DNA of 64,000 nt, taken from contig NZ_BBXG01000005.1 in NCBI RefSeq assembly GCF_001570605.1, forward strand, positions 62,001-126,000, read 5' to 3'. Below, one piece after another: positions 1 through 64,000 of the stretch (the first letter of the stretch is position 1; each line of letters starts with the position of its first letter). The notes beneath the pieces are model-generated. The model was given only the letters and a program-made list of their open reading frames with translations. It did no database searches and was not told the DNA's origin. This DNA is from Herbidospora cretacea (GTDB lineage: Bacteria; Actinomycetota; Actinomycetes; Streptosporangiales; Streptosporangiaceae). The position numbers were made by a program, and so were the translations under genes.

Positions 1-519
1 CAGGAGCAGCAGCTTCTGGGCCGTCGACAGCCAGGGCGCGTAGCCGGAGCTGTCGGCCAGGACCGAGGCGTCGTCGATGCCGTTGACCTGGTCGACGACC
101 TGCCAGGCGCCGCGCTTCTGCAGGATCGTGGTGGTGAGCGCCTTGTACTCCTTCATCAGGGAGCTCACCTTGGCGTCGGGCTCGTCGGTGCTCTTGGGCA
201 CGATGGTGGCCTCAACCCACAGGGCCGCGCCGGGACCGGTCGTGCCGGTGCCCACGCGGGCGCGCGACACGCCCCTCACCACGGCGGCGGGCTCGCCTCC
301 GGGCAGCCTTCCGACCTGCTCGACGACGGCGCTGACGCCGACCGCCCCGTAGTGCCCGTCGATGCGGGGAACCAGGAGGACGTGGGGCTTCTTGGCCCCG
401 GTGGCCTGGGCGGCCTCGATGGCCGCGCGCACCTCAGAGTCGGACAGATCGAGGGGGACGACCATGCCGGGCAGGACGACCTCGTCGTCCAGCGGCAGGA
501 CGGGAAGGATCTCAGTCAT
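1..519 (-). CDS. lon: ATP-dependent Lon protease, N-terminal part (runs off left edge)
   Basis: Reverse-strand reading from the ATG at 519 gives an open frame of 173 codons to the window edge, beginning MTEILPVLPLDDEVVLPGMV. This is the N-terminal LON substrate-recognition domain of the actinobacterial Lon protease, which binds misfolded and regulatory proteins and feeds them to the AAA+ ATPase and Ser-Lys protease chambers in the cytoplasm. The ATPase and protease domains lie outside the window, so completeness cannot be judged. The start is supported by GAGGAG six to eleven bases upstream. A HAIR-like inverted repeat lies 15 bases upstream of the start codon, which matches HspR control of lon known from Streptomyces lividans. 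The gene diverges from heme oxygenase. Confidence 0.88.
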   Translation of the reverse strand, partial: MTEILPVLPLDDEVVLPGMVVPLDLSDSEVRAAIEAAQATGAKKPHVLLVPRIDGHYGAVGVSAVVEQVGRLPGGEPAAVVRGVSRARVGTGTTGPGAALWVEATIVPKSTDEPDAKVSSLMKEYKALTTTILQKRGAWQVVDQVNGIDDASVLADSSGYAPWLSTAQKLLLL

Positions 520-533
520 GCGTACTCCTCAGC

Positions 534-554
534 CTTGAGTTATATGCGCTCAAC
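534..554. promoter_or_regulatory. HAIR-like HspR operator upstream of lon
   Basis: CTTGAGT, a seven-base spacer, then GCTCAAC. The published HspR-associated inverted repeat is CTTGAGT-N7-ACTCAAG. The left arm is exact and the right arm matches five of seven positions. It sits where a repressor would block the lon promoter, so heat-shock derepression by HspR is the likely control. The motif is seen directly; regulation is inferred. Confidence 0.75.
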
Positions 555-620
555 TAAGGCGAGTCCCATGGTGTTCCCAAGATTGCGTGAGTTCGCTGAG
601 AGCGATCGTAATCGTGTAAT

Positions 621-650
621 CAGGTTTAACGACACACTGTCATCAACCTG
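621..650. promoter_or_regulatory. Inverted repeat upstream of heme oxygenase, possible TetR operator
   Basis: CAGGTT at 621-626 and AACCTG at 645-650 form a six-base inverted repeat with an 18-base centre, about 60 bases before the heme oxygenase start. Since a TetR gene follows in the same operon, this is a candidate autoregulatory operator. The arms are short and could be chance. It does not match the IdeR/DtxR consensus. Confidence 0.3.
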
Positions 651-711
651 TTGACGATCGCGGCGAAGGTTTGTGACACTTCGTCATGAACGACACGCTG
701 AGGAGCCTGCG

Positions 712-1353
712 ATGGGTTTTGCCGAGGTCCTGCGGACCGCGACCTGGACCGACCACGAGTCCGCGGAGGACGACAGCTACCTGAAGAACCTGATGGCGGG
801 CAGGCTTAGTCCCGAGGCCTACGGCGAGATGGTCGCCCAGCACTACTTCGCCTACGTGGCCCTCGACGGCGCGTCCAGGCGCCTGGCCGGCGACCCGGTC
901 GCCGGGGCGTTCGTCTTCCCCGAGCTCTACCGCGAAGAGGCGCTCGTCCGCGACCTCCGGACGATCTACGGCGACGACTGGGCCGGCCGCATCGCCCCCA
1001 GCAAGCCGACCCAGACCCTCGTCGCCCGGATCAACCAGGCCTCCGACTGGCCGGGCGGATATGTGGCCCACCATTACACTCGGTACCTCGGCGACCTGTC
1101 CGGCGGCCAGTTCATCCGGATGGAGCTGCAGAAGATCTACGGCTACGGCAAGGGGGGCGGGGTGGACTTCTACCACTTCGACATCGGCAGCCTCCCCCGC
1201 TTCAAGGACGAGTACCGCCGCCGTCTCGACGTCCTCGGCGAGACCCTCGACGAGGCCGGCCGCCAGCGGATGATCCGCGAGACCCGCCTGGCCTACCAGC
1301 TCAACACCGAGGTCCTCGGCGACCTGGGCCGGGTGGCCGCGGTGGCGGCCTGA
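712..1353 (+). CDS. hmuO: Biliverdin-producing heme oxygenase
   Basis: 213 aa, the usual length for HmuO-type heme oxygenases, which open heme to biliverdin, CO and free iron. The proximal heme ligand is expected at His15 in the TDHESAE segment. The distal helix carries the family signature YLGDLSGGQ followed by IRMELQKIYG. It is cytoplasmic, with no signal or membrane segment. The ATG at 712 is preferred over an upstream in-frame GTG at 673 because TGAGGAG lies six bases before it and the protein then begins just ahead of the conserved helix. It is followed after one base by a TetR gene, so the two form an operon for regulated heme-iron use. No heme importer is adjacent. Confidence 0.93.
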   Translation: MGFAEVLRTATWTDHESAEDDSYLKNLMAGRLSPEAYGEMVAQHYFAYVALDGASRRLAGDPVAGAFVFPELYREEALVRDLRTIYGDDWAGRIAPSKPTQTLVARINQASDWPGGYVAHHYTRYLGDLSGGQFIRMELQKIYGYGKGGGVDFYHFDIGSLPRFKDEYRRRLDVLGETLDEAGRQRMIRETRLAYQLNTEVLGDLGRVAAVAA

Positions 1354-1354
1354 C

Positions 1355-1954
1355 GTGCCCCGGATCTCGGCCGCCACGATCGGCGAGCACCGCGCGCGGA
1401 CCCAGGAGAAGATCCTGGAGGCGATCGCGCGCCTGGCCCGCCGGCAGGGCATCGACGCGATCTCGATGACCGAGCTCGCGGCCGAGGCGGGCATCACCCG
1501 CACCGTCCTCTACAACTACTTCCCCGACAAGACGGCCCTGCTGCTGGCCTTCACCGAACGGGTCACCCACTACTTCGTCGAGAGCTACGCCCGCGACCTC
1601 CCCGCCGACGCCTCGCCGTCGGTCCGGCTGCGCGCCTTCATCCGCCTCCAGCTCACCGGCCTGGTCGCCCACCCCCACCCGGGAGCCGCCGACCTCTCCG
1701 CCACCCTGGGCCCCGACGCCTACCAGCGCCTGGCCGCCCACGTCGCCCCCATGCAGGCGATCCTGCGGGAGATCATCCAGACCGGCGTCGACTCGGGCGA
1801 GTTCCAGACCCCCGACGTGGAGGCCGCGGCACGGGCGGTGCTGTCGGTCCTGGGCTCGGAACGCATCCCCCTGACCGAGGGCGCCCGCACCCTGGAGGAG
1901 GCCGAGGAGTTCGTCTCGGCCTTCTGCCTGCGCGCCCTCGGGCGCGGAGATTAG
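1355..1954 (+). CDS. TetR/AcrR family transcriptional regulator
   Basis: 199 aa with an N-terminal TetR helix-turn-helix at about residues 20-65, recognisable in MTELAAEAGITRTVLYNYF and the following DKTALL helix, then an all-helical ligand-binding region. It starts with GTG one base after the heme oxygenase stop and so is almost certainly translated from the same mRNA. The likely target is its own operon, through the inverted repeat at 621-650. The ligand cannot be read from the sequence; heme, biliverdin or an iron-related signal would fit the context. Confidence 0.9.
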   Translation: MPRISAATIGEHRARTQEKILEAIARLARRQGIDAISMTELAAEAGITRTVLYNYFPDKTALLLAFTERVTHYFVESYARDLPADASPSVRLRAFIRLQLTGLVAHPHPGAADLSATLGPDAYQRLAAHVAPMQAILREIIQTGVDSGEFQTPDVEAAARAVLSVLGSERIPLTEGARTLEEAEEFVSAFCLRALGRGD

Positions 1955-1993
1955 ACGCGGAAAATTCGGTGGAACCGCCGCATTCTCCGCGAC

Positions 1994-2006
1994 TAGCGTC
2001 GGACGG
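1994..2006 (+). promoter_or_regulatory. Leaderless-type -10 element of the VOC gene
   Basis: TAGCGT at 1994-1999 ends seven bases before the ATG at 2007 and no Shine-Dalgarno is present, the pattern of leaderless actinobacterial transcripts. GGAACC at 1971-1976 lies 17 bases upstream and could be a -35 element, possibly of ECF type. Confidence 0.5.
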
Positions 2007-2681
2007 ATGACCCCTCAGCTTGCCGCGCTGTCCATCGACGCGCACGACCCACCCGCGCTCGCCCGGTTCTGGGGCGAGTTCCTCGGCTGGAAGGCGGACG
2101 GCGACACCACGCTGCTGCCCGCCGACGACACCGGCTTCCGGCTGCGGTTCCTGCCGACGCTGGAGCCGAAGACCCGGCAGAACCCGATGCACTTCGACCT
2201 CACCAGCGACACCGACGAGGAGCAGCAGGCGACCGTGGCCAGGGCGCTGGCCCTGGGCGCCCGGCACATCGACGTCGGGCAGCGCCCCGAGGAGGGGCAC
2301 ATCGTGCTCGCCGACCCCGAGGGCAACGAGTTCTGCGTCACCGAGGCGACCAACACGTTCCTCGCCGAGTGCGGGTTCATCGGGGCGCTCGCGTGCGACG
2401 GGTCGCAGGCGGTCGGCTACTTCTGGAGCGCGGCCCTGGGCTGGCCCCTGGTGTGGGACCAGGACGAGGAGACCGCCATCCGGTCGCCGCACGGCGGCCC
2501 GAAGATCACCTGGGGCGGCCCGCCGCTGCCGGTGAAGACCGGCAGGAACCGGCTGCACTTCGACATCGCCCACGTGGAGATCGACCGGCTGCTGGCCCTC
2601 GGCGCGACCCGGCTCGGCGACGCCGAGGGACGGGTGCTCATGGCCGATCCCGACGGCAACGAGTTCTGCCTGCTCGGCTGA
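2007..2681 (+). CDS. VOC (glyoxalase/bleomycin-resistance fold) protein, two tandem domains
   Basis: 224 aa built from two homologous halves of about 110 residues. Each ends with the same signature, LADPEGNEFCV in the first half and [13 protein letters not shown] in the second, and each carries a matching histidine segment (MHFDL and LHFDI). This is the Glyoxalase_6 type of vicinal oxygen chelate fold, where the two domains form one metal or ligand site. The substrate is unknown; members have been tied to dioxygenase, lyase or antibiotic-binding roles. It is cytoplasmic and transcribed alone, probably from a leaderless promoter. The 3' end is overlapped antisense by the frame at 2417-2899. 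Confidence 0.88.
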   Translation: MTPQLAALSIDAHDPPALARFWGEFLGWKADGDTTLLPADDTGFRLRFLPTLEPKTRQNPMHFDLTSDTDEEQQATVARALALGARHIDVGQRPEEGHIVLADPEGNEFCVTEATNTFLAECGFIGALACDGSQAVGYFWSAALGWPLVWDQDEETAIRSPHGGPKITWGGPPLPVKTGRNRLHFDIAHVEIDRLLALGATRLGDAEGRVLMADPDGNEFCLLG

Positions 2682-2899
2682 TCCCGGTGGACCAGGAACG
2701 TCACCACGCCCATCAGCGCGGCCGTGAGGAGGGTGGCCAGCACCAGCAGCACCAGTTCCCGGCGGGAGACGTCCCGGCTGAAGTGGCCACGGGCCACGTT
2801 GGCGCCGGTGGCGTTCATCCGGTCGATCCTGGCGGCGAACCTGCGGTCATGGGCGCGGAAGTGGCGTTCCATCTCGGCCAGGACGCGCTCCTCATCCAC
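2417..2899 (-). CDS. DUF3040-like small membrane protein with run-on C-terminus
   Basis: The first 75 residues look real: a charged cytoplasmic helix ([20 protein letters not shown]), then one hydrophobic segment ([20 protein letters not shown]) near residues 50-70. This is the layout of DUF3040-type actinobacterial membrane proteins. Such proteins normally stop soon after the membrane segment. Here no stop is met, and the frame runs antisense through 265 bases of the VOC gene to 2417, giving 160 residues of which the last 80 or so are low complexity. Either the stop was lost or the tail is translated. It overlaps the ctaD stop by eight bases, so it is coupled to cytochrome oxidase subunit I. 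Confidence 0.55.
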
Positions 2900-4556
2900 T
2901 GGGGATCCTGCGCATGCCCCGGTTGACGTGGGGATACTTGAGGTCGAACGCCGGCCGCTCCGACCTGATCGGCGGGATGCGGTGGAAGTTGTGGCGCGGC
3001 GGGGGGCACGACGTCGCCCATTCGAGGCCGTTGCCGAAGCCCCACGGGTCGTCCACCTCGACCTTCGGCGCGTACTTCGCGGTGTACCAGACGTTGAACA
3101 GGAACGGCAGGGTCGAGACGCCCAGGATGAGCGCGCCCACCGACGAGATCACGTTCAGGGTGGTGAAGCCGTCGACGGCGCTGTAGTCGGCGTACCGTCG
3201 CGGCATGCCCTCGATGCCCAGCCAGTGCTGGACCAGGAACGTGGTGTGGAAGCCGATGAACAGCGGCCAGAAGTGCCAGCGGCCGAGCCGGAAGTCGAGC
3301 ATCCGGCCGGTCCACTTGGGCCACCAGAAGTAGAAGCCGCCGAACATGGCGAACACGACCGTGCCGAACAGCACGTAGTGGAAGTGGGCCACCACGAAAT
3401 AGGAGTCGTGGGCCTGGAAGTCGAGCGGCGGGCTGGCCAGGATGACGCCGGTGAGCCCGCCGAACAGGAACGTCACCAGGAAGCCGATCGCGAACAGCAT
3501 GGGTGGCTCGAACGACAGGTGGCCGCGCCACATCGTGCCGACCCAGTTGAAGAACTTCACCCCGGTCGGCACCGCGATCAGGAACGACATGAACGAGAAG
3601 AACGGCAGCAGCACCTGTCCGGTGGCGAACATGTGGTGGGCCCACACGGTGACCGACAGGCCGGTGATCGAGATCGTCGCGCCGACCAGGCCGACGTAGC
3701 CGAAGAGCGGTTTGCGGGCGAAGACCGGGATGATCTCGGTGACGATGCCGAAGAACGGCAGCGCCACGATGTAGACCTCGGGATGGCCGAAGAACCAGAA
3801 CAGGTGCTGCCACAGCATGGCCCCGCCGGTCGGGGCGTCGAAGACGTGGGCGCCCAGCTTCCGGTCGGCCTCCAGCACGAGCAGCGCCGCCGCCAGCACC
3901 GGGAACGCGATGAGCACCAGCACGCTCGTCAGCAGGACGTTCCAGGTGAAGATCGGCATCCGGAACATCGTCATGCCGGGCGCCCGCATGGTGATGATCG
4001 TGGTGATGAAGTTGACCGCGCCCAGGATCGTGCCGAGGCCCGACAGCACCAGCCCCATGATCCACAGGTCGCCGCCGTTCTGCGGATTGTAGGTCGCGCT
4101 CGACAGCGGCGAATAAGCCGTCCAGCCGAATGACGGCGCGCCCTCCGCGGAGAACAGGCTCGCGGTCACCATCAGGCCGCCGAAAAGGAAAAGCCAGTAA
4201 CTGACCGCGTTCAACCGGGGAAAGGCGACGTCGGGCGCGCCGATCTGCAACGGCATGACGACATTGGCGAAACCGGCGAACAACGGCGTCGCGAACAGCA
4301 GCAGCATGAGCGTGCCGTGCAGCGTGAACAGCATGTTGTACTGCTCGTTGCTGACGATCTGGAGACCCGGATGGGCCAGTTCGGCCCGGATGAGCAGGGC
4401 CATCACGCCCGCGATGACGAAGAACCCGAACGCGGAGATGAGGTAGAGATAGCCGATCACCTTGTGGTCGGTCGTGGTCAGCCACGACACGATGACGGTT
4501 CCCTTGCCCCGCTTCACCGGGGCCAGAGGCGAGGTGATCGGCTCTTGTACGGTCAT
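2892..4556 (-). CDS. ctaD: Cytochrome c oxidase subunit I
   Basis: 554 aa, the usual actinobacterial length, with about 12 membrane segments. It carries the heme-copper signatures: FTLHGTLML (heme a ligand), [11 protein letters not shown] (CuB histidine and the cross-linked tyrosine), the double histidine in WAHHMF, and HFHYVLFG. It reduces oxygen to water at the binuclear heme a3-CuB centre in the aa3 oxidase. The ATG at 4556 is preferred to an in-frame start 30 codons upstream because family members begin near VQEPI. No subunit II, III or Rieske gene is adjacent, so this is a stand-alone ctaD, perhaps one of two in the genome. It lies downstream of the two-component genes on the same strand. 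Confidence 0.95.
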
Positions 4557-4675
4557 GTCAGCGCGCCTGTCTCTCAATTCGGGAGCCCACGCCCGGACGA
4601 AAATGGGCGGCTGAAAAATCGAATACCCGCGCCGTTCGACGGCCAATCAGAGGCGCGTTTCCGCCGCGCCACACC

Positions 4676-5755
4676 TCATTTCCCGGAATTTTGCCCGTTC
4701 CTGAATTCGGCGAAATCCACGACGAGTTCCAGACCGCCTCCCGGATGGGGGCTCGCCTGGACCGAGGCGCCGTGCGCGCCGGCGATGGCGGCGGCGATCG
4801 ACAGGCCCAGCCCGGCGCCCTGGGTCCGGGTCGTGCCGATGCGGCGGAAGGGCGCGAACAGGTCGCCGAACCTCTCCGGCGGGACGACCGGGCCGGTGTT
4901 CACCACGCGCAGCGTCCCGCCCGCGAGGGTGATCGCGGCCGTGCCGCCCGGCACGTTGTGGCGGACGGCGTTGTCGGCCAGGTTGGTGACCAGGCGGTGC
5001 AGCAGGGTCCGGTCGCCCAGCACCTCGCAGGGCTCCGTGCGCGTGGTGACCGTCACGTCGCCGTGGTCGAGTTCGGCCACCGCGAACCGGACGACCTCGT
5101 CCAGGTCGACGACCGCCGGGGCGTCCAGCCCGTGTTCGGCCTGGGCGAGCACGAGCAGCGCGTCGATGAGGCGTTCGCTGCGCCGGTTGGCGGCCAGCAG
5201 CTTGCCCTTGATCGGGCCGACGTCGTCGGGGAGCCCGATCTCGATGGCGGCGCGCTGCACGGCGAGGGGCGTGCGCAGTTCGTGGGAGGCGGTGGCGATG
5301 AAGCGGCGCTGGCCCTCCACCGAGCGTTCCAGCCGGGCCAGCATCTCGTCGAAGGTGTCGGCAAGCTCGCGGAGTTCGTCGCGCGGACCGGCCAGGGCGA
5401 TGCGTTCGTGCAGGTTCGACAGGGACAGGCGGCGGGCCGTCGCGGTGATGCGGTGCACCGGCCGGAGCATGCGCCCGGCGAAGAACCAGCCGACCGCCAG
5501 CGACACCACGGCCATCACGACGATGGCGACCCCGGCCGCCTCCCACTGGTAGGTGACCACCTCCCGCGCGATGAGCGCGCCCGGCTCGGGCGCGGGCGGC
5601 GGGCCGGGAGGGAGCGGCGCGACCGGCGCCCGCGGGCGCGTCTCGACGGTGAGCCGGTGGTGCAGCGACAGGTTGACGCTCACCAGCAGCACGGCGGAGG
5701 TCAGCAGGAACAGCGCCGTGTACGTCAGCGTGAGCCGCACCCGGATCGTCCTCAC
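4676..5755 (-). CDS. Two-component sensor histidine kinase
   Basis: 359 aa when started at the GTG that overlaps the regulator stop (GTGA, 5752-5755). Order: membrane helix near the N-terminus, a short proline-rich extracytoplasmic loop of about 50 residues, second membrane helix, HAMP linker, HisKA with ATASHELRTPLAV (phospho-acceptor histidine), then HATPase with NLADNAVRHN (N box) and GAGLGLSIA (G box). The small sensor loop suggests sensing at or in the membrane. It is translationally coupled to its partner regulator and followed by ctaD after 119 bases, so a link to respiration or envelope redox state is possible but unproven. Confidence 0.92.
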   Translation of the reverse strand: MRTIRVRLTLTYTALFLLTSAVLLVSVNLSLHHRLTVETRPRAPVAPLPPGPPPAPEPGALIAREVVTYQWEAAGVAIVVMAVVSLAVGWFFAGRMLRPVHRITATARRLSLSNLHERIALAGPRDELRELADTFDEMLARLERSVEGQRRFIATASHELRTPLAVQRAAIEIGLPDDVGPIKGKLLAANRRSERLIDALLVLAQAEHGLDAPAVVDLDEVVRFAVAELDHGDVTVTTRTEPCEVLGDRTLLHRLVTNLADNAVRHNVPGGTAAITLAGGTLRVVNTGPVVPPERFGDLFAPFRRIGTTRTQGAGLGLSIAAAIAGAHGASVQASPHPGGGLELVVDFAEFRNGQNSGK

Positions 5756-6405
5756 AGCGTGTACCCCGCTCCCGGCACGGTCCGGATGCACGGCGGGTCG
5801 CCGAGTTTGCCGCGCAACCGGCTGACCACGACCCGGACGACCGTGGTGAAGGGGTCGGCGTGCTCGTCCCAGGCCAGCTCCAGCAGCCGTTCGGCGCTGA
5901 CCACAGCGCCCTCGGCCCGCAGCAGCGCCTCCAGGACGGCGAACTCCTTGAGCGACAGGTGCAGGTGGCGGCCGTCGCGGGCGGCCTGCATATGGCGGGT
6001 GTCCAGCACGATGCCGTGGCGGGTCAGCACGGGCGGCACCGGTTCGCGGCTGCGCCGGCCGAGGGCCCGCACCCGCGCGACCAGTTCGGCGTAGTCGAAC
6101 GGTTTGGGCAGGTAGTCGTCGGCGCCCATGCCCAGGCCGGCGACCCGGTCGGGGACCGAGGCCGAGGCCGTCAGCATGAGGATGCGGGTCCGGCTGCCGC
6201 GTTCGGCCAGGTCGCGGCAGATGTCGTCGCCGTGCACCTCGGGCAGGTCGCGGTCGAGGACGACGACGTCGTAGTCGTGCACCGCGAGGCGTTCGGCCGC
6301 GGCGGCGCCGTCGTAGACCACGTCGACGGCCATCGCGTGCCTGCGCAGGCCCTCGCCGACGAGGTCGGCCAGGTCGCGCTCGTCCTCCACCACCAAGACT
6401 CGCAT
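5752..6405 (-). CDS. OmpR/PhoB-family response regulator
   Basis: 217 aa. The receiver domain at residues 1-115 has the acidic pocket (VVEDERD), the phospho-acceptor aspartate in VVVLDRDLPEVHG, and the conserved KPF lysine motif. A winged-helix DNA-binding domain follows, with VVRVVVSRLRGKLG as recognition helix and a closing VPGAGYTL. It is the first gene of the regulator-kinase pair. It diverges from the xylanase gene across about 200 bases that may serve both promoters. Confidence 0.93.
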   Translation of the reverse strand: MRVLVVEDERDLADLVGEGLRRHAMAVDVVYDGAAAAERLAVHDYDVVVLDRDLPEVHGDDICRDLAERGSRTRILMLTASASVPDRVAGLGMGADDYLPKPFDYAELVARVRALGRRSREPVPPVLTRHGIVLDTRHMQAARDGRHLHLSLKEFAVLEALLRAEGAVVSAERLLELAWDEHADPFTTVVRVVVSRLRGKLGDPPCIRTVPGAGYTL

Positions 6406-6456
6406 GCCCCGTTGGTACCGCTTCCGGGGTTACACCGGCGTTAAGACCACCGCGAG

Positions 6457-6465
6457 GAAAGTTTC
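6457..6465. promoter_or_regulatory. Palindrome GAAAGTTTC, candidate xylanase operator (copy 1)
   Basis: A perfect GAAA-S-TTTC palindrome in the region between the response regulator and the xylanase. This core recurs in promoters of actinomycete xylanase and other glycoside hydrolase genes. It is paired with the copy at 6520-6530. Confidence 0.5.
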
Positions 6466-6509
6466 ACCGGAGGCCGCCGGATCAGCCCAGTTCACAGCGT
6501 CGCGGCTCC

Positions 6510-6551
6510 CGAAACGTACCGAAACTTTCGACCTTTCATTGACACGTTTCG
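6510..6551. promoter_or_regulatory. Xylanase operator cluster with nested palindromes and a -35 box
   Basis: CGAAACTTTCG at 6520-6530 is a perfect palindrome and matches the dyad found upstream of Streptomyces xylanase genes. It is flanked by a second inverted pair, CGAAACGT at 6510-6517 and ACGTTTCG at 6544-6551. TTGACA at 6539-6544 could be the -35 hexamer, so a bound repressor would cover the promoter. The regulator is not in the window. Xylan-inducible repression is inferred. Confidence 0.6.
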
Positions 6552-6569
6552 TTACATTTCTCACACTGA

Positions 6570-8057
<1,488 letters not shown>

Positions 8058-8072
8058 CCCCCTGAACGCCCA

Positions 8073-8101
8073 CCGGTCCGGACGGCCGCCGTCCGGACCG
8101 G
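8073..8101 (+). terminator. Hairpin after xylanase, probable terminator
   Basis: A perfect 12-bp stem, CCGGTCCGGACG at 8073-8084 pairing with 8090-8101, with a five-base loop, 15 bases after the xylanase stop. There is no T tract, as is common for actinobacterial terminators. Confidence 0.7.
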
Positions 8102-8171
8102 CCGGGGGTTGCACCGGCGTTAACGACCGCGTTCACCGCCGCGCAACGCCGGAACCGGGACATTCGGCGGC

Positions 8172-9506
8172 ATGAAGCGAATCCTGACCACGGCGGTCGC
8201 CGCCGCCTTCCTGGCCACCCTCGTCGCCCCGCCCGCCCCGGCCGCCGCGACGGCCCCGCCCGCCTGCGCCCGGCCCACCGGCCCGCCGCCCGCCCCCGCT
8301 CCCCCGACGACGGTGGAGACGCTCGGGCAGGCGTACTTCTGCGTCCTGGCCAACTACTACGGCGGGCCCGGCCTGCGTACCCAGGACCTGCTGAAGGACG
8401 CGTTCGCCGCGTACACCGTGAACCTGCAGAGGCGCGGCGCGGACGTCGCGGGGCTCCAGCTTCCCGCGCTGACCGGAGACCGCGCCGCCGACTGGGCCGC
8501 CGCGGCCGGGGCGCTCGGCGAGGGCGACCCGGTGGCGCTGCGGGCGGCGATCGACGGGATGGTCGCGGGGCTGCGCGACAACCACGCCCACCACGAGGTG
8601 CCCGCGCCGCCGGAGGAGGAGGGGCCGGTGGGGACCGGCATCGTCGGCGCGTCCGGGATCAGCGGGCCGGGGCTCGACCCTGCGGCCCGGCCGCCGTTCT
8701 TCCTCACCGAGGTGATCAAGGGCAGCCCCGCCGACAAGGCCGGTGTCCGGCCCGGGGACATCGTGCGGGCGATCGACGGGGTGCCGGTCTGGGTGGGTGA
8801 CACGCTCAACCCGCTGCTGCTCACGCAGGTGCAGCAGGCGTCGTTCACGATCACCCTGCAGCGCCCGACGACCGGCAAGGTCAGGACCGTGCGGCTCAAG
8901 GTGGGCCCGCTGACACGGCCGGAGCGGACACTGGCGGTCAAGGACGTGTCGGGCGCCCGGTACGTCCGGCTCCCCGGCTTCTACCGGGGCGCCGCCGACG
9001 AGGTGATCGCGGCGCTGCGCGGCGGCCCGAAGAAGGTCGTCCTCGACCTGCGCGGCAACGGCGGCGGCTCCCCCGACGAGGTCGTGCGGCTGCTGGGCGC
9101 GTTCGCGCACGGGAAGATCACGAGCTATTTCTGCCGGTACGACGGATCGTGCACCGCCAACAGGACCGACGACACCGTGCCTCTGCTCGGGGCCGAGCTG
9201 GTCGTGCTGACCGACCGGCGCTGCGCGTCGGCGTGCGAGGACTTCAGCGCGGCCGTCCACGACCACGCGATCGCCCCCATCGTCGGGACCCGCACGGCCG
9301 GGGCCGTCTCGGGCCCGGCCGGCCCGTGGCTGCTGAACGACGGCAGCGTCCTGCTGCTGCCGTCGGTACGCCACCTCGGCCCCAGCAAGCAGATCGTCGA
9401 CACCGTCGGCGTCCCCGCCGACCACCACGCCCCGATGACGGCGCTGGACCTGGCGACCGGCCGCGACCCGGCCCTCCGCAAGGCCCTGTCCCTGCTCGCC
9501 GGATGA
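8172..9506 (+). CDS. Secreted S41-family (C-terminal processing type) peptidase
   Basis: 444 aa. Signal peptide MKRILTTAVAAAFLATL to about residue 27, a proline-rich stretch, an N-terminal helical domain, then a PDZ domain whose core is ADKAGVRPGDIVRAIDG, then the S41 core. The motif VVLDLRGNGGGS precedes the segment CASACEDF, where the nucleophile serine of the Ser-Lys dyad is expected. It probably acts outside the membrane on protein substrates. The role is not specified by neighbours: it stands alone between xylanase and a convergent MFS gene. There is no clear Shine-Dalgarno before the ATG. Confidence 0.87.
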   Translation: MKRILTTAVAAAFLATLVAPPAPAAATAPPACARPTGPPPAPAPPTTVETLGQAYFCVLANYYGGPGLRTQDLLKDAFAAYTVNLQRRGADVAGLQLPALTGDRAADWAAAAGALGEGDPVALRAAIDGMVAGLRDNHAHHEVPAPPEEEGPVGTGIVGASGISGPGLDPAARPPFFLTEVIKGSPADKAGVRPGDIVRAIDGVPVWVGDTLNPLLLTQVQQASFTITLQRPTTGKVRTVRLKVGPLTRPERTLAVKDVSGARYVRLPGFYRGAADEVIAALRGGPKKVVLDLRGNGGGSPDEVVRLLGAFAHGKITSYFCRYDGSCTANRTDDTVPLLGAELVVLTDRRCASACEDFSAAVHDHAIAPIVGTRTAGAVSGPAGPWLLNDGSVLLLPSVRHLGPSKQIVDTVGVPADHHAPMTALDLATGRDPALRKALSLLAG

Positions 9507-9515
9507 GCCCGGGTC

Positions 9516-10736
9516 TCAACGGCGGGCGACGGTCAGGACGTACAGGAGAAGACCGGCGGAGGTCAGGGCGAAGCCCGCCCAGACGGTGGACAGGACGCCC
9601 CAGCCGGCGTCGATGGTGATCGCGCCGCCGATCGCGCCGAGGGAGTTGGCCAGGTTAAGGGCGGCCAGGTTGAGCGCGCCCATCAGGGTCGGGGCCTCGG
9701 GGGCGAAGGCGGTCAGCCGGACCTGGATGGTGGGGATGGCGAACATCATGGTCGCGCCGACGCCGAACAGGCAGAGCAGCAGGATCGGCAGGCCGCTCCC
9801 GGCCACGCCGATGACCACCAGGAGGGCCAGGACGCCGCCGTACCCCCAGATCAGGCCGCGGTGCTCGAAGCGGTCGGCGACGCGCCCGCCGAGGTGGTTG
9901 CCGACCGCCATGCCGAGGCCGAAGACGGCCAGCGCGACCGGGATGAGCGCGGGGTCCCGCAGCGCCGCGTCGGTGACGAACGGGCCGATGAAGGTGTAGA
10001 CGGCGAAGATGCTGGAGATGCCGAGCGCCGCGACGACGACCATCAGCCAGACGCCGGCCCGGCGCAGGCCGCCCAGCTCGGCGGCGATCGACCCGCCGCG
10101 CAGGTCGTCGGTGCTCGGCAGCCAGGCCACCAGGGCGATACCGGCGGCGAGGCCGACCGCGACCACGGCCCAGTACATGACGCGCCACCCGGCGTGCTGG
10201 CCGATGAGGGTGCCGAGCGGCGACCCGGCGATGGTGGCGAGGGTGAGCCCGCCCATGACCGTGGCGAAGGCCTTGCCGCCCTGGCCCGGCCCGTAGACGT
10301 AGGCCGCGACGACGGCCCCCGCGCCGAAGAACGCCCCCTGCACGCTGCCCGCCACGAACCGGAAGACGACGAGCGAGGCGATGCCGGGGGCCAGCGCGGA
10401 CAGCCCGTTGCCCACGAGGAAGAGCACGACCAGGCCGAGCAGCAGCGTCCGCCGGTTCACCCGGGCGGCGAGCAGGGTGATCGCCGGGGAGCCGGCCACC
10501 ACGCCGAGGGCGTAGGCGGTGATGGCGTAGGTGGCGACCGGGATCGACACGCCCAGGTCCGCCGCGAAGAGCTGGATGACGCCGTTGCTGCCGAACTCCC
10601 CGGTGCCGATCGCGAACGTGCCCAGGGCCAGGGCGAACAGGGTCAGCCGGGGATTCCTGATGGGCGAGACGGCGGCGGTGTGCCGCCTCTCCTCGGCGGT
10701 GCACTGGCCTGCGTACGCCTGTGCGTGCATCGTCAT
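9516..10736 (-). CDS. MFS transporter, arabinose-efflux/Cmx type (DHA1)
   Basis: 406 aa with about 12 hydrophobic segments. The FRFVAGSVQGAFFGAG segment after helix 4 and the GTFAIGTGEFGSNG opening are typical of drug/sugar exporters in the AraJ/Cmx group. The start is taken at MTMHAQ (10736), after AAGG about nine bases upstream; an upstream in-frame start at 10817 would add an unlikely Pro/Arg-rich leader. The substrate is unknown. It converges on the S41 peptidase with only nine bases between stops and diverges from the DUF4188 gene. Confidence 0.88.
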   Translation of the reverse strand: MTMHAQAYAGQCTAEERRHTAAVSPIRNPRLTLFALALGTFAIGTGEFGSNGVIQLFAADLGVSIPVATYAITAYALGVVAGSPAITLLAARVNRRTLLLGLVVLFLVGNGLSALAPGIASLVVFRFVAGSVQGAFFGAGAVVAAYVYGPGQGGKAFATVMGGLTLATIAGSPLGTLIGQHAGWRVMYWAVVAVGLAAGIALVAWLPSTDDLRGGSIAAELGGLRRAGVWLMVVVAALGISSIFAVYTFIGPFVTDAALRDPALIPVALAVFGLGMAVGNHLGGRVADRFEHRGLIWGYGGVLALLVVIGVAGSGLPILLLCLFGVGATMMFAIPTIQVRLTAFAPEAPTLMGALNLAALNLANSLGAIGGAITIDAGWGVLSTVWAGFALTSAGLLLYVLTVARR

Positions 10737-10876
10737 GGGGGGGACCTTTCGACGGGACTGGGGGGCACGTCGAATGGTGGGCGGCGGCTGTGGATGATCA
10801 CTGAACGGCGGGTTCACGGATCGTCAAGTGGGCCGGGTTAACGTCAGCGCATGACCCGAACCCCGAGGAGTGCAGG

Positions 10877-11386
10877 ATGCCCACCCGAGTGACCCGGCAG
10901 ACCGTCGACCTGACCGCCTATCCCGACCTCATGGTCCTGTACCTCGGCATGCGGGTGAACCACCTGTACGGGATCAGGACCTTCTTCGGCTTCGGCCGGA
11001 AGATCCAGGAGTCGGTCGCGAGCAGGCCCGACGGGCTGCTGCTGCACGAGCCGGTCTACTACTCGTTCTTCCCGATGAACATGGGGATGCGCCAGTACTG
11101 GCGGGACCTCCCCTCGCTGCTGGAGTTCGCCCGGTCCGAGCCCCACCGGCAGTGGTGGCTGGACTTCCTGCGCGACTCGGGCGGCACCGGCTTCTGGCAC
11201 GAGACCTACTCGATCAGGGGCGGCATGGAGGCCGTCTACGACGACGTGCCGAGACCGATCGGGTTCGGGCGGTTCGCCGGGGTGCGGCGCGCGCGGGGCC
11301 CGATGTTCGGCTCCGCCTCCCGGCTGGGACGCACCGACGACGACGGCGCCCCGGCCCTGAGCGAGTCGGACCTCTACGACTCCTAG
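10877..11386 (+). CDS. DUF4188 (monooxygenase-like) protein
   Basis: 169 aa. Opening YPDLMVLYLGMRVNHLYGI and the later YWRDLPSLLEFAR, HRQWWLDF and GFWHETYSIRGGMEAVYDD follow the DUF4188 pattern, a dimeric ferredoxin-like (Dabb-related) fold annotated as monooxygenase or aldoxime dehydratase-like. No catalytic chemistry has been proven for this branch. The ATG has GAGGAG six bases ahead. Its stop shares the four bases CTAG with the stop of the convergent amidohydrolase. Confidence 0.82.
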   Translation: MPTRVTRQTVDLTAYPDLMVLYLGMRVNHLYGIRTFFGFGRKIQESVASRPDGLLLHEPVYYSFFPMNMGMRQYWRDLPSLLEFARSEPHRQWWLDFLRDSGGTGFWHETYSIRGGMEAVYDDVPRPIGFGRFAGVRRARGPMFGSASRLGRTDDDGAPALSESDLYDS

Positions 11387-12369
11387 CCGGGGATCTTCAG
11401 TCCGAGGAGGTGCTCGGCGTTGACGTGGGCGAACTTGGCCTTGTCGAGCGCGCTGAGCGGGGCGCCGTCGACGAAGGCGCGGGCGTCGGCGTCGGGGGCG
11501 AACGGGGTGTCGGCGGCGAACATCACGCGGTCGGGGCCGAGCACGTCGACGGCCTGCCGGAGCATCCGGTGGCTGAGGATCCCGCCCGCCGTGACGTTGA
11601 GGTTGCCGGTGACGTAGCCGAGGACCCGCCGCTCCAGGTGGGTGGCGTCCTCGCTGAGCAGGTCGGCCCGGTCGGCGAACGGCACGAGCATCTCACCCCA
11701 GTGGCCCAGGATGAGCTGGAGCCGGGGATGGCGGTCGAAGAGGCCGCTCAGGATCAGCCGGAGCGCGGCCAGCCCGGCCTCGGCGTGCCACCCCCAGCCC
11801 GCGGTGGCCAGCCGGGTGGCGGTCGGGGTGTCGAATCCGCCATACAGGGCGTCGGTGATCGGTCGCGGGGGCACCGCCGGGTGGAGGTACAACGGGACCC
11901 CCAGCTCGGCGGTCGCGTCGAACACCGGCCGGAAGGCGTCGCCGTCGACGAACGCGCCCCCGGCGCGGGGGAAGATCATCGCGCCCGCGAAGCCCAGCCG
12001 GTTGACCGCGCGCTCCAGCTCCGCCGCCGCGGCGTGCGGGTCGGTCATCGGCAGCGTGGCGAAGGCCGCGTAACGGCTGGGCTGCCGCTGGACGGCGTCG
12101 GCCAGGAAGTCGTTGGCGTCCCGGGCCAGCGGCACCGCCTCCCGCGGCGGCAGGGTCTGGGTGCCGGGCGTCGAGATCGACAGCACCTGCACGTCGACGC
12201 CGGTGGCGTCCATCCGGGCCAGCCGCTCCGGGCCGACGTCGAGGAGACGGCGGTTGAGCTCGCCGTGGCCGTTCCTGCGGTAGACCGCGTCGGACCCGTC
12301 ATCACTGAGCAGGGCCGTTCTCAGCTCAGGGGTCCACACGTGCTCCTCGACGCCGATCACGGGCCGCAT
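11383..12369 (-). CDS. Amidohydrolase-2 family protein (ACMSD / gamma-resorcylate decarboxylase group)
   Basis: 328 aa TIM-barrel. Metal-site elements are visible in order: the early E-x-H in VIGVEEHVW, histidine in VPLYLHP, histidine in LILGHWGE and aspartate in VMFAADTPF. This set is typical of metal-dependent decarboxylases and hydrolases of the ACMSD superfamily acting on aromatic acids. The substrate is unknown. The ATG at 12369 is preceded by GAGGGGGG about nine bases upstream and replaces a GTG six codons earlier. It converges on the DUF4188 gene. Confidence 0.88.
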   Translation of the reverse strand: MRPVIGVEEHVWTPELRTALLSDDGSDAVYRRNGHGELNRRLLDVGPERLARMDATGVDVQVLSISTPGTQTLPPREAVPLARDANDFLADAVQRQPSRYAAFATLPMTDPHAAAAELERAVNRLGFAGAMIFPRAGGAFVDGDAFRPVFDATAELGVPLYLHPAVPPRPITDALYGGFDTPTATRLATAGWGWHAEAGLAALRLILSGLFDRHPRLQLILGHWGEMLVPFADRADLLSEDATHLERRVLGYVTGNLNVTAGGILSHRMLRQAVDVLGPDRVMFAADTPFAPDADARAFVDGAPLSALDKAKFAHVNAEHLLGLKIPG

Positions 12370-12468
12370 GCGGGCCACCCCCCTCACCCACCACGCTAGA
12401 ACCCCGGGCCGATGCCGGGGGCAAAGGTCTGTGGCCTGGACGACAGGTGAGGGGAGATCAGCGAGCTG

Positions 12469-12627
12469 TCAGAGGAGGCCGCGCCGGTAGGCGGCGACCA
12501 GGCGGCGCGGCACCAGCAGGCGGCGGCCCTCGGCCACGATGGGCACGAGATCGGTCGCGGTGGCCTTCCACCGGGCCCGCCGGTGGCGGGTGTTGCTCCG
12601 GGACGTCTTCCGCTTCGGGACGGCCAC
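12469..12627 (-). CDS. rpmF: Ribosomal protein bL32, zinc-free form
   Basis: Reverse reading from GTG at 12627 gives 52 residues beginning [20 protein letters not shown] and ending AAYRRGLL. It aligns with L32 but contains no cysteine, so the usual four-Cys zinc knuckle is absent. It starts two bases after the rpsN stop and is the last gene of the L33-L28-S14-L32 operon. It is expected to replace the zinc-binding paralogue when zinc is scarce. Confidence 0.9.
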
Positions 12628-12629
12628 GC

Positions 12630-12929
12630 CTACCAGCTCGCCTTCGTGACGCCGGGCAGTTCGCCCCGGTGGGCCATCTCGCGGAACCTGACCCGGGAGA
12701 GGCCGAACTTGGTCAGGTGGCCGCGCGGCCGTCCGTCGACCGCGTCGCGGTTGCGCACCCGGGTCGCGCTGGCGTCGCGGGGCTGGCGGGCCAGTTCCCG
12801 GGCAGCGGCGGCCCTCTCCTCGGCGGAGCCGGTGCGGATGAGCTCCTTCAGTTCGGCCCTGCGGGGGGCGTACCGGGCCACGACCGCCCGGCGCCGCTCG
12901 TCAGCGGCGATCTTGCTCTTCTTGGCCAT
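12630..12929 (-). CDS. rpsN: Ribosomal protein uS14, zinc-independent
   Basis: 99 aa beginning [20 protein letters not shown] and ending [20 protein letters not shown], the classical long S14 with the conserved C-terminal block. The CxxC pairs of zinc-binding S14 are missing and the RNRD segment replaces the first pair. Its ATG overlaps the L28 stop by one base (TGATG), so it is translationally coupled. It belongs to the Zur-controlled set. Confidence 0.95.
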
Positions 12930-13159
12930 CAGACCTTCTCTCCTCGGGCGCGGATCCGGGCCACGGCCGCCTCGACGCCGATCTTGTCCACCGTCTTGAT
13001 CGCGCGGGCGCTGAGGGTGAGCCGGACGTACCGGTCCTCTCCCGGCAGCCAGTAGCGGCGGTTCTGGATGTTGGGGTTCCAGCGGCGGCGGGTGCGCCGG
13101 TGGGAGTGGGAGACGTTGTTGCCGAAGACGGGCCCGACCCCGGTCAGCTGGCACCTCAT
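12929..13159 (-). CDS. rpmB: Ribosomal protein bL28, zinc-free form
   Basis: 76 aa beginning [20 protein letters not shown], followed by the L28 core [12 protein letters not shown] and the [10 protein letters not shown] motif. Only one cysteine remains, so the four-Cys zinc site is lost. It overlaps the L33 stop by four bases (ATGA) and the S14 start by one. It is the partner of the zinc-free S14, L32 and L33. Confidence 0.95.
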
Positions 13160-13320
13160 CGGTCCTCCCGGAACTCGACGTGCCGGCGGGCGATCGGGTC
13201 GTACTTGCTGAGGGTGAGGCGGCCGGGGTCGTTGCGGCGGTTCTTGCGGGTCACGTACGTGTAGCCGGTTCCTGCGGTCGACCGCAGTTTGATCACCGGC
13301 CGTAGCTCGTTTCTGGCCAT
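13156..13320 (-). CDS. rpmG: Ribosomal protein bL33, zinc-free form
   Basis: 54 aa beginning [20 protein letters not shown] and ending [10 protein letters not shown] plus R. No CxxC is present, marking the zinc-independent form. The ATG at 13320 fits the family start; a further in-frame start at 13356 would lie inside the Zur-like box and is rejected. First gene of the four-gene ribosomal operon. Confidence 0.95.
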
Positions 13321-13333
13321 GGCAGGATGGTAA

Positions 13334-13348
13334 TGATAATTGTTTTCA
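13334..13348. promoter_or_regulatory. Zur-like box between the ribosomal operon and the CobW-like gene
   Basis: TGATAATTGTTTTCA is a 7-1-7 imperfect palindrome (five of seven pairs) in an AT-rich island within otherwise GC-rich sequence. It lies 14 bases upstream of the L33 start and 22 bases before the divergent gene. It resembles actinobacterial Zur operators of the TGAAAATGATTTTCA type. Zinc-dependent repression of both directions is inferred from motif and gene content. Confidence 0.75.
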
Positions 13349-13369
13349 TTCGCCACTCAGGAGGTCGCC

Positions 13370-14494
13370 ATGACCACCCCCGTCGTCCTGGTCGCCGGTC
13401 TGCACTCCACGGCCCGCACCGCCACCGTCCAACGGCTGCTGACCGCCCACCCCGGCGCGGTGGCCGTCCACCACGACCTGCGCGAGGTCTCCTCCGGCCG
13501 GGTCGAGCGGGTCGTGCGCGACGCCTCCGGCGTGCTGGAGCGCGCCGAGGTGCGGCTGGCGCACGGGTGCGTCACCTGCACCGTCAGGGAGGACCTGCTG
13601 CCGGAGCTGCTCCGGCGGGCCGGAGCGGCGTCGTTGCTGATCGTGGACCTGTGGGACGCGGTCGAGCCGCGCACAGTGGCTGAGGCGCTCGACACCGAGG
13701 AGGCCGCCGCGACGCTGCGGCTGACCTGCGTCGCGACCGCGCTGGACGCCGCCCATCTGCCCGTCGACATCGCCCGGGGCGAGCGCCTGTCGGAGACGGT
13801 GCACGGCACCGGGAACGACCGGCGGCACCTGGCCGAGGTGCTGGCCCGGCAGGTCGAGTACGCCACCGCCCTGGTCCTGCACGGCGGCGACGAGGACGAC
13901 CACGACCTCTCGCGCGCCCTGCTGGCCCACCTCGCCCCCGCGACGCCGGTCGCCGCCCCGCTGCCCGAGGTGACCGGGCCCGCTCTCCGCACCCCCGTGC
14001 TGGCCGACCGCGTCGACCCCGCCACCGCCGTGCTCCCCTGCGACGCGAGCACCGGCGAGGTCACCACCGTCGTCTGGCACCGGCTGCGCCCGCTGCACCC
14101 CGCCCGCCTGTACGAGGCCCTCGACGACCTGGTCACCGAGACGGTCCGCTCCCGCGGCCGGTTCTGGCTGGCCACCCGGCACGACCGCCTGCTCGGCTGG
14201 GACGCCGTGGCGGGCGCGATGTCGGTCGAGGACGCGGGCCCCTGGCTGGCCTCGCTGCCGGAGGCCGCCTGGGACCTGGTCTCCCCCGCCCGCCGGGCGG
14301 CCGCCGCCCTCGACTGGACCGAGGCCCTCGGCGACCGCGTCCAGCACCTGGTCTTCGTCGGGCCCGACCTCGACCGCGCCCGCATCCACGCCCTGCTCGA
14401 CTCCTGCCTGCTGACCCCGGAGGAGGCCGTGGCGGGGTCGGCCGCGTGGGCCGGCTACGAGGACCCCTTCGCGCCGCTCCTGGAGACCGCCTGA
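13370..14494 (+). CDS. CobW/COG0523-like protein, Mrf-type, with degenerate P-loop
   Basis: 374 aa. The N-terminal half follows the COG0523 fold, including the cysteine segment [16 protein letters not shown] (C67, C70), which corresponds to the CxCC metal motif. A CobW C-terminal domain closes the protein (GRFWLATR onward). Where COG0523 GTPases have GFLGAGKTT, this protein has GLHSTARTA at residues 10-18, so the phosphate-binding lysine and glycines are missing, and no NKxD-type guanine motif is visible. Mycobacterial Mrf, which recruits the hibernation factor MPY to zinc-free ribosomes, is also a CobW-like protein encoded beside the C- ribosomal genes. That role is the best guess. AGGAGG lies five bases before the ATG. 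Confidence 0.8.
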
Positions 14495-14594
14495 GTTTTT
14501 ACGTTTTCTTGACGCACCGCCTCCGGAGGATCGGTACGCGGCATCACTAGCGTGTGCACTCGTCCTACTTGCCCCAAATTGCACAGGTGGCCCG

Positions 14595-16508
<1,914 letters not shown>

Positions 16509-16525
16509 CCCTGCTCGGCGACTGG

Positions 16526-16723
16526 GTGTCGGGCCTGTTCTCCCGTGAGGCCCTGCGCACCTATCTCGGGCTGGCCGACTCCGACTGGGGCTTCATCCAG
16601 GGCGAGGCGACCCTGGAGGTCGCCGAGAGGCTCGACGACCTGCGCGACCGGATGCCCGGCGAGTTCTACGACCTGATCGCCGGCCTGGGCCGTCCGCCCG
16701 CCGTCGAGGACCTCGACATCTAG
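16526..16723 (+). CDS. Small hypothetical protein after the APC permease
   Basis: 65 codons from GTG at 16526. The peptide, rich in acidic and hydrophobic residues (SREALRTYLGLADSDWGFIQ early, DRMPGEFYDLIAGLGR late), looks like folded protein rather than noise, and the last block faintly recalls the end of DUF2267 domains. There is no ribosome binding site, and the same frame is open upstream inside the permease gene, so the true start is uncertain. It could be a remnant or a coupled small partner of the permease. Confidence 0.4.
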   Translation: MSGLFSREALRTYLGLADSDWGFIQGEATLEVAERLDDLRDRMPGEFYDLIAGLGRPPAVEDLDI

Positions 16724-16796
16724 CCCCGTCCCATCCCAGGCGGTCCGCCGGACCGCCATGCCGCCATGCCCGTAAGCCAGCTATTCAGCATTGCTA

Positions 16797-16834
16797 TGTA
16801 CCAGTAGTCAGTGTTACTTTGTACCGGTAGTCAG
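16797..16834. promoter_or_regulatory. Tandem 15-base direct repeat upstream of the DrrAB-type exporter
   Basis: TGTACCAGTAGTCAG at 16797-16811 and TGTACCGGTAGTCAG at 16820-16834 differ by one base and start 23 bases apart, 38 bases before the ABC ATPase start. Two same-face sites about two helical turns apart suggest a cooperatively bound regulator. No regulator gene is adjacent. Confidence 0.55.
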
Positions 16835-16871
16835 CGACACCGAGTACCCAGCCTTTAGGGGGCAACCAGCC

Positions 16872-17648
16872 ATGACCACACCACCGGCGCAGGCGATCAG
16901 CGTGCGCGGCCTGGAGAAGTCGTACAAGGATCTGAAGGTTCTGAAGGGCGTGCACTTCGAGGTGGCGCGGGGCAGCATCTTCGCCCTGCTCGGCTCGAAC
17001 GGCGCGGGCAAGACCACGGTCGTGCGGATCCTGGCCACCCTGCTCACGGGCGACGCGGGCGCGGCCCGCGTCAACGGCTTCGACGTCGCCGCCCAGCCCG
17101 CCAGGGTGCGCGAGTCGATCAGCCTCACCGGGCAGTTCGCGGCCGTCGACGAGATCCTCACCGGGCGCGAGAACCTGGTGATGGTCGCCAGGCTGCGACA
17201 CCTCAAGGACCCGGGCGCGATCGCCGACGACCTGCTCCGGCGGTTCTCGCTGACCGACGCCGGCGGCCGCCGGGTGGGGACCTACTCGGGCGGCATGCGC
17301 CGCCGCCTCGACATCGCGATGAGCCTCATCGGGAACCCGCCGGTCATCTTCCTCGACGAGCCGACGACCGGCCTCGACCCCCAGGCGCGCATCGAGGTCT
17401 GGCAGTCCGTCAAGGAGCTCGCCGCCCACGGCACGACTGTCCTGCTCACCACGCAGTACCTGGACGAGGCCGAGCACCTCGCCGACCGCATCGCCATCCT
17501 CCACGAGGGCCGGATCATCGTGAACGGCACCCTCGCCGAGCTCAAGCGGCTGCTTCCGCCCGCCAAGGTCGAATACGTGGAGAAGCAGCCCACCCTCGAA
17601 GACGTCTTCCTCTCCCTCGTCGGCGCCGACCCCAAGGACCCGCGATGA
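16872..17648 (+). CDS. ABC exporter ATP-binding protein, DrrA type
   Basis: 258 aa. Walker A GSNGAGKTT, Q-loop near TGQFAAVDE, signature YSGGMRRRLD, Walker B VIFLDEPTTGLD and the TTQYLDEAEHLADRI switch region are all intact. It has the DrrA/daunorubicin-resistance layout with a short C-terminal extension. It powers the permease encoded next (four-base ATGA overlap). Likely substrate: a hydrophobic drug, lipid or natural product. The ATG at 16872 starts the conserved ISVRGLEKSY domain; an upstream in-frame frame over the direct repeats is rejected. Confidence 0.93.
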   Translation: MTTPPAQAISVRGLEKSYKDLKVLKGVHFEVARGSIFALLGSNGAGKTTVVRILATLLTGDAGAARVNGFDVAAQPARVRESISLTGQFAAVDEILTGRENLVMVARLRHLKDPGAIADDLLRRFSLTDAGGRRVGTYSGGMRRRLDIAMSLIGNPPVIFLDEPTTGLDPQARIEVWQSVKELAAHGTTVLLTTQYLDEAEHLADRIAILHEGRIIVNGTLAELKRLLPPAKVEYVEKQPTLEDVFLSLVGADPKDPR

Positions 17649-18406
17649 CCACCCATTTCTTCGGCGACACCTCCGTCCTGCTCGGACGGTCCCTGCGCCA
17701 CATCACCCGCAGCGTCGACACCATCATCACGACCACGATCATGCCGATCATGTTCCTGCTGCTGTTCGTGTACGTCTTCGGCGGCGCGATCCAGACCGGA
17801 TCGGACTCCTATGTGAACTACCTGCTGCCCGGCATCCTGATCATGACCGTCGCCTCGGGCATCTCCTACACCGCCTACCGGCTCTTCCTCGACCTCCAGG
17901 GCGGCATCTTCGAGCGGTTCCAGTCGATGCCGATCGCCCGTTCGGCGGTGCTGTGGGCCCACGTGCTGACCTCGATGGTGGCCAATCTGCTCTCGGTCGT
18001 GGTCGTCGTGCTGGTCGCCCTGCTCATGGGCTTCCGCTCCTCGGCGGGCCTGATGGCCTGGCTCGCGGTCGCCGGTGTGCTGGTCCTGTTCACCCTGGCG
18101 CTGACCTGGCTCGCCGTCATCCCCGGCCTGTCGGCCAAAACCATCGACGGCGCGAGCGCGTTCGCCTACCCGATCGTCTTCCTGCCCTTCATCAGCTCGG
18201 CGTTCGTGCCCACCGACGGCATGCCCGGCCCGGTGCGCTTCTTCGCCGAATACCAGCCGGTGACCTCCATCGTCAACGCCATGCGCGACCTGTTCTCCCA
18301 GCAGCCGGTCGGCACCGGCATCTGGGTCGCCCTCGGCTGGTGCGCGGGCCTCCTCGTGGTCGCCTACGCCTTCGCGATGGCCACCTACCGCCGCAAGATC
18401 TCCTAG
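17645..18406 (+). CDS. ABC-2 type exporter permease, DrrB type
   Basis: 253 aa with six hydrophobic segments. The conserved ABC-2 blocks LPGILIMTVASGISY, GIFERFQSMPIARSAVLW and FLPFISSAFVPTDGMPGPVRFFAEYQPVT are present. It overlaps the ATPase gene by ATGA, so the two proteins are made in fixed ratio as a DrrA2B2 exporter. Self-resistance or efflux is inferred only from the family. Confidence 0.93.
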   Translation: MTTHFFGDTSVLLGRSLRHITRSVDTIITTTIMPIMFLLLFVYVFGGAIQTGSDSYVNYLLPGILIMTVASGISYTAYRLFLDLQGGIFERFQSMPIARSAVLWAHVLTSMVANLLSVVVVVLVALLMGFRSSAGLMAWLAVAGVLVLFTLALTWLAVIPGLSAKTIDGASAFAYPIVFLPFISSAFVPTDGMPGPVRFFAEYQPVTSIVNAMRDLFSQQPVGTGIWVALGWCAGLLVVAYAFAMATYRRKIS

Positions 18407-18488
18407 CTCGACCCTGGGGTTTTCCTCAGGACGAAACGGCGACCCGCCTCATTCCGCCCCTACCCTGGACGTTCGTAGCCTCTGCCCC

Positions 18489-19106
18489 ATGACAGATTGG
18501 CTGGTCGGACTCATGGAGAGCCTCGGAGCGCCCGGCGCGGGGCTGGCGATCGCACTGGAGAACCTCTTCCCTCCCCTCCCCAGCGAGGTGATCCTCCCGC
18601 TGGCCGGGTTCACCGCCTCCCAGGGCGAGATGCGGCTGCTCGACGTGCTGCTGTGGACCACGGCGGGGTCGGTCGCGGGGGCGCTGGCCCTCTACGGGAT
18701 CGGCGCGCTGCTCGGCCGGGAGCGCACAGTGGCGCTGGCCGCCCGGATCCCGCTGCTGAAGCTCTCCGACATCGACAGGACCGAGGCCTGGTTCCTCCGC
18801 CACGGCCGCAAGACCGTCTTCTTCGGGCGGATGATCCCCCTGTTCCGCAGCCTCATCTCCCTCCCCGCAGGGGTCGAGCGGATGCCGCTCGGCACGTTCA
18901 CCCTGCTCACCACGCTCGGCAGCCTGGTCTGGAACACGATCTTCGTGCTGGCCGGCTACGCGCTGGGCGAGAACTGGCCGCTGGTCGAGACCTACGCCGG
19001 GGCGGGCAGCAAGGTCGTGCTCGCCCTCGTCGGGATCGCGGTGCTCGGGTTCGCGGGCGTCCGGCTCGCCGAGCGGCGCAAGGGGCGGCATGCGGCTCGC
19101 GGGTGA
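18489..19106 (+). CDS. DedA/SNARE-associated (VTT) family membrane protein
   Basis: 205 aa with four to five membrane segments. The LENLFPPLPSEVILPLAGF opening and the later FFGRMIPLFRSLISLPAG are the signature of DedA proteins, which are linked to undecaprenyl-phosphate or phospholipid flipping across the cytoplasmic membrane. It overlaps the next kinase gene by 17 bases, so envelope state may be what that kinase watches. Confidence 0.92.
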   Translation: MTDWLVGLMESLGAPGAGLAIALENLFPPLPSEVILPLAGFTASQGEMRLLDVLLWTTAGSVAGALALYGIGALLGRERTVALAARIPLLKLSDIDRTEAWFLRHGRKTVFFGRMIPLFRSLISLPAGVERMPLGTFTLLTTLGSLVWNTIFVLAGYALGENWPLVETYAGAGSKVVLALVGIAVLGFAGVRLAERRKGRHAARG

Positions 19107-20178
19107 AGGGCTGCGGCTGCTCGGGGCGGTGGTCCTCGGTACGGTCACCGCCCTGCTCGGCCTGGTCTTCCTCCTCGGGGCGCTGCCGTTCGCCGGTCGT
19201 CCGGGGGTGCGGGCGGCGGCCCGGCGGCTGACCCTCCTGGAGGTCCGGCGGCTGGGGCTCGACCCGGCGGAGCTCGCACCCGGCGGGCGGGAGCTGCGCT
19301 ACCTGGCCGCCCGGATCCCGGTCGGAATCCTCGGCGGGCTCGTGGCCTTCCTGCTCGTGCTCGGCGCGGGGGCGGCCGTGGCCGTCGCCTGGTCGTGGTC
19401 GCGGGGGCTGCCGGTCGACGGCATGACGTTCAGCCCCGGCCTGCTCGCCTACGCCGGGCTGTCCGGGGTCGTGCTGCTGTTCCTGGACCTGTCGGGGCTG
19501 GTCGGCGTGCGGGCGCTGGAACGGCGGCTGGCGCTGCGCCTGCTCGGGCCCGACCCGACCGAGGCGCTGCGCCGCCGCATCGCCGAACTGGCCGAGAGCC
19601 GGGCCGGGGCGCTGGCGGCCGTCGACCACGAGCGGCGGCGGATCGAGCGGGACCTGCACGACGGCATGCAGCAGCGGCTCGTCGCGCTGTCCATGCTCAT
19701 CGGGCGCGCCCGCCGGGGCCGCCCGGAACTGCTCGCCCAGGCCCACGAGCAGGCGCAGGAGGCGCTGGCCGAGCTGCGCGAGGTGGCCTGGCGGGTCTAC
19801 CCGTCGGGCCTCGACGCCCTGGGGCTGGCCGACGCGCTGGCGGGGGTGGCCGAACGGGCGGGCGTGCCGGTGAAGGTCGTCTGCGACCTGCCCGGACGCC
19901 CGCCCGAGCCGGTGGAGACGGCGGCCTATTTCGTGGTCAGCGAGGCGGTGACCAACGCGGCCAAGCACGCCCGCGCGAGCGGGGTCACGGTCGAGGTGCG
20001 GCGGTGCGCCAGGATGGTCGTCGTGCGCATCCACGACGACGGCGTCGGCGGGGCCGACCCGGCGGGCGGCGGCATGTCCGGGCTGGCCCGCCGGGTGGCC
20101 GCGCTCGACGGCCGTCTCACCGTGACCAGCCCGCCCGGCGGGCCCACCACGATCGAGGCGGAGCTCCCGTGCGGGTGA
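19090..20178 (+). CDS. NarL-type sensor histidine kinase
   Basis: 362 aa. Two pairs of N-terminal hydrophobic segments (about residues 8-35 and 75-150), then HisKA_3 with ERDLHDGMQQRLVALS carrying the phospho-acceptor histidine, then HATPase with VVSEAVTNAAKHA and the short G box GGMSGLARRV. There is no large extracellular domain, so it probably senses a membrane signal. It lies between dedA and its partner regulator, overlapping both. Confidence 0.92.
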   Translation: MRLAGEGLRLLGAVVLGTVTALLGLVFLLGALPFAGRPGVRAAARRLTLLEVRRLGLDPAELAPGGRELRYLAARIPVGILGGLVAFLLVLGAGAAVAVAWSWSRGLPVDGMTFSPGLLAYAGLSGVVLLFLDLSGLVGVRALERRLALRLLGPDPTEALRRRIAELAESRAGALAAVDHERRRIERDLHDGMQQRLVALSMLIGRARRGRPELLAQAHEQAQEALAELREVAWRVYPSGLDALGLADALAGVAERAGVPVKVVCDLPGRPPEPVETAAYFVVSEAVTNAAKHARASGVTVEVRRCARMVVVRIHDDGVGGADPAGGGMSGLARRVAALDGRLTVTSPPGGPTTIEAELPCG

Positions 20179-20813
20179 TCCTGGCGGAGGACTCGACGCT
20201 GCTGCGCGAGGGGCTCGTGCGGCTGCTGGCCGAGGAGGGCCACGACGTCGTGGCCGCCGTCGGCGACGGGACGGCCCTGGTCGAGGCGGTGGCCCTCCAC
20301 CGGCCCGACGTGGTGACGGTCGACGTCCGGATGCCGCCCACCCACACCGACGAGGGCCTGCGCGCCGCGCTGGAGATCCGGCGGCGCTGGCCGCAGGTGC
20401 GGGTGCTGGTGCTGTCGCAGTACGTGGAGAAGAAGTACGCCGCCGAACTCATGAGCTCCGACGTCGAGGGCGTCGGCTACCTGCTCAAGGACCGGGTGGC
20501 CCAGGTGGGCGACTTCCTCGACGCGCTGGAGCGGGTGGGCGCGGGCGGCGCGGCCTTCGACCCCGAGGTCGTGCGGCAGCTGCTCGCCCGCACCAGCCAC
20601 GCCGACCCGCTGGCCCGGCTCACCGCCCGGGAGCGCGAGGTCCTGGAGCTGATGGCCCAGGGCCTGACCAACGCCTCGATCGCCCAAGCGCTGCACGTCT
20701 CGCAGAGCGCGGTGGAGAAGCACGTCAACGCCCTGTTCGACAAGCTCTCCCTGTCACAGACGACCGGCTACAGCCGCCGCGTCCTGGCGGTCCTGCGCTA
20801 CCTGGGCTCCTGA
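20169..20813 (+). CDS. NarL/LuxR-family response regulator
   Basis: 214 aa from GTG at 20169, ten bases inside the kinase gene. The receiver domain has the acidic pair in LAEDST, phospho-acceptor aspartate in VVTVDVRMPP and lysine in YLLKDRV. A LuxR helix-turn-helix follows (LTAREREVLELMAQGLTNAS to VEKHVNALFDKL). Partner of the preceding kinase. Its 3' end overlaps the convergent MFS gene by 60 bases. Confidence 0.93.
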   Translation: MRVILAEDSTLLREGLVRLLAEEGHDVVAAVGDGTALVEAVALHRPDVVTVDVRMPPTHTDEGLRAALEIRRRWPQVRVLVLSQYVEKKYAAELMSSDVEGVGYLLKDRVAQVGDFLDALERVGAGGAAFDPEVVRQLLARTSHADPLARLTAREREVLELMAQGLTNASIAQALHVSQSAVEKHVNALFDKLSLSQTTGYSRRVLAVLRYLGS

Positions 20814-22079
20814 GCCGACCGGCTCGTCCAGGTCCCGGTCGCGGGTCTCCGGGGCCAGCACGACGGCCGTGCAGCAGATCAGCGCGCACCCCGTGATCAG
20901 CGCCGAGATCGGCCACGACGCGCCCCCCGCCGCCGCGACCAGGGCCGTGGCCACCAGCGGGGCGGGGCCGCTGCTCAGCGCCGCCCCCCACTCCCGCACG
21001 ACGGCGATGCCGCTGTACCGGTGGCGGGTGTCGAACAGCTCGGCGAACAGCGCCGCCTGCGCGGCGAACATGGCGGTGATGCCGATCCCGTACGCGACGG
21101 TCACCGACAGCACGATGAGCACCGGCTCGCGGGTCTCCAGCAGCCGGAACATCGGGAACGCGAACAGCGCCAGCAGGACCGCCCCGCCCAGGAACACCGG
21201 CCGGCGGCCGACCCGGTCGCTGAGCAGGCCGAACAGCGGCCCGGCGACGATGGCCATGGCCGAGGAGACGACGTTGGCGATCAGGGCGACCGTCGCCGGC
21301 ACGCCGAGGGTCCGGCTCACGTACGACAGCACGAAGACCTGGATGAGGTAGCCCATCGCGCCGTAGGGCGCGGTGGCGAAGAACAGCAGCAGCACGCTGC
21401 GGGGCTGCCTGCGCACCACCTCCATCAGCGGGAACCGGCTCACCCCGCGCTCGCGCTGCCGCTCGAACACCTCCGACTCGGGCAGCCGCGACCTGACCCA
21501 CAGGCCGAGCGCCACTCCGGCCAGGCTCAGCAGGAACGGCAGCCGCCAGCCCCACTCCTGGAAGCCGGGCAGCGCCGAGGCCGCCGTGAAGACCAGCGTG
21601 GCCAGCAGGATGCCGCCCGACACCCCGGCCCCGGGCAGCGAGGCCCACAGTCCGCGCCGCCGGTGCTCGCTGGCCTCGGCCGCCATGACCAGCGCCCCGG
21701 CGAACTCGGCCCCCGCCCCGAAGCCCTGCGCCACCCGCAGCACCACCAGCAGGACCGGGGCCAGCACACCCGCGCTCTCGTAGGTGGGCAGCAGCCCGAT
21801 GGCCGCCGTGGACACGCCCATCAGCAGCAACGTGGCGGCGAGCGCCGGGCGGCGGCCGAGGCGGTCGCCGAAGTGGCTGAAGACCGCGCCGCCGACCGGC
21901 CGGGCGACGAAGCCCACGGCGAAGGCGGCCATCGAGCCGAGGGTGCCCGCCACGGGACTGCCGGCGGGGAAGAACTGCTCGTTGAAGACGAGGGCGGCGG
22001 CCAGCCCGAAGAGCGCGAAGTCGTACCACTCCACGACGCTGCCCACCACCGCGGCGCTGACGACGCGTCTCGCGGTCAT
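20754..22079 (-). CDS. MFS metabolite:H+ symporter (MHS, ProP/ShiA-like)
   Basis: 441 aa with 12 hydrophobic segments. MHS hallmarks: VGSVVEWYDFALFG near the start, FGDRLGRRPALAATLLLMG between helices 2 and 3, and RVAQGFGAGAEFAGALVM. Such carriers take up organic acids or osmolytes with protons. The ATG at 22079 lies two bases after the esterase-like gene's stop, so the two are co-transcribed. The far C-terminus is antisense to the response regulator. Confidence 0.9.
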   Translation of the reverse strand: MTARRVVSAAVVGSVVEWYDFALFGLAAALVFNEQFFPAGSPVAGTLGSMAAFAVGFVARPVGGAVFSHFGDRLGRRPALAATLLLMGVSTAAIGLLPTYESAGVLAPVLLVVLRVAQGFGAGAEFAGALVMAAEASEHRRRGLWASLPGAGVSGGILLATLVFTAASALPGFQEWGWRLPFLLSLAGVALGLWVRSRLPESEVFERQRERGVSRFPLMEVVRRQPRSVLLLFFATAPYGAMGYLIQVFVLSYVSRTLGVPATVALIANVVSSAMAIVAGPLFGLLSDRVGRRPVFLGGAVLLALFAFPMFRLLETREPVLIVLSVTVAYGIGITAMFAAQAALFAELFDTRHRYSGIAVVREWGAALSSGPAPLVATALVAAAGGASWPISALITGCALICCTAVVLAPETRDRDLDEPVGSGAQVAQDRQDAAAVAGRL

Positions 22080-22081
22080 GA

Positions 22082-22999
22082 TCACTTCTCCCGCAGGACG
22101 GACGCCAGGAAGCGCCCGGCCTGGTCGATGGCCATCGCGGCGGCGTGGGTGCCGCGCAGCGCGTTGAGCGTGACGAACCCGTGGATCACCCCGTCGTAGC
22201 GGACGGAGGTGGCCCTGACCCCGGCCGCCCGCATCCGCGCCGCGTAGGCCTCGCCCTCGTCGCGCAGGATGTCGGCCTCGGCCGTGACGACCAGGGCCGG
22301 GGGCAGCGCCGCGAGGTCGGCGTCGGTGGCGCGCAGCGGGCTGGCGGTCATCTCGGTCCGGTGCACCGGGTCGGGCAGGTACTGGTCCCACGACCAGCGC
22401 ATGTCGGCGGCGCGCAGGAAGTGGCCCTCGGCGAACTCCCGGTAGGAGCCGGTGTCGAAGGAGGCGTCGGTGGCCGGGCAGAGCAGCAGCTGCCCGGCCA
22501 GGCCGTGCGGGTCGACCAGGGCCAGCGCGGCGGCCAGCGCGCCGCCCTCGGCGTCACCGGCGACCGCGACCCGGGCGGGGTCGAGGCCGTGGCCGTCGCC
22601 GTGCGTGCGGATCCAGTCGAGGGCGGCGCGGGCCTCGCGCAGCGCGACCGGGTAGCGGGCCTCGGGCGCGCGGGTGTAGTCGGCGAAGGCCACGGCCGCG
22701 CCGGAGCCGAGGGCCAGTTCGCGGGCCAGCCGCCCGTGGCTGTCCTCGCCGCCGAAGACCCAGCCGCCGTGCAGGTAGAGCACGACGGGCAGCGGGCCTT
22801 CGGCCCCCGCCGGGCGGAAGAGCGTCAGGCCCGCGTCCGGGAGGCTCTCCCGGGTGACGCCGGGGACGAAGAACTCCGGGTGCTGGAGGTCGCGGATGGC
22901 GGCGCGGGCCTCGGCGGGGGGCATGCCGTACAGGAAGGGCGGCTGGGCGGTGGCGTCGGCCAGCGCTCGGGCGGCGGGGTCCAGCACGGGTCTGCGCAT
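22082..22999 (-). CDS. HSL-family esterase-fold protein lacking the nucleophile serine
   Basis: 305 aa alpha/beta hydrolase. The oxyanion motif YLHGGWVFGG, the acid DILRDEG and the catalytic histidine in VIHGFV are in place. The nucleophile elbow, normally GDSAGG, reads GDAEGG (VAVAGDAEGGALAAALAL), so serine is replaced. The frame is otherwise intact and full length, arguing for a changed function (binding or regulation) rather than decay, although a sequencing error remains possible. It is co-transcribed with the MHS symporter and diverges from a LAL regulator. Confidence 0.85.
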   Translation of the reverse strand: MRRPVLDPAARALADATAQPPFLYGMPPAEARAAIRDLQHPEFFVPGVTRESLPDAGLTLFRPAGAEGPLPVVLYLHGGWVFGGEDSHGRLARELALGSGAAVAFADYTRAPEARYPVALREARAALDWIRTHGDGHGLDPARVAVAGDAEGGALAAALALVDPHGLAGQLLLCPATDASFDTGSYREFAEGHFLRAADMRWSWDQYLPDPVHRTEMTASPLRATDADLAALPPALVVTAEADILRDEGEAYAARMRAAGVRATSVRYDGVIHGFVTLNALRGTHAAAMAIDQAGRFLASVLREK

Positions 23000-23059
23000 G
23001 ACGGCTCCAGGGGTCGACGCCGGAGTCGACCTTAGGACGGGACCTGCTTCCCGGACATT

Positions 23060-23071
23060 CGTCACATGACG
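23060..23071. promoter_or_regulatory. Palindrome before the first LAL regulator
   Basis: CGTCACATGACG is an inverted repeat of five-base arms ending two bases before the ATG at 23073. It lies between the divergent esterase-like and LAL genes, where a shared operator would be expected. Confidence 0.35.
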
Positions 23072-23072
23072 T

Positions 23073-25796
23073 ATGTCTGAGACAATCCGGCCGGTGAGCC
23101 CCCTGATCGGGCGCGGGCCCGAGACCGCGCGCCTCGAAGCGCTCGTCGACGGCGTCCGCGGGCGGGGCGACGCGCTGGTGGTGCGGGGCGCCCCCGGCAT
23201 CGGCAAGTCGGCGCTGCTGGAGGCCGCGACCGCGCACGCGGCAGCGCGCGGGATGGCCGTGTCGAGCACCTCCGGCGTGCAGAGCGAGACCCATCTGCCG
23301 TTCGCGGGCCTCCACCAGCTCGTCCACCCCCTCCTCGCCGCCGCCGAGGAGCTGCCGGTCCGCCAGCGCGAGGCGCTGCTGGGCGCCTTCGGCATGGTGG
23401 ACGTGGCCTCCCCCGAGCCGTTCCTCATCGCGCTGGCCGTGCTCAACCTCTTCGGCGAGGCGGCGGCCCGGCGGCCTCTCCTGGTGGTCGTGGACGACGT
23501 GCAGTGGCTCGACCGGCCGACGACCGAGGTGCTCGGCTTCGTGGCCCGGCGGGTGAGGTCGGAGCCGATCGTGCTGCTGCTGGCCGTCCGCGACGGCCAC
23601 CCCACCAGCCTCGACGACAGCGACCTGGCCGAACTGCGCCTGGGCGGGCTGACGCCCCACGACGCCGAGGCGCTGCTGGACGCGCGCGCCCCCGCGCTGC
23701 CGGTGGGCATGCGCTGGCGGGTGCTGGCCGAGGCGGCGGGCAACCCGCTCGCCCTGGTCGAGCTCCCCCGGGCGCTCAGCGCCGCGAGCACCGGCAGCCT
23801 GGAGTTCCTGCCGCTGACCACGCGCCTGGAGCGGGCCTTCGCCGCCCGCCTGTCGCTGCTGCCGGCCGGGACCCGGCTGCTGCTGCTGGCCGCCGCCGCC
23901 AACGACGGGCCCGATCTGACCGTGGCGCTGAAGGCCGCCGCCGTCCTGACCGGCGCGCCGGTCGGCGCCCGCGCGCTGACCCCCGCCGTGGAGGCCGGGC
24001 TGATCACCTCCGACGGCGACGGCGTCCACTTCCGCCACCCCCTGGTCCGGTCGGCGGTCTACCAGAAGGCCCCGGCCGCCGACCGCCTGGCCGTCCACGC
24101 GGCGCTGGCCGAGGCGCACGCCGGCGACGCCGACCTCAGGACCTGGCACCGCGCCGCCGCCATCGCCCACCAGGACGACTCGGTCGCCGCCGACCTGGAG
24201 CGGCTCGCCGCCCGCGCCCGGCGGCGGGGCGCGATCACCGTGGCGGTCTCCGCGCTGCGCCGCGCCGCCGAGGTCAGCGAGGACCGGGGCGACCGGGTCG
24301 AACGGCTGCTGCGCGCCGCCGAGCTCTCCTTCGAACTGGGCCGTCGCGACCAGATCGCCGAACTGGTCGCGCTGGCCGAACCCGAACTGGTGGGCGACCG
24401 CCAGCGGGCCCGGCTGACGTGGCTGAAGGAGGTGCTGGAGGAGAACCGCGACGAGGGGCCCGCCCGCATCCTGCGGCTCATCGCCGCCGCCGAGACCGTC
24501 GCCGACCCCGTGCTCGCCCTCAACTTCCTGCGCGCCGCCGCGCTGCGCTGCTGGTGGACGGACTCCGGCTGGGACCTGCGCCAGCGCGTCGTCACCTCGG
24601 CCGAACGGCTGGCCACCGGCCCCTGCGACCCGGAGCTGCTGCAGATCCTCGCCACCGTCAGCCCCGTCGAGAGCGGCGGCGTGGTGATGGAGCGGCTGGC
24701 CTCCCTGCGGGGCCGGAGCTTCGACGCGCCGGTGGCCAGGATCCTGGGGGTGGCGGGGAGCGCGGTGGGAGCGTACGACCTGGCGGTGCCGTTCCTCAAC
24801 GCGGCCATCGCCGACCTGCGGGCGCAGGGGCGGCTGGGGCTGCTGGCCCAGGCCCTGGTCTCCCAGATGTGGAGCCTGCTCTTCTGCGGCGACGTGTCCG
24901 GCGCGCTGCTGGCCGGTGAGGAGGCCGAGCGGCTGGCCCGCGAGACCGGGCAGGCGCGCTGGCAGTCCGCGGCCTGCGCCGGGCAGGCGATGATCGCGGG
25001 CCTGCTCGGCGAGGAGGCCCGCGGCATGGCGCTGGCGGCCGAGGGCGAGCGCATCCTCGGCGCCCGCGCCAACAGCTCCAACGTCGCGCTCATCGAACAC
25101 AGCCGGGGCGTGATCGCGCTGTGCGCCGGACGGCACGAGGACGCCTACGGCCACCTGCGCCGCCTGTTCGACCCCGCCGACGTCGCCTTCCACCCGGTGA
25201 CCCGCCTGTGGGCCCTCGCCGACCTGGTCGAGGCCGCGCCGCCCGCCCGGCGCGCGGAGATCAGGCCGCTGCTGGCGGAGGCGGAGGAGATCGGCGGGCT
25301 CACCCCCGTCCCGCTGCTGCACCAGGGGCTGCGCCACGCGCGGGCGCTCCTGGCCGCCGACGCCGACGCCGAACGGCTCTATCTGGACGCCCTCAGCGCC
25401 GACCAGCCGTCGCTGCCCATCGGCCGGGCCAGGCTGCTGCTCGCCCACGGCGTCTGGCTGCGGCGGCAGCGCCGGATCCAGGAGGCGCGGGTGCCGCTGC
25501 GCACCGCGCGGGACGCCTTCGACGCGCTCGGCCTGCTCGTCTGGGGAGAGAAGGCCCGGCAGGAGCTGCGCGCGGCGGGCGAGGCCAGCGACCTGCGCGT
25601 GGCCAGCGGCGTCGACCGGCTCACCCCGCAGGAGCTGCACATCGCCCGGCTGGCGGCGGCCGGGCTGTCCAACCGGGAGATCGGCCAGCAGCTCTACCTG
25701 TCGCACCGCACGGTCAGCACCCACCTCTACCGGCTGTTCCGCAAGCTCGGCATCACCGCGCGCGGGCAGTTGCGCGACGCACTCGGTCCGTCCTAG
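23073..25796 (+). CDS. LAL-family (large ATP-binding LuxR) transcriptional regulator 1
   Basis: 907 aa. The N-terminal AAA/STAND ATPase has Walker A GAPGIGKS at residues 39-46 and Walker B in [13 protein letters not shown] long helical TPR-like middle (about 350-830) precedes a C-terminal LuxR helix-turn-helix ([20 protein letters not shown] to [16 protein letters not shown]). MalT-type regulators of this kind need ATP and an inducer bound to the middle region. The divergent esterase-like/symporter operon is a likely target. The adjacent second LAL gene is a distant paralogue, not a copy. Confidence 0.93.
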
Positions 25797-25833
25797 CGCG
25801 GTCCGGGTGTGGTCCGGGCGTGTCGCGCTGCTC

Positions 25834-25847
25834 TAACGTACGTTCCC
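25834..25847 (+). promoter_or_regulatory. Leaderless-type -10 of the second LAL gene
   Basis: TAACGT at 25834-25839 ends eight bases before the GTG at 25848, with no Shine-Dalgarno. It supports the GTG start and a transcript beginning at or near the start codon. Confidence 0.45.
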
Positions 25848-28571
25848 GTGCTCGAGCTCATGGGTCGGGAGGACGAACGGCGGCGGCTGAACCAGCTCGT
25901 CACCGGTGCCCGCAACGGTCGCGGCGGATCGCTGCTGATCACCGGGGAGCCCGGGATCGGCAAGACGGCGCTGCTGGAGGCCGCCGCGTCCGGGGCCGCC
26001 GGGCTGACGAGGGTCCGCCTCGACGGCTTCGAGTCGGAGATGGCGCTGCCCTTCGCCGCCGTCCAGCGGCTGACGATCCCGCTGAGCGCCCACCTCCCCG
26101 CGCTGTCCGGACGCTACCGCGAGGCGATCCGGGTGGCGTCCGGCGTCGCCGAGGGCCCGACCCCCGACCGGTTCCTGGTGGGGCTGGGCGTGCTCGGCCT
26201 GTTCGCGGCGGCGGCGGCGCGGGCGCCGGTGCTCTGCATGGTCGACGACGCCCACCTGCTCGACCAGGAGAGCCTGGACGTGATGGCGTTCGTGGCCCGC
26301 CGCATCGCGGTCGAGCCGATCGCCGTCCTGTTCACGGCCAGGGACGAGCAGGGCGTGGCCGCCCGGATGGCGGGGGTGCCCGAGCTGCCGCTCGAAGGCC
26401 TCGGGCAGGAGCCGGCCACCGCGCTGCTGCGCAGCTCGCTGGCCACCCCGATCGACCCGGCGACGGCGGCGGCCATCGTCCGGGCCACCGGCGGGAACCC
26501 GCTCGCGCTGATCGACCTCGCCGAGGAGGCGCGGGGCATGGCCGGGCTCGGCCTCGGGGCCGCCCCGATCCCGGTCGGCCGCCGTCTGGAGGCCCACTAC
26601 GCCGACCGGGTCGGCCGGACCGACCCGCAGGTGCGGGAGTGGGCGCTGCTGGCCGCCGCCGACAGCACGAACAACCTCGGCCTGATCACCTCCGCCGCCC
26701 GCGCGTGCGGCCTCGACGAGGACGTCGCCGACCGCGCCGACGCGGCCGGGCTGATCGAGCTGCACGAGTCGGTCCGGTTCCGCCACCCGCTGGTCCGCAG
26801 CGCCGTCTACAACGCCTCGACCAGCGCCGACCGCAGGCGGGCCCACCGGGCGCTGGCCAGGGCGGCGGGCGATCTGGGCATGGTGGAGCAGGAGGCCTGG
26901 CACTCGGCCAAGGCCACCCTGGGCACCGACGCCCGCGTCGCCGACCGGCTGGAGCACACCGCCGACCTGGCCGCCCGCCGGGGCGGGTTCGCCTCCCGCG
27001 CCAGCATCCTCAGCCAGGCGGCCGAGCTGACCCCGCCGGGGCCGGTGCGGGACGCCCGGCTGGCCGGCGCCGCCGAGGCGGCCCTGGCCGTGGGGGCCGT
27101 CCAGATCGCGGGCGAACTGCTCGGCCGGATCGACGTGGCGGCGGCCGACCCGGTCTCGCGGGGGCGGGTGCAGGTCGTGCGGTGCGCGCTCGGCATGTTC
27201 GCCGCCGACCCGGCCGTGGTCCTGCCGGCGACGGGCGAGCTGGTCCGGGCCGCCGGGGCGTTCCACGGCCACGACCTCGAACGCGAACGGCGCACGCTGC
27301 TGAAGGCCTTCGAGTTCTGCTGCACCGTCGACCGGCTGACGCCGGGGGGCGCCCGCCGGGACCTGGGCGAGCGCATCAAGGCCGCGGCGGCGTCCGGCGG
27401 CGGCCCCGACGCCACGATCCTGACCGGGCTGGGCGCCCTCATGCTCCGCCCCCACACCGAGGCGATGCCGCTGGTCAGGGCCGCCTTCGACGCGATCCTG
27501 GCGCTGCCCGACCACGAGATGATGCACATGGGGTCGGCCATCGCCTCCCTCGGCACCTACCTGTGGGACGACGCGGGCCGGCGGGCCGGTCTGGCCAGGG
27601 CCGCCGCGGCGGCGCGGGAGGCGGGCGCGCTCCAGGTCCTCGACACCCTGCTCTGGGTGATCTCGCTGAGCGAGCTCACCGGCGGCACCGTCCGGCACGC
27701 CCAGGAGGCGATGGAACAGGTCAGGGAGGTGCGGCTGGCCATGGGCTACGACGCCGAACACGTCATCAACGCCGCCCTGATGGCGTGGACCGGCTCGCCG
27801 CGCGCCACCGTCCAGGCCATCGCCGACGGGGCGAACGCCGCCGGGTTCGGGGGCGTCGGCGCGTCGGCCGTCCACGCGCTGGCCCTGCGCGACCTCGCCG
27901 ACGGCGGCTACCACGACGCCCGCGAGCGGCTCAAGCCGCTGGTCGACGACCCGTTCTTCCAGGTCACCCCCACCCAGTACGCCGATTTCGTCGAGGCGGC
28001 CGTGCGCAGCGGCCACCTGGACGACGCCCGCCCCTTCGCCGGTCTCCTGGAGGAGTGGGCCGAGGCCACCGGTTCGCCGTGGTGCCGCGGCGTCGCCGCC
28101 CGCGCCCGTGCCCTGGTCAGCGACGACGCCACCGCCGAGGCCCACTTCACCGCCTCGCTCCGGGCCCTCGCCCCGACGTGCGCCCGGATCGACCTCGCCC
28201 GCACCCATCTCGTGTACGGCGAATGGCTGCGCCGCGTCCGCCGCCGCAGGGAGGCCGGGGAGCAGTTCCAGCTCGCGATCACCCACTTCGACCAGAGCGG
28301 CGCGCACATGTTCGTCGCGCGGGCCGGCACCGGCCTGGAGGCGGTCGGCCGGACGGCCGCCACCCCCGTCGACCCGGGCCCCTCCGAGCTGACCCCGCAG
28401 GAGCTGCGGATCGCCCGGCTGGCCGCCCTCGGCCGCACCAATCCCGAGATCGCCACCACCCTGTTCATCAGCGCCAACACCGTCGACTACCACCTGCGCA
28501 AGATCTTCCAGCGGCTCGGCGTCTCCTCCCGCCGCCAGCTCTCCGACAAGATCAACTCGCTGCCGGCCTGA
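25848..28571 (+). CDS. LAL-family transcriptional regulator 2
   Basis: 907 aa from GTG at 25848 (opening [14 protein letters not shown], the usual LAL start). Walker A GEPGIGKT at residues 33-40, Walker [12 protein letters not shown], a helical middle, and a C-terminal LuxR helix-turn-helix ([20 protein letters not shown] to [16 protein letters not shown]). It follows LAL 1 on the same strand but has its own probable leaderless promoter. The neighbouring chloroperoxidase-like gene starts 56 bases later and may be a target or an operon partner. Confidence 0.93.
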
Positions 28572-28627
28572 CGGACTACGCGGCCCACGTAGTGCGTCAC
28601 CGGCATCACCTTCGCCATGCTCGGGCG

Positions 28628-29452
28628 GTGACCTTTTTCATCGCCGACGACGGAGCGCGCATCTTCTACAAGGACTGGGGCGTCACCGGCTCGCCCGTCC
28701 TGTTCAGCCACGGCTGGCCGCTCAACGCGGACGCCTGGGACGCCGCCGCCCTCTTCATGGCCACCCACGGCCACCGCGCCATCGCCCACGACCGCCGCGG
28801 CCACGGCCGGTCGACGCAGAGCTGGTTCGGCAACGAGATGGACACCTACGCCGACGACCTGGCCGGCCTCATCGAGCACCTCGACCTGACCGACCTCACC
28901 CTGGTCGGCCACTCGACCGGCGGCGGCGAGATCGTCCGCTACATCGGCCGGTACGGCACCGCGCGGGTGTCCCGGGTCGTCCTGGTCGGCGCGGTGCCGC
29001 CGTTGATGCTGCGCGCCGACGACAACCCCGAGGGCCTGCCGATCGAGGTGTTCGACGGCATCCGCGCCGGTGAGCTGGCCAACCGCTCCCAGCTCTACCG
29101 CGACCTGGCCGACGGCCCGTTCTTCGGCCACAACCGCACGGGCCAGGTGCCGCAGGGCTTCCGCGACGCCTTCTGGCTCCAGGGCATGGCCTCGGGACAC
29201 CGGGCCGCCTACGAGTGCATAGCGGCGTTCTCGGCCACCGACTTCCGCCCCGACCTGGCGGCGATCGACGTCCCGACCCTGGTGATCCACGGCGACGACG
29301 ACCAGATCGTGCCGTTCGAGGTCGGCGGGAAGCGCTCGGCCGCCCTGGTCAAGGACGCGACCCTGAAGGTGTACGAGGGCGGCGGCCACGCCCTCCCCGA
29401 CACCGACCGCGACCGCCTCCACGCCGACCTGCTGGACTTCGTCTCCTCTTAG
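28628..29452 (+). CDS. Alpha/beta hydrolase, non-heme chloroperoxidase/arylesterase type
   Basis: 274 aa from GTG at 28628. Catalytic triad positions are visible: serine in [19 protein letters not shown], aspartate in [12 protein letters not shown], histidine in [10 protein letters not shown]. This is the cofactor-free haloperoxidase/perhydrolase subgroup; the natural reaction is usually ester hydrolysis. It is cytoplasmic, with no signal peptide. It converges on the metE remnant, the two stops overlapping by two bases. Confidence 0.9.
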
Positions 29453-29631
29453 GGGGTGGCGCGCACGGTCCTGGCGGCGGCGACCATGTTGGCCAGGGCC
29501 GCCCTGGTCTCGGGGTAGCCGCGGGTCTTCAGGCCGCAGTCGGGATTGACCCACAGCCGGTCGGCGGGCACCACCCGGAGGGCCTCGCGCAGGTGGACGG
29601 CCATCTCCTCGGTGGTGAGGACGTGGGGTGA
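29449..29631 (-). pseudogene. metE: metE remnant: last 60 codons of cobalamin-independent methionine synthase
   Basis: Reverse-strand translation ends with [20 protein letters not shown] and the closing helix to the stop at 29449. [11 protein letters not shown] is the C-terminal MetE signature carrying the last zinc cysteine. Homology stops abruptly upstream of [10 protein letters not shown], near 29631, where foreign sequence begins. Family members are about 750 residues, so over 90 percent of the gene is gone, including the homocysteine and folate sites. The rest is not found on the other side of the island. A B12 riboswitch, a usual metE controller, lies on the same strand upstream at about 34.3-34.4 kb. 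Confidence 0.85.
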
Positions 29632-29699
29632 CGCCGTACAGCACTGGCACACATGTCTCCGCAGGAGACTCCGCGCCTCCATTGACGCGCACGGCTGCG

Positions 29700-29943
29700 G
29701 CCGAAGGTCGTGGCTTGCCAACCCCGAGTGATCCCCGACCAGCTCTGGCAGGAACTTTTCGCGCAGGTGACCCGCCTCCGCGATCGCGCCCTGCTGGCCT
29801 GTCATGTCCTCGGGCGTCTGAGCCTCCGAACTGCTCGGGGTGCACCTATCCAACGTCGACTGGACGCGCGGGCAACTGTGGGTGGTCTCCAAAGGTCGCG
29901 GCTGCGCCAAGCAGGGCCTGTCTCGCCGCAGGACTTGGCCTAA
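29700..29943 (+). pseudogene. Tyrosine recombinase (integrase) fragment, frameshifted
   Basis: Two frames together give a recombinase core. One reads [27 protein letters not shown] (about 29730-29810). After a frame change another reads [20 protein letters not shown] and the SKG motif, ending at 29943. In intact phage-integrase proteins these are contiguous: the alpha helix of RDRALL, the catalytic-Arg region (SELLG, here with the arginine lost at the frameshift), and the beta sheet ending in SKG. The gene cannot be active. Confidence 0.65.
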
Positions 29944-29956
29944 TTGACGGACTTCT

Positions 29957-30136
29957 ATGAAGAAGCTGGACTGCCTGCGGCATGCCCATGTCACGACCAC
30001 CGCGCTCTATACCGCAGGAGGGTTAAAGTACCTGATCGACAAGCTTGCCGAGCATTATCAGCGTCCGAGACAGCCGACCTTTTGGTCAGCGACCTACAAC
30101 CCGGACGACATTGCGGTGGTGTTGGGTGAGCCATAG
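29957..30136 (+). pseudogene. Tyrosine recombinase C-terminal remnant
   Basis: A 59-codon frame. Its [12 protein letters not shown] segment resembles the GHxxxxTTxxY catalytic His/Tyr region of tyrosine recombinases, and the tail (YNPDDIAVVLGEP) resembles actinobacterial integrase C-termini. Together with 29700-29943 it looks like one recombinase with an internal deletion and frameshift. Function is unlikely. Confidence 0.55.
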
Positions 30137-30479
30137 CGCAGTTGGACCGAAGATGCGCCTGCACCTCACCTTAACCGGAGCTGCTACCATAATCCTGCCG
30201 ACAATGCCAGCGTTCTGGATGACGATAGGCCTATCGCTCCCTCGTGCCGGGACCGCTGCCGCAGCCGAGCCGTCTCCCTTAACCTTTCGGTGATCAATCC
30301 GAGAGCCGGACCGAGCGGATCGCCGACTTGGCCGCAGAGCACTTTAGCCTCGACCACAACGGCCGGTCGGCCAATCGGCGGGGCATGCTCGACTTGCTGG
30401 CTAGGCTGACAATTTTCGGGGTGGACCTGGCAGGGACGGTGGAATGTGGTCTGCTTCAACGATTCAGCTCATCCAATAG
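30137..30479. other. Gap in the island: no convincing gene
   Basis: Only short frames. One at 30153-30293 codes for 46 residues with a signal-like hydrophobic start. Another frame at about 30310-30420 (ERIADLAAEHFSLDHNGRSA) looks like a protein relic but lacks a start and is unrecognised. Probably decayed mobile DNA. Confidence 0.5.
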
Positions 30480-30926
30480 ATGCGCTATCGGGGACCACGT
30501 CACGGACACGCTCGGATTAACGCCGCTGCGGTCCAGACCTACTCCCTGCAGGTTAATCAGCCGACCGCAGCAGCGGTCAACGCCACCCGGTTGATCCGTT
30601 TCGCAGACCGATTTCGTCGGATCGCTGACGATCCTGTGCTGGAGGATTCTTGCCAGCGACTCGAGCAGCAGCCGGGCACCACGGACCCGCGCGAGATTGC
30701 GGTCGGGAGCGTCGGTACGGTGCTGGTCGTCTCCGGCGGCATCGACCTGACCGACCTTACTGCCGAGGCCGTTCTTCTCTATGCCGAGCAGCCGCCGGGA
30801 TACACGGGCGCTGCGACCGTTTGGCCGATCTTGCATACGATGGGCCAGTTCCCAAGCTGGGTACCTAGCACCCCGCATGGCGCCCGAATCCGCGAGCAGC
30901 AGTCGATCGAGGACGTAGTGCTGTGA
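30480..30926 (+). CDS. Hypothetical protein, probably a truncated mobile-element gene
   Basis: 148 aa, unrecognised. A plausible folded core is RLIRFADRFRRIADDPVLED, then TTDPREIAVGSVGTVLVVSG and LTAEAVLLYAEQ. It ends abruptly after SIEDVVL in the left arm of a perfect hairpin, which suggests 3' truncation. There is no ribosome binding site before the ATG. It lies among recombinase relics and upstream of the caspase-kinase on the same strand. It could be a recombinase or replication-gene relic; no function is assigned. Confidence 0.4.
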   Translation: MRYRGPRHGHARINAAAVQTYSLQVNQPTAAAVNATRLIRFADRFRRIADDPVLEDSCQRLEQQPGTTDPREIAVGSVGTVLVVSGGIDLTDLTAEAVLLYAEQPPGYTGAATVWPILHTMGQFPSWVPSTPHGARIREQQSIEDVVL

Positions 30927-30952
30927 CCGGAAACCTCTGCCGGTCACAGCAC
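30918..30952 (+). terminator. Perfect 13-bp hairpin at the end of the truncated ORF
   Basis: GTGCTGTGACCGG at 30918-30930 pairs without mismatch with 30940-30952 around a nine-base loop. The preceding ORF's stop lies inside the left arm. It may be an intrinsic terminator isolating the caspase-kinase from upstream transcription, or an inverted-repeat end left by a mobile element. There is no T tract. Confidence 0.55.
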
Positions 30953-31276
30953 GGGGGTTAGAGTACAACTCAGTCGAAGCGGTCTGAGCGCTTCCACCAG
31001 TCTGGTGATCGCAAAGCCGATCAAGCTCATCAGGCTAGGCAGGAACCACCCGAACGCATGCAGCACCGCCGCCGACCCCCCCGGTCAGACCTGAGAACGG
31101 CCTGAAATCTTTGTGCCGGTAACCTCAAAATCGCCCATTTACCGTAATGTACTTGATGCACCAAACTGACAGCCATGGGCCAGTCAGCATGGCGACATAT
31201 CGGGCATAAGTCTCATAACGGGCAAATCGGTTGATCGCCCCCCATGCTGAGCCGATGAGATATTGAGGAGAAATCT
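30953..31276. other. Leader region of the caspase-kinase gene
   Basis: No gene. The first half carries a minus-strand relic with a hydrophobic peptide (HAFGWFLPSLMSLIGFAITR) without a start. The second half is AT-rich and should hold the caspase-kinase promoter, but I cannot pick hexamers with confidence. GAGGAG at 31265-31270 is the ribosome binding site. Confidence 0.4.
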
Positions 31277-33511
31277 TTGGCTTCTCGACTTGCGCTCGTG
31301 TGTGGCGTTAGCTCCTATCCGACTAGATGGGGGAAGTTGGACAGCTGCCGACATGATGCGGACGAGGTCGGCGAACTGCTCGCCTTTCCTGAATACGGAT
31401 TCTCCGTTACAAAACTGCTTGACGAGGAGGTAACTAAAGCTGCCATTTTCCAGTGGATGGCGGAGGCGAAGCGGTCCGGTGCGGAAAAAATAGTTTTCTA
31501 CTTCGCTGGACATGGCGCCGTAAATGACCTCGGAACCTTTCTCGTAACCTACGACAACCGAGAATTCGATGAGGGTGTTGGACTTGCAACTCTAATGACA
31601 ATGTTGGAGCCCGAACCAGACAGTGCCACAGAGACAATGCTCCTCTTAGATTGTTGTCATGCCGGTGAGGCGGCGAGACTCCCTGCGAGCAATTTTGCTG
31701 TCCGACGGATCTCAAATTCCGACATCAATCAGGTAGTTCGGCAAACTGATCCTTCCGTAGTAGTCATTGCCGCATGCACAGGAGACCAGCGCGCTTGGGA
31801 AGCTGCCAACCTAGGCCATGGCATCTTCACATATCATTTGCTCGCAGCGCTTCTTGGCGAAGCGGCGGACCACACTGGTTCTGTCACGGCGCACAGCATC
31901 TATGAGGTCGTATCACGGGAGATGGCCAATAGAGATGGGCACGAGCAGGATCCGGTATTCGGAGGTCGTGTTCGCGGAAGGATGATTATAGGAAGAGGGT
32001 TATCGCCCGTACTGGCACCACCGCGCCCCGAGCAGGAATACGCCGCTATTGAGGTCGAGGCGCACGCTTATTTAGATAGCTACAACAAGCTTCGAGCGAC
32101 TTATGACATGCAGACATGGCGATCCGAAGGATATTTCGCTGCGTGTCGCAAGCTAGAGCAGATCAACAACTGGTTCGCAAAGAAAGATCTAGTCGAAGGA
32201 CTTCCTGGGCGCGAGCAATATCGCTTAGCAAAGGAAACACTCCTACGCTTCCAAAGTGAGCTAGGCAATGTAGAGTCCAGCACTCGGACTAGATGGGGCG
32301 TGTTAGAACATCCGCTCGGTTCCGGAGGGTTCGGCAAAGTCTGGCTGCTTCGCAATGCTAATGGAGATGCGGGAGCATATAAGCTTTATCACTCCAACGA
32401 ACTGCACGATCATGAAAAGGTGAAGCGTTTCAAAAATGGCTACGAGGCAATGCGTATGCTAAATCACCCCCGTATCGTAAGCGTGCACGACTATAGTAGC
32501 TGCCCTCCCGGGTTCGTAATGGATTATATTGAAGGTAAAAATCTGCGCGACCTTGCCGTGGGCATTTTTCTCGAACCCATAGATATCATTCCAATTCTCC
32601 TTAAATGCGCTGAGGCCGTACTTCACGCTCACGAGAACGACGTTATTCACCGTGATATCAAGCCAGAGAACATCATCTGCCGGTACGGAGAGGACGGGAC
32701 GTACAGTCCTTATCTCACCGATTTTGATCTCGCCTGGTTTAGTACGCAGACCCAGAAGGCGACTAAGACCGCTATGGGAGTCGTCTACTACGCCGCACCA
32801 GAGCAATATGTGGTTTTCGACCCCAAGGCGGCTCGGAGTAAGACGCCGACTCTTGATGTTTTTTCATTTGGACAGCTCATGCACTTCTGCCTGACAAATA
32901 TGGACCCCGAACCCCTAAAGGTCGAAAGCAATATAGACCGCCTTAACCAGAGGCTTGTCCACTCAGCCCCTGCCAGCGCTGTAGCCGGCATCATTGATCT
33001 CTACAGAGAATGCACAAGATTTGAACCATCCGACCGTATTTCCAATTTCTCGGAGATAATTCACCGCCTAGACGGAATCGGGCAGGCCCTTTCGTATACC
33101 GACAGTAGCGCCAACATCTCAACAGCGGATTACTCTCGCGAACTTATTTTCCAAATGACGCGAGTGGCTACGCCTGTAACACTGGACTCATTCGTGAACG
33201 CTACAAGGACATGGGAAATCGGCCTGCAATGGAAGGAAAAATCCGGGCAGCGCAAGTACACAGACTATCTCTCCATGCACTTTAGGCCCACTCAGAGAAT
33301 GTCACTTGAAAATGTGTCGAATGAGCGGATGCGACCGATCTTCAATCGCAGAATCGATCAGGCGATCTCTGCCTATCCAAACGCAACCCGGCACCCAGGA
33401 AACAAGGGTGAGTTTCAATTTTATCTTGACTGGAGGCCAGACTCCATGACGTTGGGCGATGTTCCTAAGCTTGCGGGCCTATTGCGTGACATCTTCTCGG
33501 TTCTCCAGTAG
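31277..33511 (+). CDS. Caspase-like protease (peptidase C14) fused to a Ser/Thr protein kinase
   Basis: 744 aa from TTG at 31277, with GAGGAG six bases ahead. Residues 1-240: caspase/metacaspase fold, catalytic His79 in FYFAGHG and Cys127 in LLLDCCHAG. About 250-335: helical linker. About 340-615: kinase with glycine loop GSGGFGKV (348-355), ATP lysine K369, HRDIKPENI (H458, D460, K462, N465), metal-binding D482 in DFD (usually DFG) and APE (507-509), so it appears active. About 620-744: C-terminal domain I do not recognise. No membrane segment or signal peptide. The gene is AT-rich, uses TTA (Leu124), and sits alone in the island. Caspase-like proteases and kinases both occur in phage-triggered cell suicide, so a one-protein immune switch is the leading idea. 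Target and trigger are unknown. Confidence 0.88.
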   Translation: MASRLALVCGVSSYPTRWGKLDSCRHDADEVGELLAFPEYGFSVTKLLDEEVTKAAIFQWMAEAKRSGAEKIVFYFAGHGAVNDLGTFLVTYDNREFDEGVGLATLMTMLEPEPDSATETMLLLDCCHAGEAARLPASNFAVRRISNSDINQVVRQTDPSVVVIAACTGDQRAWEAANLGHGIFTYHLLAALLGEAADHTGSVTAHSIYEVVSREMANRDGHEQDPVFGGRVRGRMIIGRGLSPVLAPPRPEQEYAAIEVEAHAYLDSYNKLRATYDMQTWRSEGYFAACRKLEQINNWFAKKDLVEGLPGREQYRLAKETLLRFQSELGNVESSTRTRWGVLEHPLGSGGFGKVWLLRNANGDAGAYKLYHSNELHDHEKVKRFKNGYEAMRMLNHPRIVSVHDYSSCPPGFVMDYIEGKNLRDLAVGIFLEPIDIIPILLKCAEAVLHAHENDVIHRDIKPENIICRYGEDGTYSPYLTDFDLAWFSTQTQKATKTAMGVVYYAAPEQYVVFDPKAARSKTPTLDVFSFGQLMHFCLTNMDPEPLKVESNIDRLNQRLVHSAPASAVAGIIDLYRECTRFEPSDRISNFSEIIHRLDGIGQALSYTDSSANISTADYSRELIFQMTRVATPVTLDSFVNATRTWEIGLQWKEKSGQRKYTDYLSMHFRPTQRMSLENVSNERMRPIFNRRIDQAISAYPNATRHPGNKGEFQFYLDWRPDSMTLGDVPKLAGLLRDIFSVLQ

Positions 33512-33876
33512 GCGGCCCTATCCAGGCGGGCGCGAGCTCTAGGCTGAGGTTACGGAAGGTCGAGGTCGAGACGTCCATTGACGATGAAGCCGCCGATCGG
33601 CCATCATTTGGCGAAAAACCGCCAAATAGATCGGCGGTCGCATCTGGCGCTACTGCTTACGCATTTTCGGACCAGCTCACTAGGTCGCTCCGGCCGCCCC
33701 CTGTTACTGGCTTGCTTTTGCGCAAGCCGTCGATGGTTTGTGTCGAGCTACTTCCCCATCTCCATTGGCAACAATTCGGCGGTGCCGCACGCTATAGCGA
33801 AGTTGCCGCGAAACGCGCGGTGGAAACCCGCGTGACGCGGAAACTCATCACCGGCCTAAGATCGAGGTACTCACAA
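33512..33876. other. Gap at the right part of the island: no convincing gene
   Basis: An 85-codon frame at 33578-33835 has no ribosome binding site and no recognisable features, so it is not called. The stretch holds the nested inverted repeat at 33590-33637 and the island junction near 33880. Confidence 0.5.
33590..33637. repeat. Nested inverted repeat (long imperfect hairpin) in the island
   Basis: Outer arms CCGCCGATC (33590-33598) and GATCGGCGG (33629-33637). Inner arms ATTTGGCG (33606-33613) and CGCCAAAT (33620-33627), with loop AAAAAC. The left arm carries a seven-base bulge against one base on the right. It is 79 bases after the caspase-kinase stop. It could be a terminator, a recombination site or a mobile-element end. 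Confidence 0.6.
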
Positions 33877-34257
33877 TTAGCGATCGCCGGTCGGCTTCAA
33901 ATGGCCGCGCGGCGGGGTGAACCGGTGGAGTTCGAGGATCGGCGGCAACGGCGCCAGTCCCGGGCCGCCGGCGCGGATCCACGCGGCGACGTCGGCGGTC
34001 GCGCCCTCGTCGTTGACGAAGGCGAGCCACACCGGGCGGCCACCGGCGGCGCGCCCTTCCGGGGTGGGCTGGACGACGATCACGTTGGCCTGGTCGCACA
34101 CGTCGAGGCAGCCGGTCACCCGGACCTCGGCGACGTCGGCGAGGCGGCGTATCTGCTCGTCGTGGTCGAGACGGGGGACCTTCCGGCTGCTGCCGCAGCA
34201 GCAGTCCCGGCAGACGGTGACCCTTCTCGGGCCGACGGGTGAGGGGGAAGCAGGCAC
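33877..34257 (-). CDS. Thioredoxin-like [2Fe-2S] ferredoxin under B12 riboswitch control
   Basis: 126 aa from GTG at 34257, with AGAGAGG about ten bases upstream. A longer frame from GTG 34338 would begin inside the riboswitch and is rejected. Cysteines lie in VCRDCCCGSS and VTGCLDVCDQANVIVV, the two ligand pairs of thioredoxin-like [2Fe-2S] ferredoxins, followed by WIRAGG and LELHRFTPP. Relatives are found with cobalamin-synthesis genes in Actinobacteria. The last residues after TPPRG may be contributed by island DNA, so the C-terminus may be altered. It was probably first in a B12-repressed operon that ran toward metE. Confidence 0.82.
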   Translation of the reverse strand: MPASPSPVGPRRVTVCRDCCCGSSRKVPRLDHDEQIRRLADVAEVRVTGCLDVCDQANVIVVQPTPEGRAAGGRPVWLAFVNDEGATADVAAWIRAGGPGLAPLPPILELHRFTPPRGHLKPTGDR

Positions 34258-34301
34258 CGGCGCCCGGCCTCTCTCGGGGAGATCCGCCCCGGCTGGTGAG
34301 G

Positions 34302-34397
34302 AGGCGACCGCGTGAGTCTCTGGCTCTCGGCTCGACACCGATCACAGTGGCGGGACCGCACCGGATTCACACCGGCTTCCTCGTTCCGCCGTCGCCT
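34302..34397 (-). promoter_or_regulatory. Cobalamin riboswitch
   Basis: On the reverse strand the conserved run AGGAAGCCGGTGTGAATCC is followed by GGTCCCGCCACTGTGA, then the B12 box GAGCCAGAGACTC. AGGCGAC (34391-34397 strand-reversed) can pair with GTCGCCT (34302-34308) to close helix P1. The aptamer is compact, about 96 nt, and lies directly before the ferredoxin gene. In this class adenosyl- or another cobalamin lowers expression, probably by hiding the ribosome binding site since no obvious terminator follows. Confidence 0.9.
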
Positions 34398-34569
34398 TTC
34401 CGAAATCGTCTCATATGTGGCCGTATGAACCATCCCATGGCGGATCTCCGCAGATTAGACGCCGCTGGCCGGGTAGGTGACGGCGGCAGCGTGCTCAACG
34501 TGCGATCAGCTGCTTCCAACCGCTCCCGGTACGCCCCGTCACGCGCGGGTGAGGAAGGTGGTGACCGCC
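34398..34569. other. Divergent intergenic region, ferredoxin riboswitch / STAS gene
   Basis: No gene seen. It should hold the minus-strand promoter for the riboswitch transcript and the plus-strand promoter of the STAS gene; GAGGAAGG at 34551-34558 is the latter's ribosome binding site. Individual promoter hexamers are not clear. Confidence 0.45.
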
Positions 34570-34941
34570 ATGGAATCCTCACGGGACGCCGGCGGACGAC
34601 TGGCGGTGATGCGCCTCTCCGGAGACATGGACGCCGCGACCACGCCCGCTCTGGACCTCGACGTAGACGCCGTGCTCGCCGCTCCCGCGCCGTCGGTGCT
34701 GATCCTGGAGGTGGCGGAGGTCCGCTTCTGGGACTCGGCGGGGCTCGGGCTCATCGTGCGGGCGGTCAAGGCCGCCAAGGCCAGGGGCACCCGGCTGGTG
34801 CTGGCGGGGGCGCGGCCGCAGCTGCGTCACCGGATGGAGCTGACGCTGATGACCGATCTGATCGAGATGTACGACTCCCTGGAGGAGGCCCTGGCGGAGG
34901 TCCGCCGCGAGGGGCCGGGAAATGTCGGTGGGCCTCGCTAG
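34570..34941 (+). CDS. STAS-domain anti-sigma factor antagonist
   Basis: 123 aa, a single STAS domain. The phosphorylatable serine is expected in VRFWDSAGLGLIVRA, the strand before it is SVLILEVAEV, and the opening RLAVMRLSGDMDAATTPAL is typical. Such proteins bind anti-sigma kinases (RsbW/SpoIIAB type) and free a sigma factor when unphosphorylated. No kinase or phosphatase partner is adjacent. The ATG at 34570 is chosen for spacing from GAGGAAGG; the longer frame starting at 34477 adds an unlikely leader. Confidence 0.88.
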   Translation: MESSRDAGGRLAVMRLSGDMDAATTPALDLDVDAVLAAPAPSVLILEVAEVRFWDSAGLGLIVRAVKAAKARGTRLVLAGARPQLRHRMELTLMTDLIEMYDSLEEALAEVRREGPGNVGGPR

Positions 34942-34976
34942 TTTCTGATCAACCCCCCGAACACGGAAGGTTGGTC

Positions 34977-35273
34977 ATGTACCGACAGGGTGACATCCTG
35001 ATCATGCCGGTGCCGGAGGCGTCGGTGCCTCCCGGTCTCGTCGCCGAGCCACGTGACCCCAAGGGCCGCATCGTGCTGGCCCTGGGCGAGGCCACCGGCC
35101 ACGCCCACGCGCTCCACGGCCCCGGGACCCTCTACCGCGGCTACCTCCACCTGCCCGAGGGCGGGCGGCTGGTCCACGAGGAACATGCCACGATCCCGCT
35201 GCCCAAAGGATGGTTCAGGATCGTCCGCCAGCGTGAATACGTGCCTGGTTCGTTCCGGGTGGTGGCCGACTGA
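34977..35273 (+). CDS. Small conserved protein coupled to the DUF6745 gene
   Basis: 98 aa beginning MYRQGDILIMPVPEASVPPG with a later GEATGHAHALHGPGTLYRGY and LPKGWFRIVRQREY. Mostly beta by appearance, with histidines around residue 45 that could bind metal. No family is recognised. GGAAGG lies six bases before the ATG. Its stop overlaps the next start by one base (TGATG), so it is translated together with the DUF6745 protein and is probably its partner. Confidence 0.8.
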   Translation: MYRQGDILIMPVPEASVPPGLVAEPRDPKGRIVLALGEATGHAHALHGPGTLYRGYLHLPEGGRLVHEEHATIPLPKGWFRIVRQREYVPGSFRVVAD

Positions 35274-36352
35274 TGAACGTCGAGACGACGATGACCTGGG
35301 CCGACGTCGCCTTCGCGACCGGCCGGGGCGACCGGGCCGAGGCCGAGGCGGGGGTCCGTGAGGCCTATGCCGCCGCGGGGCTGGCCGCGCCGTCGGTGAT
35401 CCTGTGGGCGGGCTCCCCCGTCGTCGCCTCGGCGGCGGCGGCGATCCACCACGGCGGCGAGGCGGCCGTCGACGCGCTGAACAAGGCCGGGCTGGGGTCG
35501 CTCATCCTGTCGGCGGCGGGGCTGCTGGGCCGGCCGCTCGGCCCTTCCGTCCGCGAGGAGGTGCGCACCCAGCCCTGGGAGCAGGCGCGGGCAGACCGGC
35601 TGCGCGAGACCGGCGGGGTCGGGTGGGCGCGCGTGTGGGAGTCGACCGGCGGGCTGCTGTGGCCGAGGGTGAACACGGTCGTCCAGGAGATCCGCCGGGG
35701 GCTGTCGGTGCTCGGCGGCGAGGAGGCCGGTGACCTCCTGCGGCAGGCCGCGCTCGACGCGGTGCTCGGGCAGCACGACGCCGCCTGGCTGTCGGCCTTC
35801 GACGACGCCCCCGGCCTGGCCGGGCTCACGCGGGTGGCCCGGCACGCCGGCTGGTGGTTCCCCTACGCCGACGTGGCCATCCTCTGTGAACGCCCCGCCG
35901 AGCTGCACCTCGACGAGGCGGGCCGCCTCCACCGGTCCGACGGCCCGGCGCTGGTCTTCCCCGACGGGTTCGCGCTGGAGGCCTGGCACGGCATGCCGGT
36001 GCCCGAGGGTTTCGTGGCGTCGATGGCCGACCTGACCCCCGAGCGCATCCGCGGCGAGGACAACGCCGAGCTGCGCCGGGTCATGCTCGAACACTTCGGC
36101 TACGACCGCTACCTGGCGGAGTCGGGGGCGACGCCCGTCCACCGCGACGAGACGGGCGTCCTGTGGCGGATCAGCCTGCCCGACGACGAAGACGTGGTGA
36201 CGGTCGAGGTGGTCAACTCGACCGCCGAGCCCGACGGCACGTTCCGGACCTACTTCCTGCGGGTGCCGCCGTGGGTGCAGCGGGCCCGGCAGGGTGTGGC
36301 GTGGACGTTCGGGGTCGACGAGGCGAACTACCGGCCCGAGAAGGAGACCTGA
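35273..36352 (+). CDS. DUF6745 family protein
   Basis: 359 aa. An N-terminal helical half (EAGVREAYAAAGLAAPSVIL, then WAGSP) and a C-terminal half with LHRSDGPALVFPDGFALEAW, HGMPVPEGF and NAELRRVMLEHFGYDRYL follow the DUF6745 pattern. The biochemical role is unknown; members are cytoplasmic and often travel with small partners, here the 98-residue protein upstream. It overlaps the convergent histidine kinase by 25 bases. Confidence 0.75.
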   Translation: MNVETTMTWADVAFATGRGDRAEAEAGVREAYAAAGLAAPSVILWAGSPVVASAAAAIHHGGEAAVDALNKAGLGSLILSAAGLLGRPLGPSVREEVRTQPWEQARADRLRETGGVGWARVWESTGGLLWPRVNTVVQEIRRGLSVLGGEEAGDLLRQAALDAVLGQHDAAWLSAFDDAPGLAGLTRVARHAGWWFPYADVAILCERPAELHLDEAGRLHRSDGPALVFPDGFALEAWHGMPVPEGFVASMADLTPERIRGEDNAELRRVMLEHFGYDRYLAESGATPVHRDETGVLWRISLPDDEDVVTVEVVNSTAEPDGTFRTYFLRVPPWVQRARQGVAWTFGVDEANYRPEKET

Positions 36353-37773
36353 GGCACCGCCAGGGTGAAGGAGGCCCCTTCGCCGGGTGCGGTGCGCAGG
36401 TCGAGGCGTCCGCCGTGGGCCTCGGCGAGGGAGCGGGCGATGGCCAGGCCGAGTCCGGCGCCGCCGGGCCCCGACCTGCTGCGCGACTCGTCGGCGCGGG
36501 AGAAGCGGTCGAACACCCGGCCGGCCTCCTCGGCGGTGAGCCCGGGGCCGCGGTCCTCGATGACGAGAACGGCCTCGCCGTCCCGGGTCCCGACGCCGAT
36601 GCGCACGGGGGTGCCCTCCGGGGTGTGCGCGACCACGTTCCCGACCAGGTTCGTGACGACCTGGCGCAGCCGGGCCTCGTCGCCGAGCACCGGGGCCGAG
36701 GCGGGCGGGCCGTCGTCGGGGCCGGTCAGCTCGACCGGACGTCCGGGGGCCAGCGCGCGCAGGTCGAGGCGGGCGTCGGCGGCGAGGGTGCGCAGGTCCA
36801 TCGGGGCCAGGTCCAGGGGCAGGGCGTCGCCGCCCTCGTCGAGCCGGGCGAGCAGCAGCAGGTCCTCGACCAGGCGGGCGAGCCGCCCGGCCTCGCTCTC
36901 GATCCTGGCCATCGCCGGGCCGACCTCGGTCAGGCCGCCCATGCGGTAGAGCTCGGAGAACCCCTTGATGCCGACGAGCGGGGTGCGCAGCTCGTGGCCG
37001 ACGTCGGCGACGAAGCGGCGCAGGCGCGCCTCCGACGCGGTCCGCGCCGCGAAGGCCTGCTCGATCTGACCGAGCATGCCGTTGAGGGAGGCCGACAGGC
37101 GGCCGACCTCGGTGCCGGGGTCGGCGTCCGGGACCCGGCGGCTGAGGTCCCCCGACGCGATCGCGGCGGCGGTCTCCTCGATGGCCCGCAACGGGCGCAG
37201 CCCGCCTCTGACGGCGAACCATCCGGCCAGCGTGAGCAGCGCCAGCAGGGCGGCCCCGGTGATGACGTAGGTGATCCGCAGCCGCCCGACGGTCCCCCGC
37301 ACCGCGTCGAGCGAGGCCGCCACGACGACCGAGGTCCCGGTCCGTTGCCGGGGCACCACGAGGACCCGCCAGTCGGCGCCGCCCGCCGAGTCGCGCGCCT
37401 CGAACGGCCGCCCGCCCAGGCTCTCGGCCGAGAGGGTGGACAGGACCGGTTCGCCGGGTCCCTCCGGCAGGCGGATCTCCGGGCCGATCCGGCCGTCCGG
37501 GCCGAGTTCGGCTATGTACAGGCGGTTGATCAGGTCCAGGTTGGTGGACAGGGCGTTCCCTGCCACCCGGCCCGCCGGGGCGCGGCCGGTGAGCTCGGGC
37601 GGGACGACCGCGATGATGCCGCCGAACACCCGGAGCTGGGTGTCGACCCGGTCGACCAGGGAGGTTCTGAGCAGGCCGATCACGATCGAGCCGGTCAGCA
37701 GCAGCCCGGCCGCCAGCAGCGCGCAGGTGATCGACAGCAGGCGGGCGCGCAGCGACGCGCGCCGCCAGGTCAT
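36328..37773 (-). CDS. Sensor histidine kinase of the ABC-linked two-component system
   Basis: 481 aa. Membrane helix (ITCALLAAGLLLTGSIVIGLL), an extracytoplasmic domain of about 120 residues, second helix, HAMP, HisKA with VADVGHELRTPLVGIKGF, HATPase with VVTNLVGNVVAHTPEG and GGAGLGLAIARS. It resembles MprB/TrcS-type envelope sensors. It starts four bases inside its regulator gene (ATGA) and is the last gene of a four-gene operon that begins with an ABC transporter. Confidence 0.93.
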   Translation of the reverse strand: MTWRRASLRARLLSITCALLAAGLLLTGSIVIGLLRTSLVDRVDTQLRVFGGIIAVVPPELTGRAPAGRVAGNALSTNLDLINRLYIAELGPDGRIGPEIRLPEGPGEPVLSTLSAESLGGRPFEARDSAGGADWRVLVVPRQRTGTSVVVAASLDAVRGTVGRLRITYVITGAALLALLTLAGWFAVRGGLRPLRAIEETAAAIASGDLSRRVPDADPGTEVGRLSASLNGMLGQIEQAFAARTASEARLRRFVADVGHELRTPLVGIKGFSELYRMGGLTEVGPAMARIESEAGRLARLVEDLLLLARLDEGGDALPLDLAPMDLRTLAADARLDLRALAPGRPVELTGPDDGPPASAPVLGDEARLRQVVTNLVGNVVAHTPEGTPVRIGVGTRDGEAVLVIEDRGPGLTAEEAGRVFDRFSRADESRSRSGPGGAGLGLAIARSLAEAHGGRLDLRTAPGEGASFTLAVPQVSFSGR

Positions 37774-38447
37774 CGGGGCTCGCGCAGGACGTAGCCCACG
37801 CCGTGCACGGTGTGGATCAGTCTCGGGCCGGTCGCCTCCAGTTTCCTGCGCAGGTAGCTGACGTAGGTGTCGACGATGCTGGTGTCGCCGGCGAAGTCGT
37901 ACTGCCAGACGTCCTCGATGATCGAGGTCTTGGACACCACCCGGCCCGCGTGGTCGGCCAGGTAGCTGAGCAGGCGAAACTCGGTGGGCGACAGGCGTAC
38001 CGTCGCCCCGGCCCGGCGCACGTGGCAGCCCTCGACGTCGACCTCCAGATCGCCGACCACGACGGCGTGGGCGTGCGGGACGCCGGTGCGGCGCAGGATC
38101 GCGCGGATGCGGGCGAGCAGTTCCGGCAGGTCGAACGGCTTGGTGACGTAGTCGTCGCCGCCGAGGGTCAGGCCGGTGACCTTGTCGCCGGGTGAGTCGC
38201 GGGCGGTCAGGAACAGCACCGGCACCGGCGGCCTGGCCAGCTCGCGCAGGCGGCGGACGACCTGGAACCCGTCCAGGTCGGGCAGCATCACGTCGAGCAG
38301 GATCAGGTCGGGCCGCAGCACGCGGACCGCCTCGACGGCCTCGGCGCCGGTGGCGGCGGAGCTCACCTCGAACCCGGCGAAGCGCAGGGTCGCCGACAGC
38401 AGCTCACGTACGGTCGGCTCGTCGTCGACGACCAGCAGCCGCTCCAT
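37770..38447 (-). CDS. OmpR-family response regulator of the ABC-linked system
   Basis: 225 aa. Receiver with VVDDEPTV, phospho-acceptor aspartate in LILLDVMLPDLDGF and KPFDLPELLARI. Winged helix with SIVDTYVSYLRRKLEATG and the closing VHGVGYVLREPR. It starts 12 bases after the ABC permease stop and overlaps the kinase by ATGA. The adjacent ABC transporter is the likely target, as in drug- or lipid-sensing efflux modules. Confidence 0.94.
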   Translation of the reverse strand: MERLLVVDDEPTVRELLSATLRFAGFEVSSAATGAEAVEAVRVLRPDLILLDVMLPDLDGFQVVRRLRELARPPVPVLFLTARDSPGDKVTGLTLGGDDYVTKPFDLPELLARIRAILRRTGVPHAHAVVVGDLEVDVEGCHVRRAGATVRLSPTEFRLLSYLADHAGRVVSKTSIIEDVWQYDFAGDTSIVDTYVSYLRRKLEATGPRLIHTVHGVGYVLREPR

Positions 38448-38459
38448 GAGACCTCCTTC

Positions 38460-39215
38460 TCACACGTCCCGCCGCCGGAGCACCGCGTAGGCCGCCAGCA
38501 GCAGGAGCAGCGTCCAGACGCAGGTCACGGCGATGCCAGCCCATGGTCCCGGCAGGTCGGGGTCGCCGTCCAGGCTGAGCAGCCGCAGCCCGGCCGTGAC
38601 GGGCCAGTAGCCCAGGATCAGCCGGGCCAGCCATTCCGGATAGAGCGAGGCCATCGCCGGGACGAACACGCCGGCCACGATCGTGATGGTCAGCGCCCCG
38701 GCCGTGCTGCGGACCAGGCAGCCGACCGCCAGGCCGATCAGCCCGAGCAGGGCCAGCAGCAGCCCCGGCCCGGCGAGCACCCGGAGCATGCCCGGCTCGC
38801 CCAGCGGGGTGACGGGCACGTTCCGCGAGGTCAGCACGGCCCGGTTGACGAACACCACCACGAGCCCGGTCACCGTGCCGGCCACCGAGGTCGTCGCGAG
38901 GCAGACCAGGGCCTTGGCCGCCAGCACCCGGCCCCGGCGGGGCACCGTGGTCAGGGTCAGCGCCATCGTGCGGGTCTGGTGTTCGACGGTGAACGCCCGC
39001 AGGCCCAGGTAGCCGACGGCGATCTGCACGAAGATCAGCGGCCGGAAGTCGGGGGCGACCGCCCCGGTGGAGCCGTCCCTGACGTATTCGAGGGCCGCGG
39101 CGTAGCCGAAGAGGAGGGCGAACAGAGCGCCGAGAACGACGATGGCGGCCACGGTGACCCAGGTCGACCGGGTCGTCCAGGTCTTGGCCCACTCGGAGCG
39201 GATCGCGGCGGTCAT
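38460..39215 (-). CDS. ABC-2 family transporter permease
   Basis: 251 aa with six hydrophobic segments and the typical opening RSEWAKTWTTRSTWVTVAA, which marks ABC-2 subunits that modulate or export lipids and peptides. It is made together with the ATPase (ATGA overlap) and upstream of the regulator. The substrate is unknown. Confidence 0.9.
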   Translation of the reverse strand: MTAAIRSEWAKTWTTRSTWVTVAAIVVLGALFALLFGYAAALEYVRDGSTGAVAPDFRPLIFVQIAVGYLGLRAFTVEHQTRTMALTLTTVPRRGRVLAAKALVCLATTSVAGTVTGLVVVFVNRAVLTSRNVPVTPLGEPGMLRVLAGPGLLLALLGLIGLAVGCLVRSTAGALTITIVAGVFVPAMASLYPEWLARLILGYWPVTAGLRLLSLDGDPDLPGPWAGIAVTCVWTLLLLLAAYAVLRRRDV

Positions 39216-40081
39216 CGGGTCAGCTCCATGAAGGCCTCTTCCAGGGACGCGCGGCGGGGGGTGAGCTCGTGCAGGACGACGCCCTCTGCTGCGGCGACCT
39301 CGCCGATCCTCTCCGCGCTCAGCCCTCTGACCAGCAGTTCCGCACCGGCGGGGGCGACGTCGGAGGCGCCCTGGGTGACGAGCTCCCGGGCGAGGCGGCG
39401 GGGGTCGGCGGTGCGCACCAGCACCCCGTCGGGCCGGGCCAGCGCCTCGACGGTGGTGTCGGCGATCATCCGCCCGCGCGCCACCACGATCAGCCGGTCG
39501 GCGGTCACCGCCGTCTCGGCCATGAGATGGCTGGAGACCAGGACGGTCCGCCCCTCCGCCGCGAGCCCGCGCAGCAGCGTCCGGATCCAGACGATGCCCT
39601 CGGGGTCGAGCCCGTTGACCGGTTCGTCCAGGATCAGCACGCCGGGGTCGCCCAGCAGCGCGGCGGCCAGCCCGAGGCGCTGGAGCATGCCCAGCGAGAA
39701 CGCGCCCGCGTGCCGGTGCGCCGCCGCGGTCAGCCCGACCAGGTCGAGCACCTCGTCCACCCGCTGCCGCCGCAGCCGGTTGCTGACCGCCAGGCACCGC
39801 AGGTGGTCGCGGGCCGAACGGCGGGGGTGCACGCCCCCCGCGTCCAGCAGCGCCCCGACCGCCCGCATCGGCTCCGGCAGGTCCGCGAGCCGCGCCCCGA
39901 GGACCCGGGCCCGGCCGGAGGAGGGCGCGTCGAGCCCGAGGATCATCCGCATCGTGGTCGTCTTGCCCGCGCCGTTCGGGCCGAGGAAGCCCGTCACCGC
40001 GCCCGGCTCGACCGTGAAGGTGAGGTCGTCGACGGCGACGACGTCGCCGTAGCGTTTGCTCAAGCCACTGACTTCGATCAT
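39212..40081 (-). CDS. ABC transporter ATP-binding protein
   Basis: 289 aa. Walker A GPNGAGKTTT, signature FSLGMLQRL (S-L-G-M variant), Walker B VLILDEPVNGLDPEG, H-switch VSSHLMAE. A C-terminal part of about 80 residues ends LEEAFMELTR, as in bacitracin/lantibiotic-type ATPases. First gene of the operon ATPase, permease, regulator, kinase. The start at MIEVSGLSKRYGD is chosen; the open frame extending far upstream lies across the radical SAM gene and is chance. Confidence 0.93.
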   Translation of the reverse strand: MIEVSGLSKRYGDVVAVDDLTFTVEPGAVTGFLGPNGAGKTTTMRMILGLDAPSSGRARVLGARLADLPEPMRAVGALLDAGGVHPRRSARDHLRCLAVSNRLRRQRVDEVLDLVGLTAAAHRHAGAFSLGMLQRLGLAAALLGDPGVLILDEPVNGLDPEGIVWIRTLLRGLAAEGRTVLVSSHLMAETAVTADRLIVVARGRMIADTTVEALARPDGVLVRTADPRRLARELVTQGASDVAPAGAELLVRGLSAERIGEVAAAEGVVLHELTPRRASLEEAFMELTR

Positions 40082-40155
40082 GCGGCGAGCATGGGCCGTC
40101 AGGCTGCGGGCTTCCTGGGCGGTTCTGTGAGAGCCCTGTGCCCCTGTGGCCCGGG

Positions 40156-40986
40156 CTATCGGGGGATACGTTCCAGGATCCCGCCGGCGAAGACGTCGTA
40201 CAGGCCGGTCGGTTCGAGGTGGACGTAGCCGATGTGGCAGTCGCACTCCAGCTTCGGGCACGCCTTCGGGCCGAGCCGGTCCCGGTAGGTGCCGTCGTAG
40301 AGGTTGCCCAGCACCGACGGGACGAAGTGGCACCGCCGGACGGTGCCGTCGCCGTCGACGGAGACGACCGTGTCGCCGGTCCTGCACGCCCGGCCGGCGC
40401 TCAGGTGCGGGAAGCGGCTGTAGTGGAACAGCGGGTCGATCTCCTGCCACCGGGCCGCCTCCTCGTCGGTGTAGACGCGGCCCTCCTCGGCGTTGATCCA
40501 CAGGTAGGTGGCGGCGGGGAGGTCGGCGCGCAGGCGGCGGGCGTCGTCGAGGTGGGCCGGGTCGCCGACCACGCCGACGCTGTGGCGGACCTTCAGGCCG
40601 GTGACCTTGGCGAGGAAGCGGTCGTAGGCGACCTGGGTCGGGTGGTAGGTGACCCAGAGGGCCAGCGTCTCGGGGTCGGCGGCGTCCAGCCAGGTGGTGC
40701 GGGTGCTGAGGTTGGTCTGGATGGCGACGCGGCGGATGTTGGGCTGGTGGCTGAGCTCGACCATCGCCTCGCGGTACCACGACCTGACCAGGCCCTCGCC
40801 CCACGGCGTGAACAGGACGCTCAGGTCGTGGTCCTGGTCGCGCGTCCACGCGGTGAAGCGGCGGAGCGCGGCCCGGTCGGCGCGGAGCTGCTCGGGGGTG
40901 TCGCGGCGTTTGCCGAACGGGCAGTAGGCGCAGTCGTAGTCGCAGCTCGCCAGCGTGCCCCGGTAGAGGATCGTGAGGTGGGTCAT
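40156..40986 (-). CDS. STM4011-family radical SAM protein
   Basis: 276 aa. CDYDCAYCPFGKR is the CxxxCxxC-type iron-sulfur loop of a radical SAM enzyme. It starts within the first 25 residues, in a protein opening MTHLTILYRGTL. A cysteine-bearing C-terminal part (CRTGDTVVSVDGDGTVRRCH, then CPKLECDCH) suggests a second, auxiliary cluster. The family is named from the Salmonella STM4009-4015 region and has no known reaction. Last gene of the seven-gene operon; it overlaps the STM4012 gene by ATGA. Confidence 0.88.
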   Translation of the reverse strand: MTHLTILYRGTLASCDYDCAYCPFGKRRDTPEQLRADRAALRRFTAWTRDQDHDLSVLFTPWGEGLVRSWYREAMVELSHQPNIRRVAIQTNLSTRTTWLDAADPETLALWVTYHPTQVAYDRFLAKVTGLKVRHSVGVVGDPAHLDDARRLRADLPAATYLWINAEEGRVYTDEEAARWQEIDPLFHYSRFPHLSAGRACRTGDTVVSVDGDGTVRRCHFVPSVLGNLYDGTYRDRLGPKACPKLECDCHIGYVHLEPTGLYDVFAGGILERIPR

Positions 40987-42233
40987 CGGGCGTCGTGACC
41001 GGCCATGAGGGCGCGGACCTCGCCGGAGAACAGGGCGGGTCCGACGGCGTCGGAGTGGGCGAGCCCCTCGTCGGTCAGCCGGAGCATCCCCTCGCCCCGG
41101 ACCAGCCAGTGGCCGGGGACCGCCGAGACGTCGGGCTCGTCGCCGAAGCGGGCCCGATAGAGGGCCAGGTCGAGGCCGTCCTTCTGGAGCAGGCTCTGGA
41201 TCGTGTGGCGGCGGCGCTGCTCGGCCGGCGGGACGGGGAAGCCGATCAGGGCCTGGGTGAAGTCGTCGCGCCGCACGTAGTCGTCGATGATCGAGCGGAC
41301 GTGGCGGGCGCCGACGGCGTACTCGTGGGAGTAGTGCAGGGTGCTCGTGTACGACCGCGCCCCGCACCCCACACTCGCCATGCCGTCGGTCTGGCAGCAG
41401 TAGTCGGTGGTGGTGCCGGTGCCGGGGAGGCGGAACATCCGCATGGACACCTGTTCGTAGCCCTGGGCCAGCAGGAAGTCGCGGCCCTCGCGGTAGAGCT
41501 CCATCCGCTGGTCGTCCCAGTCGCGGCCGATCTTGCCGAGGCCGGTGAGGGGGCGGACGTACAGCGGATAGAGGTAGAGCTCCTCGGGCCGCCACCTCAG
41601 CGCGGTCGTCAGCGAGTGGAGCCAGGAGGCGGGCGTCTGGCCGTCGATGCCGTAGATGAGGTCGATGTTGAGGATCGGGAAGCCGGTCGCCCGGATCGCG
41701 TCGAGGGCCTGCTCGACCTCGGCCAGCTTCTGCGGCCGGACCGCCGAGCGCGCCTCCTCGTCGAGGAAGCTCTGCACGCCGATGGAGACCCGCGTCGTGC
41801 CCCGCTCCCTCAGCACGCCCAGCCGATCAGCGGTCGCCGTGGCCGGGGAGGTCTCCACGGAGAGCGGGATCGAGCCGTAGGGGACGAGCTTGCCGGTGAT
41901 GTCGAACAGCCGCCCGAGCTCGGACGGGCTCAGGTAGGTGGGCGTCCCCCCGCCGATCGCGGCGGTGGCGAACGCCGGGTCGAGCGCGCCGGACAGCGCG
42001 AGGGTCTCGCGTTCCAGCGCGTCGAGATAGGCCGCCACCAGGTCCTCGGGAGCGCCCGTCCGGGTGAAGAGGTTGCAGAAACCGCAGCGCATCTCGCAGA
42101 ACGGGATGTGGGCGTAGAACGACCCGGCCCGCTCGCCGCGCCACACCTCGGTCAGCTCGTGGCGCGGGTCGAGCGGGCGGTAGGCGGTCTTGTGCGGGTA
42201 CGCGTAGACGTAACTCTCATACGGACTGATCAT
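40983..42233 (-). CDS. STM4012-family radical SAM protein, HemN/HemW-like
   Basis: 416 aa from ATG at 42233. The iron-sulfur loop is FCEMRCGFCNLF. HemN-like features follow: GGGTPTYLSPSEL, VSIGVQSFLDEE, LNIDLIYGIDGQT and the C-terminal winged region (LQKDGLDL). It differs from heme-synthesis HemN in neighbours and C-terminus. The substrate is unknown; methyl or radical transfer on a small molecule made by this operon is inferred. It overlaps STM4011 by ATGA and STM4013 by 17 bases. Confidence 0.9.
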   Translation of the reverse strand: MISPYESYVYAYPHKTAYRPLDPRHELTEVWRGERAGSFYAHIPFCEMRCGFCNLFTRTGAPEDLVAAYLDALERETLALSGALDPAFATAAIGGGTPTYLSPSELGRLFDITGKLVPYGSIPLSVETSPATATADRLGVLRERGTTRVSIGVQSFLDEEARSAVRPQKLAEVEQALDAIRATGFPILNIDLIYGIDGQTPASWLHSLTTALRWRPEELYLYPLYVRPLTGLGKIGRDWDDQRMELYREGRDFLLAQGYEQVSMRMFRLPGTGTTTDYCCQTDGMASVGCGARSYTSTLHYSHEYAVGARHVRSIIDDYVRRDDFTQALIGFPVPPAEQRRRHTIQSLLQKDGLDLALYRARFGDEPDVSAVPGHWLVRGEGMLRLTDEGLAHSDAVGPALFSGEVRALMAGHDAR

Positions 42234-43014
42234 CGGAGCTCCGGTCGAGGACGAACTCGGCGTAGGGGACGGTCCAGACGACGTCGTGCGCGACCCGATG
42301 TCCCACATGACCGTCTTCACCGTAGGCGGTCCCGTGATCGGAACAGACGATCACGAAGCACGGCCGGCGGCGGGTCATCAGGCCGAACAGCCGGGGGACG
42401 TGCCGGTCGACGTATTCGAGCGCCGCCGCGTGCGACTCGATCGTGTCGTCGGCCGCGCCCGGCAGGTAGAGCCGGTTGGGCTGGTGCATCGCCGAGACGT
42501 TCAGGAAGAGGAAGACCGGGTCCTGTACGCCGTCCAGCACCCTCTCCGCGCAGTCGAGCTGCCGCTCGAACGAATCGGGTGAGGTGACCCCGAACGACGG
42601 GTCCCAGTGGCTCTCCTGGAACAGCCCCGGCAGCACCGACCCGAGCGGGCTCAGCCGGTTGAAGAAGCCCACTCCCCCGACGCACACCGTGCGGTAGCCG
42701 GCCTTCGCCAGCCCCGTGGGCAGGTCGGGCGCGTCGAAGACCCAGGTCCGCGGCGAGGTGGTGGCGCTGCCCGGGAAGGCCGCGGCGAACGGGCGGTCGT
42801 GCGGGCCCGGCGTGACGGGCGTCGGGAAGAACCCCGCGAACATCGCGGCGTGCGAGGCGAAGGTGAAACTCCCGGGGCTGTGCCGCCTCTCCCAGGTCAG
42901 GAAACGCCCGAAGCCGGGCGTCCGCCCCTCGGCCATCAGCCGTTCGGCGACGTCGTGGCGGAGGGTGTCGAGGGTGAGGAGCAGGATGTCGTGGGTCCCC
43001 ACGACCGCGTTCAT
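42217..43014 (-). CDS. STM4013-family alkaline-phosphatase-superfamily hydrolase
   Basis: 265 aa. ILLLTLDTLRHDVAERL near the start is the metal/nucleophile region (threonine in place of sulfatase cysteine), and FVIVCSDHGTAYGEDGHVGH carries the second metal ligands. This marks a phosphatase/sulfatase/phosphopentomutase fold. It probably removes or transfers a phosphate-type group in the pathway. It is cytoplasmic, with no signal peptide. Its start shares ATGA with the stop of STM4014. Confidence 0.88.
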   Translation of the reverse strand: MNAVVGTHDILLLTLDTLRHDVAERLMAEGRTPGFGRFLTWERRHSPGSFTFASHAAMFAGFFPTPVTPGPHDRPFAAAFPGSATTSPRTWVFDAPDLPTGLAKAGYRTVCVGGVGFFNRLSPLGSVLPGLFQESHWDPSFGVTSPDSFERQLDCAERVLDGVQDPVFLFLNVSAMHQPNRLYLPGAADDTIESHAAALEYVDRHVPRLFGLMTRRRPCFVIVCSDHGTAYGEDGHVGHRVAHDVVWTVPYAEFVLDRSSDDQSV

Positions 43015-44042
43015 GTCGCGCACGACCGCCACCCCGCCGCGATGGCCTTCGCCTCGCACTCGTAGGTGGTCAGCCCGCTCCCGTCGAGCGCGCCCAGGCC
43101 CGGCAGCAGGTCGCCGAACGCGTTGACCTCCGCGACGGCCATCGACCGCCAGTCCGTGCCGATCATCAGGTCGACCCCGGTCGTCAGGCTGCCGGGGAAG
43201 CAGGCGGCGGTCCGGGCGCAGACGTCCATCGCCTCGTCCCACCGCTCCCCCAGCCGGGACCGGATCGCCCCCAGATCACCCCGTCTGCCGCCCAGGTGCA
43301 GGTTGGTCATCGGCACCCGGCTCACCCGCGCCACCGCGTGGGTCGGCTCCCCGGCCACGGTCACCACCCGCAGGTCGAAGCACCCCCCGGCCACCGAGGC
43401 CTTCGGGAACCAGCGCTCGACGTGGAGCCCGTCGGGGGCCAGCGTGTCCACGATCCGGGCCACGGTTCCCTCCTCCGTGTACGTCCGCACCGCCAGCGAG
43501 TTGCGCAGGTCCTCCGTGGCCGACGTCACGGCCCGCAGGCGGGTCCCGGCGGTCTCGAAGGCGATCACCCCCGACGCGGAACTGCCGTGGGCGGGCTTCA
43601 CGAAGACCCGTGGCCACGACCGGTCCCGCATCACCTCCCTGAGCTCCTCGTACGAGGTCACGCTCGTCCCGCCCGGGACAGGGATGCCCTTGTTCGCGAG
43701 CAGCGCGTGGCAGCGGCGCTTGTCGAACATCGTGGCGATCTCGTCGACGTCGGCCAGCAACTCGCCGCCCGCCGAGGCGACACGCCCCAGCCCGGCCGTG
43801 AAACGGGCGTACCAGGTCGCCCCTCCCCCGGCCCGGGTCGGATCGCCCTCGCCCCGGAGCAGGGCGTCGGCCTCGGGGCTCTCGCCGGGCGAGTCGACGC
43901 GTACGAGCCCGGAGAGAGCGAGCGGCTCCCCGGTCAGGACACGGGTCCACGGGACCACGGTGACCTCGCCCAGCCCATGGGCCCGCGCCGCCGCGCCGAA
44001 CAGGTCGGCGCGGCGGTCACCGGGGGTGCCGACGACGATCAC
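43011..44042 (-). CDS. STM4014-family ATP-grasp-like protein
   Basis: 343 aa from GTG at 44042 (GTGA overlap with the preceding gene). The N-terminal part VIVVGTPGDRRADLFGAAAR is a Rossmann-like pre-ATP-grasp domain. The middle RVFVKPAHGSSASGVIAFET is the ATP-grasp lysine/glycine segment, and MAVAEVNAFGDLLPG near the end carries the metal-binding Asn. ATP-grasp ligases join a carboxylate to an amine or thiol, so a ligation step is inferred. The partners in this operon are unknown enzymes, so the acceptor is unknown. Confidence 0.87.
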   Translation of the reverse strand: MIVVGTPGDRRADLFGAAARAHGLGEVTVVPWTRVLTGEPLALSGLVRVDSPGESPEADALLRGEGDPTRAGGGATWYARFTAGLGRVASAGGELLADVDEIATMFDKRRCHALLANKGIPVPGGTSVTSYEELREVMRDRSWPRVFVKPAHGSSASGVIAFETAGTRLRAVTSATEDLRNSLAVRTYTEEGTVARIVDTLAPDGLHVERWFPKASVAGGCFDLRVVTVAGEPTHAVARVSRVPMTNLHLGGRRGDLGAIRSRLGERWDEAMDVCARTAACFPGSLTTGVDLMIGTDWRSMAVAEVNAFGDLLPGLGALDGSGLTTYECEAKAIAAGWRSCAT

Positions 44043-44986
44043 TCGCTCACCGCGGTGTACATCCAGCCGTCGTCCTCGTCGGCGCTCTCCTGCTCGGTGA
44101 GGTCGAGGTCGACCCCGCCGAGGGCCGAGGTCAGGCGGGCCGCCATGGCGTCGGAGAGGTAGTGGTGATGCAGGTCGAGGTGGCGCAGGTGGGTCAGCGG
44201 CTGGCCGCTGAGCAGCGCCTCGGCGCCCTCGTCGGTGAGCGTGCCCATCGACAGCGCGAGGCTGTCGAGCCGGGCCACGATCGGGGCGGTGGCGACGGCG
44301 GCGACGACGTCGTCCTGACGGTCGCTGTCCTGGAGTCCGAGGTGACGGAGGGCGGGCAGGTTGTCGCCGGTCAAAACAGGGGCCAGGTCGGCGACGGTGT
44401 AGTCGCCGCCGTACTCGTCGACGCCGAGCCACAGCTCCAGGTGTTCCAGAGCGGGGAACTCGCACCCCGCGACGCCGCGCACGAACGAGCCGCGCAGCCC
44501 GCCGGTCTCGGCCCGCAACATGCGCAGCCGTTCGTGCCGGACCGGGGAGATCTCCAGGCCGCCTCCGCCCCGGATCTCCAGGCGTTCCAGTTCCGGGAAG
44601 GCGGTCAGCAGGGGCGTGACGTCACTCTGGTTGATCCACGAGATCTCGTTCTCCTCCGACGAGATCGCCCCGAAGAACAGGGCGCGCAGCGCCGGGAGCC
44701 GGTGGGCCTCGGCGGTCAGCTTCTCCACGATCGGCTTGGCTTTCTCGGCGCCCCAGCCGAGGACGAGCGCGCGCACCTCCTCGGTGGCCACCCGCTCGAA
44801 GAAGCGGTCGAGGCCGGCGACCAGCCCGCCGTCGTCCATCCAGAAGTTCAGGTACCAGGCCACCTCGCCGGGCGGGTGTTCGCCCGCCTCGTCGAAGAAG
44901 ACCACCAGCAGACCGGCGTAGCGGCCTTCGTAGACATCGTGGGACTCGGGCCGTCCGGGCAGCGCGAGGGAGATCGGCTCAGTCAT
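44039..44986 (-). CDS. STM4015-family leucine-rich-repeat protein, paralogue 1
   Basis: 315 aa. An N-terminal alpha/beta segment (FFERVATEEVRALVLGWG) leads into repeats of the LPALRALFFG / FPELERLEIRG / FPALEHLELWLG / LPALRHLGLQDSD / LTHLRHLDLHHHYLSDAM type. The conserved SWINQSDVTPLLTAFP block is shared by all three copies. Probably a curved binding scaffold or substrate-carrier receptor, cytoplasmic. It shares ATGA with paralogue 2 and GTGA with STM4014. Confidence 0.88.
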   Translation of the reverse strand: MTEPISLALPGRPESHDVYEGRYAGLLVVFFDEAGEHPPGEVAWYLNFWMDDGGLVAGLDRFFERVATEEVRALVLGWGAEKAKPIVEKLTAEAHRLPALRALFFGAISSEENEISWINQSDVTPLLTAFPELERLEIRGGGGLEISPVRHERLRMLRAETGGLRGSFVRGVAGCEFPALEHLELWLGVDEYGGDYTVADLAPVLTGDNLPALRHLGLQDSDRQDDVVAAVATAPIVARLDSLALSMGTLTDEGAEALLSGQPLTHLRHLDLHHHYLSDAMAARLTSALGGVDLDLTEQESADEDDGWMYTAVSE

Positions 44987-45846
44987 TCGGACACCGCCAC
45001 GTAGAAACGGTCGTCCCGGGGCGAGAGGCGGGGATGCAGCCTGACGTCGACGCCCGGAAGCGCCTTCTCGACGCGGTCGGCCATCGCGTCGCTGAGGAAG
45101 TTGTGGTGCAGGTCGAGGACCTTCAGGTGACTGAGCGGCTGGCCGTCGAGGAGCGCCTCGGCGCCGGTGTCGGTCAGCGTGCCCATCGAGAGGTCGAGTT
45201 CGTCGAGCCGGGCGACGACGGGCGCGGACGCCACGGCGGCGGCGATCTCATCTTGGATCTCGCTGTCCTGGAGGCCCAGATGCCGGAGGGCGGGCAGCCG
45301 GTCACCGGACAGGATCGGGGCCAGGTCGCCGACGGAGGTGTTCCCGCCGTAGCGTTCGACGCCGAGCCAGAGCTCCAGGTGCTCCAGCGCCGGGAGGTCG
45401 CAGGCGGCGACCTGCCGGACGAACGAGCCGTGCAGGCCGCCGCACTCCACCCGGAGCACGCGCAGGTTGTCGTGCCGGAGCGGGGCCAGGGCCAGGCCGT
45501 CACTGCCGCGCAGGTCCAGCCGCTCCAGGTTCGGGAACGCGGTCAGCAGCGGCGTGATGTCGCCCAGCTGGATCCAGGAGATCTCGCACATCTCCGGATC
45601 GACGTCCCCCAGACCCAGCCTGCGCAGAGCGGGGAACCGATGGGCCTCGGCGGTCAGCTTCGCGACGATGGGTTCGGGGCCGTACTCGTACATCTCGGGC
45701 CACTGGTCGATGTCGACGGCGACGATGTGCTCGGTGCCACCCCGCTCCAGGACGGCGTCGATCTCCGCGAGGACGTCGTCGTCCTCCTCCATCGCCGCGA
45801 GGGTCCAGACGCCGTCGGTCACGTCGCTGAAGAACTCGTGGCTCAC
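44983..45846 (-). CDS. STM4015-family leucine-rich-repeat protein, paralogue 2
   Basis: 287 aa, clearly homologous to its neighbours from EISWIQLGDITPLLTAFPNL onward, but with a shorter, different N-terminus (MSHEFFSDVTDGVWTLAAME) that lacks the usual alpha/beta opening. The repeat region ends LDLHHNFLSDAMADRVEKAL. It may have lost or changed its interaction with the enzymes. It is overlapped by ATGA on both sides, so it is certainly translated as part of the operon. Confidence 0.87.
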   Translation of the reverse strand: MSHEFFSDVTDGVWTLAAMEEDDDVLAEIDAVLERGGTEHIVAVDIDQWPEMYEYGPEPIVAKLTAEAHRFPALRRLGLGDVDPEMCEISWIQLGDITPLLTAFPNLERLDLRGSDGLALAPLRHDNLRVLRVECGGLHGSFVRQVAACDLPALEHLELWLGVERYGGNTSVGDLAPILSGDRLPALRHLGLQDSEIQDEIAAAVASAPVVARLDELDLSMGTLTDTGAEALLDGQPLSHLKVLDLHHNFLSDAMADRVEKALPGVDVRLHPRLSPRDDRFYVAVSE

Positions 45847-46811
45847 TCGGCCACCGAGACGTAGATCCAGTCGTCGCGCTCCTTGCGCTCCGAGAGGTCG
45901 AGCTCGGCGTCGCCCACGAACACGCGCAGCCGCTCCGCCAGCGGCTCGGTCACGTAGTTGTGGCGCAGGTCGAGCACCTTGAGATGGCTCAGCGGCTGCC
46001 CGGCGATCAGCGCCTCGGCGCCCTCGTCGCCGAGGGTCCCCATGGCCAGTGACAGCACCTCCAGGCGGGCCACGACCGGGGCGGCGGCCACGGCGGCGGC
46101 GATCTCGTCCTGGTGGTCGCTGTCCTGGAGCCCGAGGTGCCGCAGGGCGGGCAGGCGGTCACCGGCCAGGATCGGGGCCAGGTCGGCGACCGTGTAGTCG
46201 CCGCCGTAGTTGTCGATGCCGAGCCACAGGTCGAGGTGTTCCAGGGCGGGCAGGTCGGAGGCCGCCACCGCGCGGACCACCTCGGCGGGCAGGCCGCCGG
46301 TCTCGAAGCGCAGCACCCGCAGGGCCTCGTGGCGGACCGGCGACAGGGCCAGCCCCGTGCCGCCGCGCACCTCCAGCCGCTCCAGCCGGGGGAAGGCGGT
46401 GAGCAGCGGGGTCACGTCGGACTGCTGGATCCAGGAGATCTCCGCCTCCTCCGACTGGATCGCCCCGAGGAAGATCGCCCGCAGCTCCGGGAAGCGGTGG
46501 GCGTTCTCGGTCAGCATCTTGACGATCACCGAGGAGTCGGTGTCGTACGCCTGCTCCCAGCACCCGATGACCAGCGCCCGCACCTCTTCGGTCGCGACCT
46601 GGTCGAGGAACACCTGGAGGGTCCCGGCGAACGCGCCCTCTTCGGCGTCGTAGGCGTCGGGCTCGGAGATCCGCCACGCCACCGAACCGGCGGGCGGGAG
46701 CTTCTCATCGTCGTCGTCCGGGGGGAAGACGAAGACATCCAGACCGGCGTAGCGCTGGTCGTAGAGATCCCACGGATCGGGGTGGATGTCATCCGGGAGG
46801 ATTGTCAGCAT
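45843..46811 (-). CDS. STM4015-family leucine-rich-repeat protein, paralogue 3
   Basis: 322 aa from ATG at 46811; an in-frame start 25 codons upstream is rejected because AGGA lies a suitable distance before 46811. First gene of the operon. It carries an acidic N-terminal stretch (FVFPPDDDDEKLPPAG), then the shared SWIQQSDVTPLLTAFPRLER block and leucine-rich repeats ending LDLRHNYVTEPLAERL. The three paralogues share layout yet differ along their length, so duplication is not recent. Confidence 0.87.
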   Translation of the reverse strand: MLTILPDDIHPDPWDLYDQRYAGLDVFVFPPDDDDEKLPPAGSVAWRISEPDAYDAEEGAFAGTLQVFLDQVATEEVRALVIGCWEQAYDTDSSVIVKMLTENAHRFPELRAIFLGAIQSEEAEISWIQQSDVTPLLTAFPRLERLEVRGGTGLALSPVRHEALRVLRFETGGLPAEVVRAVAASDLPALEHLDLWLGIDNYGGDYTVADLAPILAGDRLPALRHLGLQDSDHQDEIAAAVAAAPVVARLEVLSLAMGTLGDEGAEALIAGQPLSHLKVLDLRHNYVTEPLAERLRVFVGDAELDLSERKERDDWIYVSVAE

Positions 46812-46975
46812 GGGCCCAGTTCCTATCAGAAGGCACAGACAAATCACTGGGCAACAGCGACATAAAGGGTCACTCGCGCCCCACACCTGAGTGTCGTCAC
46901 GCAGAGTGCTTGATCGACTACGGCTGACCCGGCAGGGTGATCATGCTCGGATCCACCCTCTCCGAAGGAGCATCC

Positions 46976-47482
46976 ATGTCTGTTCGTTCTCTGCTGTCCA
47001 TCGCCGTCCTGACGGCTGCCGTCGGCGCGGGCCTCGCCCTGCCCGTCGCGGCGTCCGCGCAGGCCGCCGCTAAGCCCGTCTGCGTCGACGCCACCAACAG
47101 CCGCGCGGACAACACCCTGGTCCGGCTGTGGCAGTGCGTCGACCACGCCAACCAGAAGTTCGTGGTCGACGCCGGTCAGATCAAGGTCAAGGACACCCTC
47201 GGCGGCGCTCGCGAGGTCTGCCTCGACACCACCAACAGCCGCAAGAACGGCACCGGGCTCCGCCTCTGGCAGTGCCTCGACCACGCCAACCAGAAGTTCG
47301 TGATCGACGCCGGTCAGATCAAGGTCAAGGACACCCTCGGCGGCGCTCGCGAGGTCTGCCTCGACACCACCAACAGCCGCAAGAACGGCACCGAGGTCCG
47401 CCTCTGGCAGTGCCTCGACCACGCCAACCAGAAGTTCGTGATCGACGGCGGGGAGATCCGGGTGGAGGACACCCTCGGGTAG
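46976..47482 (+). CDS. Secreted ricin-type lectin of three near-identical repeats
   Basis: 168 aa. Signal peptide to about residue 32 (VAASAQAAA). The mature part is three 46-residue repeats of the form VCLDTTNSRKNGTxxRLWQC then LDHANQKFVIDAGQIKVKDT, a beta-trefoil with a QKF motif in place of QxW. One trefoil lobe is encoded three times over, so a single symmetric trefoil with three like sugar sites is expected. AAGGAG lies five bases before the ATG. It diverges from the STM4015-type operon. Confidence 0.85.
   Translation: MSVRSLLSIAVLTAAVGAGLALPVAASAQAAAKPVCVDATNSRADNTLVRLWQCVDHANQKFVVDAGQIKVKDTLGGAREVCLDTTNSRKNGTGLRLWQCLDHANQKFVIDAGQIKVKDTLGGAREVCLDTTNSRKNGTEVRLWQCLDHANQKFVIDGGEIRVEDTLG
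47085..47470 (+). repeat. 138-base tandem repeats inside the lectin gene
   Basis: Equivalent positions recur at 47168, 47306 and 47444, an exact 138-base period. The second and third units are almost identical at DNA level over most of their length, including synonymous positions, while the first is more diverged. This indicates recent duplication or gene conversion. Confidence 0.8.
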
Positions 47483-47497
47483 CGGCGGGCCCGCGCT

Positions 47498-47509
47498 TAT
47501 CATGCGCTG
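47498..47509 (+). promoter_or_regulatory. Leaderless-type -10 of the DUF1232 gene
   Basis: TATCAT at 47498-47503 ends six bases before GTG at 47510, with no Shine-Dalgarno. It supports the GTG start and a promoter separate from the lectin. Confidence 0.6.
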
Positions 47510-47923
47510 GTGACGGGATCATGGGCCGGGGATCTGGCCATCGGGGTCGTGGTCGCGCTGCTGGCGACGTGGGCGGTCCTCATCGGCGCGCTGCTGGTCG
47601 TCCGTCCGCGGGGGGATCTGCTCCGGCAGGCCGTCCGGCTGCTGCCGGACGTCCTGCGGCTTCTCCGACGGCTGGCCGCCGACCGTGACCTGCCGCGCGG
47701 GGTGCGGGTCCGGCTGGCTCTCCTGCTCGGCTACCTGGCGGTTCCGTTCGATCTCGTGCCCGACTTCATCCCTGTCCTGGGGTACGCCGACGACGCGATC
47801 ATCGTCACCGCCGTGCTGCGCTCGGTCGTCCGGCGGGCCGGGCTGGACGCGCTGCGCGCCCACTGGCCGGGCACCGACGACGGGTTCACCGTGCTCTGCC
47901 GGCTGACCGGCCTGAAGCCGTGA
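47510..47923 (+). CDS. DUF1232 (YkvA) family membrane protein
   Basis: 137 aa. One hydrophobic helix near the N-terminus (GVVVALLATWAVLIGALLVV), then the DUF1232 core LLGYLAVPFDLVPDFIPVLG followed by YADDAIIVTAVLRSVVRRAG. Function is unknown; some members relate to envelope stress. It ends in a perfect 17-bp hairpin shared with the convergent protease gene. Confidence 0.9.
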   Translation: MTGSWAGDLAIGVVVALLATWAVLIGALLVVRPRGDLLRQAVRLLPDVLRLLRRLAADRDLPRGVRVRLALLLGYLAVPFDLVPDFIPVLGYADDAIIVTAVLRSVVRRAGLDALRAHWPGTDDGFTVLCRLTGLKP

Positions 47924-47957
47924 CCCGCACGCCTAGCCCCAGGCGTGCGGGTCACGG
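47918..47957. terminator. Bidirectional terminator, perfect 17-bp stem
   Basis: Arms 47918-47934 (CCGTGACCCGCACGCCT) and 47941-47957 pair exactly around the six-base loop AGCCCC. It begins inside the DUF1232 stop and ends ten bases before the protease stop on the other strand, so it can stop both convergent transcripts. Confidence 0.85.
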
Positions 47958-47966
47958 GGCATCCGA

Positions 47967-50147
47967 TCAGCCGCCGGGCTGGGTCACGCCGTTCACCGTC
48001 AGGGTGTAGGGCGCGTACTGCTGGCCGGTCTCGGTCGGCTCGTCGTAGGCGACGATGGCGACGACCTTGGTGAACGGCCGCGCGAGCAGGAGCTCAAGGC
48101 GGTTCAGGTTGATCGTGCCCTTGCCGTTGAACTCGACCTGGGCGGCCACGTGGTGCTTCTCGTCGAGGCCGACGAGGCGGACGTTCCAGTTGTGCACGGC
48201 CGTCGGCTTGATCTCGGTGAACGACTTGAACGGCGCGAGGCTGGAGCCGTCGCTCACCACGGTGCCGCCGACGGTGACGTCGTCGACGAGCAGGCCGCCC
48301 TCGTTGACGCCGCCGTCGGAGACGTACTGGAAGCCGAGCAGGACGCTCTGGCCCGCGTAGGCCGACAGGTCGAACGTGTGCGGCTCGAAGCCGGCGGTGG
48401 TGCCGTTCAGCGACGGGCCGAGCGGGCCCTCGACGGTCTGGTCACCGGCGACCGGGGTGTAGGTGGCCCCGCCGTCGGTGGAGACGACGACGTAGCCGTA
48501 GTCGTAGCCCTCCTCGGCGCCGTACTTGGCGAGCAGGCGCAGGGTGGGGTCGGCGGCCGGGACGGTCACCTGGGTGACCGCGCTGACGTTGAGGTTCTCC
48601 TCGTTGCCCGAGAACAGGACCGGGTTGCCGGCCCGGTCGGGGTCGTCGCTGACGATCGTCCAGGCCAGCGGCAGGGCGGGCAGGCCCGTCGCGCCGGTGA
48701 ACTTCAGCGTCTTGAGCTCGCTGCCCTTGAACGGCGTGCCGTTCGCCTTCTGGAGCGTCACGTAGTCGGCCCCGTTGGGCGCGGCCCCGGGCGTGTCGTA
48801 GGTGTCGGGGTTGGCCAGGTTCACGGTGGAGCTCAGCGAGGCCGAGGTCACCCGGGACTTGGGCACGCCCAGCACGATGCCGGTGCGGTTCTCCACGATC
48901 CGGTCGAGCAGGACCATCGACTGGTAGTCGTGCAGGACCTTGTAGAGGTCGGCGTTCTCCCCGGCCAGGGCGGCCTTGAGGCTGGCCAGACCCTGGCGCT
49001 CGCCGTCGCGGTGCAGCGTGGACATGAAGTCGGCGCCGTAACGGTCGTACAGGAAGAGCATGACCTCGTAGGCGTTGCCGTAGTCGGCGAGCACCTCGCT
49101 CGGCTCGCCCTCACCCCAGAGGGTCAGCGAGTTCTGCGGCCCGCCGCACTGCCGGGGGTTGGGGTTGTACGGCGCCTGCACGCTGCCGAAGCCCTGGAAG
49201 CAGTAGATGTGGCTGTCGGCGCCGAACTCGTTGATCGTCTTGCGGGCGTCGACGTAGCCGGTCAGGGTCTGGGCGAAGTCCGAGAGGCCCTCGTTGATCC
49301 AGTTCCCCTCGAACGGGTCGGTGTAGTACATGAGCAGGTGCTGCCACTCGTGCGCGAACGTGCCCTCGTAGCTGTTCGGGCGGGCCGGGCGGCTGGTGCA
49401 CAGGTCGTCGGTCGGCTCGTTGGCCGGGTTGTCGGTCGTGCGGTGCGCCCAGTCGTAGGCGTCGACGGTCATGACGTTGCGGTCGACGCGCTCGGTGATG
49501 CCGGCCGAGAAGAAGCCCGCGATGTACGTCGGCGACGCCGGGAAGTCGTAGAAGTTGTCGTCCCGGACGTTGTCGATCAGCGCGACGGTCTTGTCGCCGT
49601 CACCGGTGTAGTCGCCGGGGATGCGGGCGTTGCTCCCGTCGCGGTCGGGCGGGGTGGAGAACGCCTCGGTCTCCTTCGGGAACATGACCGTGTCGAACTC
49701 GTTCACGAAGTAGGCGACCTGGGCGTCGGTGATCGTCGTGGAGTTCGGGATCTGCGCACGGCAGTCCCCGGCCGGGAACGAAAGGTCGTTCGCGACCCAC
49801 ACCTCGATCTTGTCACCGACGCCGCGCAGCGTGAACGGCTTGGCGTAGGGCGCCGCGTTGGGCTGGGTGTCGTCGATGGCCAGCCAGTTGCGGACGGTGC
49901 CGACCGGCGGCGTCGCGGCCGCGGCGGCCGTCGTCTTGCGCGCCTTCGACGGCTCGTACCGGGCGGGCAGGTCGAGCTTCTTGCCGTCGTAGGTGTCCGC
50001 GAGCTTGCCGTCCCAGTGGCGCGTGTCGCTCAACGGAGCGGAGGCGGGCGCCGGAGCCGCGATGGCCGGAGCGGCGGCCGGGAGGAGCGTCACGAGCGGG
50101 AGGGCAAGGGCGGTGACTGCTAACGCGATGACACGACTGCGTGTCAT
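47967..50147 (-). CDS. Secreted zinc metalloprotease, M30 (hyicolysin)/immune-inhibitor-like
   Basis: 726 aa. Signal peptide with a long hydrophobic core (VIALAVTALALPLVTLLPAA). Zinc site HEWQH in GTFAHEWQHLLMYYTDPF, with the third ligand expected in the following NEGLSDFAQ (gluzincin arrangement). The protease region is about 100-430; the C-terminal 300 residues form beta-rich domains, one resembling a jelly-roll with GLLVDDVTVGG. It probably degrades extracellular protein. GAAGGGGG lies five bases before the ATG. Confidence 0.85.
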   Translation of the reverse strand: MTRSRVIALAVTALALPLVTLLPAAAPAIAAPAPASAPLSDTRHWDGKLADTYDGKKLDLPARYEPSKARKTTAAAAATPPVGTVRNWLAIDDTQPNAAPYAKPFTLRGVGDKIEVWVANDLSFPAGDCRAQIPNSTTITDAQVAYFVNEFDTVMFPKETEAFSTPPDRDGSNARIPGDYTGDGDKTVALIDNVRDDNFYDFPASPTYIAGFFSAGITERVDRNVMTVDAYDWAHRTTDNPANEPTDDLCTSRPARPNSYEGTFAHEWQHLLMYYTDPFEGNWINEGLSDFAQTLTGYVDARKTINEFGADSHIYCFQGFGSVQAPYNPNPRQCGGPQNSLTLWGEGEPSEVLADYGNAYEVMLFLYDRYGADFMSTLHRDGERQGLASLKAALAGENADLYKVLHDYQSMVLLDRIVENRTGIVLGVPKSRVTSASLSSTVNLANPDTYDTPGAAPNGADYVTLQKANGTPFKGSELKTLKFTGATGLPALPLAWTIVSDDPDRAGNPVLFSGNEENLNVSAVTQVTVPAADPTLRLLAKYGAEEGYDYGYVVVSTDGGATYTPVAGDQTVEGPLGPSLNGTTAGFEPHTFDLSAYAGQSVLLGFQYVSDGGVNEGGLLVDDVTVGGTVVSDGSSLAPFKSFTEIKPTAVHNWNVRLVGLDEKHHVAAQVEFNGKGTINLNRLELLLARPFTKVVAIVAYDEPTETGQQYAPYTLTVNGVTQPGG

Positions 50148-50371
50148 GGAACCCCCTTCGGGTGCTGGCGCGGCGACATGACATGCCGCACTGACACACC
50201 GTGACTATCTGAAGGCGGAACCAACAAGCATGACATCTGCCAATAAAATTCCGTCAGTTTGGCGGTAAGCGCCCCTCCTTCACTCCGCACGGCGGCCGGA
50301 GTGAGATCTCCGCCGCACGAAAGACGCTGGTAGGACCGCTGCCCGATGTCGGTCGCGGTCGCCTCCGTGAC

Positions 50372-50383
50372 TATGTTGGTCGG
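50372..50383 (+). promoter_or_regulatory. Leaderless-type -10 of the DHA2 exporter gene
   Basis: TATGTT at 50372-50377 ends six bases before the GTG at 50384; no Shine-Dalgarno. Confidence 0.6.
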
Positions 50384-51754
50384 GTGACGACGGAAGCGGT
50401 GCAACTCAGCTCGGCCAAGGGCCGCTGGGTCCTGGTGACCACGGTGCTCGGTTCGGGCATGGCCCTCCTCGACGGGACCGTCGTCAACGTCGCGCTGCCC
50501 GACCTCGGGCGTCAGCTCGACGCCGACATCGAGGGCCTCCAGTGGACGATCAACGCCTACACCCTGACCCTCGCCGGGCTCATCCTGCTGGGCGGCTCCC
50601 TGGGCGACCGCTTCGGCCGCCGCAAGGTGTTCATGATCGGCGTGGTCTGGTTCGCGATCGCCTCGGCGCTGTGCGGCCTGGCCCCCAGCATGGAGACCCT
50701 GATCGCGGCCCGCGCCCTCCAGGGCGTCGGCGGCGCCCTGCTGACCCCCGGCTCGCTGGCGATCATCCAGGCCACCTTCTCGGCGCGGGACCGGCCGAGG
50801 GCCATCGGCGCGTGGTCGGGCCTGGGCGGCACCGCAGCCGCCATCGGCCCGCTGCTCGGCGGCTGGATCGTCGAGACGATCGGCTGGCGCTGGGTCTTCC
50901 TGATCAACCTGCCGCTGGCCGTGGTGGTGCTGGTCATCGCGGCCCGCCACGTGCCGGAGAGCCGTGACGAGGAGGCGGCCGGCAGGTTCGACGTGCTGGG
51001 CGCGGCGCTGGCGGCCCTCGGCCTGGCCGCGCTGACTTACGGCCTGATCGAGACCGAGAACGTGCCGATGATCCTGGGCACGGTCATCCTGGCCGGGTTC
51101 GTGATCGTCGAACACCACCGAGGCCCCCAGGCGCTGGTGCCGGTCACGATCTTCACCAACCGGACCTTCACCGCCGTCAACGTGGTCACCCTGTTCATGT
51201 ACGCCGCGATGGGCGTGGTCTTCTTCCTGCTCGTGCTCCAGCTGCGGACCGTCTCGGGCTTCTCGCCGTTCGCGGCGGGCTCGGCCCTGGTCCCGGTGAC
51301 GCTGCTGATGCTGGTCATCTCCCCGTACGCCGGTGAGCTCGCCCGCCGCATCGGCCCGCGCTGGCCCATGACGCTCGGCATCCTGGTCTCGGGGATCGCC
51401 TTCATGTGGATGAGCCGGATCGGCCCCGGCGCCCACTATCTGACCGAGGTCCTGCCCCCGGTCACCCTGTTCGGCCTGGGCCTGTCGGCCACGGTCGCCC
51501 CGCTGACGGCGACCGTGCTGGCCAGCGCCTCCCAGCGGCACGCCGGGATCGCGAGCGGCGTCAACAACGCCGTCGCCCGCACCGGCAGCCTGCTGTCGGT
51601 GGCGGCCGTCCCGCCACTGGTGGGGCTGACCGGCGAGGCCTACCTCAACCCCGCGCTGTTCGACTCGGCGTTCCAGCTCTCCATGTACGCGTGCGCGGGC
51701 ATGATGGCGATCTCCGCGCTGATCTCCCTGGTGGGGATCAGGATCCGTTTCTAG
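50384..51754 (+). CDS. MFS drug exporter, DHA2 (EmrB/QacA) type
   Basis: 456 aa with about 13-14 hydrophobic segments. LDGTVVNVALPDLGRQL (helix 1), GGSLGDRFGRRKVFMIGVVW (motif A) and IGPLLGGWIVETIGWRWVFL (motif C region) identify a DHA2 proton/drug antiporter. The substrate is unknown. It is followed by the Lsr2-DUF6461 gene 15 bases later on the same strand, so they may be co-transcribed. Leaderless promoter. Confidence 0.92.
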   Translation: MTTEAVQLSSAKGRWVLVTTVLGSGMALLDGTVVNVALPDLGRQLDADIEGLQWTINAYTLTLAGLILLGGSLGDRFGRRKVFMIGVVWFAIASALCGLAPSMETLIAARALQGVGGALLTPGSLAIIQATFSARDRPRAIGAWSGLGGTAAAIGPLLGGWIVETIGWRWVFLINLPLAVVVLVIAARHVPESRDEEAAGRFDVLGAALAALGLAALTYGLIETENVPMILGTVILAGFVIVEHHRGPQALVPVTIFTNRTFTAVNVVTLFMYAAMGVVFFLLVLQLRTVSGFSPFAAGSALVPVTLLMLVISPYAGELARRIGPRWPMTLGILVSGIAFMWMSRIGPGAHYLTEVLPPVTLFGLGLSATVAPLTATVLASASQRHAGIASGVNNAVARTGSLLSVAAVPPLVGLTGEAYLNPALFDSAFQLSMYACAGMMAISALISLVGIRIRF

Positions 51755-51769
51755 GGCTGGGCGTCCGCC

Positions 51770-52594
51770 ATGTCAGATCATGAAGTCTCACCGTTACGCG
51801 TCTCGCGCGTCCTCTTCAGCGGGGAGCTGAGCAGGCGCGTCCGCGAGTGGGCAAAGGCCGAAGGGCTGCCCGTCAGCCACCGGGGCCGGATCGCCACCCA
51901 GATCGTCGACGCCTTCTTCGCCGCCCACCCCGAGGCGCTCGCCGGCGCCGACCGGCTCGAACTGGTGCGCGCCGTCGCCCACGACCCGGAAGACGGGCGC
52001 GCCACGCCGCAGGACTACGCCTGGCAGGACCGTCCCGGCCCGCTGGACCCGATCTACACCCTCACCTTCGTCCACGGCCTGACCGAAAACGAGGTGCTGC
52101 GCCGCTTCGGGGTCGCGCCGCAGGACGTCAGGCCGTTCACCGAGGAGGACGTGTACGAGAACCTCGAACAGACGAACGGCCTGGGCGACGTCGTCCTGGT
52201 GGCCGGCCTCGGCGAGTGGGCCGTCGCGGTGGAACTCCGGGGCTGGCAGGGAACCGACCCCGACCTGCTCCGCGCGCTGTCCCGGGACGGCGGGCAGGCC
52301 ATCGCGGTCGGCCGCCACGACTACGCCCATGACCAGTTCTCCTACGCCGTCGACGGGCGCCTGGTCACCTCGTTCGATCCCGCGTTCCCCCACCAGCGCC
52401 AGGGCACCGACCCCGACCGGCTCAACAGGCATCTGCGCGACCTCGGCATCGACCCCTCGGCCGGCGACCAGATCGAGAACGCCCTCCCCGCCGCTCTGGC
52501 CCTCGCGTCGAGGATCAGCGGGGTCGTGCTCCACCCCGCCCGCCTGCGGGAGCCGCTCCCCGGCGGGCGGATCACCTCTCACGACAGGACGTGA
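51770..52594 (+). CDS. Lsr2-type DNA-binding domain fused to DUF6461
   Basis: 274 aa. Residues about 18-50, SGELSRRVREWAKAEGLPVS then HRGRIATQIVDAF, match the C-terminal DNA-binding domain of the nucleoid protein Lsr2, including the RGR AT-hook. Residues about 90-240 (IYTLTFVHGLTENEVLRRFG, then SYAVDGRLVTSFDPAFPHQR) match DUF6461, a domain of unknown role common in Actinobacteria and often near toxin or immunity loci. The Lsr2 dimerisation domain is absent. A DNA-targeted DUF6461 protein is inferred. It overlaps the convergent FG-GAP gene by 16 bases. Confidence 0.78.
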   Translation: MSDHEVSPLRVSRVLFSGELSRRVREWAKAEGLPVSHRGRIATQIVDAFFAAHPEALAGADRLELVRAVAHDPEDGRATPQDYAWQDRPGPLDPIYTLTFVHGLTENEVLRRFGVAPQDVRPFTEEDVYENLEQTNGLGDVVLVAGLGEWAVAVELRGWQGTDPDLLRALSRDGGQAIAVGRHDYAHDQFSYAVDGRLVTSFDPAFPHQRQGTDPDRLNRHLRDLGIDPSAGDQIENALPAALALASRISGVVLHPARLREPLPGGRITSHDRT

Positions 52595-53844
52595 CCGTAG
52601 AAGCCGTCGCCCTCGGCCAGCTTCTCGCCCTTCTTCCCCACGCCCGGGTAGGAGCCCTTCCTGACGCTCCCCCGGTAGCGGAACAGCGCGCCCTTCGTCG
52701 GCGCGCCGATCACCAGGTCGCCGCCGGCCACCGCCACCGCCGCGCCGAACTCGGCGCCCTTCGGGCCCGGGATGAGCAGGTTGTGGTTCCTGGTCAGGCC
52801 GCCCGTCCTGGTCCCCGGGAGCACCTGGACGGCGTTCTCGCCCGGCACCCCGACCACCAGTTCGTCGTCGCCGTCGCCGTTCAGGTCGCCCGTGGCCAGG
52901 GAGGTGCCGAAGCGGTCGTACATGACGGCCTCTCCGGCCAGGGCGTTCTGGGTCCAGGCCTCGGTGGTCCGGGGGTTCAGGCCGCTCGGGGAACCGTAGA
53001 TGACGTCGACCGCGCCCTCGCCGTAGTCGCCGGCCCGCTGGAGGGGGTTGAGGCCCTCGCCGGGGACGCCGATCGCGAGGTCGTCGTGGCCGTCGGCGTT
53101 GAAGTCGCCGCTGGCCAGGGCGGCGCCGAAGGCGTCCCAGCTCTCGGAGAGGCCGTCGACGCCGTAGGTCTCCTGGGAGTAGAGCAGCCGCCGCTTCCCG
53201 TCGACGAGGGTGACGGTGCCCTCGCCCTGGCGGATGAGGTTGGCGCCGGGGGCGCCGATGACCAGTTCGTCGGTGCCGTCGCCGTCGAAGTCGCCGGTGG
53301 CCAGGGCCTCGCCGAACTGGTCGGTGACCGCGCCGCCGTCGTTCTTGACGCGGCGCAGCTTCCTGCCCTGGCCGTGGACGTAGACGTTGCCGCCGCCGGG
53401 GGCGCCGATGGCGAGTTCGTCGTCGCCGTCGCCGTCGAGGTCGCCCGCCGCCAGGGCCGCGCCGAAGCGGTCTCCACCACTGCCGGGCAGCTTGACGGTC
53501 TCGCGTCTGGTCAGGCCGTAGAGGATCTCGACCACGCCGTGGCCGTCGGCGCCGTTCAGCGGGCCGTCGTCCTCCTCGGAGGCGCCGATCGCGAGGTCGG
53601 TGCAGCCGTCGCCGTCGAAGTCGCCGGTCGCCAGGGCCGAGCCGAACATGTCGCCGGGCTCGGGGTCGTCCTGGGTGATCAGCGGGCCTTCCTCGAAATC
53701 GGTGAAGATCCGGACCGCGCCCGCTCTGACCTGGCCGTCGACGGTCGCGTAGGGCTGGGCGACGGCCAGCAGGCCGGCCGTGCCGCAGGCCGGGGCGAGG
53801 CCGGTGAGCAGCGGGATCGCGAGGGCCACCACGCCGAGGATCAC
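52579..53844 (-). CDS. Secreted FG-GAP (integrin-alpha-like) repeat protein
   Basis: 421 aa from GTG, overlapping the PhoD stop (GTGA). A hydrophobic N-terminus (VVALAIPLLTGLAPACGTAG) is a signal peptide, possibly a lipoprotein given the Cys near residue 20. Six or seven repeats follow of the form FGSALATGDFDGDGCTDLAI, with DxDGDG calcium loops (DFDGDG, DLDGDG, DFNADG, DLNGDG), predicting a beta-propeller at the cell surface. Its coupling to PhoD suggests a shared role in extracellular phosphate scavenging, but no function is known. Confidence 0.88.
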   Translation of the reverse strand: MILGVVALAIPLLTGLAPACGTAGLLAVAQPYATVDGQVRAGAVRIFTDFEEGPLITQDDPEPGDMFGSALATGDFDGDGCTDLAIGASEEDDGPLNGADGHGVVEILYGLTRRETVKLPGSGGDRFGAALAAGDLDGDGDDELAIGAPGGGNVYVHGQGRKLRRVKNDGGAVTDQFGEALATGDFDGDGTDELVIGAPGANLIRQGEGTVTLVDGKRRLLYSQETYGVDGLSESWDAFGAALASGDFNADGHDDLAIGVPGEGLNPLQRAGDYGEGAVDVIYGSPSGLNPRTTEAWTQNALAGEAVMYDRFGTSLATGDLNGDGDDELVVGVPGENAVQVLPGTRTGGLTRNHNLLIPGPKGAEFGAAVAVAGGDLVIGAPTKGALFRYRGSVRKGSYPGVGKKGEKLAEGDGFYGHVLS

Positions 53845-55355
53845 GCGAACCTCCGCTCGCCCGACGGGACGGTGAACCGGGCCGAGGTCTTGGCGGGCGC
53901 GCCCCGGCGGCTGATGTAGTCGAGGGTGCGGAAGTCGGCCGTCAGCTCGGTGTCGGTGAGGCGGGCCAGGATGTAGCCGCGGCGCTGGTCGAGATACTTG
54001 ATGTGCGGGTTCTCGGCGCGGAGCGCGGACATCCGCTCGGTGTCGCGGTAGCCGTCGCCGTCGCTGGCGATCGAGGTCGCGACCAGCTCGACGCCGACGT
54101 TGGTGCTGGGGTCGTCGAAGTCGGTGCGCAGCTCCGCCGCGTGGTGGATGTGCGCGTCACCGGTGAGCACGACCGGGTTGCTCACCCCCGCCATGCCGCG
54201 CAGGAGCTGGTCGCGCTCGGCCGCGTACCCGTCCCAGGAGTCGAGGTTGACCTCGCGGCCGGGACCGTACTTGAGGTCCTTCTGGGTCATCACGATCTGC
54301 TGGCCGACCAGGTTCCACCGGGCCGGGGAGTCGCGCAGGCCGTCCACGAGCCACTGGTGCTGGCCCTTGCCGAGGAGGGAGCGCGAGCCGTCGAGTCGGT
54401 CGTCGCATCCGGCGCGCACGCCGTCCTCGCACGCCTGGTCGTCGCGGAACTGGCGGGTGTCGAGCAGGTGGAAGCGGGCCAGCGGCCCCCACGACACCCG
54501 CCGGTTGATCGTGATGGAGGCGCCCTTCGGGACGCTGGCCTTACGGAGCGGCATGTTCTCGTAATAGGCCTGGAAGGCGAAGGCCCGGCGCTGGTCGAAG
54601 GCGGGGGCGTTGCTGGCCGAGACGTCGGCGGCCCAGTTGTTCTCGATCTCGTGGTCGTCGAAGGCGACCAGCCACGGCGCGACCGCGTGGGCGGCCTGGA
54701 GGTCGGGGTCGCTCTTGTACTGGGCGTGCCGCATCCGGTAGTCGGCCAGCGTCGCGCACTTCACGCCGCCCGAGTGGGTGCGGATGTTGCCGAACGGGGC
54801 GGTGTAGCCGTTGGGCTGGTATTCGTACATGTAGTCGCCCAGGTGGACGACCAGGTCGGGCTCCTGCTCGGCCAGCCGGCGGTAGGCCGTGTAGTAGCCG
54901 TGCTCCCAGTGGGCGCACGCCGCGATGGCGAACGTGAGGGGCGACAGCGCGGCCGGGCTGGTCCGGGTGCGGCCGACGGGCGAGACGGCGTTCTCGGCGC
55001 GGAAGCGGTAGAAGTACTCCCGGCCCGGCTGGAGACCGGTCAATTCGACGTGCACGCTGTGCGCGGAGCGGGCGGAGGCGACGGCCGTCCCGTCCCGCAC
55101 GACGGTCGCGAACCTCTCGTCTGTGGACACCTGCCACTTCACGTCGATGTCCCGCGAGGGCATCGAACCCCGGCCGTCGGCGCCGTAGGGGTCGATGACG
55201 AGACGGGTCCACAACACGAAGCCGTCAGGGGCCGGGTCTCCCGAGGCGACGCCGACGCCGAAGGGGTCGGTCTTCAGGGCGCGGGAGGGGAGAGCCGGGA
55301 GGGCGGGCGCGGCGGCGGCCAGGATCACGCCGGAGATGAACGATCTGCGCTGCAC
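53841..55355 (-). CDS. phoD: PhoD-type secreted alkaline phosphatase/phosphodiesterase
   Basis: 504 aa from GTG. Twin-arginine signal (MQRRSFISGVILAAAAPALP). The metallophosphoesterase core shows CAHWEHGYYTAYRR, VVHLGDYMYEY, FDDHEIENNW, LTGDAHIHH and the later HHAAELRTDF, the calcium/iron ligand set of PhoD. It releases phosphate from teichoic acids, nucleotides and other phosphodiesters outside the cell. It is preceded by a PHO-like box and translationally coupled to the FG-GAP protein. Confidence 0.94.
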   Translation of the reverse strand: MQRRSFISGVILAAAAPALPALPSRALKTDPFGVGVASGDPAPDGFVLWTRLVIDPYGADGRGSMPSRDIDVKWQVSTDERFATVVRDGTAVASARSAHSVHVELTGLQPGREYFYRFRAENAVSPVGRTRTSPAALSPLTFAIAACAHWEHGYYTAYRRLAEQEPDLVVHLGDYMYEYQPNGYTAPFGNIRTHSGGVKCATLADYRMRHAQYKSDPDLQAAHAVAPWLVAFDDHEIENNWAADVSASNAPAFDQRRAFAFQAYYENMPLRKASVPKGASITINRRVSWGPLARFHLLDTRQFRDDQACEDGVRAGCDDRLDGSRSLLGKGQHQWLVDGLRDSPARWNLVGQQIVMTQKDLKYGPGREVNLDSWDGYAAERDQLLRGMAGVSNPVVLTGDAHIHHAAELRTDFDDPSTNVGVELVATSIASDGDGYRDTERMSALRAENPHIKYLDQRRGYILARLTDTELTADFRTLDYISRRGAPAKTSARFTVPSGERRFA

Positions 55356-55394
55356 CCCGACAGTGCAGACCGTGCGTCTGTCTGATTTCTTTTA

Positions 55395-55427
55395 CCGCTC
55401 TGACCAGCGCGAGAACCAAAAATGAAC
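55395..55427 (-). promoter_or_regulatory. PHO-like box (three 11-base direct repeats) upstream of phoD
   Basis: Read on the reverse strand, three consecutive 11-base units start GTTCATT, GTTCTCG and GGTCAGA, following the GTTCACC-type direct-repeat units bound by PhoP in Streptomyces. The block lies 40 bases upstream of the phoD start, where PhoP-dependent activation under phosphate starvation would be expected. Units two and three are imperfect. Confidence 0.65.
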
Positions 55428-55464
55428 AGACGTGCGCGTACCCGTTGTCAATGAACGCCCGGCG

Positions 55465-57477
55465 TCACTCCGTCAGGTTCGCGATGAACGACTCGATGCT
55501 CGCGCATGTCTCCGCGTCGCCCGCCTCGCGGAACGCGTCGAGCGCCTCCTCGGCGGTGATCTCCGCCTCGGCGAACCGCCCGAGGCGGGCGTAGGCCTCC
55601 GCCAGGGACAGGCGGGCGTACCGGACCGGCTCCATCTCGCCCTCGGCGACGTACTGCGCGACGGCCTCGACCAGGTCGTCGAGCGCCTCGGGGACCCGGC
55701 CCAGCTGGAGGCGGAGGGAGCCGCGCTCGTGGTGGATCCCGGCCCGTTCGGCGACGGGGGCGTACGCGACGGCCTCGTCGTAGGCGGCCAGCGCGCCCTC
55801 GTGATCGGCACCGGCGTCGAGCAGCGCGTGGGCGTGCCGGACGCAGGCGCGGGCCAGGCCCTCGCGGTCGTCGGCGGCGCGCATCGCGTCGCGGGCCCGT
55901 GAGGCGGTCTCGACGTCGCCGCGCAGCCCCGCCAGCAGCAGCAGTCCCCCGGGCGAGGGCGGGGCGGCGGCCAGGACCCGCTCGGCGTCGGCCTCCCGGC
56001 CGAGCGTCAGGTAGGCGTGGGCGAGGCGGACCACGGCGTTCGGGTTCCGCAATGCGGCGGTCGACGCCTCGACCAGCGGCAGCCCCTCCTCCTCCTGGCC
56101 GAGCTGGCAGAGCAGCAGGCCGAGGCGGCCCAGCGAGCTCTGCCGGCGCTCCTCGTCGGTGTGGAGCTCGGCCGCCCGCCGCCATTCGGCCAGCGCCTCA
56201 CCGGTGTCCCCGGCGACCATGGCGGTCAGCCCCCGGCCGTCGGCCCGCCGCGCCTCCAGCGACGGGACGGGATCGAGGGCGTCGTACCGCTCCCAAGCGG
56301 CTTTGGCGTCGTCGAGGCGGCCGCGCTGCCAGGCCTCCTCCGCCAGGTCGAGCAGTTCCTCGGGGGTGTGCGCGGGCGGCAGCGGCGCGGGAGGGAGGGG
56401 CGGCGGGGAGTGCCGGGCGCGCGGGTCGAGCGGCACGTGCTCGGCCAGTGGCCGGGCGGTCAGCCACTCCTCGACGCGGCGGCCCTGTTCGGGGGTCCCG
56501 TTGCGGGCGTCGAACCGGGCGGCGATCTCCCGGGCCCTGGCGGTGAGCGCTGCCTCCTCGGCCGCGTCGCCGGGCTGGGCGTGGCCCTGCTCGCGGAGCA
56601 GGCGGAGCAGCAGCGCGCCCGCGGCGGCGAACCACATCGCCGCGCCGGGACTCGGGGCCTTCTCCAGCAGCGGGCGCTCGCGGGTGAAAATCTCCAGCCC
56701 CCGGGCCAGGTTGCCGCTGACCGCGCAGAACCACAGGTGGGTGGCGATCTCCTCGACCTCGTTGGCGTCGCCGCGCATCGCCCGGTAGGCGACCCGGTGG
56801 GCGTGCGCGGCCTCGGCGAACCTGCCGGTCCGCAGGTAGGCGGGCAGCAGCGTGGTCAGGATGCTCTGCGGCTGGACGTGACACGTCAGCTCGCCGCGCA
56901 GCACCGGCTCGGCGAGCTCGACGGCCTCCTCGTCACGGCCGCGCAGGGTCAGGTAGAAGGCCTTGGACGTCGGGTCGCACCCCTCGCAGTCGCTCAGGAT
57001 GTCGCGGGGGGTGGTCGTCCAGCGGTGGTAGAGGTCGTCGGCGAGGGCGAAGTCGCCCAGGTGGGCGGCGTGCGCGCAGCGGGCGGCGTAGACGGCGTGC
57101 ATGCCGTTGCCGCTCTCGCGGTAGCGGCGCTCCATGTCGTCGAGCATCTGGTGGGTGCGGGCCAGCGGCACCTCGGGGAAGCGCCGCAGGTCGCCGACGA
57201 TCCACTTGAAGTGCCACAGCACGTTGTGCAGGGACCAGTCGCCGAAACCGCCGGGCTCGGCGTCGTGGTCGGCCAGGCAGCGGGCGAACGCCGCGAAGGC
57301 CTTGGCGTGCTCGGCGCCGTACTGGTAAGCCTCGGTGAGCTCCATCCGGACCGCCCAGACCAGGCTCCGGTCGCCGGTCGCCTCGGCCCGCTGGAGCGCC
57401 GTCTCCAGCAGCGTGGTCTTCGCCTCGCCGTACGGCAGCGACTGCGCCCGGTCGACGAGGTCGGCGATCTCATCCAT
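55465..57477 (-). CDS. Large TPR-repeat protein coupled to the HSP90-like gene
   Basis: 670 aa, cytoplasmic, almost entirely helical. TPR-like units are plain in the second half (ALAEWRRAAELHTDEERRQS, VVRLAHAYLTLGREADAERV, ARLSLAEAYARLGRFAEAEI) and at the start (AKTTLLETALQRAEATGDRS). A proline-rich break occurs near residue 365 (HSPPPLPPAPLPPAH). It overlaps the HSP90-like gene by eight bases, so the pair is made together. In eukaryotes TPR proteins are HSP90 co-chaperones; by analogy this may be a dedicated partner, though no EEVD-like tail is seen on the HSP90. Confidence 0.85.
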   Translation of the reverse strand: MDEIADLVDRAQSLPYGEAKTTLLETALQRAEATGDRSLVWAVRMELTEAYQYGAEHAKAFAAFARCLADHDAEPGGFGDWSLHNVLWHFKWIVGDLRRFPEVPLARTHQMLDDMERRYRESGNGMHAVYAARCAHAAHLGDFALADDLYHRWTTTPRDILSDCEGCDPTSKAFYLTLRGRDEEAVELAEPVLRGELTCHVQPQSILTTLLPAYLRTGRFAEAAHAHRVAYRAMRGDANEVEEIATHLWFCAVSGNLARGLEIFTRERPLLEKAPSPGAAMWFAAAGALLLRLLREQGHAQPGDAAEEAALTARAREIAARFDARNGTPEQGRRVEEWLTARPLAEHVPLDPRARHSPPPLPPAPLPPAHTPEELLDLAEEAWQRGRLDDAKAAWERYDALDPVPSLEARRADGRGLTAMVAGDTGEALAEWRRAAELHTDEERRQSSLGRLGLLLCQLGQEEEGLPLVEASTAALRNPNAVVRLAHAYLTLGREADAERVLAAAPPSPGGLLLLAGLRGDVETASRARDAMRAADDREGLARACVRHAHALLDAGADHEGALAAYDEAVAYAPVAERAGIHHERGSLRLQLGRVPEALDDLVEAVAQYVAEGEMEPVRYARLSLAEAYARLGRFAEAEITAEEALDAFREAGDAETCASIESFIANLTE

Positions 57478-59248
57478 TGACGGCCCAGTCGAGCAGGCCC
57501 AGGAACGACCGGTTGAGGGTGGCGGTGTCGGCCGCCCGCATCGGGTGGTGGCCGTGCAGCAGCGCCATGCCGTAGAGCGCCTCGACGGCGGTCGCGGCCA
57601 GCGCCGGGTCGGCCAGCCGGGTGACCCGGCGGACCAGCGGGTTGCGGTGGTTCAGCACGAGCTGCGGCTTCTCGCCGCCGCCCGCGTCGAGCGCGCCCAG
57701 CACGTCGGCCCACATCTCCCCCGCCACCTCGGCGGCCTCCTTGGCCTGCGCGTCGTGGCGGGCGGCCCGGCTGGTCAGGTAGAGGGCGGGCAGCGCCGCC
57801 GGGTCGAAGTCGCGTAAGACGACCTCGCAGCCCAGCGGGGCCAGCGCGGCGGCCGCGGTGGCGAGGAACCCGCGCACGGCGAGCTCGGCGGCCGGGTCGA
57901 CGGGGGCCATCCGGGTGGTGAGCTCGGCCGGTTCGAGGCGGGACAGCCCGTGGCCGGGCTCGATGCGCGACAGCCGGGCGAGGATGTCGCCGTCGTAGAC
58001 GTAGCCGCCGTTCAGCAGTCCCACGCCCTGCGCGGCGCAGACCCCGGCGAGCTGGCGGAACTCGTCGACGCTGGTGGTGTAGCGGCCGTGCGGGTGGCGG
58101 ACCCGGAACTGGGCGAGGGTCATCGGGCCCTCGGCGGTCTCGTATTCGAGCCATCGGTCGACCAGCCGCAGCATGTCGTCGTCGTGCAGCGCGAGGGCCT
58201 TGACGCCCAGGTGGTGCAGCCGGAGGAAACCGCGCAGGCGGGCCGGATCGGTGGCGGCCAGCTTCACCAGCCACTCGCGCAGCTGCGCGCCGAGCGCGTC
58301 ACGGGTGTGTTCGAGCAGGTCGTCGTCGTAGAGGGCCTCGCGGGAGGCGGTCGGCCGCAGCTCGGCGGCGTCGACCACGACCCGCACGAAGAACGCCCAC
58401 TCGGGCAGCAGCCCGGTCAGCTTCTCCGACAGCAGCATGCCCTTGAGGTAGACGCGGTGCGCGTCGCGCGCCCCCGGGTTGGCGGGATGGGGCACCACGA
58501 AGGCCACCCCGGTCAGCCCCGCCTCGGGCACCTCCAGGTCGATCACGTCGAAGGCGGGGAAGCCGAAGAGCTCTCTCCCGTACGAGATGAGCGCCTCCCG
58601 CCGCAGCAGCGGGCTGGCGTGGCGGACCTGCCAGGGCGCGCCGTCACCGGAGATCGGCGTGCCGTCGACGGTCACCTCGACGGGCAGCAGCGAGCCGTAG
58701 AGCGTGGCCAGTTCGGTCACCGTCCGGCTGGACGTCCACACGGCCGCGTCGCGGCGGGGGCGCAGGGTGACGGTGGTGCCGGGCTCGCCCTGAGCAGGAG
58801 TGGTGGCGACGTCGTAGCTGCCGTCCGAGCGCCCGGTCCACAGGACGGCCGGCCCGCCGGAGGCCGACCGCGACTCGACGTGGATCTCGTCGGCCACCAG
58901 GAACCCCGACAGCAGCCCGATCCCGAACTGCCCCAGGAACTCGTGCCGGGCGAACCCGAGCTCGTCGCGCTTGGACGAGCGCCCGATCGTCGCCAGCAGC
59001 GTGTGCACCTCGTCGTCGGTGAGCCCGACGCCGGTGTCGTGCACCCGGATCGTCTCGGGGCCCACCTCGACCCGGATGCGCCCGGGCGCCATCGGATCAC
59101 CCGCCCGCCGCGCGGTGATCGCGTCACACGCGTTCTGCAGCAGCTCACGGACGTAGACCCGCGGACTGGAGTAGAGATGCCGGCTGAGCAGATCGACCAC
59201 TCCGCGCAGGTCGACCTGAAAGGCCCGGGTCCCTTCGGTGTACGGCAC
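57470..59248 (-). CDS. HSP90-family chaperone (HtpG-like, divergent)
   Basis: 592 aa from GTG. GHKL ATPase N-domain: ELLQNACDAITARR (N box), IRVHDTGVGLTDDEV, GRSSKRDE lid, HEFLGQFGIGLLSGFLVADE (G2 box). Middle domain with YLKGMLLSEKLTGLLPEWAFF and the client/ATP arginine region LRPTASREAL. It is shorter than HtpG (about 620-630 residues) with a reduced C-terminal dimerisation part. This is the actinobacterial HSP90-family-protein subgroup that occurs with a TPR partner, as here. Confidence 0.9.
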   Translation of the reverse strand: MPYTEGTRAFQVDLRGVVDLLSRHLYSSPRVYVRELLQNACDAITARRAGDPMAPGRIRVEVGPETIRVHDTGVGLTDDEVHTLLATIGRSSKRDELGFARHEFLGQFGIGLLSGFLVADEIHVESRSASGGPAVLWTGRSDGSYDVATTPAQGEPGTTVTLRPRRDAAVWTSSRTVTELATLYGSLLPVEVTVDGTPISGDGAPWQVRHASPLLRREALISYGRELFGFPAFDVIDLEVPEAGLTGVAFVVPHPANPGARDAHRVYLKGMLLSEKLTGLLPEWAFFVRVVVDAAELRPTASREALYDDDLLEHTRDALGAQLREWLVKLAATDPARLRGFLRLHHLGVKALALHDDDMLRLVDRWLEYETAEGPMTLAQFRVRHPHGRYTTSVDEFRQLAGVCAAQGVGLLNGGYVYDGDILARLSRIEPGHGLSRLEPAELTTRMAPVDPAAELAVRGFLATAAAALAPLGCEVVLRDFDPAALPALYLTSRAARHDAQAKEAAEVAGEMWADVLGALDAGGGEKPQLVLNHRNPLVRRVTRLADPALAATAVEALYGMALLHGHHPMRAADTATLNRSFLGLLDWAVNG

Positions 59249-59260
59249 GCGACGACCCTA
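59249..59260 (-). promoter_or_regulatory. Leaderless-type -10 of the HSP90-like gene
   Basis: On the reverse strand TAGGGT (59255-59260) ends six bases before the GTG at 59248. No Shine-Dalgarno is present. It separates this operon from the lipase-fold gene upstream. Confidence 0.5.
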
Positions 59261-59269
59261 TCGAGCTTT

Positions 59270-60088
59270 TTACTGCAGAAAGTCCCGCAAATGGGAGTTC
59301 AAGACACCGCAACCCAGGTAATTGCGGACGGTATGAAAGTCGAGCCAGTCGATGTTGCACGGAAAGTCACGTTCCACGCCCTTGAAAACGGGACGCAACT
59401 CCGTGGGAATGGCGGCGATGTCGTCCTTGTCGGCGAAGTTGATCCACCGCTTCACCCCCGGGGGCCGCGCCCCCATCCCGGCGACCGGCAGCGGCGCGAG
59501 CCGTTCGAACACCACGTTGCGCATCCCGAGCGGCGACCCGAGCGTCACGAGCAGCTCGGCCCGCAGATCGGGGTGCGCCCAGAACGCCTCGTACGCCACC
59601 ACGCTCCCCAGCGAATGGGCGATCACCACCCTCGGTGCGCGCCGCCGGATCACCGTGGCCACCGCGTCCCGCGCGAGCGTGCGGGGCGAGCCGCCCCCGA
59701 GATAGGTGGCCACCTCGGGACAGAAGTCCTCGGCGAACCGCAGCGCGCCCTCGCCGAGCCGGTCGAGCAGCCAGGCCGCCAGCCGGTGGGCCACTGAGGT
59801 CAGCGTCTCCCCCGCCGCGGCGGCGACCCGATGGTCTTCGACCTGGCGCATCCAGTCGGTGAAGACCATCTTCTCGGGCGGCGCCATCTTCTTCGGCGGC
59901 TGAGGAGTGCCTTTACGCAGGTGGTGGGCGTAATAGGCGACCTCGGCGACGGGCGCGGACCTCAATCCGCCGTCGTGGAGATAGCGGTTCCATTTGGCCC
60001 GCATCAGCTCGGCCGCCCTGGCCGGGGAACCCTCGCCCTGTTCGAAGTACTTGTACTTCCCGATGCCGTGCACACCGACGATCGTCAC
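59270..60088 (-). CDS. Lipase-fold alpha/beta hydrolase
   Basis: 272 aa from GTG at 60088, opening MTIVGVHGIGKYKYFEQGEG. The nucleophile elbow is VVIAHSLGSVVAYEAFWAHP, of the PGAP1/lipase type. The acid lies probably in NFADKDDIAA and the histidine in LDFHTVRNYLG. It is cytoplasmic, without a signal. The substrate is unknown; an esterase or lipase acting on lipid-linked or surface-active substrates is possible. It diverges from arfB over about 50 bases. Confidence 0.8.
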   Translation of the reverse strand: MTIVGVHGIGKYKYFEQGEGSPARAAELMRAKWNRYLHDGGLRSAPVAEVAYYAHHLRKGTPQPPKKMAPPEKMVFTDWMRQVEDHRVAAAAGETLTSVAHRLAAWLLDRLGEGALRFAEDFCPEVATYLGGGSPRTLARDAVATVIRRRAPRVVIAHSLGSVVAYEAFWAHPDLRAELLVTLGSPLGMRNVVFERLAPLPVAGMGARPPGVKRWINFADKDDIAAIPTELRPVFKGVERDFPCNIDWLDFHTVRNYLGCGVLNSHLRDFLQ

Positions 60089-60139
60089 CCGGCCACAGTG
60101 CCGGAAAAATGCGTTGAACGCACGGCTAATCTGGGAGGC

Positions 60140-60535
60140 ATGACCGAGATTCCGGAGGCCGAGCTCAGCTGGCGGTTCTCGCGTTCCTCCGGGCCCGGCG
60201 GCCAGGGTGTGAACACGACCGACAGCCGGGTGGAGCTCAGCTTCGACATCGCCAACACCGAGATCCTGACCGACGTCCAGAAGGAACGCGCGCTGACCCG
60301 GCTGGCCAACCGGCTCGTCGACGGCGTGCTGACGATCAGCGCGCAGGAGTTCCGCTCCCAGCTGCGCAACCGCGAGGCGGCCCGCATGCGGCTGACGCAG
60401 ACGCTGCGCGAGGCGATCGCGCCGCCCGCGAAGAAGCGGCGCCCGACCAAGCCCTCCAAGGGCCAGGTGGAGCGCCGCCTGCAGAACAAGAAGCGCCGCT
60501 CCGACGTCAAGAAGCTGCGGCGGGACGTCTCCTAG
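60140..60535 (+). CDS. arfB: Alternative ribosome-rescue peptidyl-tRNA hydrolase ArfB
   Basis: 131 aa. RSSGPGGQGVNTTDSRVEL holds the GGQ that cuts peptidyl-tRNA, and the basic tail (AKKRRPTKPSKGQVERRL, then KKRRSDVKKLRRDV) enters the empty mRNA channel of stalled ribosomes. It is short and single-domain, unlike release factors. GGGAGG directly precedes the ATG region. The stop shares CTAG with the convergent DinB-like gene. Confidence 0.94.
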   Translation: MTEIPEAELSWRFSRSSGPGGQGVNTTDSRVELSFDIANTEILTDVQKERALTRLANRLVDGVLTISAQEFRSQLRNREAARMRLTQTLREAIAPPAKKRRPTKPSKGQVERRLQNKKRRSDVKKLRRDVS

Positions 60536-61146
60536 CGCTCGGTCCGGTCCTCCATCTCCCAGACGTGGTCGAGCACGTGCCAGATGATCCGCCGGGAGGC
60601 GTAGCGGACGGGCCACTTGTAGTCGTCGCCGTCGAGCGGCCGGGAGACCACCTCCAGCAGCCTCGGCCGCAGCTCGGCGACGTCGGCCGCCCTGACCCTC
60701 ACGTCGAGCTTGGCGGCGTAGGCGCGTTCGGCCGACACGACGTGGGCGACCATCTTGTCGCGGTCGCGCCCGCCGCCGCGCGGCCCCTTGCGCAGCTCCT
60801 CCGGGGTGATCCCGACGACGTCGTCGAAGACCCCCCAGGCCGCCCGCATCAGCGCGGCGTTCCTGGCCGCCTCGTCGGGGCCCCACGGCTCCTCGTCGAG
60901 GACGGCCGGCAGCGCGGGCGCGCCGAAGTCGGTCGTCGCGTTGCCGGTGATCTTCTCGGCGACCCGGATCTCGCCCGGCTCGAACACCAGCCCGGCCCGG
61001 TCGGCGACCACGCGGTAGCGCTCCTCGTAGGAGAGGAGCGCCTCGATCGCGTCGTCCTCGTTCCTGGCCGAGCGGCTCCAGCCCGGCCAGTCGACCGAGT
61101 TGGCGAAGACCTTCTTCTTGCCGAGCTCCAGGTAGATGGTGTGCAT
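60532..61146 (-). CDS. DinB-like four-helix protein
   Basis: 204 aa from ATG at 61146. The N-terminal part (MHTIYLELGKKKVFANSVDW) is unusual. The C-terminal half follows the DinB layout: DRDKMVAHVVSAERAYAAKL, then RRIIWHVLDHVWEMEDR, with the three histidines (HVVSAE, WHVLDH) that normally bind metal. Such proteins serve thiol-dependent (mycothiol or bacillithiol) transferase chemistry or are of unknown role. It is transcribed alone. Confidence 0.75.
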   Translation of the reverse strand: MHTIYLELGKKKVFANSVDWPGWSRSARNEDDAIEALLSYEERYRVVADRAGLVFEPGEIRVAEKITGNATTDFGAPALPAVLDEEPWGPDEAARNAALMRAAWGVFDDVVGITPEELRKGPRGGGRDRDKMVAHVVSAERAYAAKLDVRVRAADVAELRPRLLEVVSRPLDGDDYKWPVRYASRRIIWHVLDHVWEMEDRTER

Positions 61147-61199
61147 GTCCACCACCCTGGCACCCATACCTGCCAGAACGTGACAGCTACATGGGGCAG

Positions 61200-61979
61200 C
61201 TACACCATGTCGATCAGGTCGGCGACCGAGTTCACCACCTGCGACGGGCGGTAGGGCCAGCGGTCGATCTGGTCGGCCTTGGCGACGCCGGTCAGCACCA
61301 GGATCGTGTGGAGGCCGGCCTCCATGCCGCAGACGACGTCGGTGTCCATGCGGTCGCCGATCATCGCGGTCGACTCGCTGTGGGCGTCGATGCGGTTGAG
61401 GGCGCTGCGCATCATCATCGGGTTGGGCTTGCCGACGAAGTAGGGGTCGACGCCGGTCGCCTTGGTGATCATCGCGGCCACCGCGCCGCAGGCGGGCAGG
61501 TTGCCCTCGTGGGAGGGGCCGACGGCGTCGGGGTTGGTGGCGATGAAACGGGCGCCGTTCTCGATCAGCCGGATCGCCCGCGTGATGTGGGAGAAGCTGT
61601 AGGTGCGGGTCTCGCCGAGCACGACGTAGTCGGGGTTCAGGTCGGTCAGGTAGTAGCCCGCGTCGTGGAGCGCGGTGGTCAGGCCCGACTCGCCGATCAC
61701 ATAGGCGCTGCCCTCGGGGCGCTGACCGGCCAGGAAGTCGGCGGTGGCCAGCGCGGAGGTCCAGATGGCCTCCGGCGGCACCTCAAGACCGGCCGACCGG
61801 AGCCGGACCGAAAGGTCACGCGGGGTGTAGATCGAGTTGTTGGTGAGCACGAGGAACCGTTTCCCCGAGGCGCTCAGCCTCTTGATGAACTCGTCGGCCC
61901 CCGGTACGGGTTGCCCCTCGTGGACCAGGACGCCGTCCATGTCGGACAGCCAGCATTCAATAGGCTTGCGCTCGCTCAT
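61200..61979 (-). CDS. HAD-IIA (NagD-like) sugar-phosphate phosphatase
   Basis: 259 aa. HAD motif I is [10 protein letters not shown] (nucleophile and general-acid aspartates), motif II VLTNNS, motif III lysine in [10 protein letters not shown], and motif [19 protein letters not shown]. The cap between motifs II and III is of the C2/NagD type. It probably hydrolyses a sugar or nucleotide phosphate in the cytoplasm. The start at MSERKP is chosen; an ATG four codons upstream is equally without a ribosome binding site. It diverges from an LLM gene. Confidence 0.9.
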
Positions 61980-62007
61980 GGGGACAAGCATCGCAGAAGG
62001 AAATAAA

Positions 62008-62022
62008 CGGAGTAAGACTCCG
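62008..62022. promoter_or_regulatory. Palindrome between the HAD and LLM genes
   Basis: CGGAGT-AAG-ACTCCG is a perfect 6-3-6 inverted repeat, 14 bases before the LLM start and 29 bases from the HAD start. Candidate operator for both divergent genes. Confidence 0.4.
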
Positions 62023-62035
62023 GTTATCGCTGGTC

Positions 62036-63055
62036 ATGGACAACATCCAAGGCGTCGCCCGCGGGACGGCCGAGGTCCCGCTGTCGGTTCTCGAACTCGC
62101 GACCGTCGGCGACGGGATCACCCCGGCCGAGGCCCTGCGCGGGGCGACCGACCTGGCCAGGAAGGCCGAGCAGTGGGGCTTCCACCGCATCTGGGTGGCC
62201 GAGCACCACGGCATGCCGGGGGTGGCCAGCTCCTCCCCCGCCGTGCTGATCGCCCATCTGGCGGCGGCGACCGAGCGGATCAGGATCGGGTCGGGCGGCG
62301 TGATGCTGCCCAACCACGCGCCGCTGGTGGTGGCCGAGCAGTTCGGCACTCTGGAGGCGCTGCACCCGGGCCGCATCGACCTAGGCCTCGGCCGCGCCCC
62401 CGGCACCGACATGGCCACCGCCCACGCGCTGCGCCGCAGCGCCGAGGTCGACCCCGACGAGTTCCCGCAGGCCGTGGGCGAGCTGACCGCCTTCCTCGAC
62501 GGGACGTTCCCGCGCATCCAGGCGATCCCGCGCGGCCCGGAGCGCCCGCCGATCTGGCTGCTCGGGTCGAGCGGCTTCTCGGCCAGGCTGGCCGGGCTGC
62601 TCGGGCTGCCGTTCGCGTTCGCCCACCACTTCAGCGCGGCCAACACCGAACCGGCACTGGAGATCTACCGCACCTCGTTCCGCCCGTCGGAGGTGCTGTC
62701 CGCGCCCTACGCGATGCTCGGCGTCTCGGCGCTGGCGGCGGAGACCGAGGAGGAGGCCCACCGGCAGGCGCTGCCCGGCGCGCTGTCGTTCCTGCGGCTG
62801 CGGTTCGGCACCCCGGGCCCGTTCCCGACCCCGGAGGAGGCCGCCGCGTACGAGTTCAGCCCGATGGAGGCCGAGTTCGTCCGCGACCGCCTGGCCAACG
62901 TCGCGCTCGGCACCCCCGACCAGGTCAGGGCCGGCCTCGACGAGCTGCGCAAGCGCACCGACGCCGACGAGCTGATGATCACCACCATGGTCCACGGCAC
63001 CGAGACCCGGATCCGCTCCTACGAGCTGATCGCGCAGGCCTACGGGCTCATCTAG
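62036..63055 (+). CDS. LLM-class flavin-dependent oxidoreductase (luciferase-like, YhbW/MsnO8 type)
   Basis: 339 aa luciferase-like TIM barrel. [20 protein letters not shown] opens the barrel; [40 protein letters not shown] and [13 protein letters not shown] are the FMN-type monooxygenase signatures of the YhbW/MsnO8 group, and FGTPDQV-like [14 protein letters not shown] closes it. Probably FMN-dependent. The substrate is unknown. It converges on the next LLM gene with an eight-base stop overlap. Confidence 0.88.
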
Positions 63056-63947
63056 CCGCCGGGGCCAGGCGCTCCATCGCCTCCTCGGCCAGGGCCAGGG
63101 AGGCGGCCGGGTCGGCGTCGGGCGCGCCGAAGGCGGGGTTGAAGTTGAGGTCGTGGAAGATCTCGGTCATGCCCCGCCCGGCGAGCTCCTCGACGTCCTC
63201 GCGGATCTTCTCGTAGGGCCCCGACAGCAGCCGGGACGTGTCGTCGCCGGGCGTGGTGACGCCCCGGCAGACGAAGCGCAGGACCGAGGGGTCGCGACCG
63301 GCCGCCTCGGCCGCCTCCTTGATCGTGGCGATCATGGACGGGAGGTCGTCGTCGAGCATCCGGCTGGAGCTGATCCAGCCGTCGGCCAGCCGCCCGGCCC
63401 GCCGGAGAGCGGCGGGCGCGCCGCCGCCGAGCAGAAGGGGCGGCGGGGTCTCCGGCTTGGGGTCCTGGCGTGAGGGCACCACGTCGTAGAACTCCCCGTG
63501 GTGCTCGATCACGTCGTCGGTCCAGAACCGCCTGAGCAGCTCGATGTACTCGTCGGCGCGCTTGCCCCGGCGTTCCAGCGGCACCTTGGAGGCGATGAAC
63601 TCCTCCTCCATCCAGCCGATCCCGAGCCCGGCGTCGAGCCGCCCGCCGCTCACCGCCTGGAGCGTGGCCAGTTGCTTGCCCAGCAGCGCGGGCGAGAAGA
63701 ACGGCAGGTTCAGCACGGCCACGCCGAGCCGGATCCGCGAGGTCAGCGCCGCGACGTACGCGAGCGACACGATGGGGTCCTGCACGCTGCGGTAGGCGGA
63801 GCCGATGTCGGTGGCCGCCGGGTGGAGCAGCCGCTGGAACGTCCAGACCTCGTCGTATCCGAGTTCCTCGGCGCGGGTCGCCACCCGGGCCATGATCTGG
63901 GGGGTCGCCCACGTGCCCGAGACGGGCACACCGAAGCCGATTCTCAT
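63048..63947 (-). CDS. LLM-class F420-dependent oxidoreductase
   Basis: 299 aa. [68 protein letters not shown] and [20 protein letters not shown] are typical of the F420-binding branch common in Actinobacteria. It transfers a hydride between F420 and an unknown substrate. It diverges from the gene at the right edge over 16 bases. Confidence 0.88.
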
Positions 63948-63951
63948 GTCT

Positions 63952-63963
63952 TAGATTGTCCCG
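63952..63963 (+). promoter_or_regulatory. Leaderless-type -10 of the right-edge gene
   Basis: TAGATT at 63952-63957 ends six bases before GTG at 63964. Confidence 0.5.
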
Positions 63964-64000
63964 GTGTCCCTCCTCGACGAACTAGTGCGCCACGCGGGCG
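63964..64000 (+). CDS. Start of an unidentified gene (runs off right edge)
   Basis: GTG at 63964 opens a frame reading MSLLDELVRHAG to the window end. Support is the -10 box at the leaderless distance and the divergent layout. Too short to identify. Confidence 0.45.
   Translation, partial: MSLLDELVRHAG

Follow-up and report, generated by a model that had tools for sequence, protein, structure and literature searches.

A solitary, mobile caspase–kinase gene with a probable TY-chaperone-like end domain in Herbidospora cretacea and distant relatives

Introduction

EACC1, as set out in section 33 of PMC7159879, is a two-gene system whose 3′ caspase gene has a variable C-terminal domain, and in the model proposed in that section auto-proteolysis deploys the C-terminal effector. 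In the available passages of PMC8195603, the EACC2 caspase proteins are given a predicted conflict role and carry an S/T/Y kinase among their variable C-termini; a caspase–kinase chain is thus not new in itself. The portions available of PMC3501461, PMC1262709, and PMC4933709 contained no passage on a caspase–kinase fusion.

The gene described here was found in a 64,000-nucleotide stretch of H. cretacea DNA, the whole of which is called the window below (coordinates without a locus label refer to it). Its product shared with the EACC2 proteins, as those passages describe them, the joining of caspase and kinase in one chain and a predicted conflict role, but it contained no alpha+beta EACC2 domain (its caspase match began at residue 4) and its C-terminus was fixed. 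With EACC1, as far as section 33 describes it, it shared an N-terminal caspase fused to further domains, a mainly actinobacterial occurrence, and again a predicted conflict role. Like the orthocaspases (prokaryotic C14 proteases) it had the His/Cys dyad, but unlike them it was fused to a kinase and a domain of probable chaperone fold. What is new here is the solitary, mobile protein combining caspase, kinase, and this probable chaperone fold; no report of a stand-alone three-part family was found in the literature searched, preprints and most subscription papers lying outside that scope. To our knowledge, no immune caspase gated by a kinase in the same chain has yet been demonstrated.

Architecture and distribution of the caspase–kinase protein

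The gene (31277..33511, +) was an intact ORF of 744 aa with a TTG start, preceded six bases upstream by a likely ribosome-binding site GAGGAG (31265..31270, +; proposed from the sequence only), and its GC content was 0.518 versus a flank mean of 0.74; the earlier note's description of a single 744-residue, TTG-started, AT-rich ORF was thereby borne out. Pfam placed Peptidase_C14 at residues 4–228 (E 2.4e-16) and Pkinase at residues 344–594 (E 2.3e-28). The full-chain model predicted from a 31-row alignment (mean pLDDT 85.9, pTM 0.63) displayed the order caspase, low-confidence loop, three helices, kinase, and C-terminal domain.

The family search, applied to 297 genomes including the window's own, found the gene in six of them; the five further family proteins aligned over most of their length at 62, 59–60, 59, 57, and 32–34% identity. 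The gene was absent from all six congeners of the window's genome. When 84,980 species genomes were scanned with profile A2, the peptide patterns LTDFDLA[WY] or [VI][YN]YAAPEQ being needed, 32 loci were obtained, 28 of them (L033–L060) with the gene; three of the 28 were G108, G257, and G025, already known from the family search, and L061–L064 (plain kinases or other chains) were left out of all counts. The 28 scan loci together with the window, G224, and G173 made up a set of 31 proteins, a lower bound because the scan depended on short peptide patterns. Their hosts were many actinomycete genera, two Acidobacteriota, two Chloroflexota, and one Reyranella (Pseudomonadota). Caspase and kinase were both present in 31/31 rows, and the caspase–helices–kinase layout was common to the 30 relatives, so that the pairing is more than chance. 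The L045 and L053 proteins were cut by contig ends, and that of L059 diverged at its end. The frame at L040:8466-10813 (Microbacteriaceae) was broken before the caspase Cys, and its row therefore lacked the His part; a pseudogene or a sequencing error is possible there.

None of 505 matching plasmid records and none of 31 matching phage records covered >80% of the protein length, and the viral contigs scanned yielded no relatives. The gene is rare and patchy. EACC1 itself (PF19953) had no match in the window's genome; it matched somewhere in 14/31 host genomes and nowhere in the other 17/31, the matches in G224 and G025 lying far from the gene, and the caspase scored 75.8 bits, below the cut-off of 140 of the EACC1 caspase model NF047832.

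Caspase-fold domain, loop, and linker

The caspase (C14) domain, delimited by Pfam and alignment, comprised residues 4–228 (31286..31960, +) and scored 60.6 bits versus a Pfam cut-off of 21.4. The dyad His79 and Cys127 claimed in the earlier note was found at just these positions: the catalytic Cys was present in 31/31 rows and the His in 30, with one gap. Two further residues, Asp27 (kept in 30 rows, one gap) and Asp125 (31/31), presumably play a role in the acidic pocket of the C14 protease.

After the catalytic Cys came a loop (residues 136–157; 31682..31747, +) that was modelled with pLDDT under 50 and is a candidate for self-cleavage. It contained R143-R144-I145-S146 here; position 143 was Arg in 25/31 rows, and the Ser was not kept in all relatives. 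According to the text available of PMC5756287, cleavage by those non-animal C14 proteases that have been characterised takes place after Arg or Lys residues, so that self-cleavage in this loop near Arg143 is a reasonable guess. The loop and the rest of the caspase domain were followed by a helical linker predicted to contain three helices (residues 252–329; 32030..32263, +).

Kinase domain

The Hanks-type kinase domain covered residues 340–606 (32294..33094, +). Lys369, the HRD motif at residues 458–460 (with Asp460), Asn465, and Asp482 were invariant in 31/31 rows, and two positions departed from the usual core: (i) Gly388, present in 31/31 rows, aligned to a glutamate of StkP (9ru3) that we take to be the alphaC glutamate, and (ii) the DFG glycine was replaced by Asp484 (DFD, residues 482–484) in 31/31 rows, an invariance that the scan pattern LTDFDLA[WY] partly favoured; the six family proteins collected free of any pattern also carried both changes. 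Thus, of the full catalytic set claimed by the earlier note, Lys369, H458-R459-D460, Asp482, and DFD were placed as described, but glycine stood where the alphaC glutamate was expected. The comparison was also applied to 21 other kinase loci (7 from the window's genome and 14 from other family genomes): DFG was present in 19/21, the motif of that region not being located in the other two, and the alphaC glutamate was present in all 11 loci where the stretch was read.

As the alignment has it, the kinase core is non-canonical, and the kinase may be inactive, since both the canonical alphaC glutamate and the DFG glycine were missing. One hypothesis is that Asp484 takes over the role of the lost alphaC glutamate, and the family is a natural case in which to test whether a kinase can catalyse with that glutamate missing. 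The domain might alternatively serve as a nucleotide-binding, pseudokinase-like clamp, which would bind ATP and pass on a change of shape instead of phosphate, the protease doing the work. This is a less probable but serious reading. The presence of Gly388 and Asp484 throughout the 31 rows, set against DFG in 19/21 other kinase loci, speaks for it, as does the statement in the portions of PMC7159879 available that most kinase domains of VMAP systems have disrupted catalytic residues; the invariance of Lys369, Asp460, Asn465, and Asp482 argues instead for retained catalysis.

C-terminal domain

The C-terminal domain as delimited by the predicted model (residues 607–744; 33095..33508, +) was also modelled alone from 21 relatives (pLDDT 89.6, pTM 0.83) and displayed the order helix, three strands, helix, two strands, and helix. 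Among the VIA-align 2 results, ranks 2, 3, and 4 were type III secretion chaperones or DR1245: 2xga_B (Z 8.3, rmsd 3.3, 116 aligned), 1xkp_B (Z 7.4, rmsd 3.5, 111 aligned), and 4h5b_B (Z 7.1, rmsd 3.2, 118 aligned), respectively; YbjN-type 2plg_A (Z 6.3) and ExsC 3kxy_D (Z 6.1) stood lower. The TY-chaperone chains overall reached Z 6.1–8.3 across 111–120 residues, values of 6–8 being close to what the best matches reach by chance; an unrelated ABC-type ATPase of Vibrio ranked first (5d6a, Z 8.5), with biotin ligases (Z 5.6–6.6) and topoisomerases also among the matches. At E <= 0.001 the domain had no Foldseek match, and the best TM-scores among the 50 matches listed were those of E. coli YbjN (0.41/0.42) and AmyR (0.40/0.39). 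An AMPK-type KA1 domain, considered on account of long Foldseek AMPK rows, was set aside: AMPK was missing among the matches listed for the domain alone, an absence that is not proof.

DR1245 had exactly the topology of the C-terminal model and was a dimer, according to the part of PMC3575483 available, and in the accessible passages of PMC9503650, a prediction of 2022, TY-chaperone domains were proposed to be peptide-binding parts of virus-countering systems. On these two sources and the structural matches together, the fold is probably like that of type III secretion chaperones and YbjN (TY-chaperone), a call that falls short of certainty because the biotin ligases, topoisomerases, and 5d6a ATPase matched too. 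The earlier note had called the domain unrecognised; this held for sequence, with Pfam returning only an unrelated 3-PAP row (E 0.15) and a PDB profile search only 8etq_A (E 0.0011), but the predicted model now gives it a TY-chaperone-like fold. The domain differed from TY-chaperones (T3SS chaperones, YbjN, and DR1245) in lacking any sequence match to them and in being the end domain of a kinase chain, theirs being free-standing. Profile A4, for which 21 of the 31 C-termini were used, matched six proteins in the 297 family genomes (the window's own included), all of them caspase–kinase proteins, and one in 396 phylum genomes, again the window's own; the domain was thus found nowhere apart from the caspase–kinase chain in these two genome sets.

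Proposed mode of action

The gene is, with moderate probability, a mobile, stand-alone conflict module, most likely anti-phage and of suicide type, and we infer for it a mechanism in which the cue sensed, the kinase activity, the specificity for Arg, and the order of steps are all proposals. The N-terminal caspase-fold protease would be the effector; the C-terminal TY-chaperone-fold domain would be a sensor or assembly part, its fold dimerising and binding peptides in relatives; and the kinase with its altered core would be the switch between the two. On infection, a cue caught by the C-terminal domain would alter the dimer and thereby set the kinase to work, its target being the kinase itself, the helical linker, or the caspase loop. 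The protease, once freed, would cleave first its own chain, after Arg, and next the proteins of the cell, which would be halted before phages are released. The most specific version, a "one-protein apoptosome" in which the TY-chaperone-fold dimer senses a phage protein, Asp484 holds Lys369 in place of the alphaC glutamate, and the kinase phosphorylates the caspase loop to bring about cleavage after Arg143 and suicide, is doubtful as a complete chain of events. Sensor-like, switch-like, and killer-like parts would then be combined in one chain of a rare single-gene cassette, with which the coupling of bacterial immune kinases and proteases could be studied in one purified protein.

The roles of the two enzymes might also be reversed, with the caspase as trigger cutting the linker or its own loop and releasing an active kinase as effector, as proposed for EACC1. 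The kinase domain matched the defence rows mad6, PD-T4-6, and MkoA, among which MADS MAD6 and PD-T4-6 scored best; these matches spanned the kinase region only: the PD-T4-6 matches listed fell within residues 334–619 (a family without curated cut-off), and the score for MAD6 NF047741 was 112.3 bits, below its cut-off of 460, a cut-off exceeded in 2/198 phylum genomes. An auto-proteolysis model in print (PMC7159879, section 33), the position of Arg143 within the poorly modelled loop, and the three helices ahead of the kinase likewise agree with release of a kinase effector, but a kinase with neither alphaC Glu nor DFG Gly would be odd as a hard-working effector, and the C-terminal domain was never apart from the caspase–kinase chain in the 297 family and 396 phylum genomes; the reversed assignment is considered unlikely.

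Neighbouring genes and horizontal transfer

An all-against-all ORF comparison of the 31 loci did not reveal any partner gene that distantly related hosts had in common; the ORF clusters beyond the gene consisted of its opposite-strand ORFs, one family in 7 loci, and small groups, which included flanks common to three Streptomyces. The view that the single chain is self-contained was supported by this want of a constant partner. Within three genes of the 31 loci, 163 genes were called and 148 scanned: there was no defence enrichment in these 148, which gave nine PADLOC family rows at E <= 1e-10 with one member each, and the 25 most frequent of 155 Pfam rows included regulators, permeases, peptide methionine sulfoxide reductase, and several transposase families. 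The defence islands that the earlier note had suggested looking for around homologues therefore did not appear, the direct neighbours being mostly ordinary genes. A BTAD-ABATE-CGNR regulator (L051:10851-12191, -) adjoined the gene in Streptomyces wedmorensis, and an ORF of similar length occupied the same place in L057.

The GC content of the gene was below the flank mean in 31/31 loci, and the gene was the lowest-GC 2.2-kb window in 29/31. In the gene tree, read without formal comparison with a species tree, Streptomyces antnestii grouped with the Streptosporangiaceae rows (100/98), apart from other Streptomyces, and Bailinhaonella (Streptosporangiaceae) grouped with Actinomadura and Streptomyces (100/99). 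Judged from such sequence comparisons, the gene has moved horizontally.

Exchange of the gene at a chromosomal slot

The locus of G224 was compared with its congeners. The G224 protein was 62% identical to the window's, and its gene lay at L028 8870-11110, between flanks kept in congeners; the unit exchanged relative to G241 (L028 8848-11242) was composed of the gene plus the last ~130 bp of an adjoining flavoprotein gene. The start codon of the gene overlapped the stop codon of this upstream flavoprotein gene (L028:11107-11110), a hint that the G224 caspase–kinase gene may be read out from the flavoprotein gene's promoter. Thirty congeners were searched and seven read, those left out having partial flank matches only: both flanks were placed in G241, G165, G244, and G238, and the right flank was kept up to the slot in G285, G174, and G262. 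The left flank ended at the same place (L028 8846-8857) in 7/7 congeners read, and the slot cargo had a GC content of 0.456–0.475 in 7/7, the rest of the loci having 0.64–0.70.

The seven cargoes consisted of the following genes: (i) AIPR/AbiU in G241 (PADLOC E 4.6e-103) and G244 (PADLOC E 8e-106); (ii) the Kiwa pair KwaB plus KwaA in G238 (PADLOC E 1.2e-9 and 5.5e-22, respectively); (iii) Hypoth_Ymh (HEPN/Ymh) in G165 (Pfam 6.6e-29; in PADLOC only Aga_HEPN at 2.8e-6 and PD-Lambda-3_B at 1.7e-7); (iv) a gene DUF262-like by eye in G174 (PADLOC NsnA 1.6e-31 and PD-T4-2_A 3.6e-19), accompanied by a gene for 218 residues that had no match; and (v) one gene each in G285 and G262, without PADLOC match. 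Anti-phage models were thus matched by the cargo of 5/7 congeners read. Two AT-rich single slot genes without PADLOC match (L117:956-2311, +, and L119:1838-3094, +) contained by eye an R-x4-H-like stretch, which we take to be HEPN-like, and are candidate new defence genes. The G224 locus marks an actinobacterial slot in which defence genes that are short and AT-rich collect, two of the genes having no known family.

Six slots were examined, of which G224 was clear, G257 partial, and the Streptomyces L051 slot ordinary; the window, G108, and G173 gave no reading. The G257 gene was 1.3 kb from tRNA-Phe, and four congeners were read there: G187 harbored a full Type I restriction-modification set (L108:700-7192), G248 a helicase-like gene that matched PbeA weakly, and G277 two genes without match; in G230 the place was taken by a 12-kb stretch, from which a single gene was scanned and gave no match. 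The L051 slot displayed an msrA-type flank followed by ordinary-looking genes in 7 relatives (by eye).

An immunity role of the caspase–kinase gene is probable because the G224 slot held anti-phage matches in 5/7 congeners read, and defence is supported by this exchange with defence cargo at one locus together with mobility. The earlier suggestion of immunity has accordingly gained specific support from the G224 slot, rarity, mobility, and AT-richness, and is weakened by the mostly ordinary neighbours. The earlier note had named homologues confined to developmental or housekeeping loci as an outcome that would refute immunity; the direct neighbours agreed with that outcome in part, and the slot evidence came from one clear locus and one partial one. 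A rival reading is a developmental or stress cell-death regulator. Many hosts of the gene are filamentous actinobacteria, which, like those neighbours, would suit such a regulator; its occurrence in only 6/297 family genomes, horizontal movement, AT-richness, and the swap with anti-phage genes at one site make it improbable.

The metE island

In the window, the gene was located within a foreign island of ~4.1 kb (about 29632..33735) between two metE pieces: a C-terminal relic (29449..29631, -, with the metE tail at 29462-29631) at its left edge and an N-terminal relic (33736..33806, -) at its right edge. The ~1.6 kb upstream of the gene (29632..31276) was debris, in which four ORF pieces gave no convincing match against Pfam (best E 0.087); a tyrosine recombinase end suspected by eye at 29686-30136 (+) was discarded, Pfam having found nothing on three pieces. 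The two island flanks lay on different contigs in 6/6 congeners when an empty site was sought for comparison. The earlier note had held that the island destroyed metE; one metE copy was indeed interrupted, yet another metE frame, open over 796 codons, was present ~210 kb off on the same contig. That the gene is merely decaying here as cargo of a defunct mobile element is very improbable, for although 1.6 kb of the island was debris and the metE copy was broken, the frame, start signal, and catalytic residues of the gene were intact.

A cobalamin riboswitch (RF00174; 34294-34420, -) preceded the gene at 33877-34338 (-), and similar DNA recurred on this contig ~4 kb ahead of the intact metE; the riboswitch/metE region of the window therefore resembles a broken duplicate of a metE locus under B12 control. 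The only tRNA predicted in the window, tRNA-Leu (gag), was located at 25352-25426 (-), ~4 kb left of the island.
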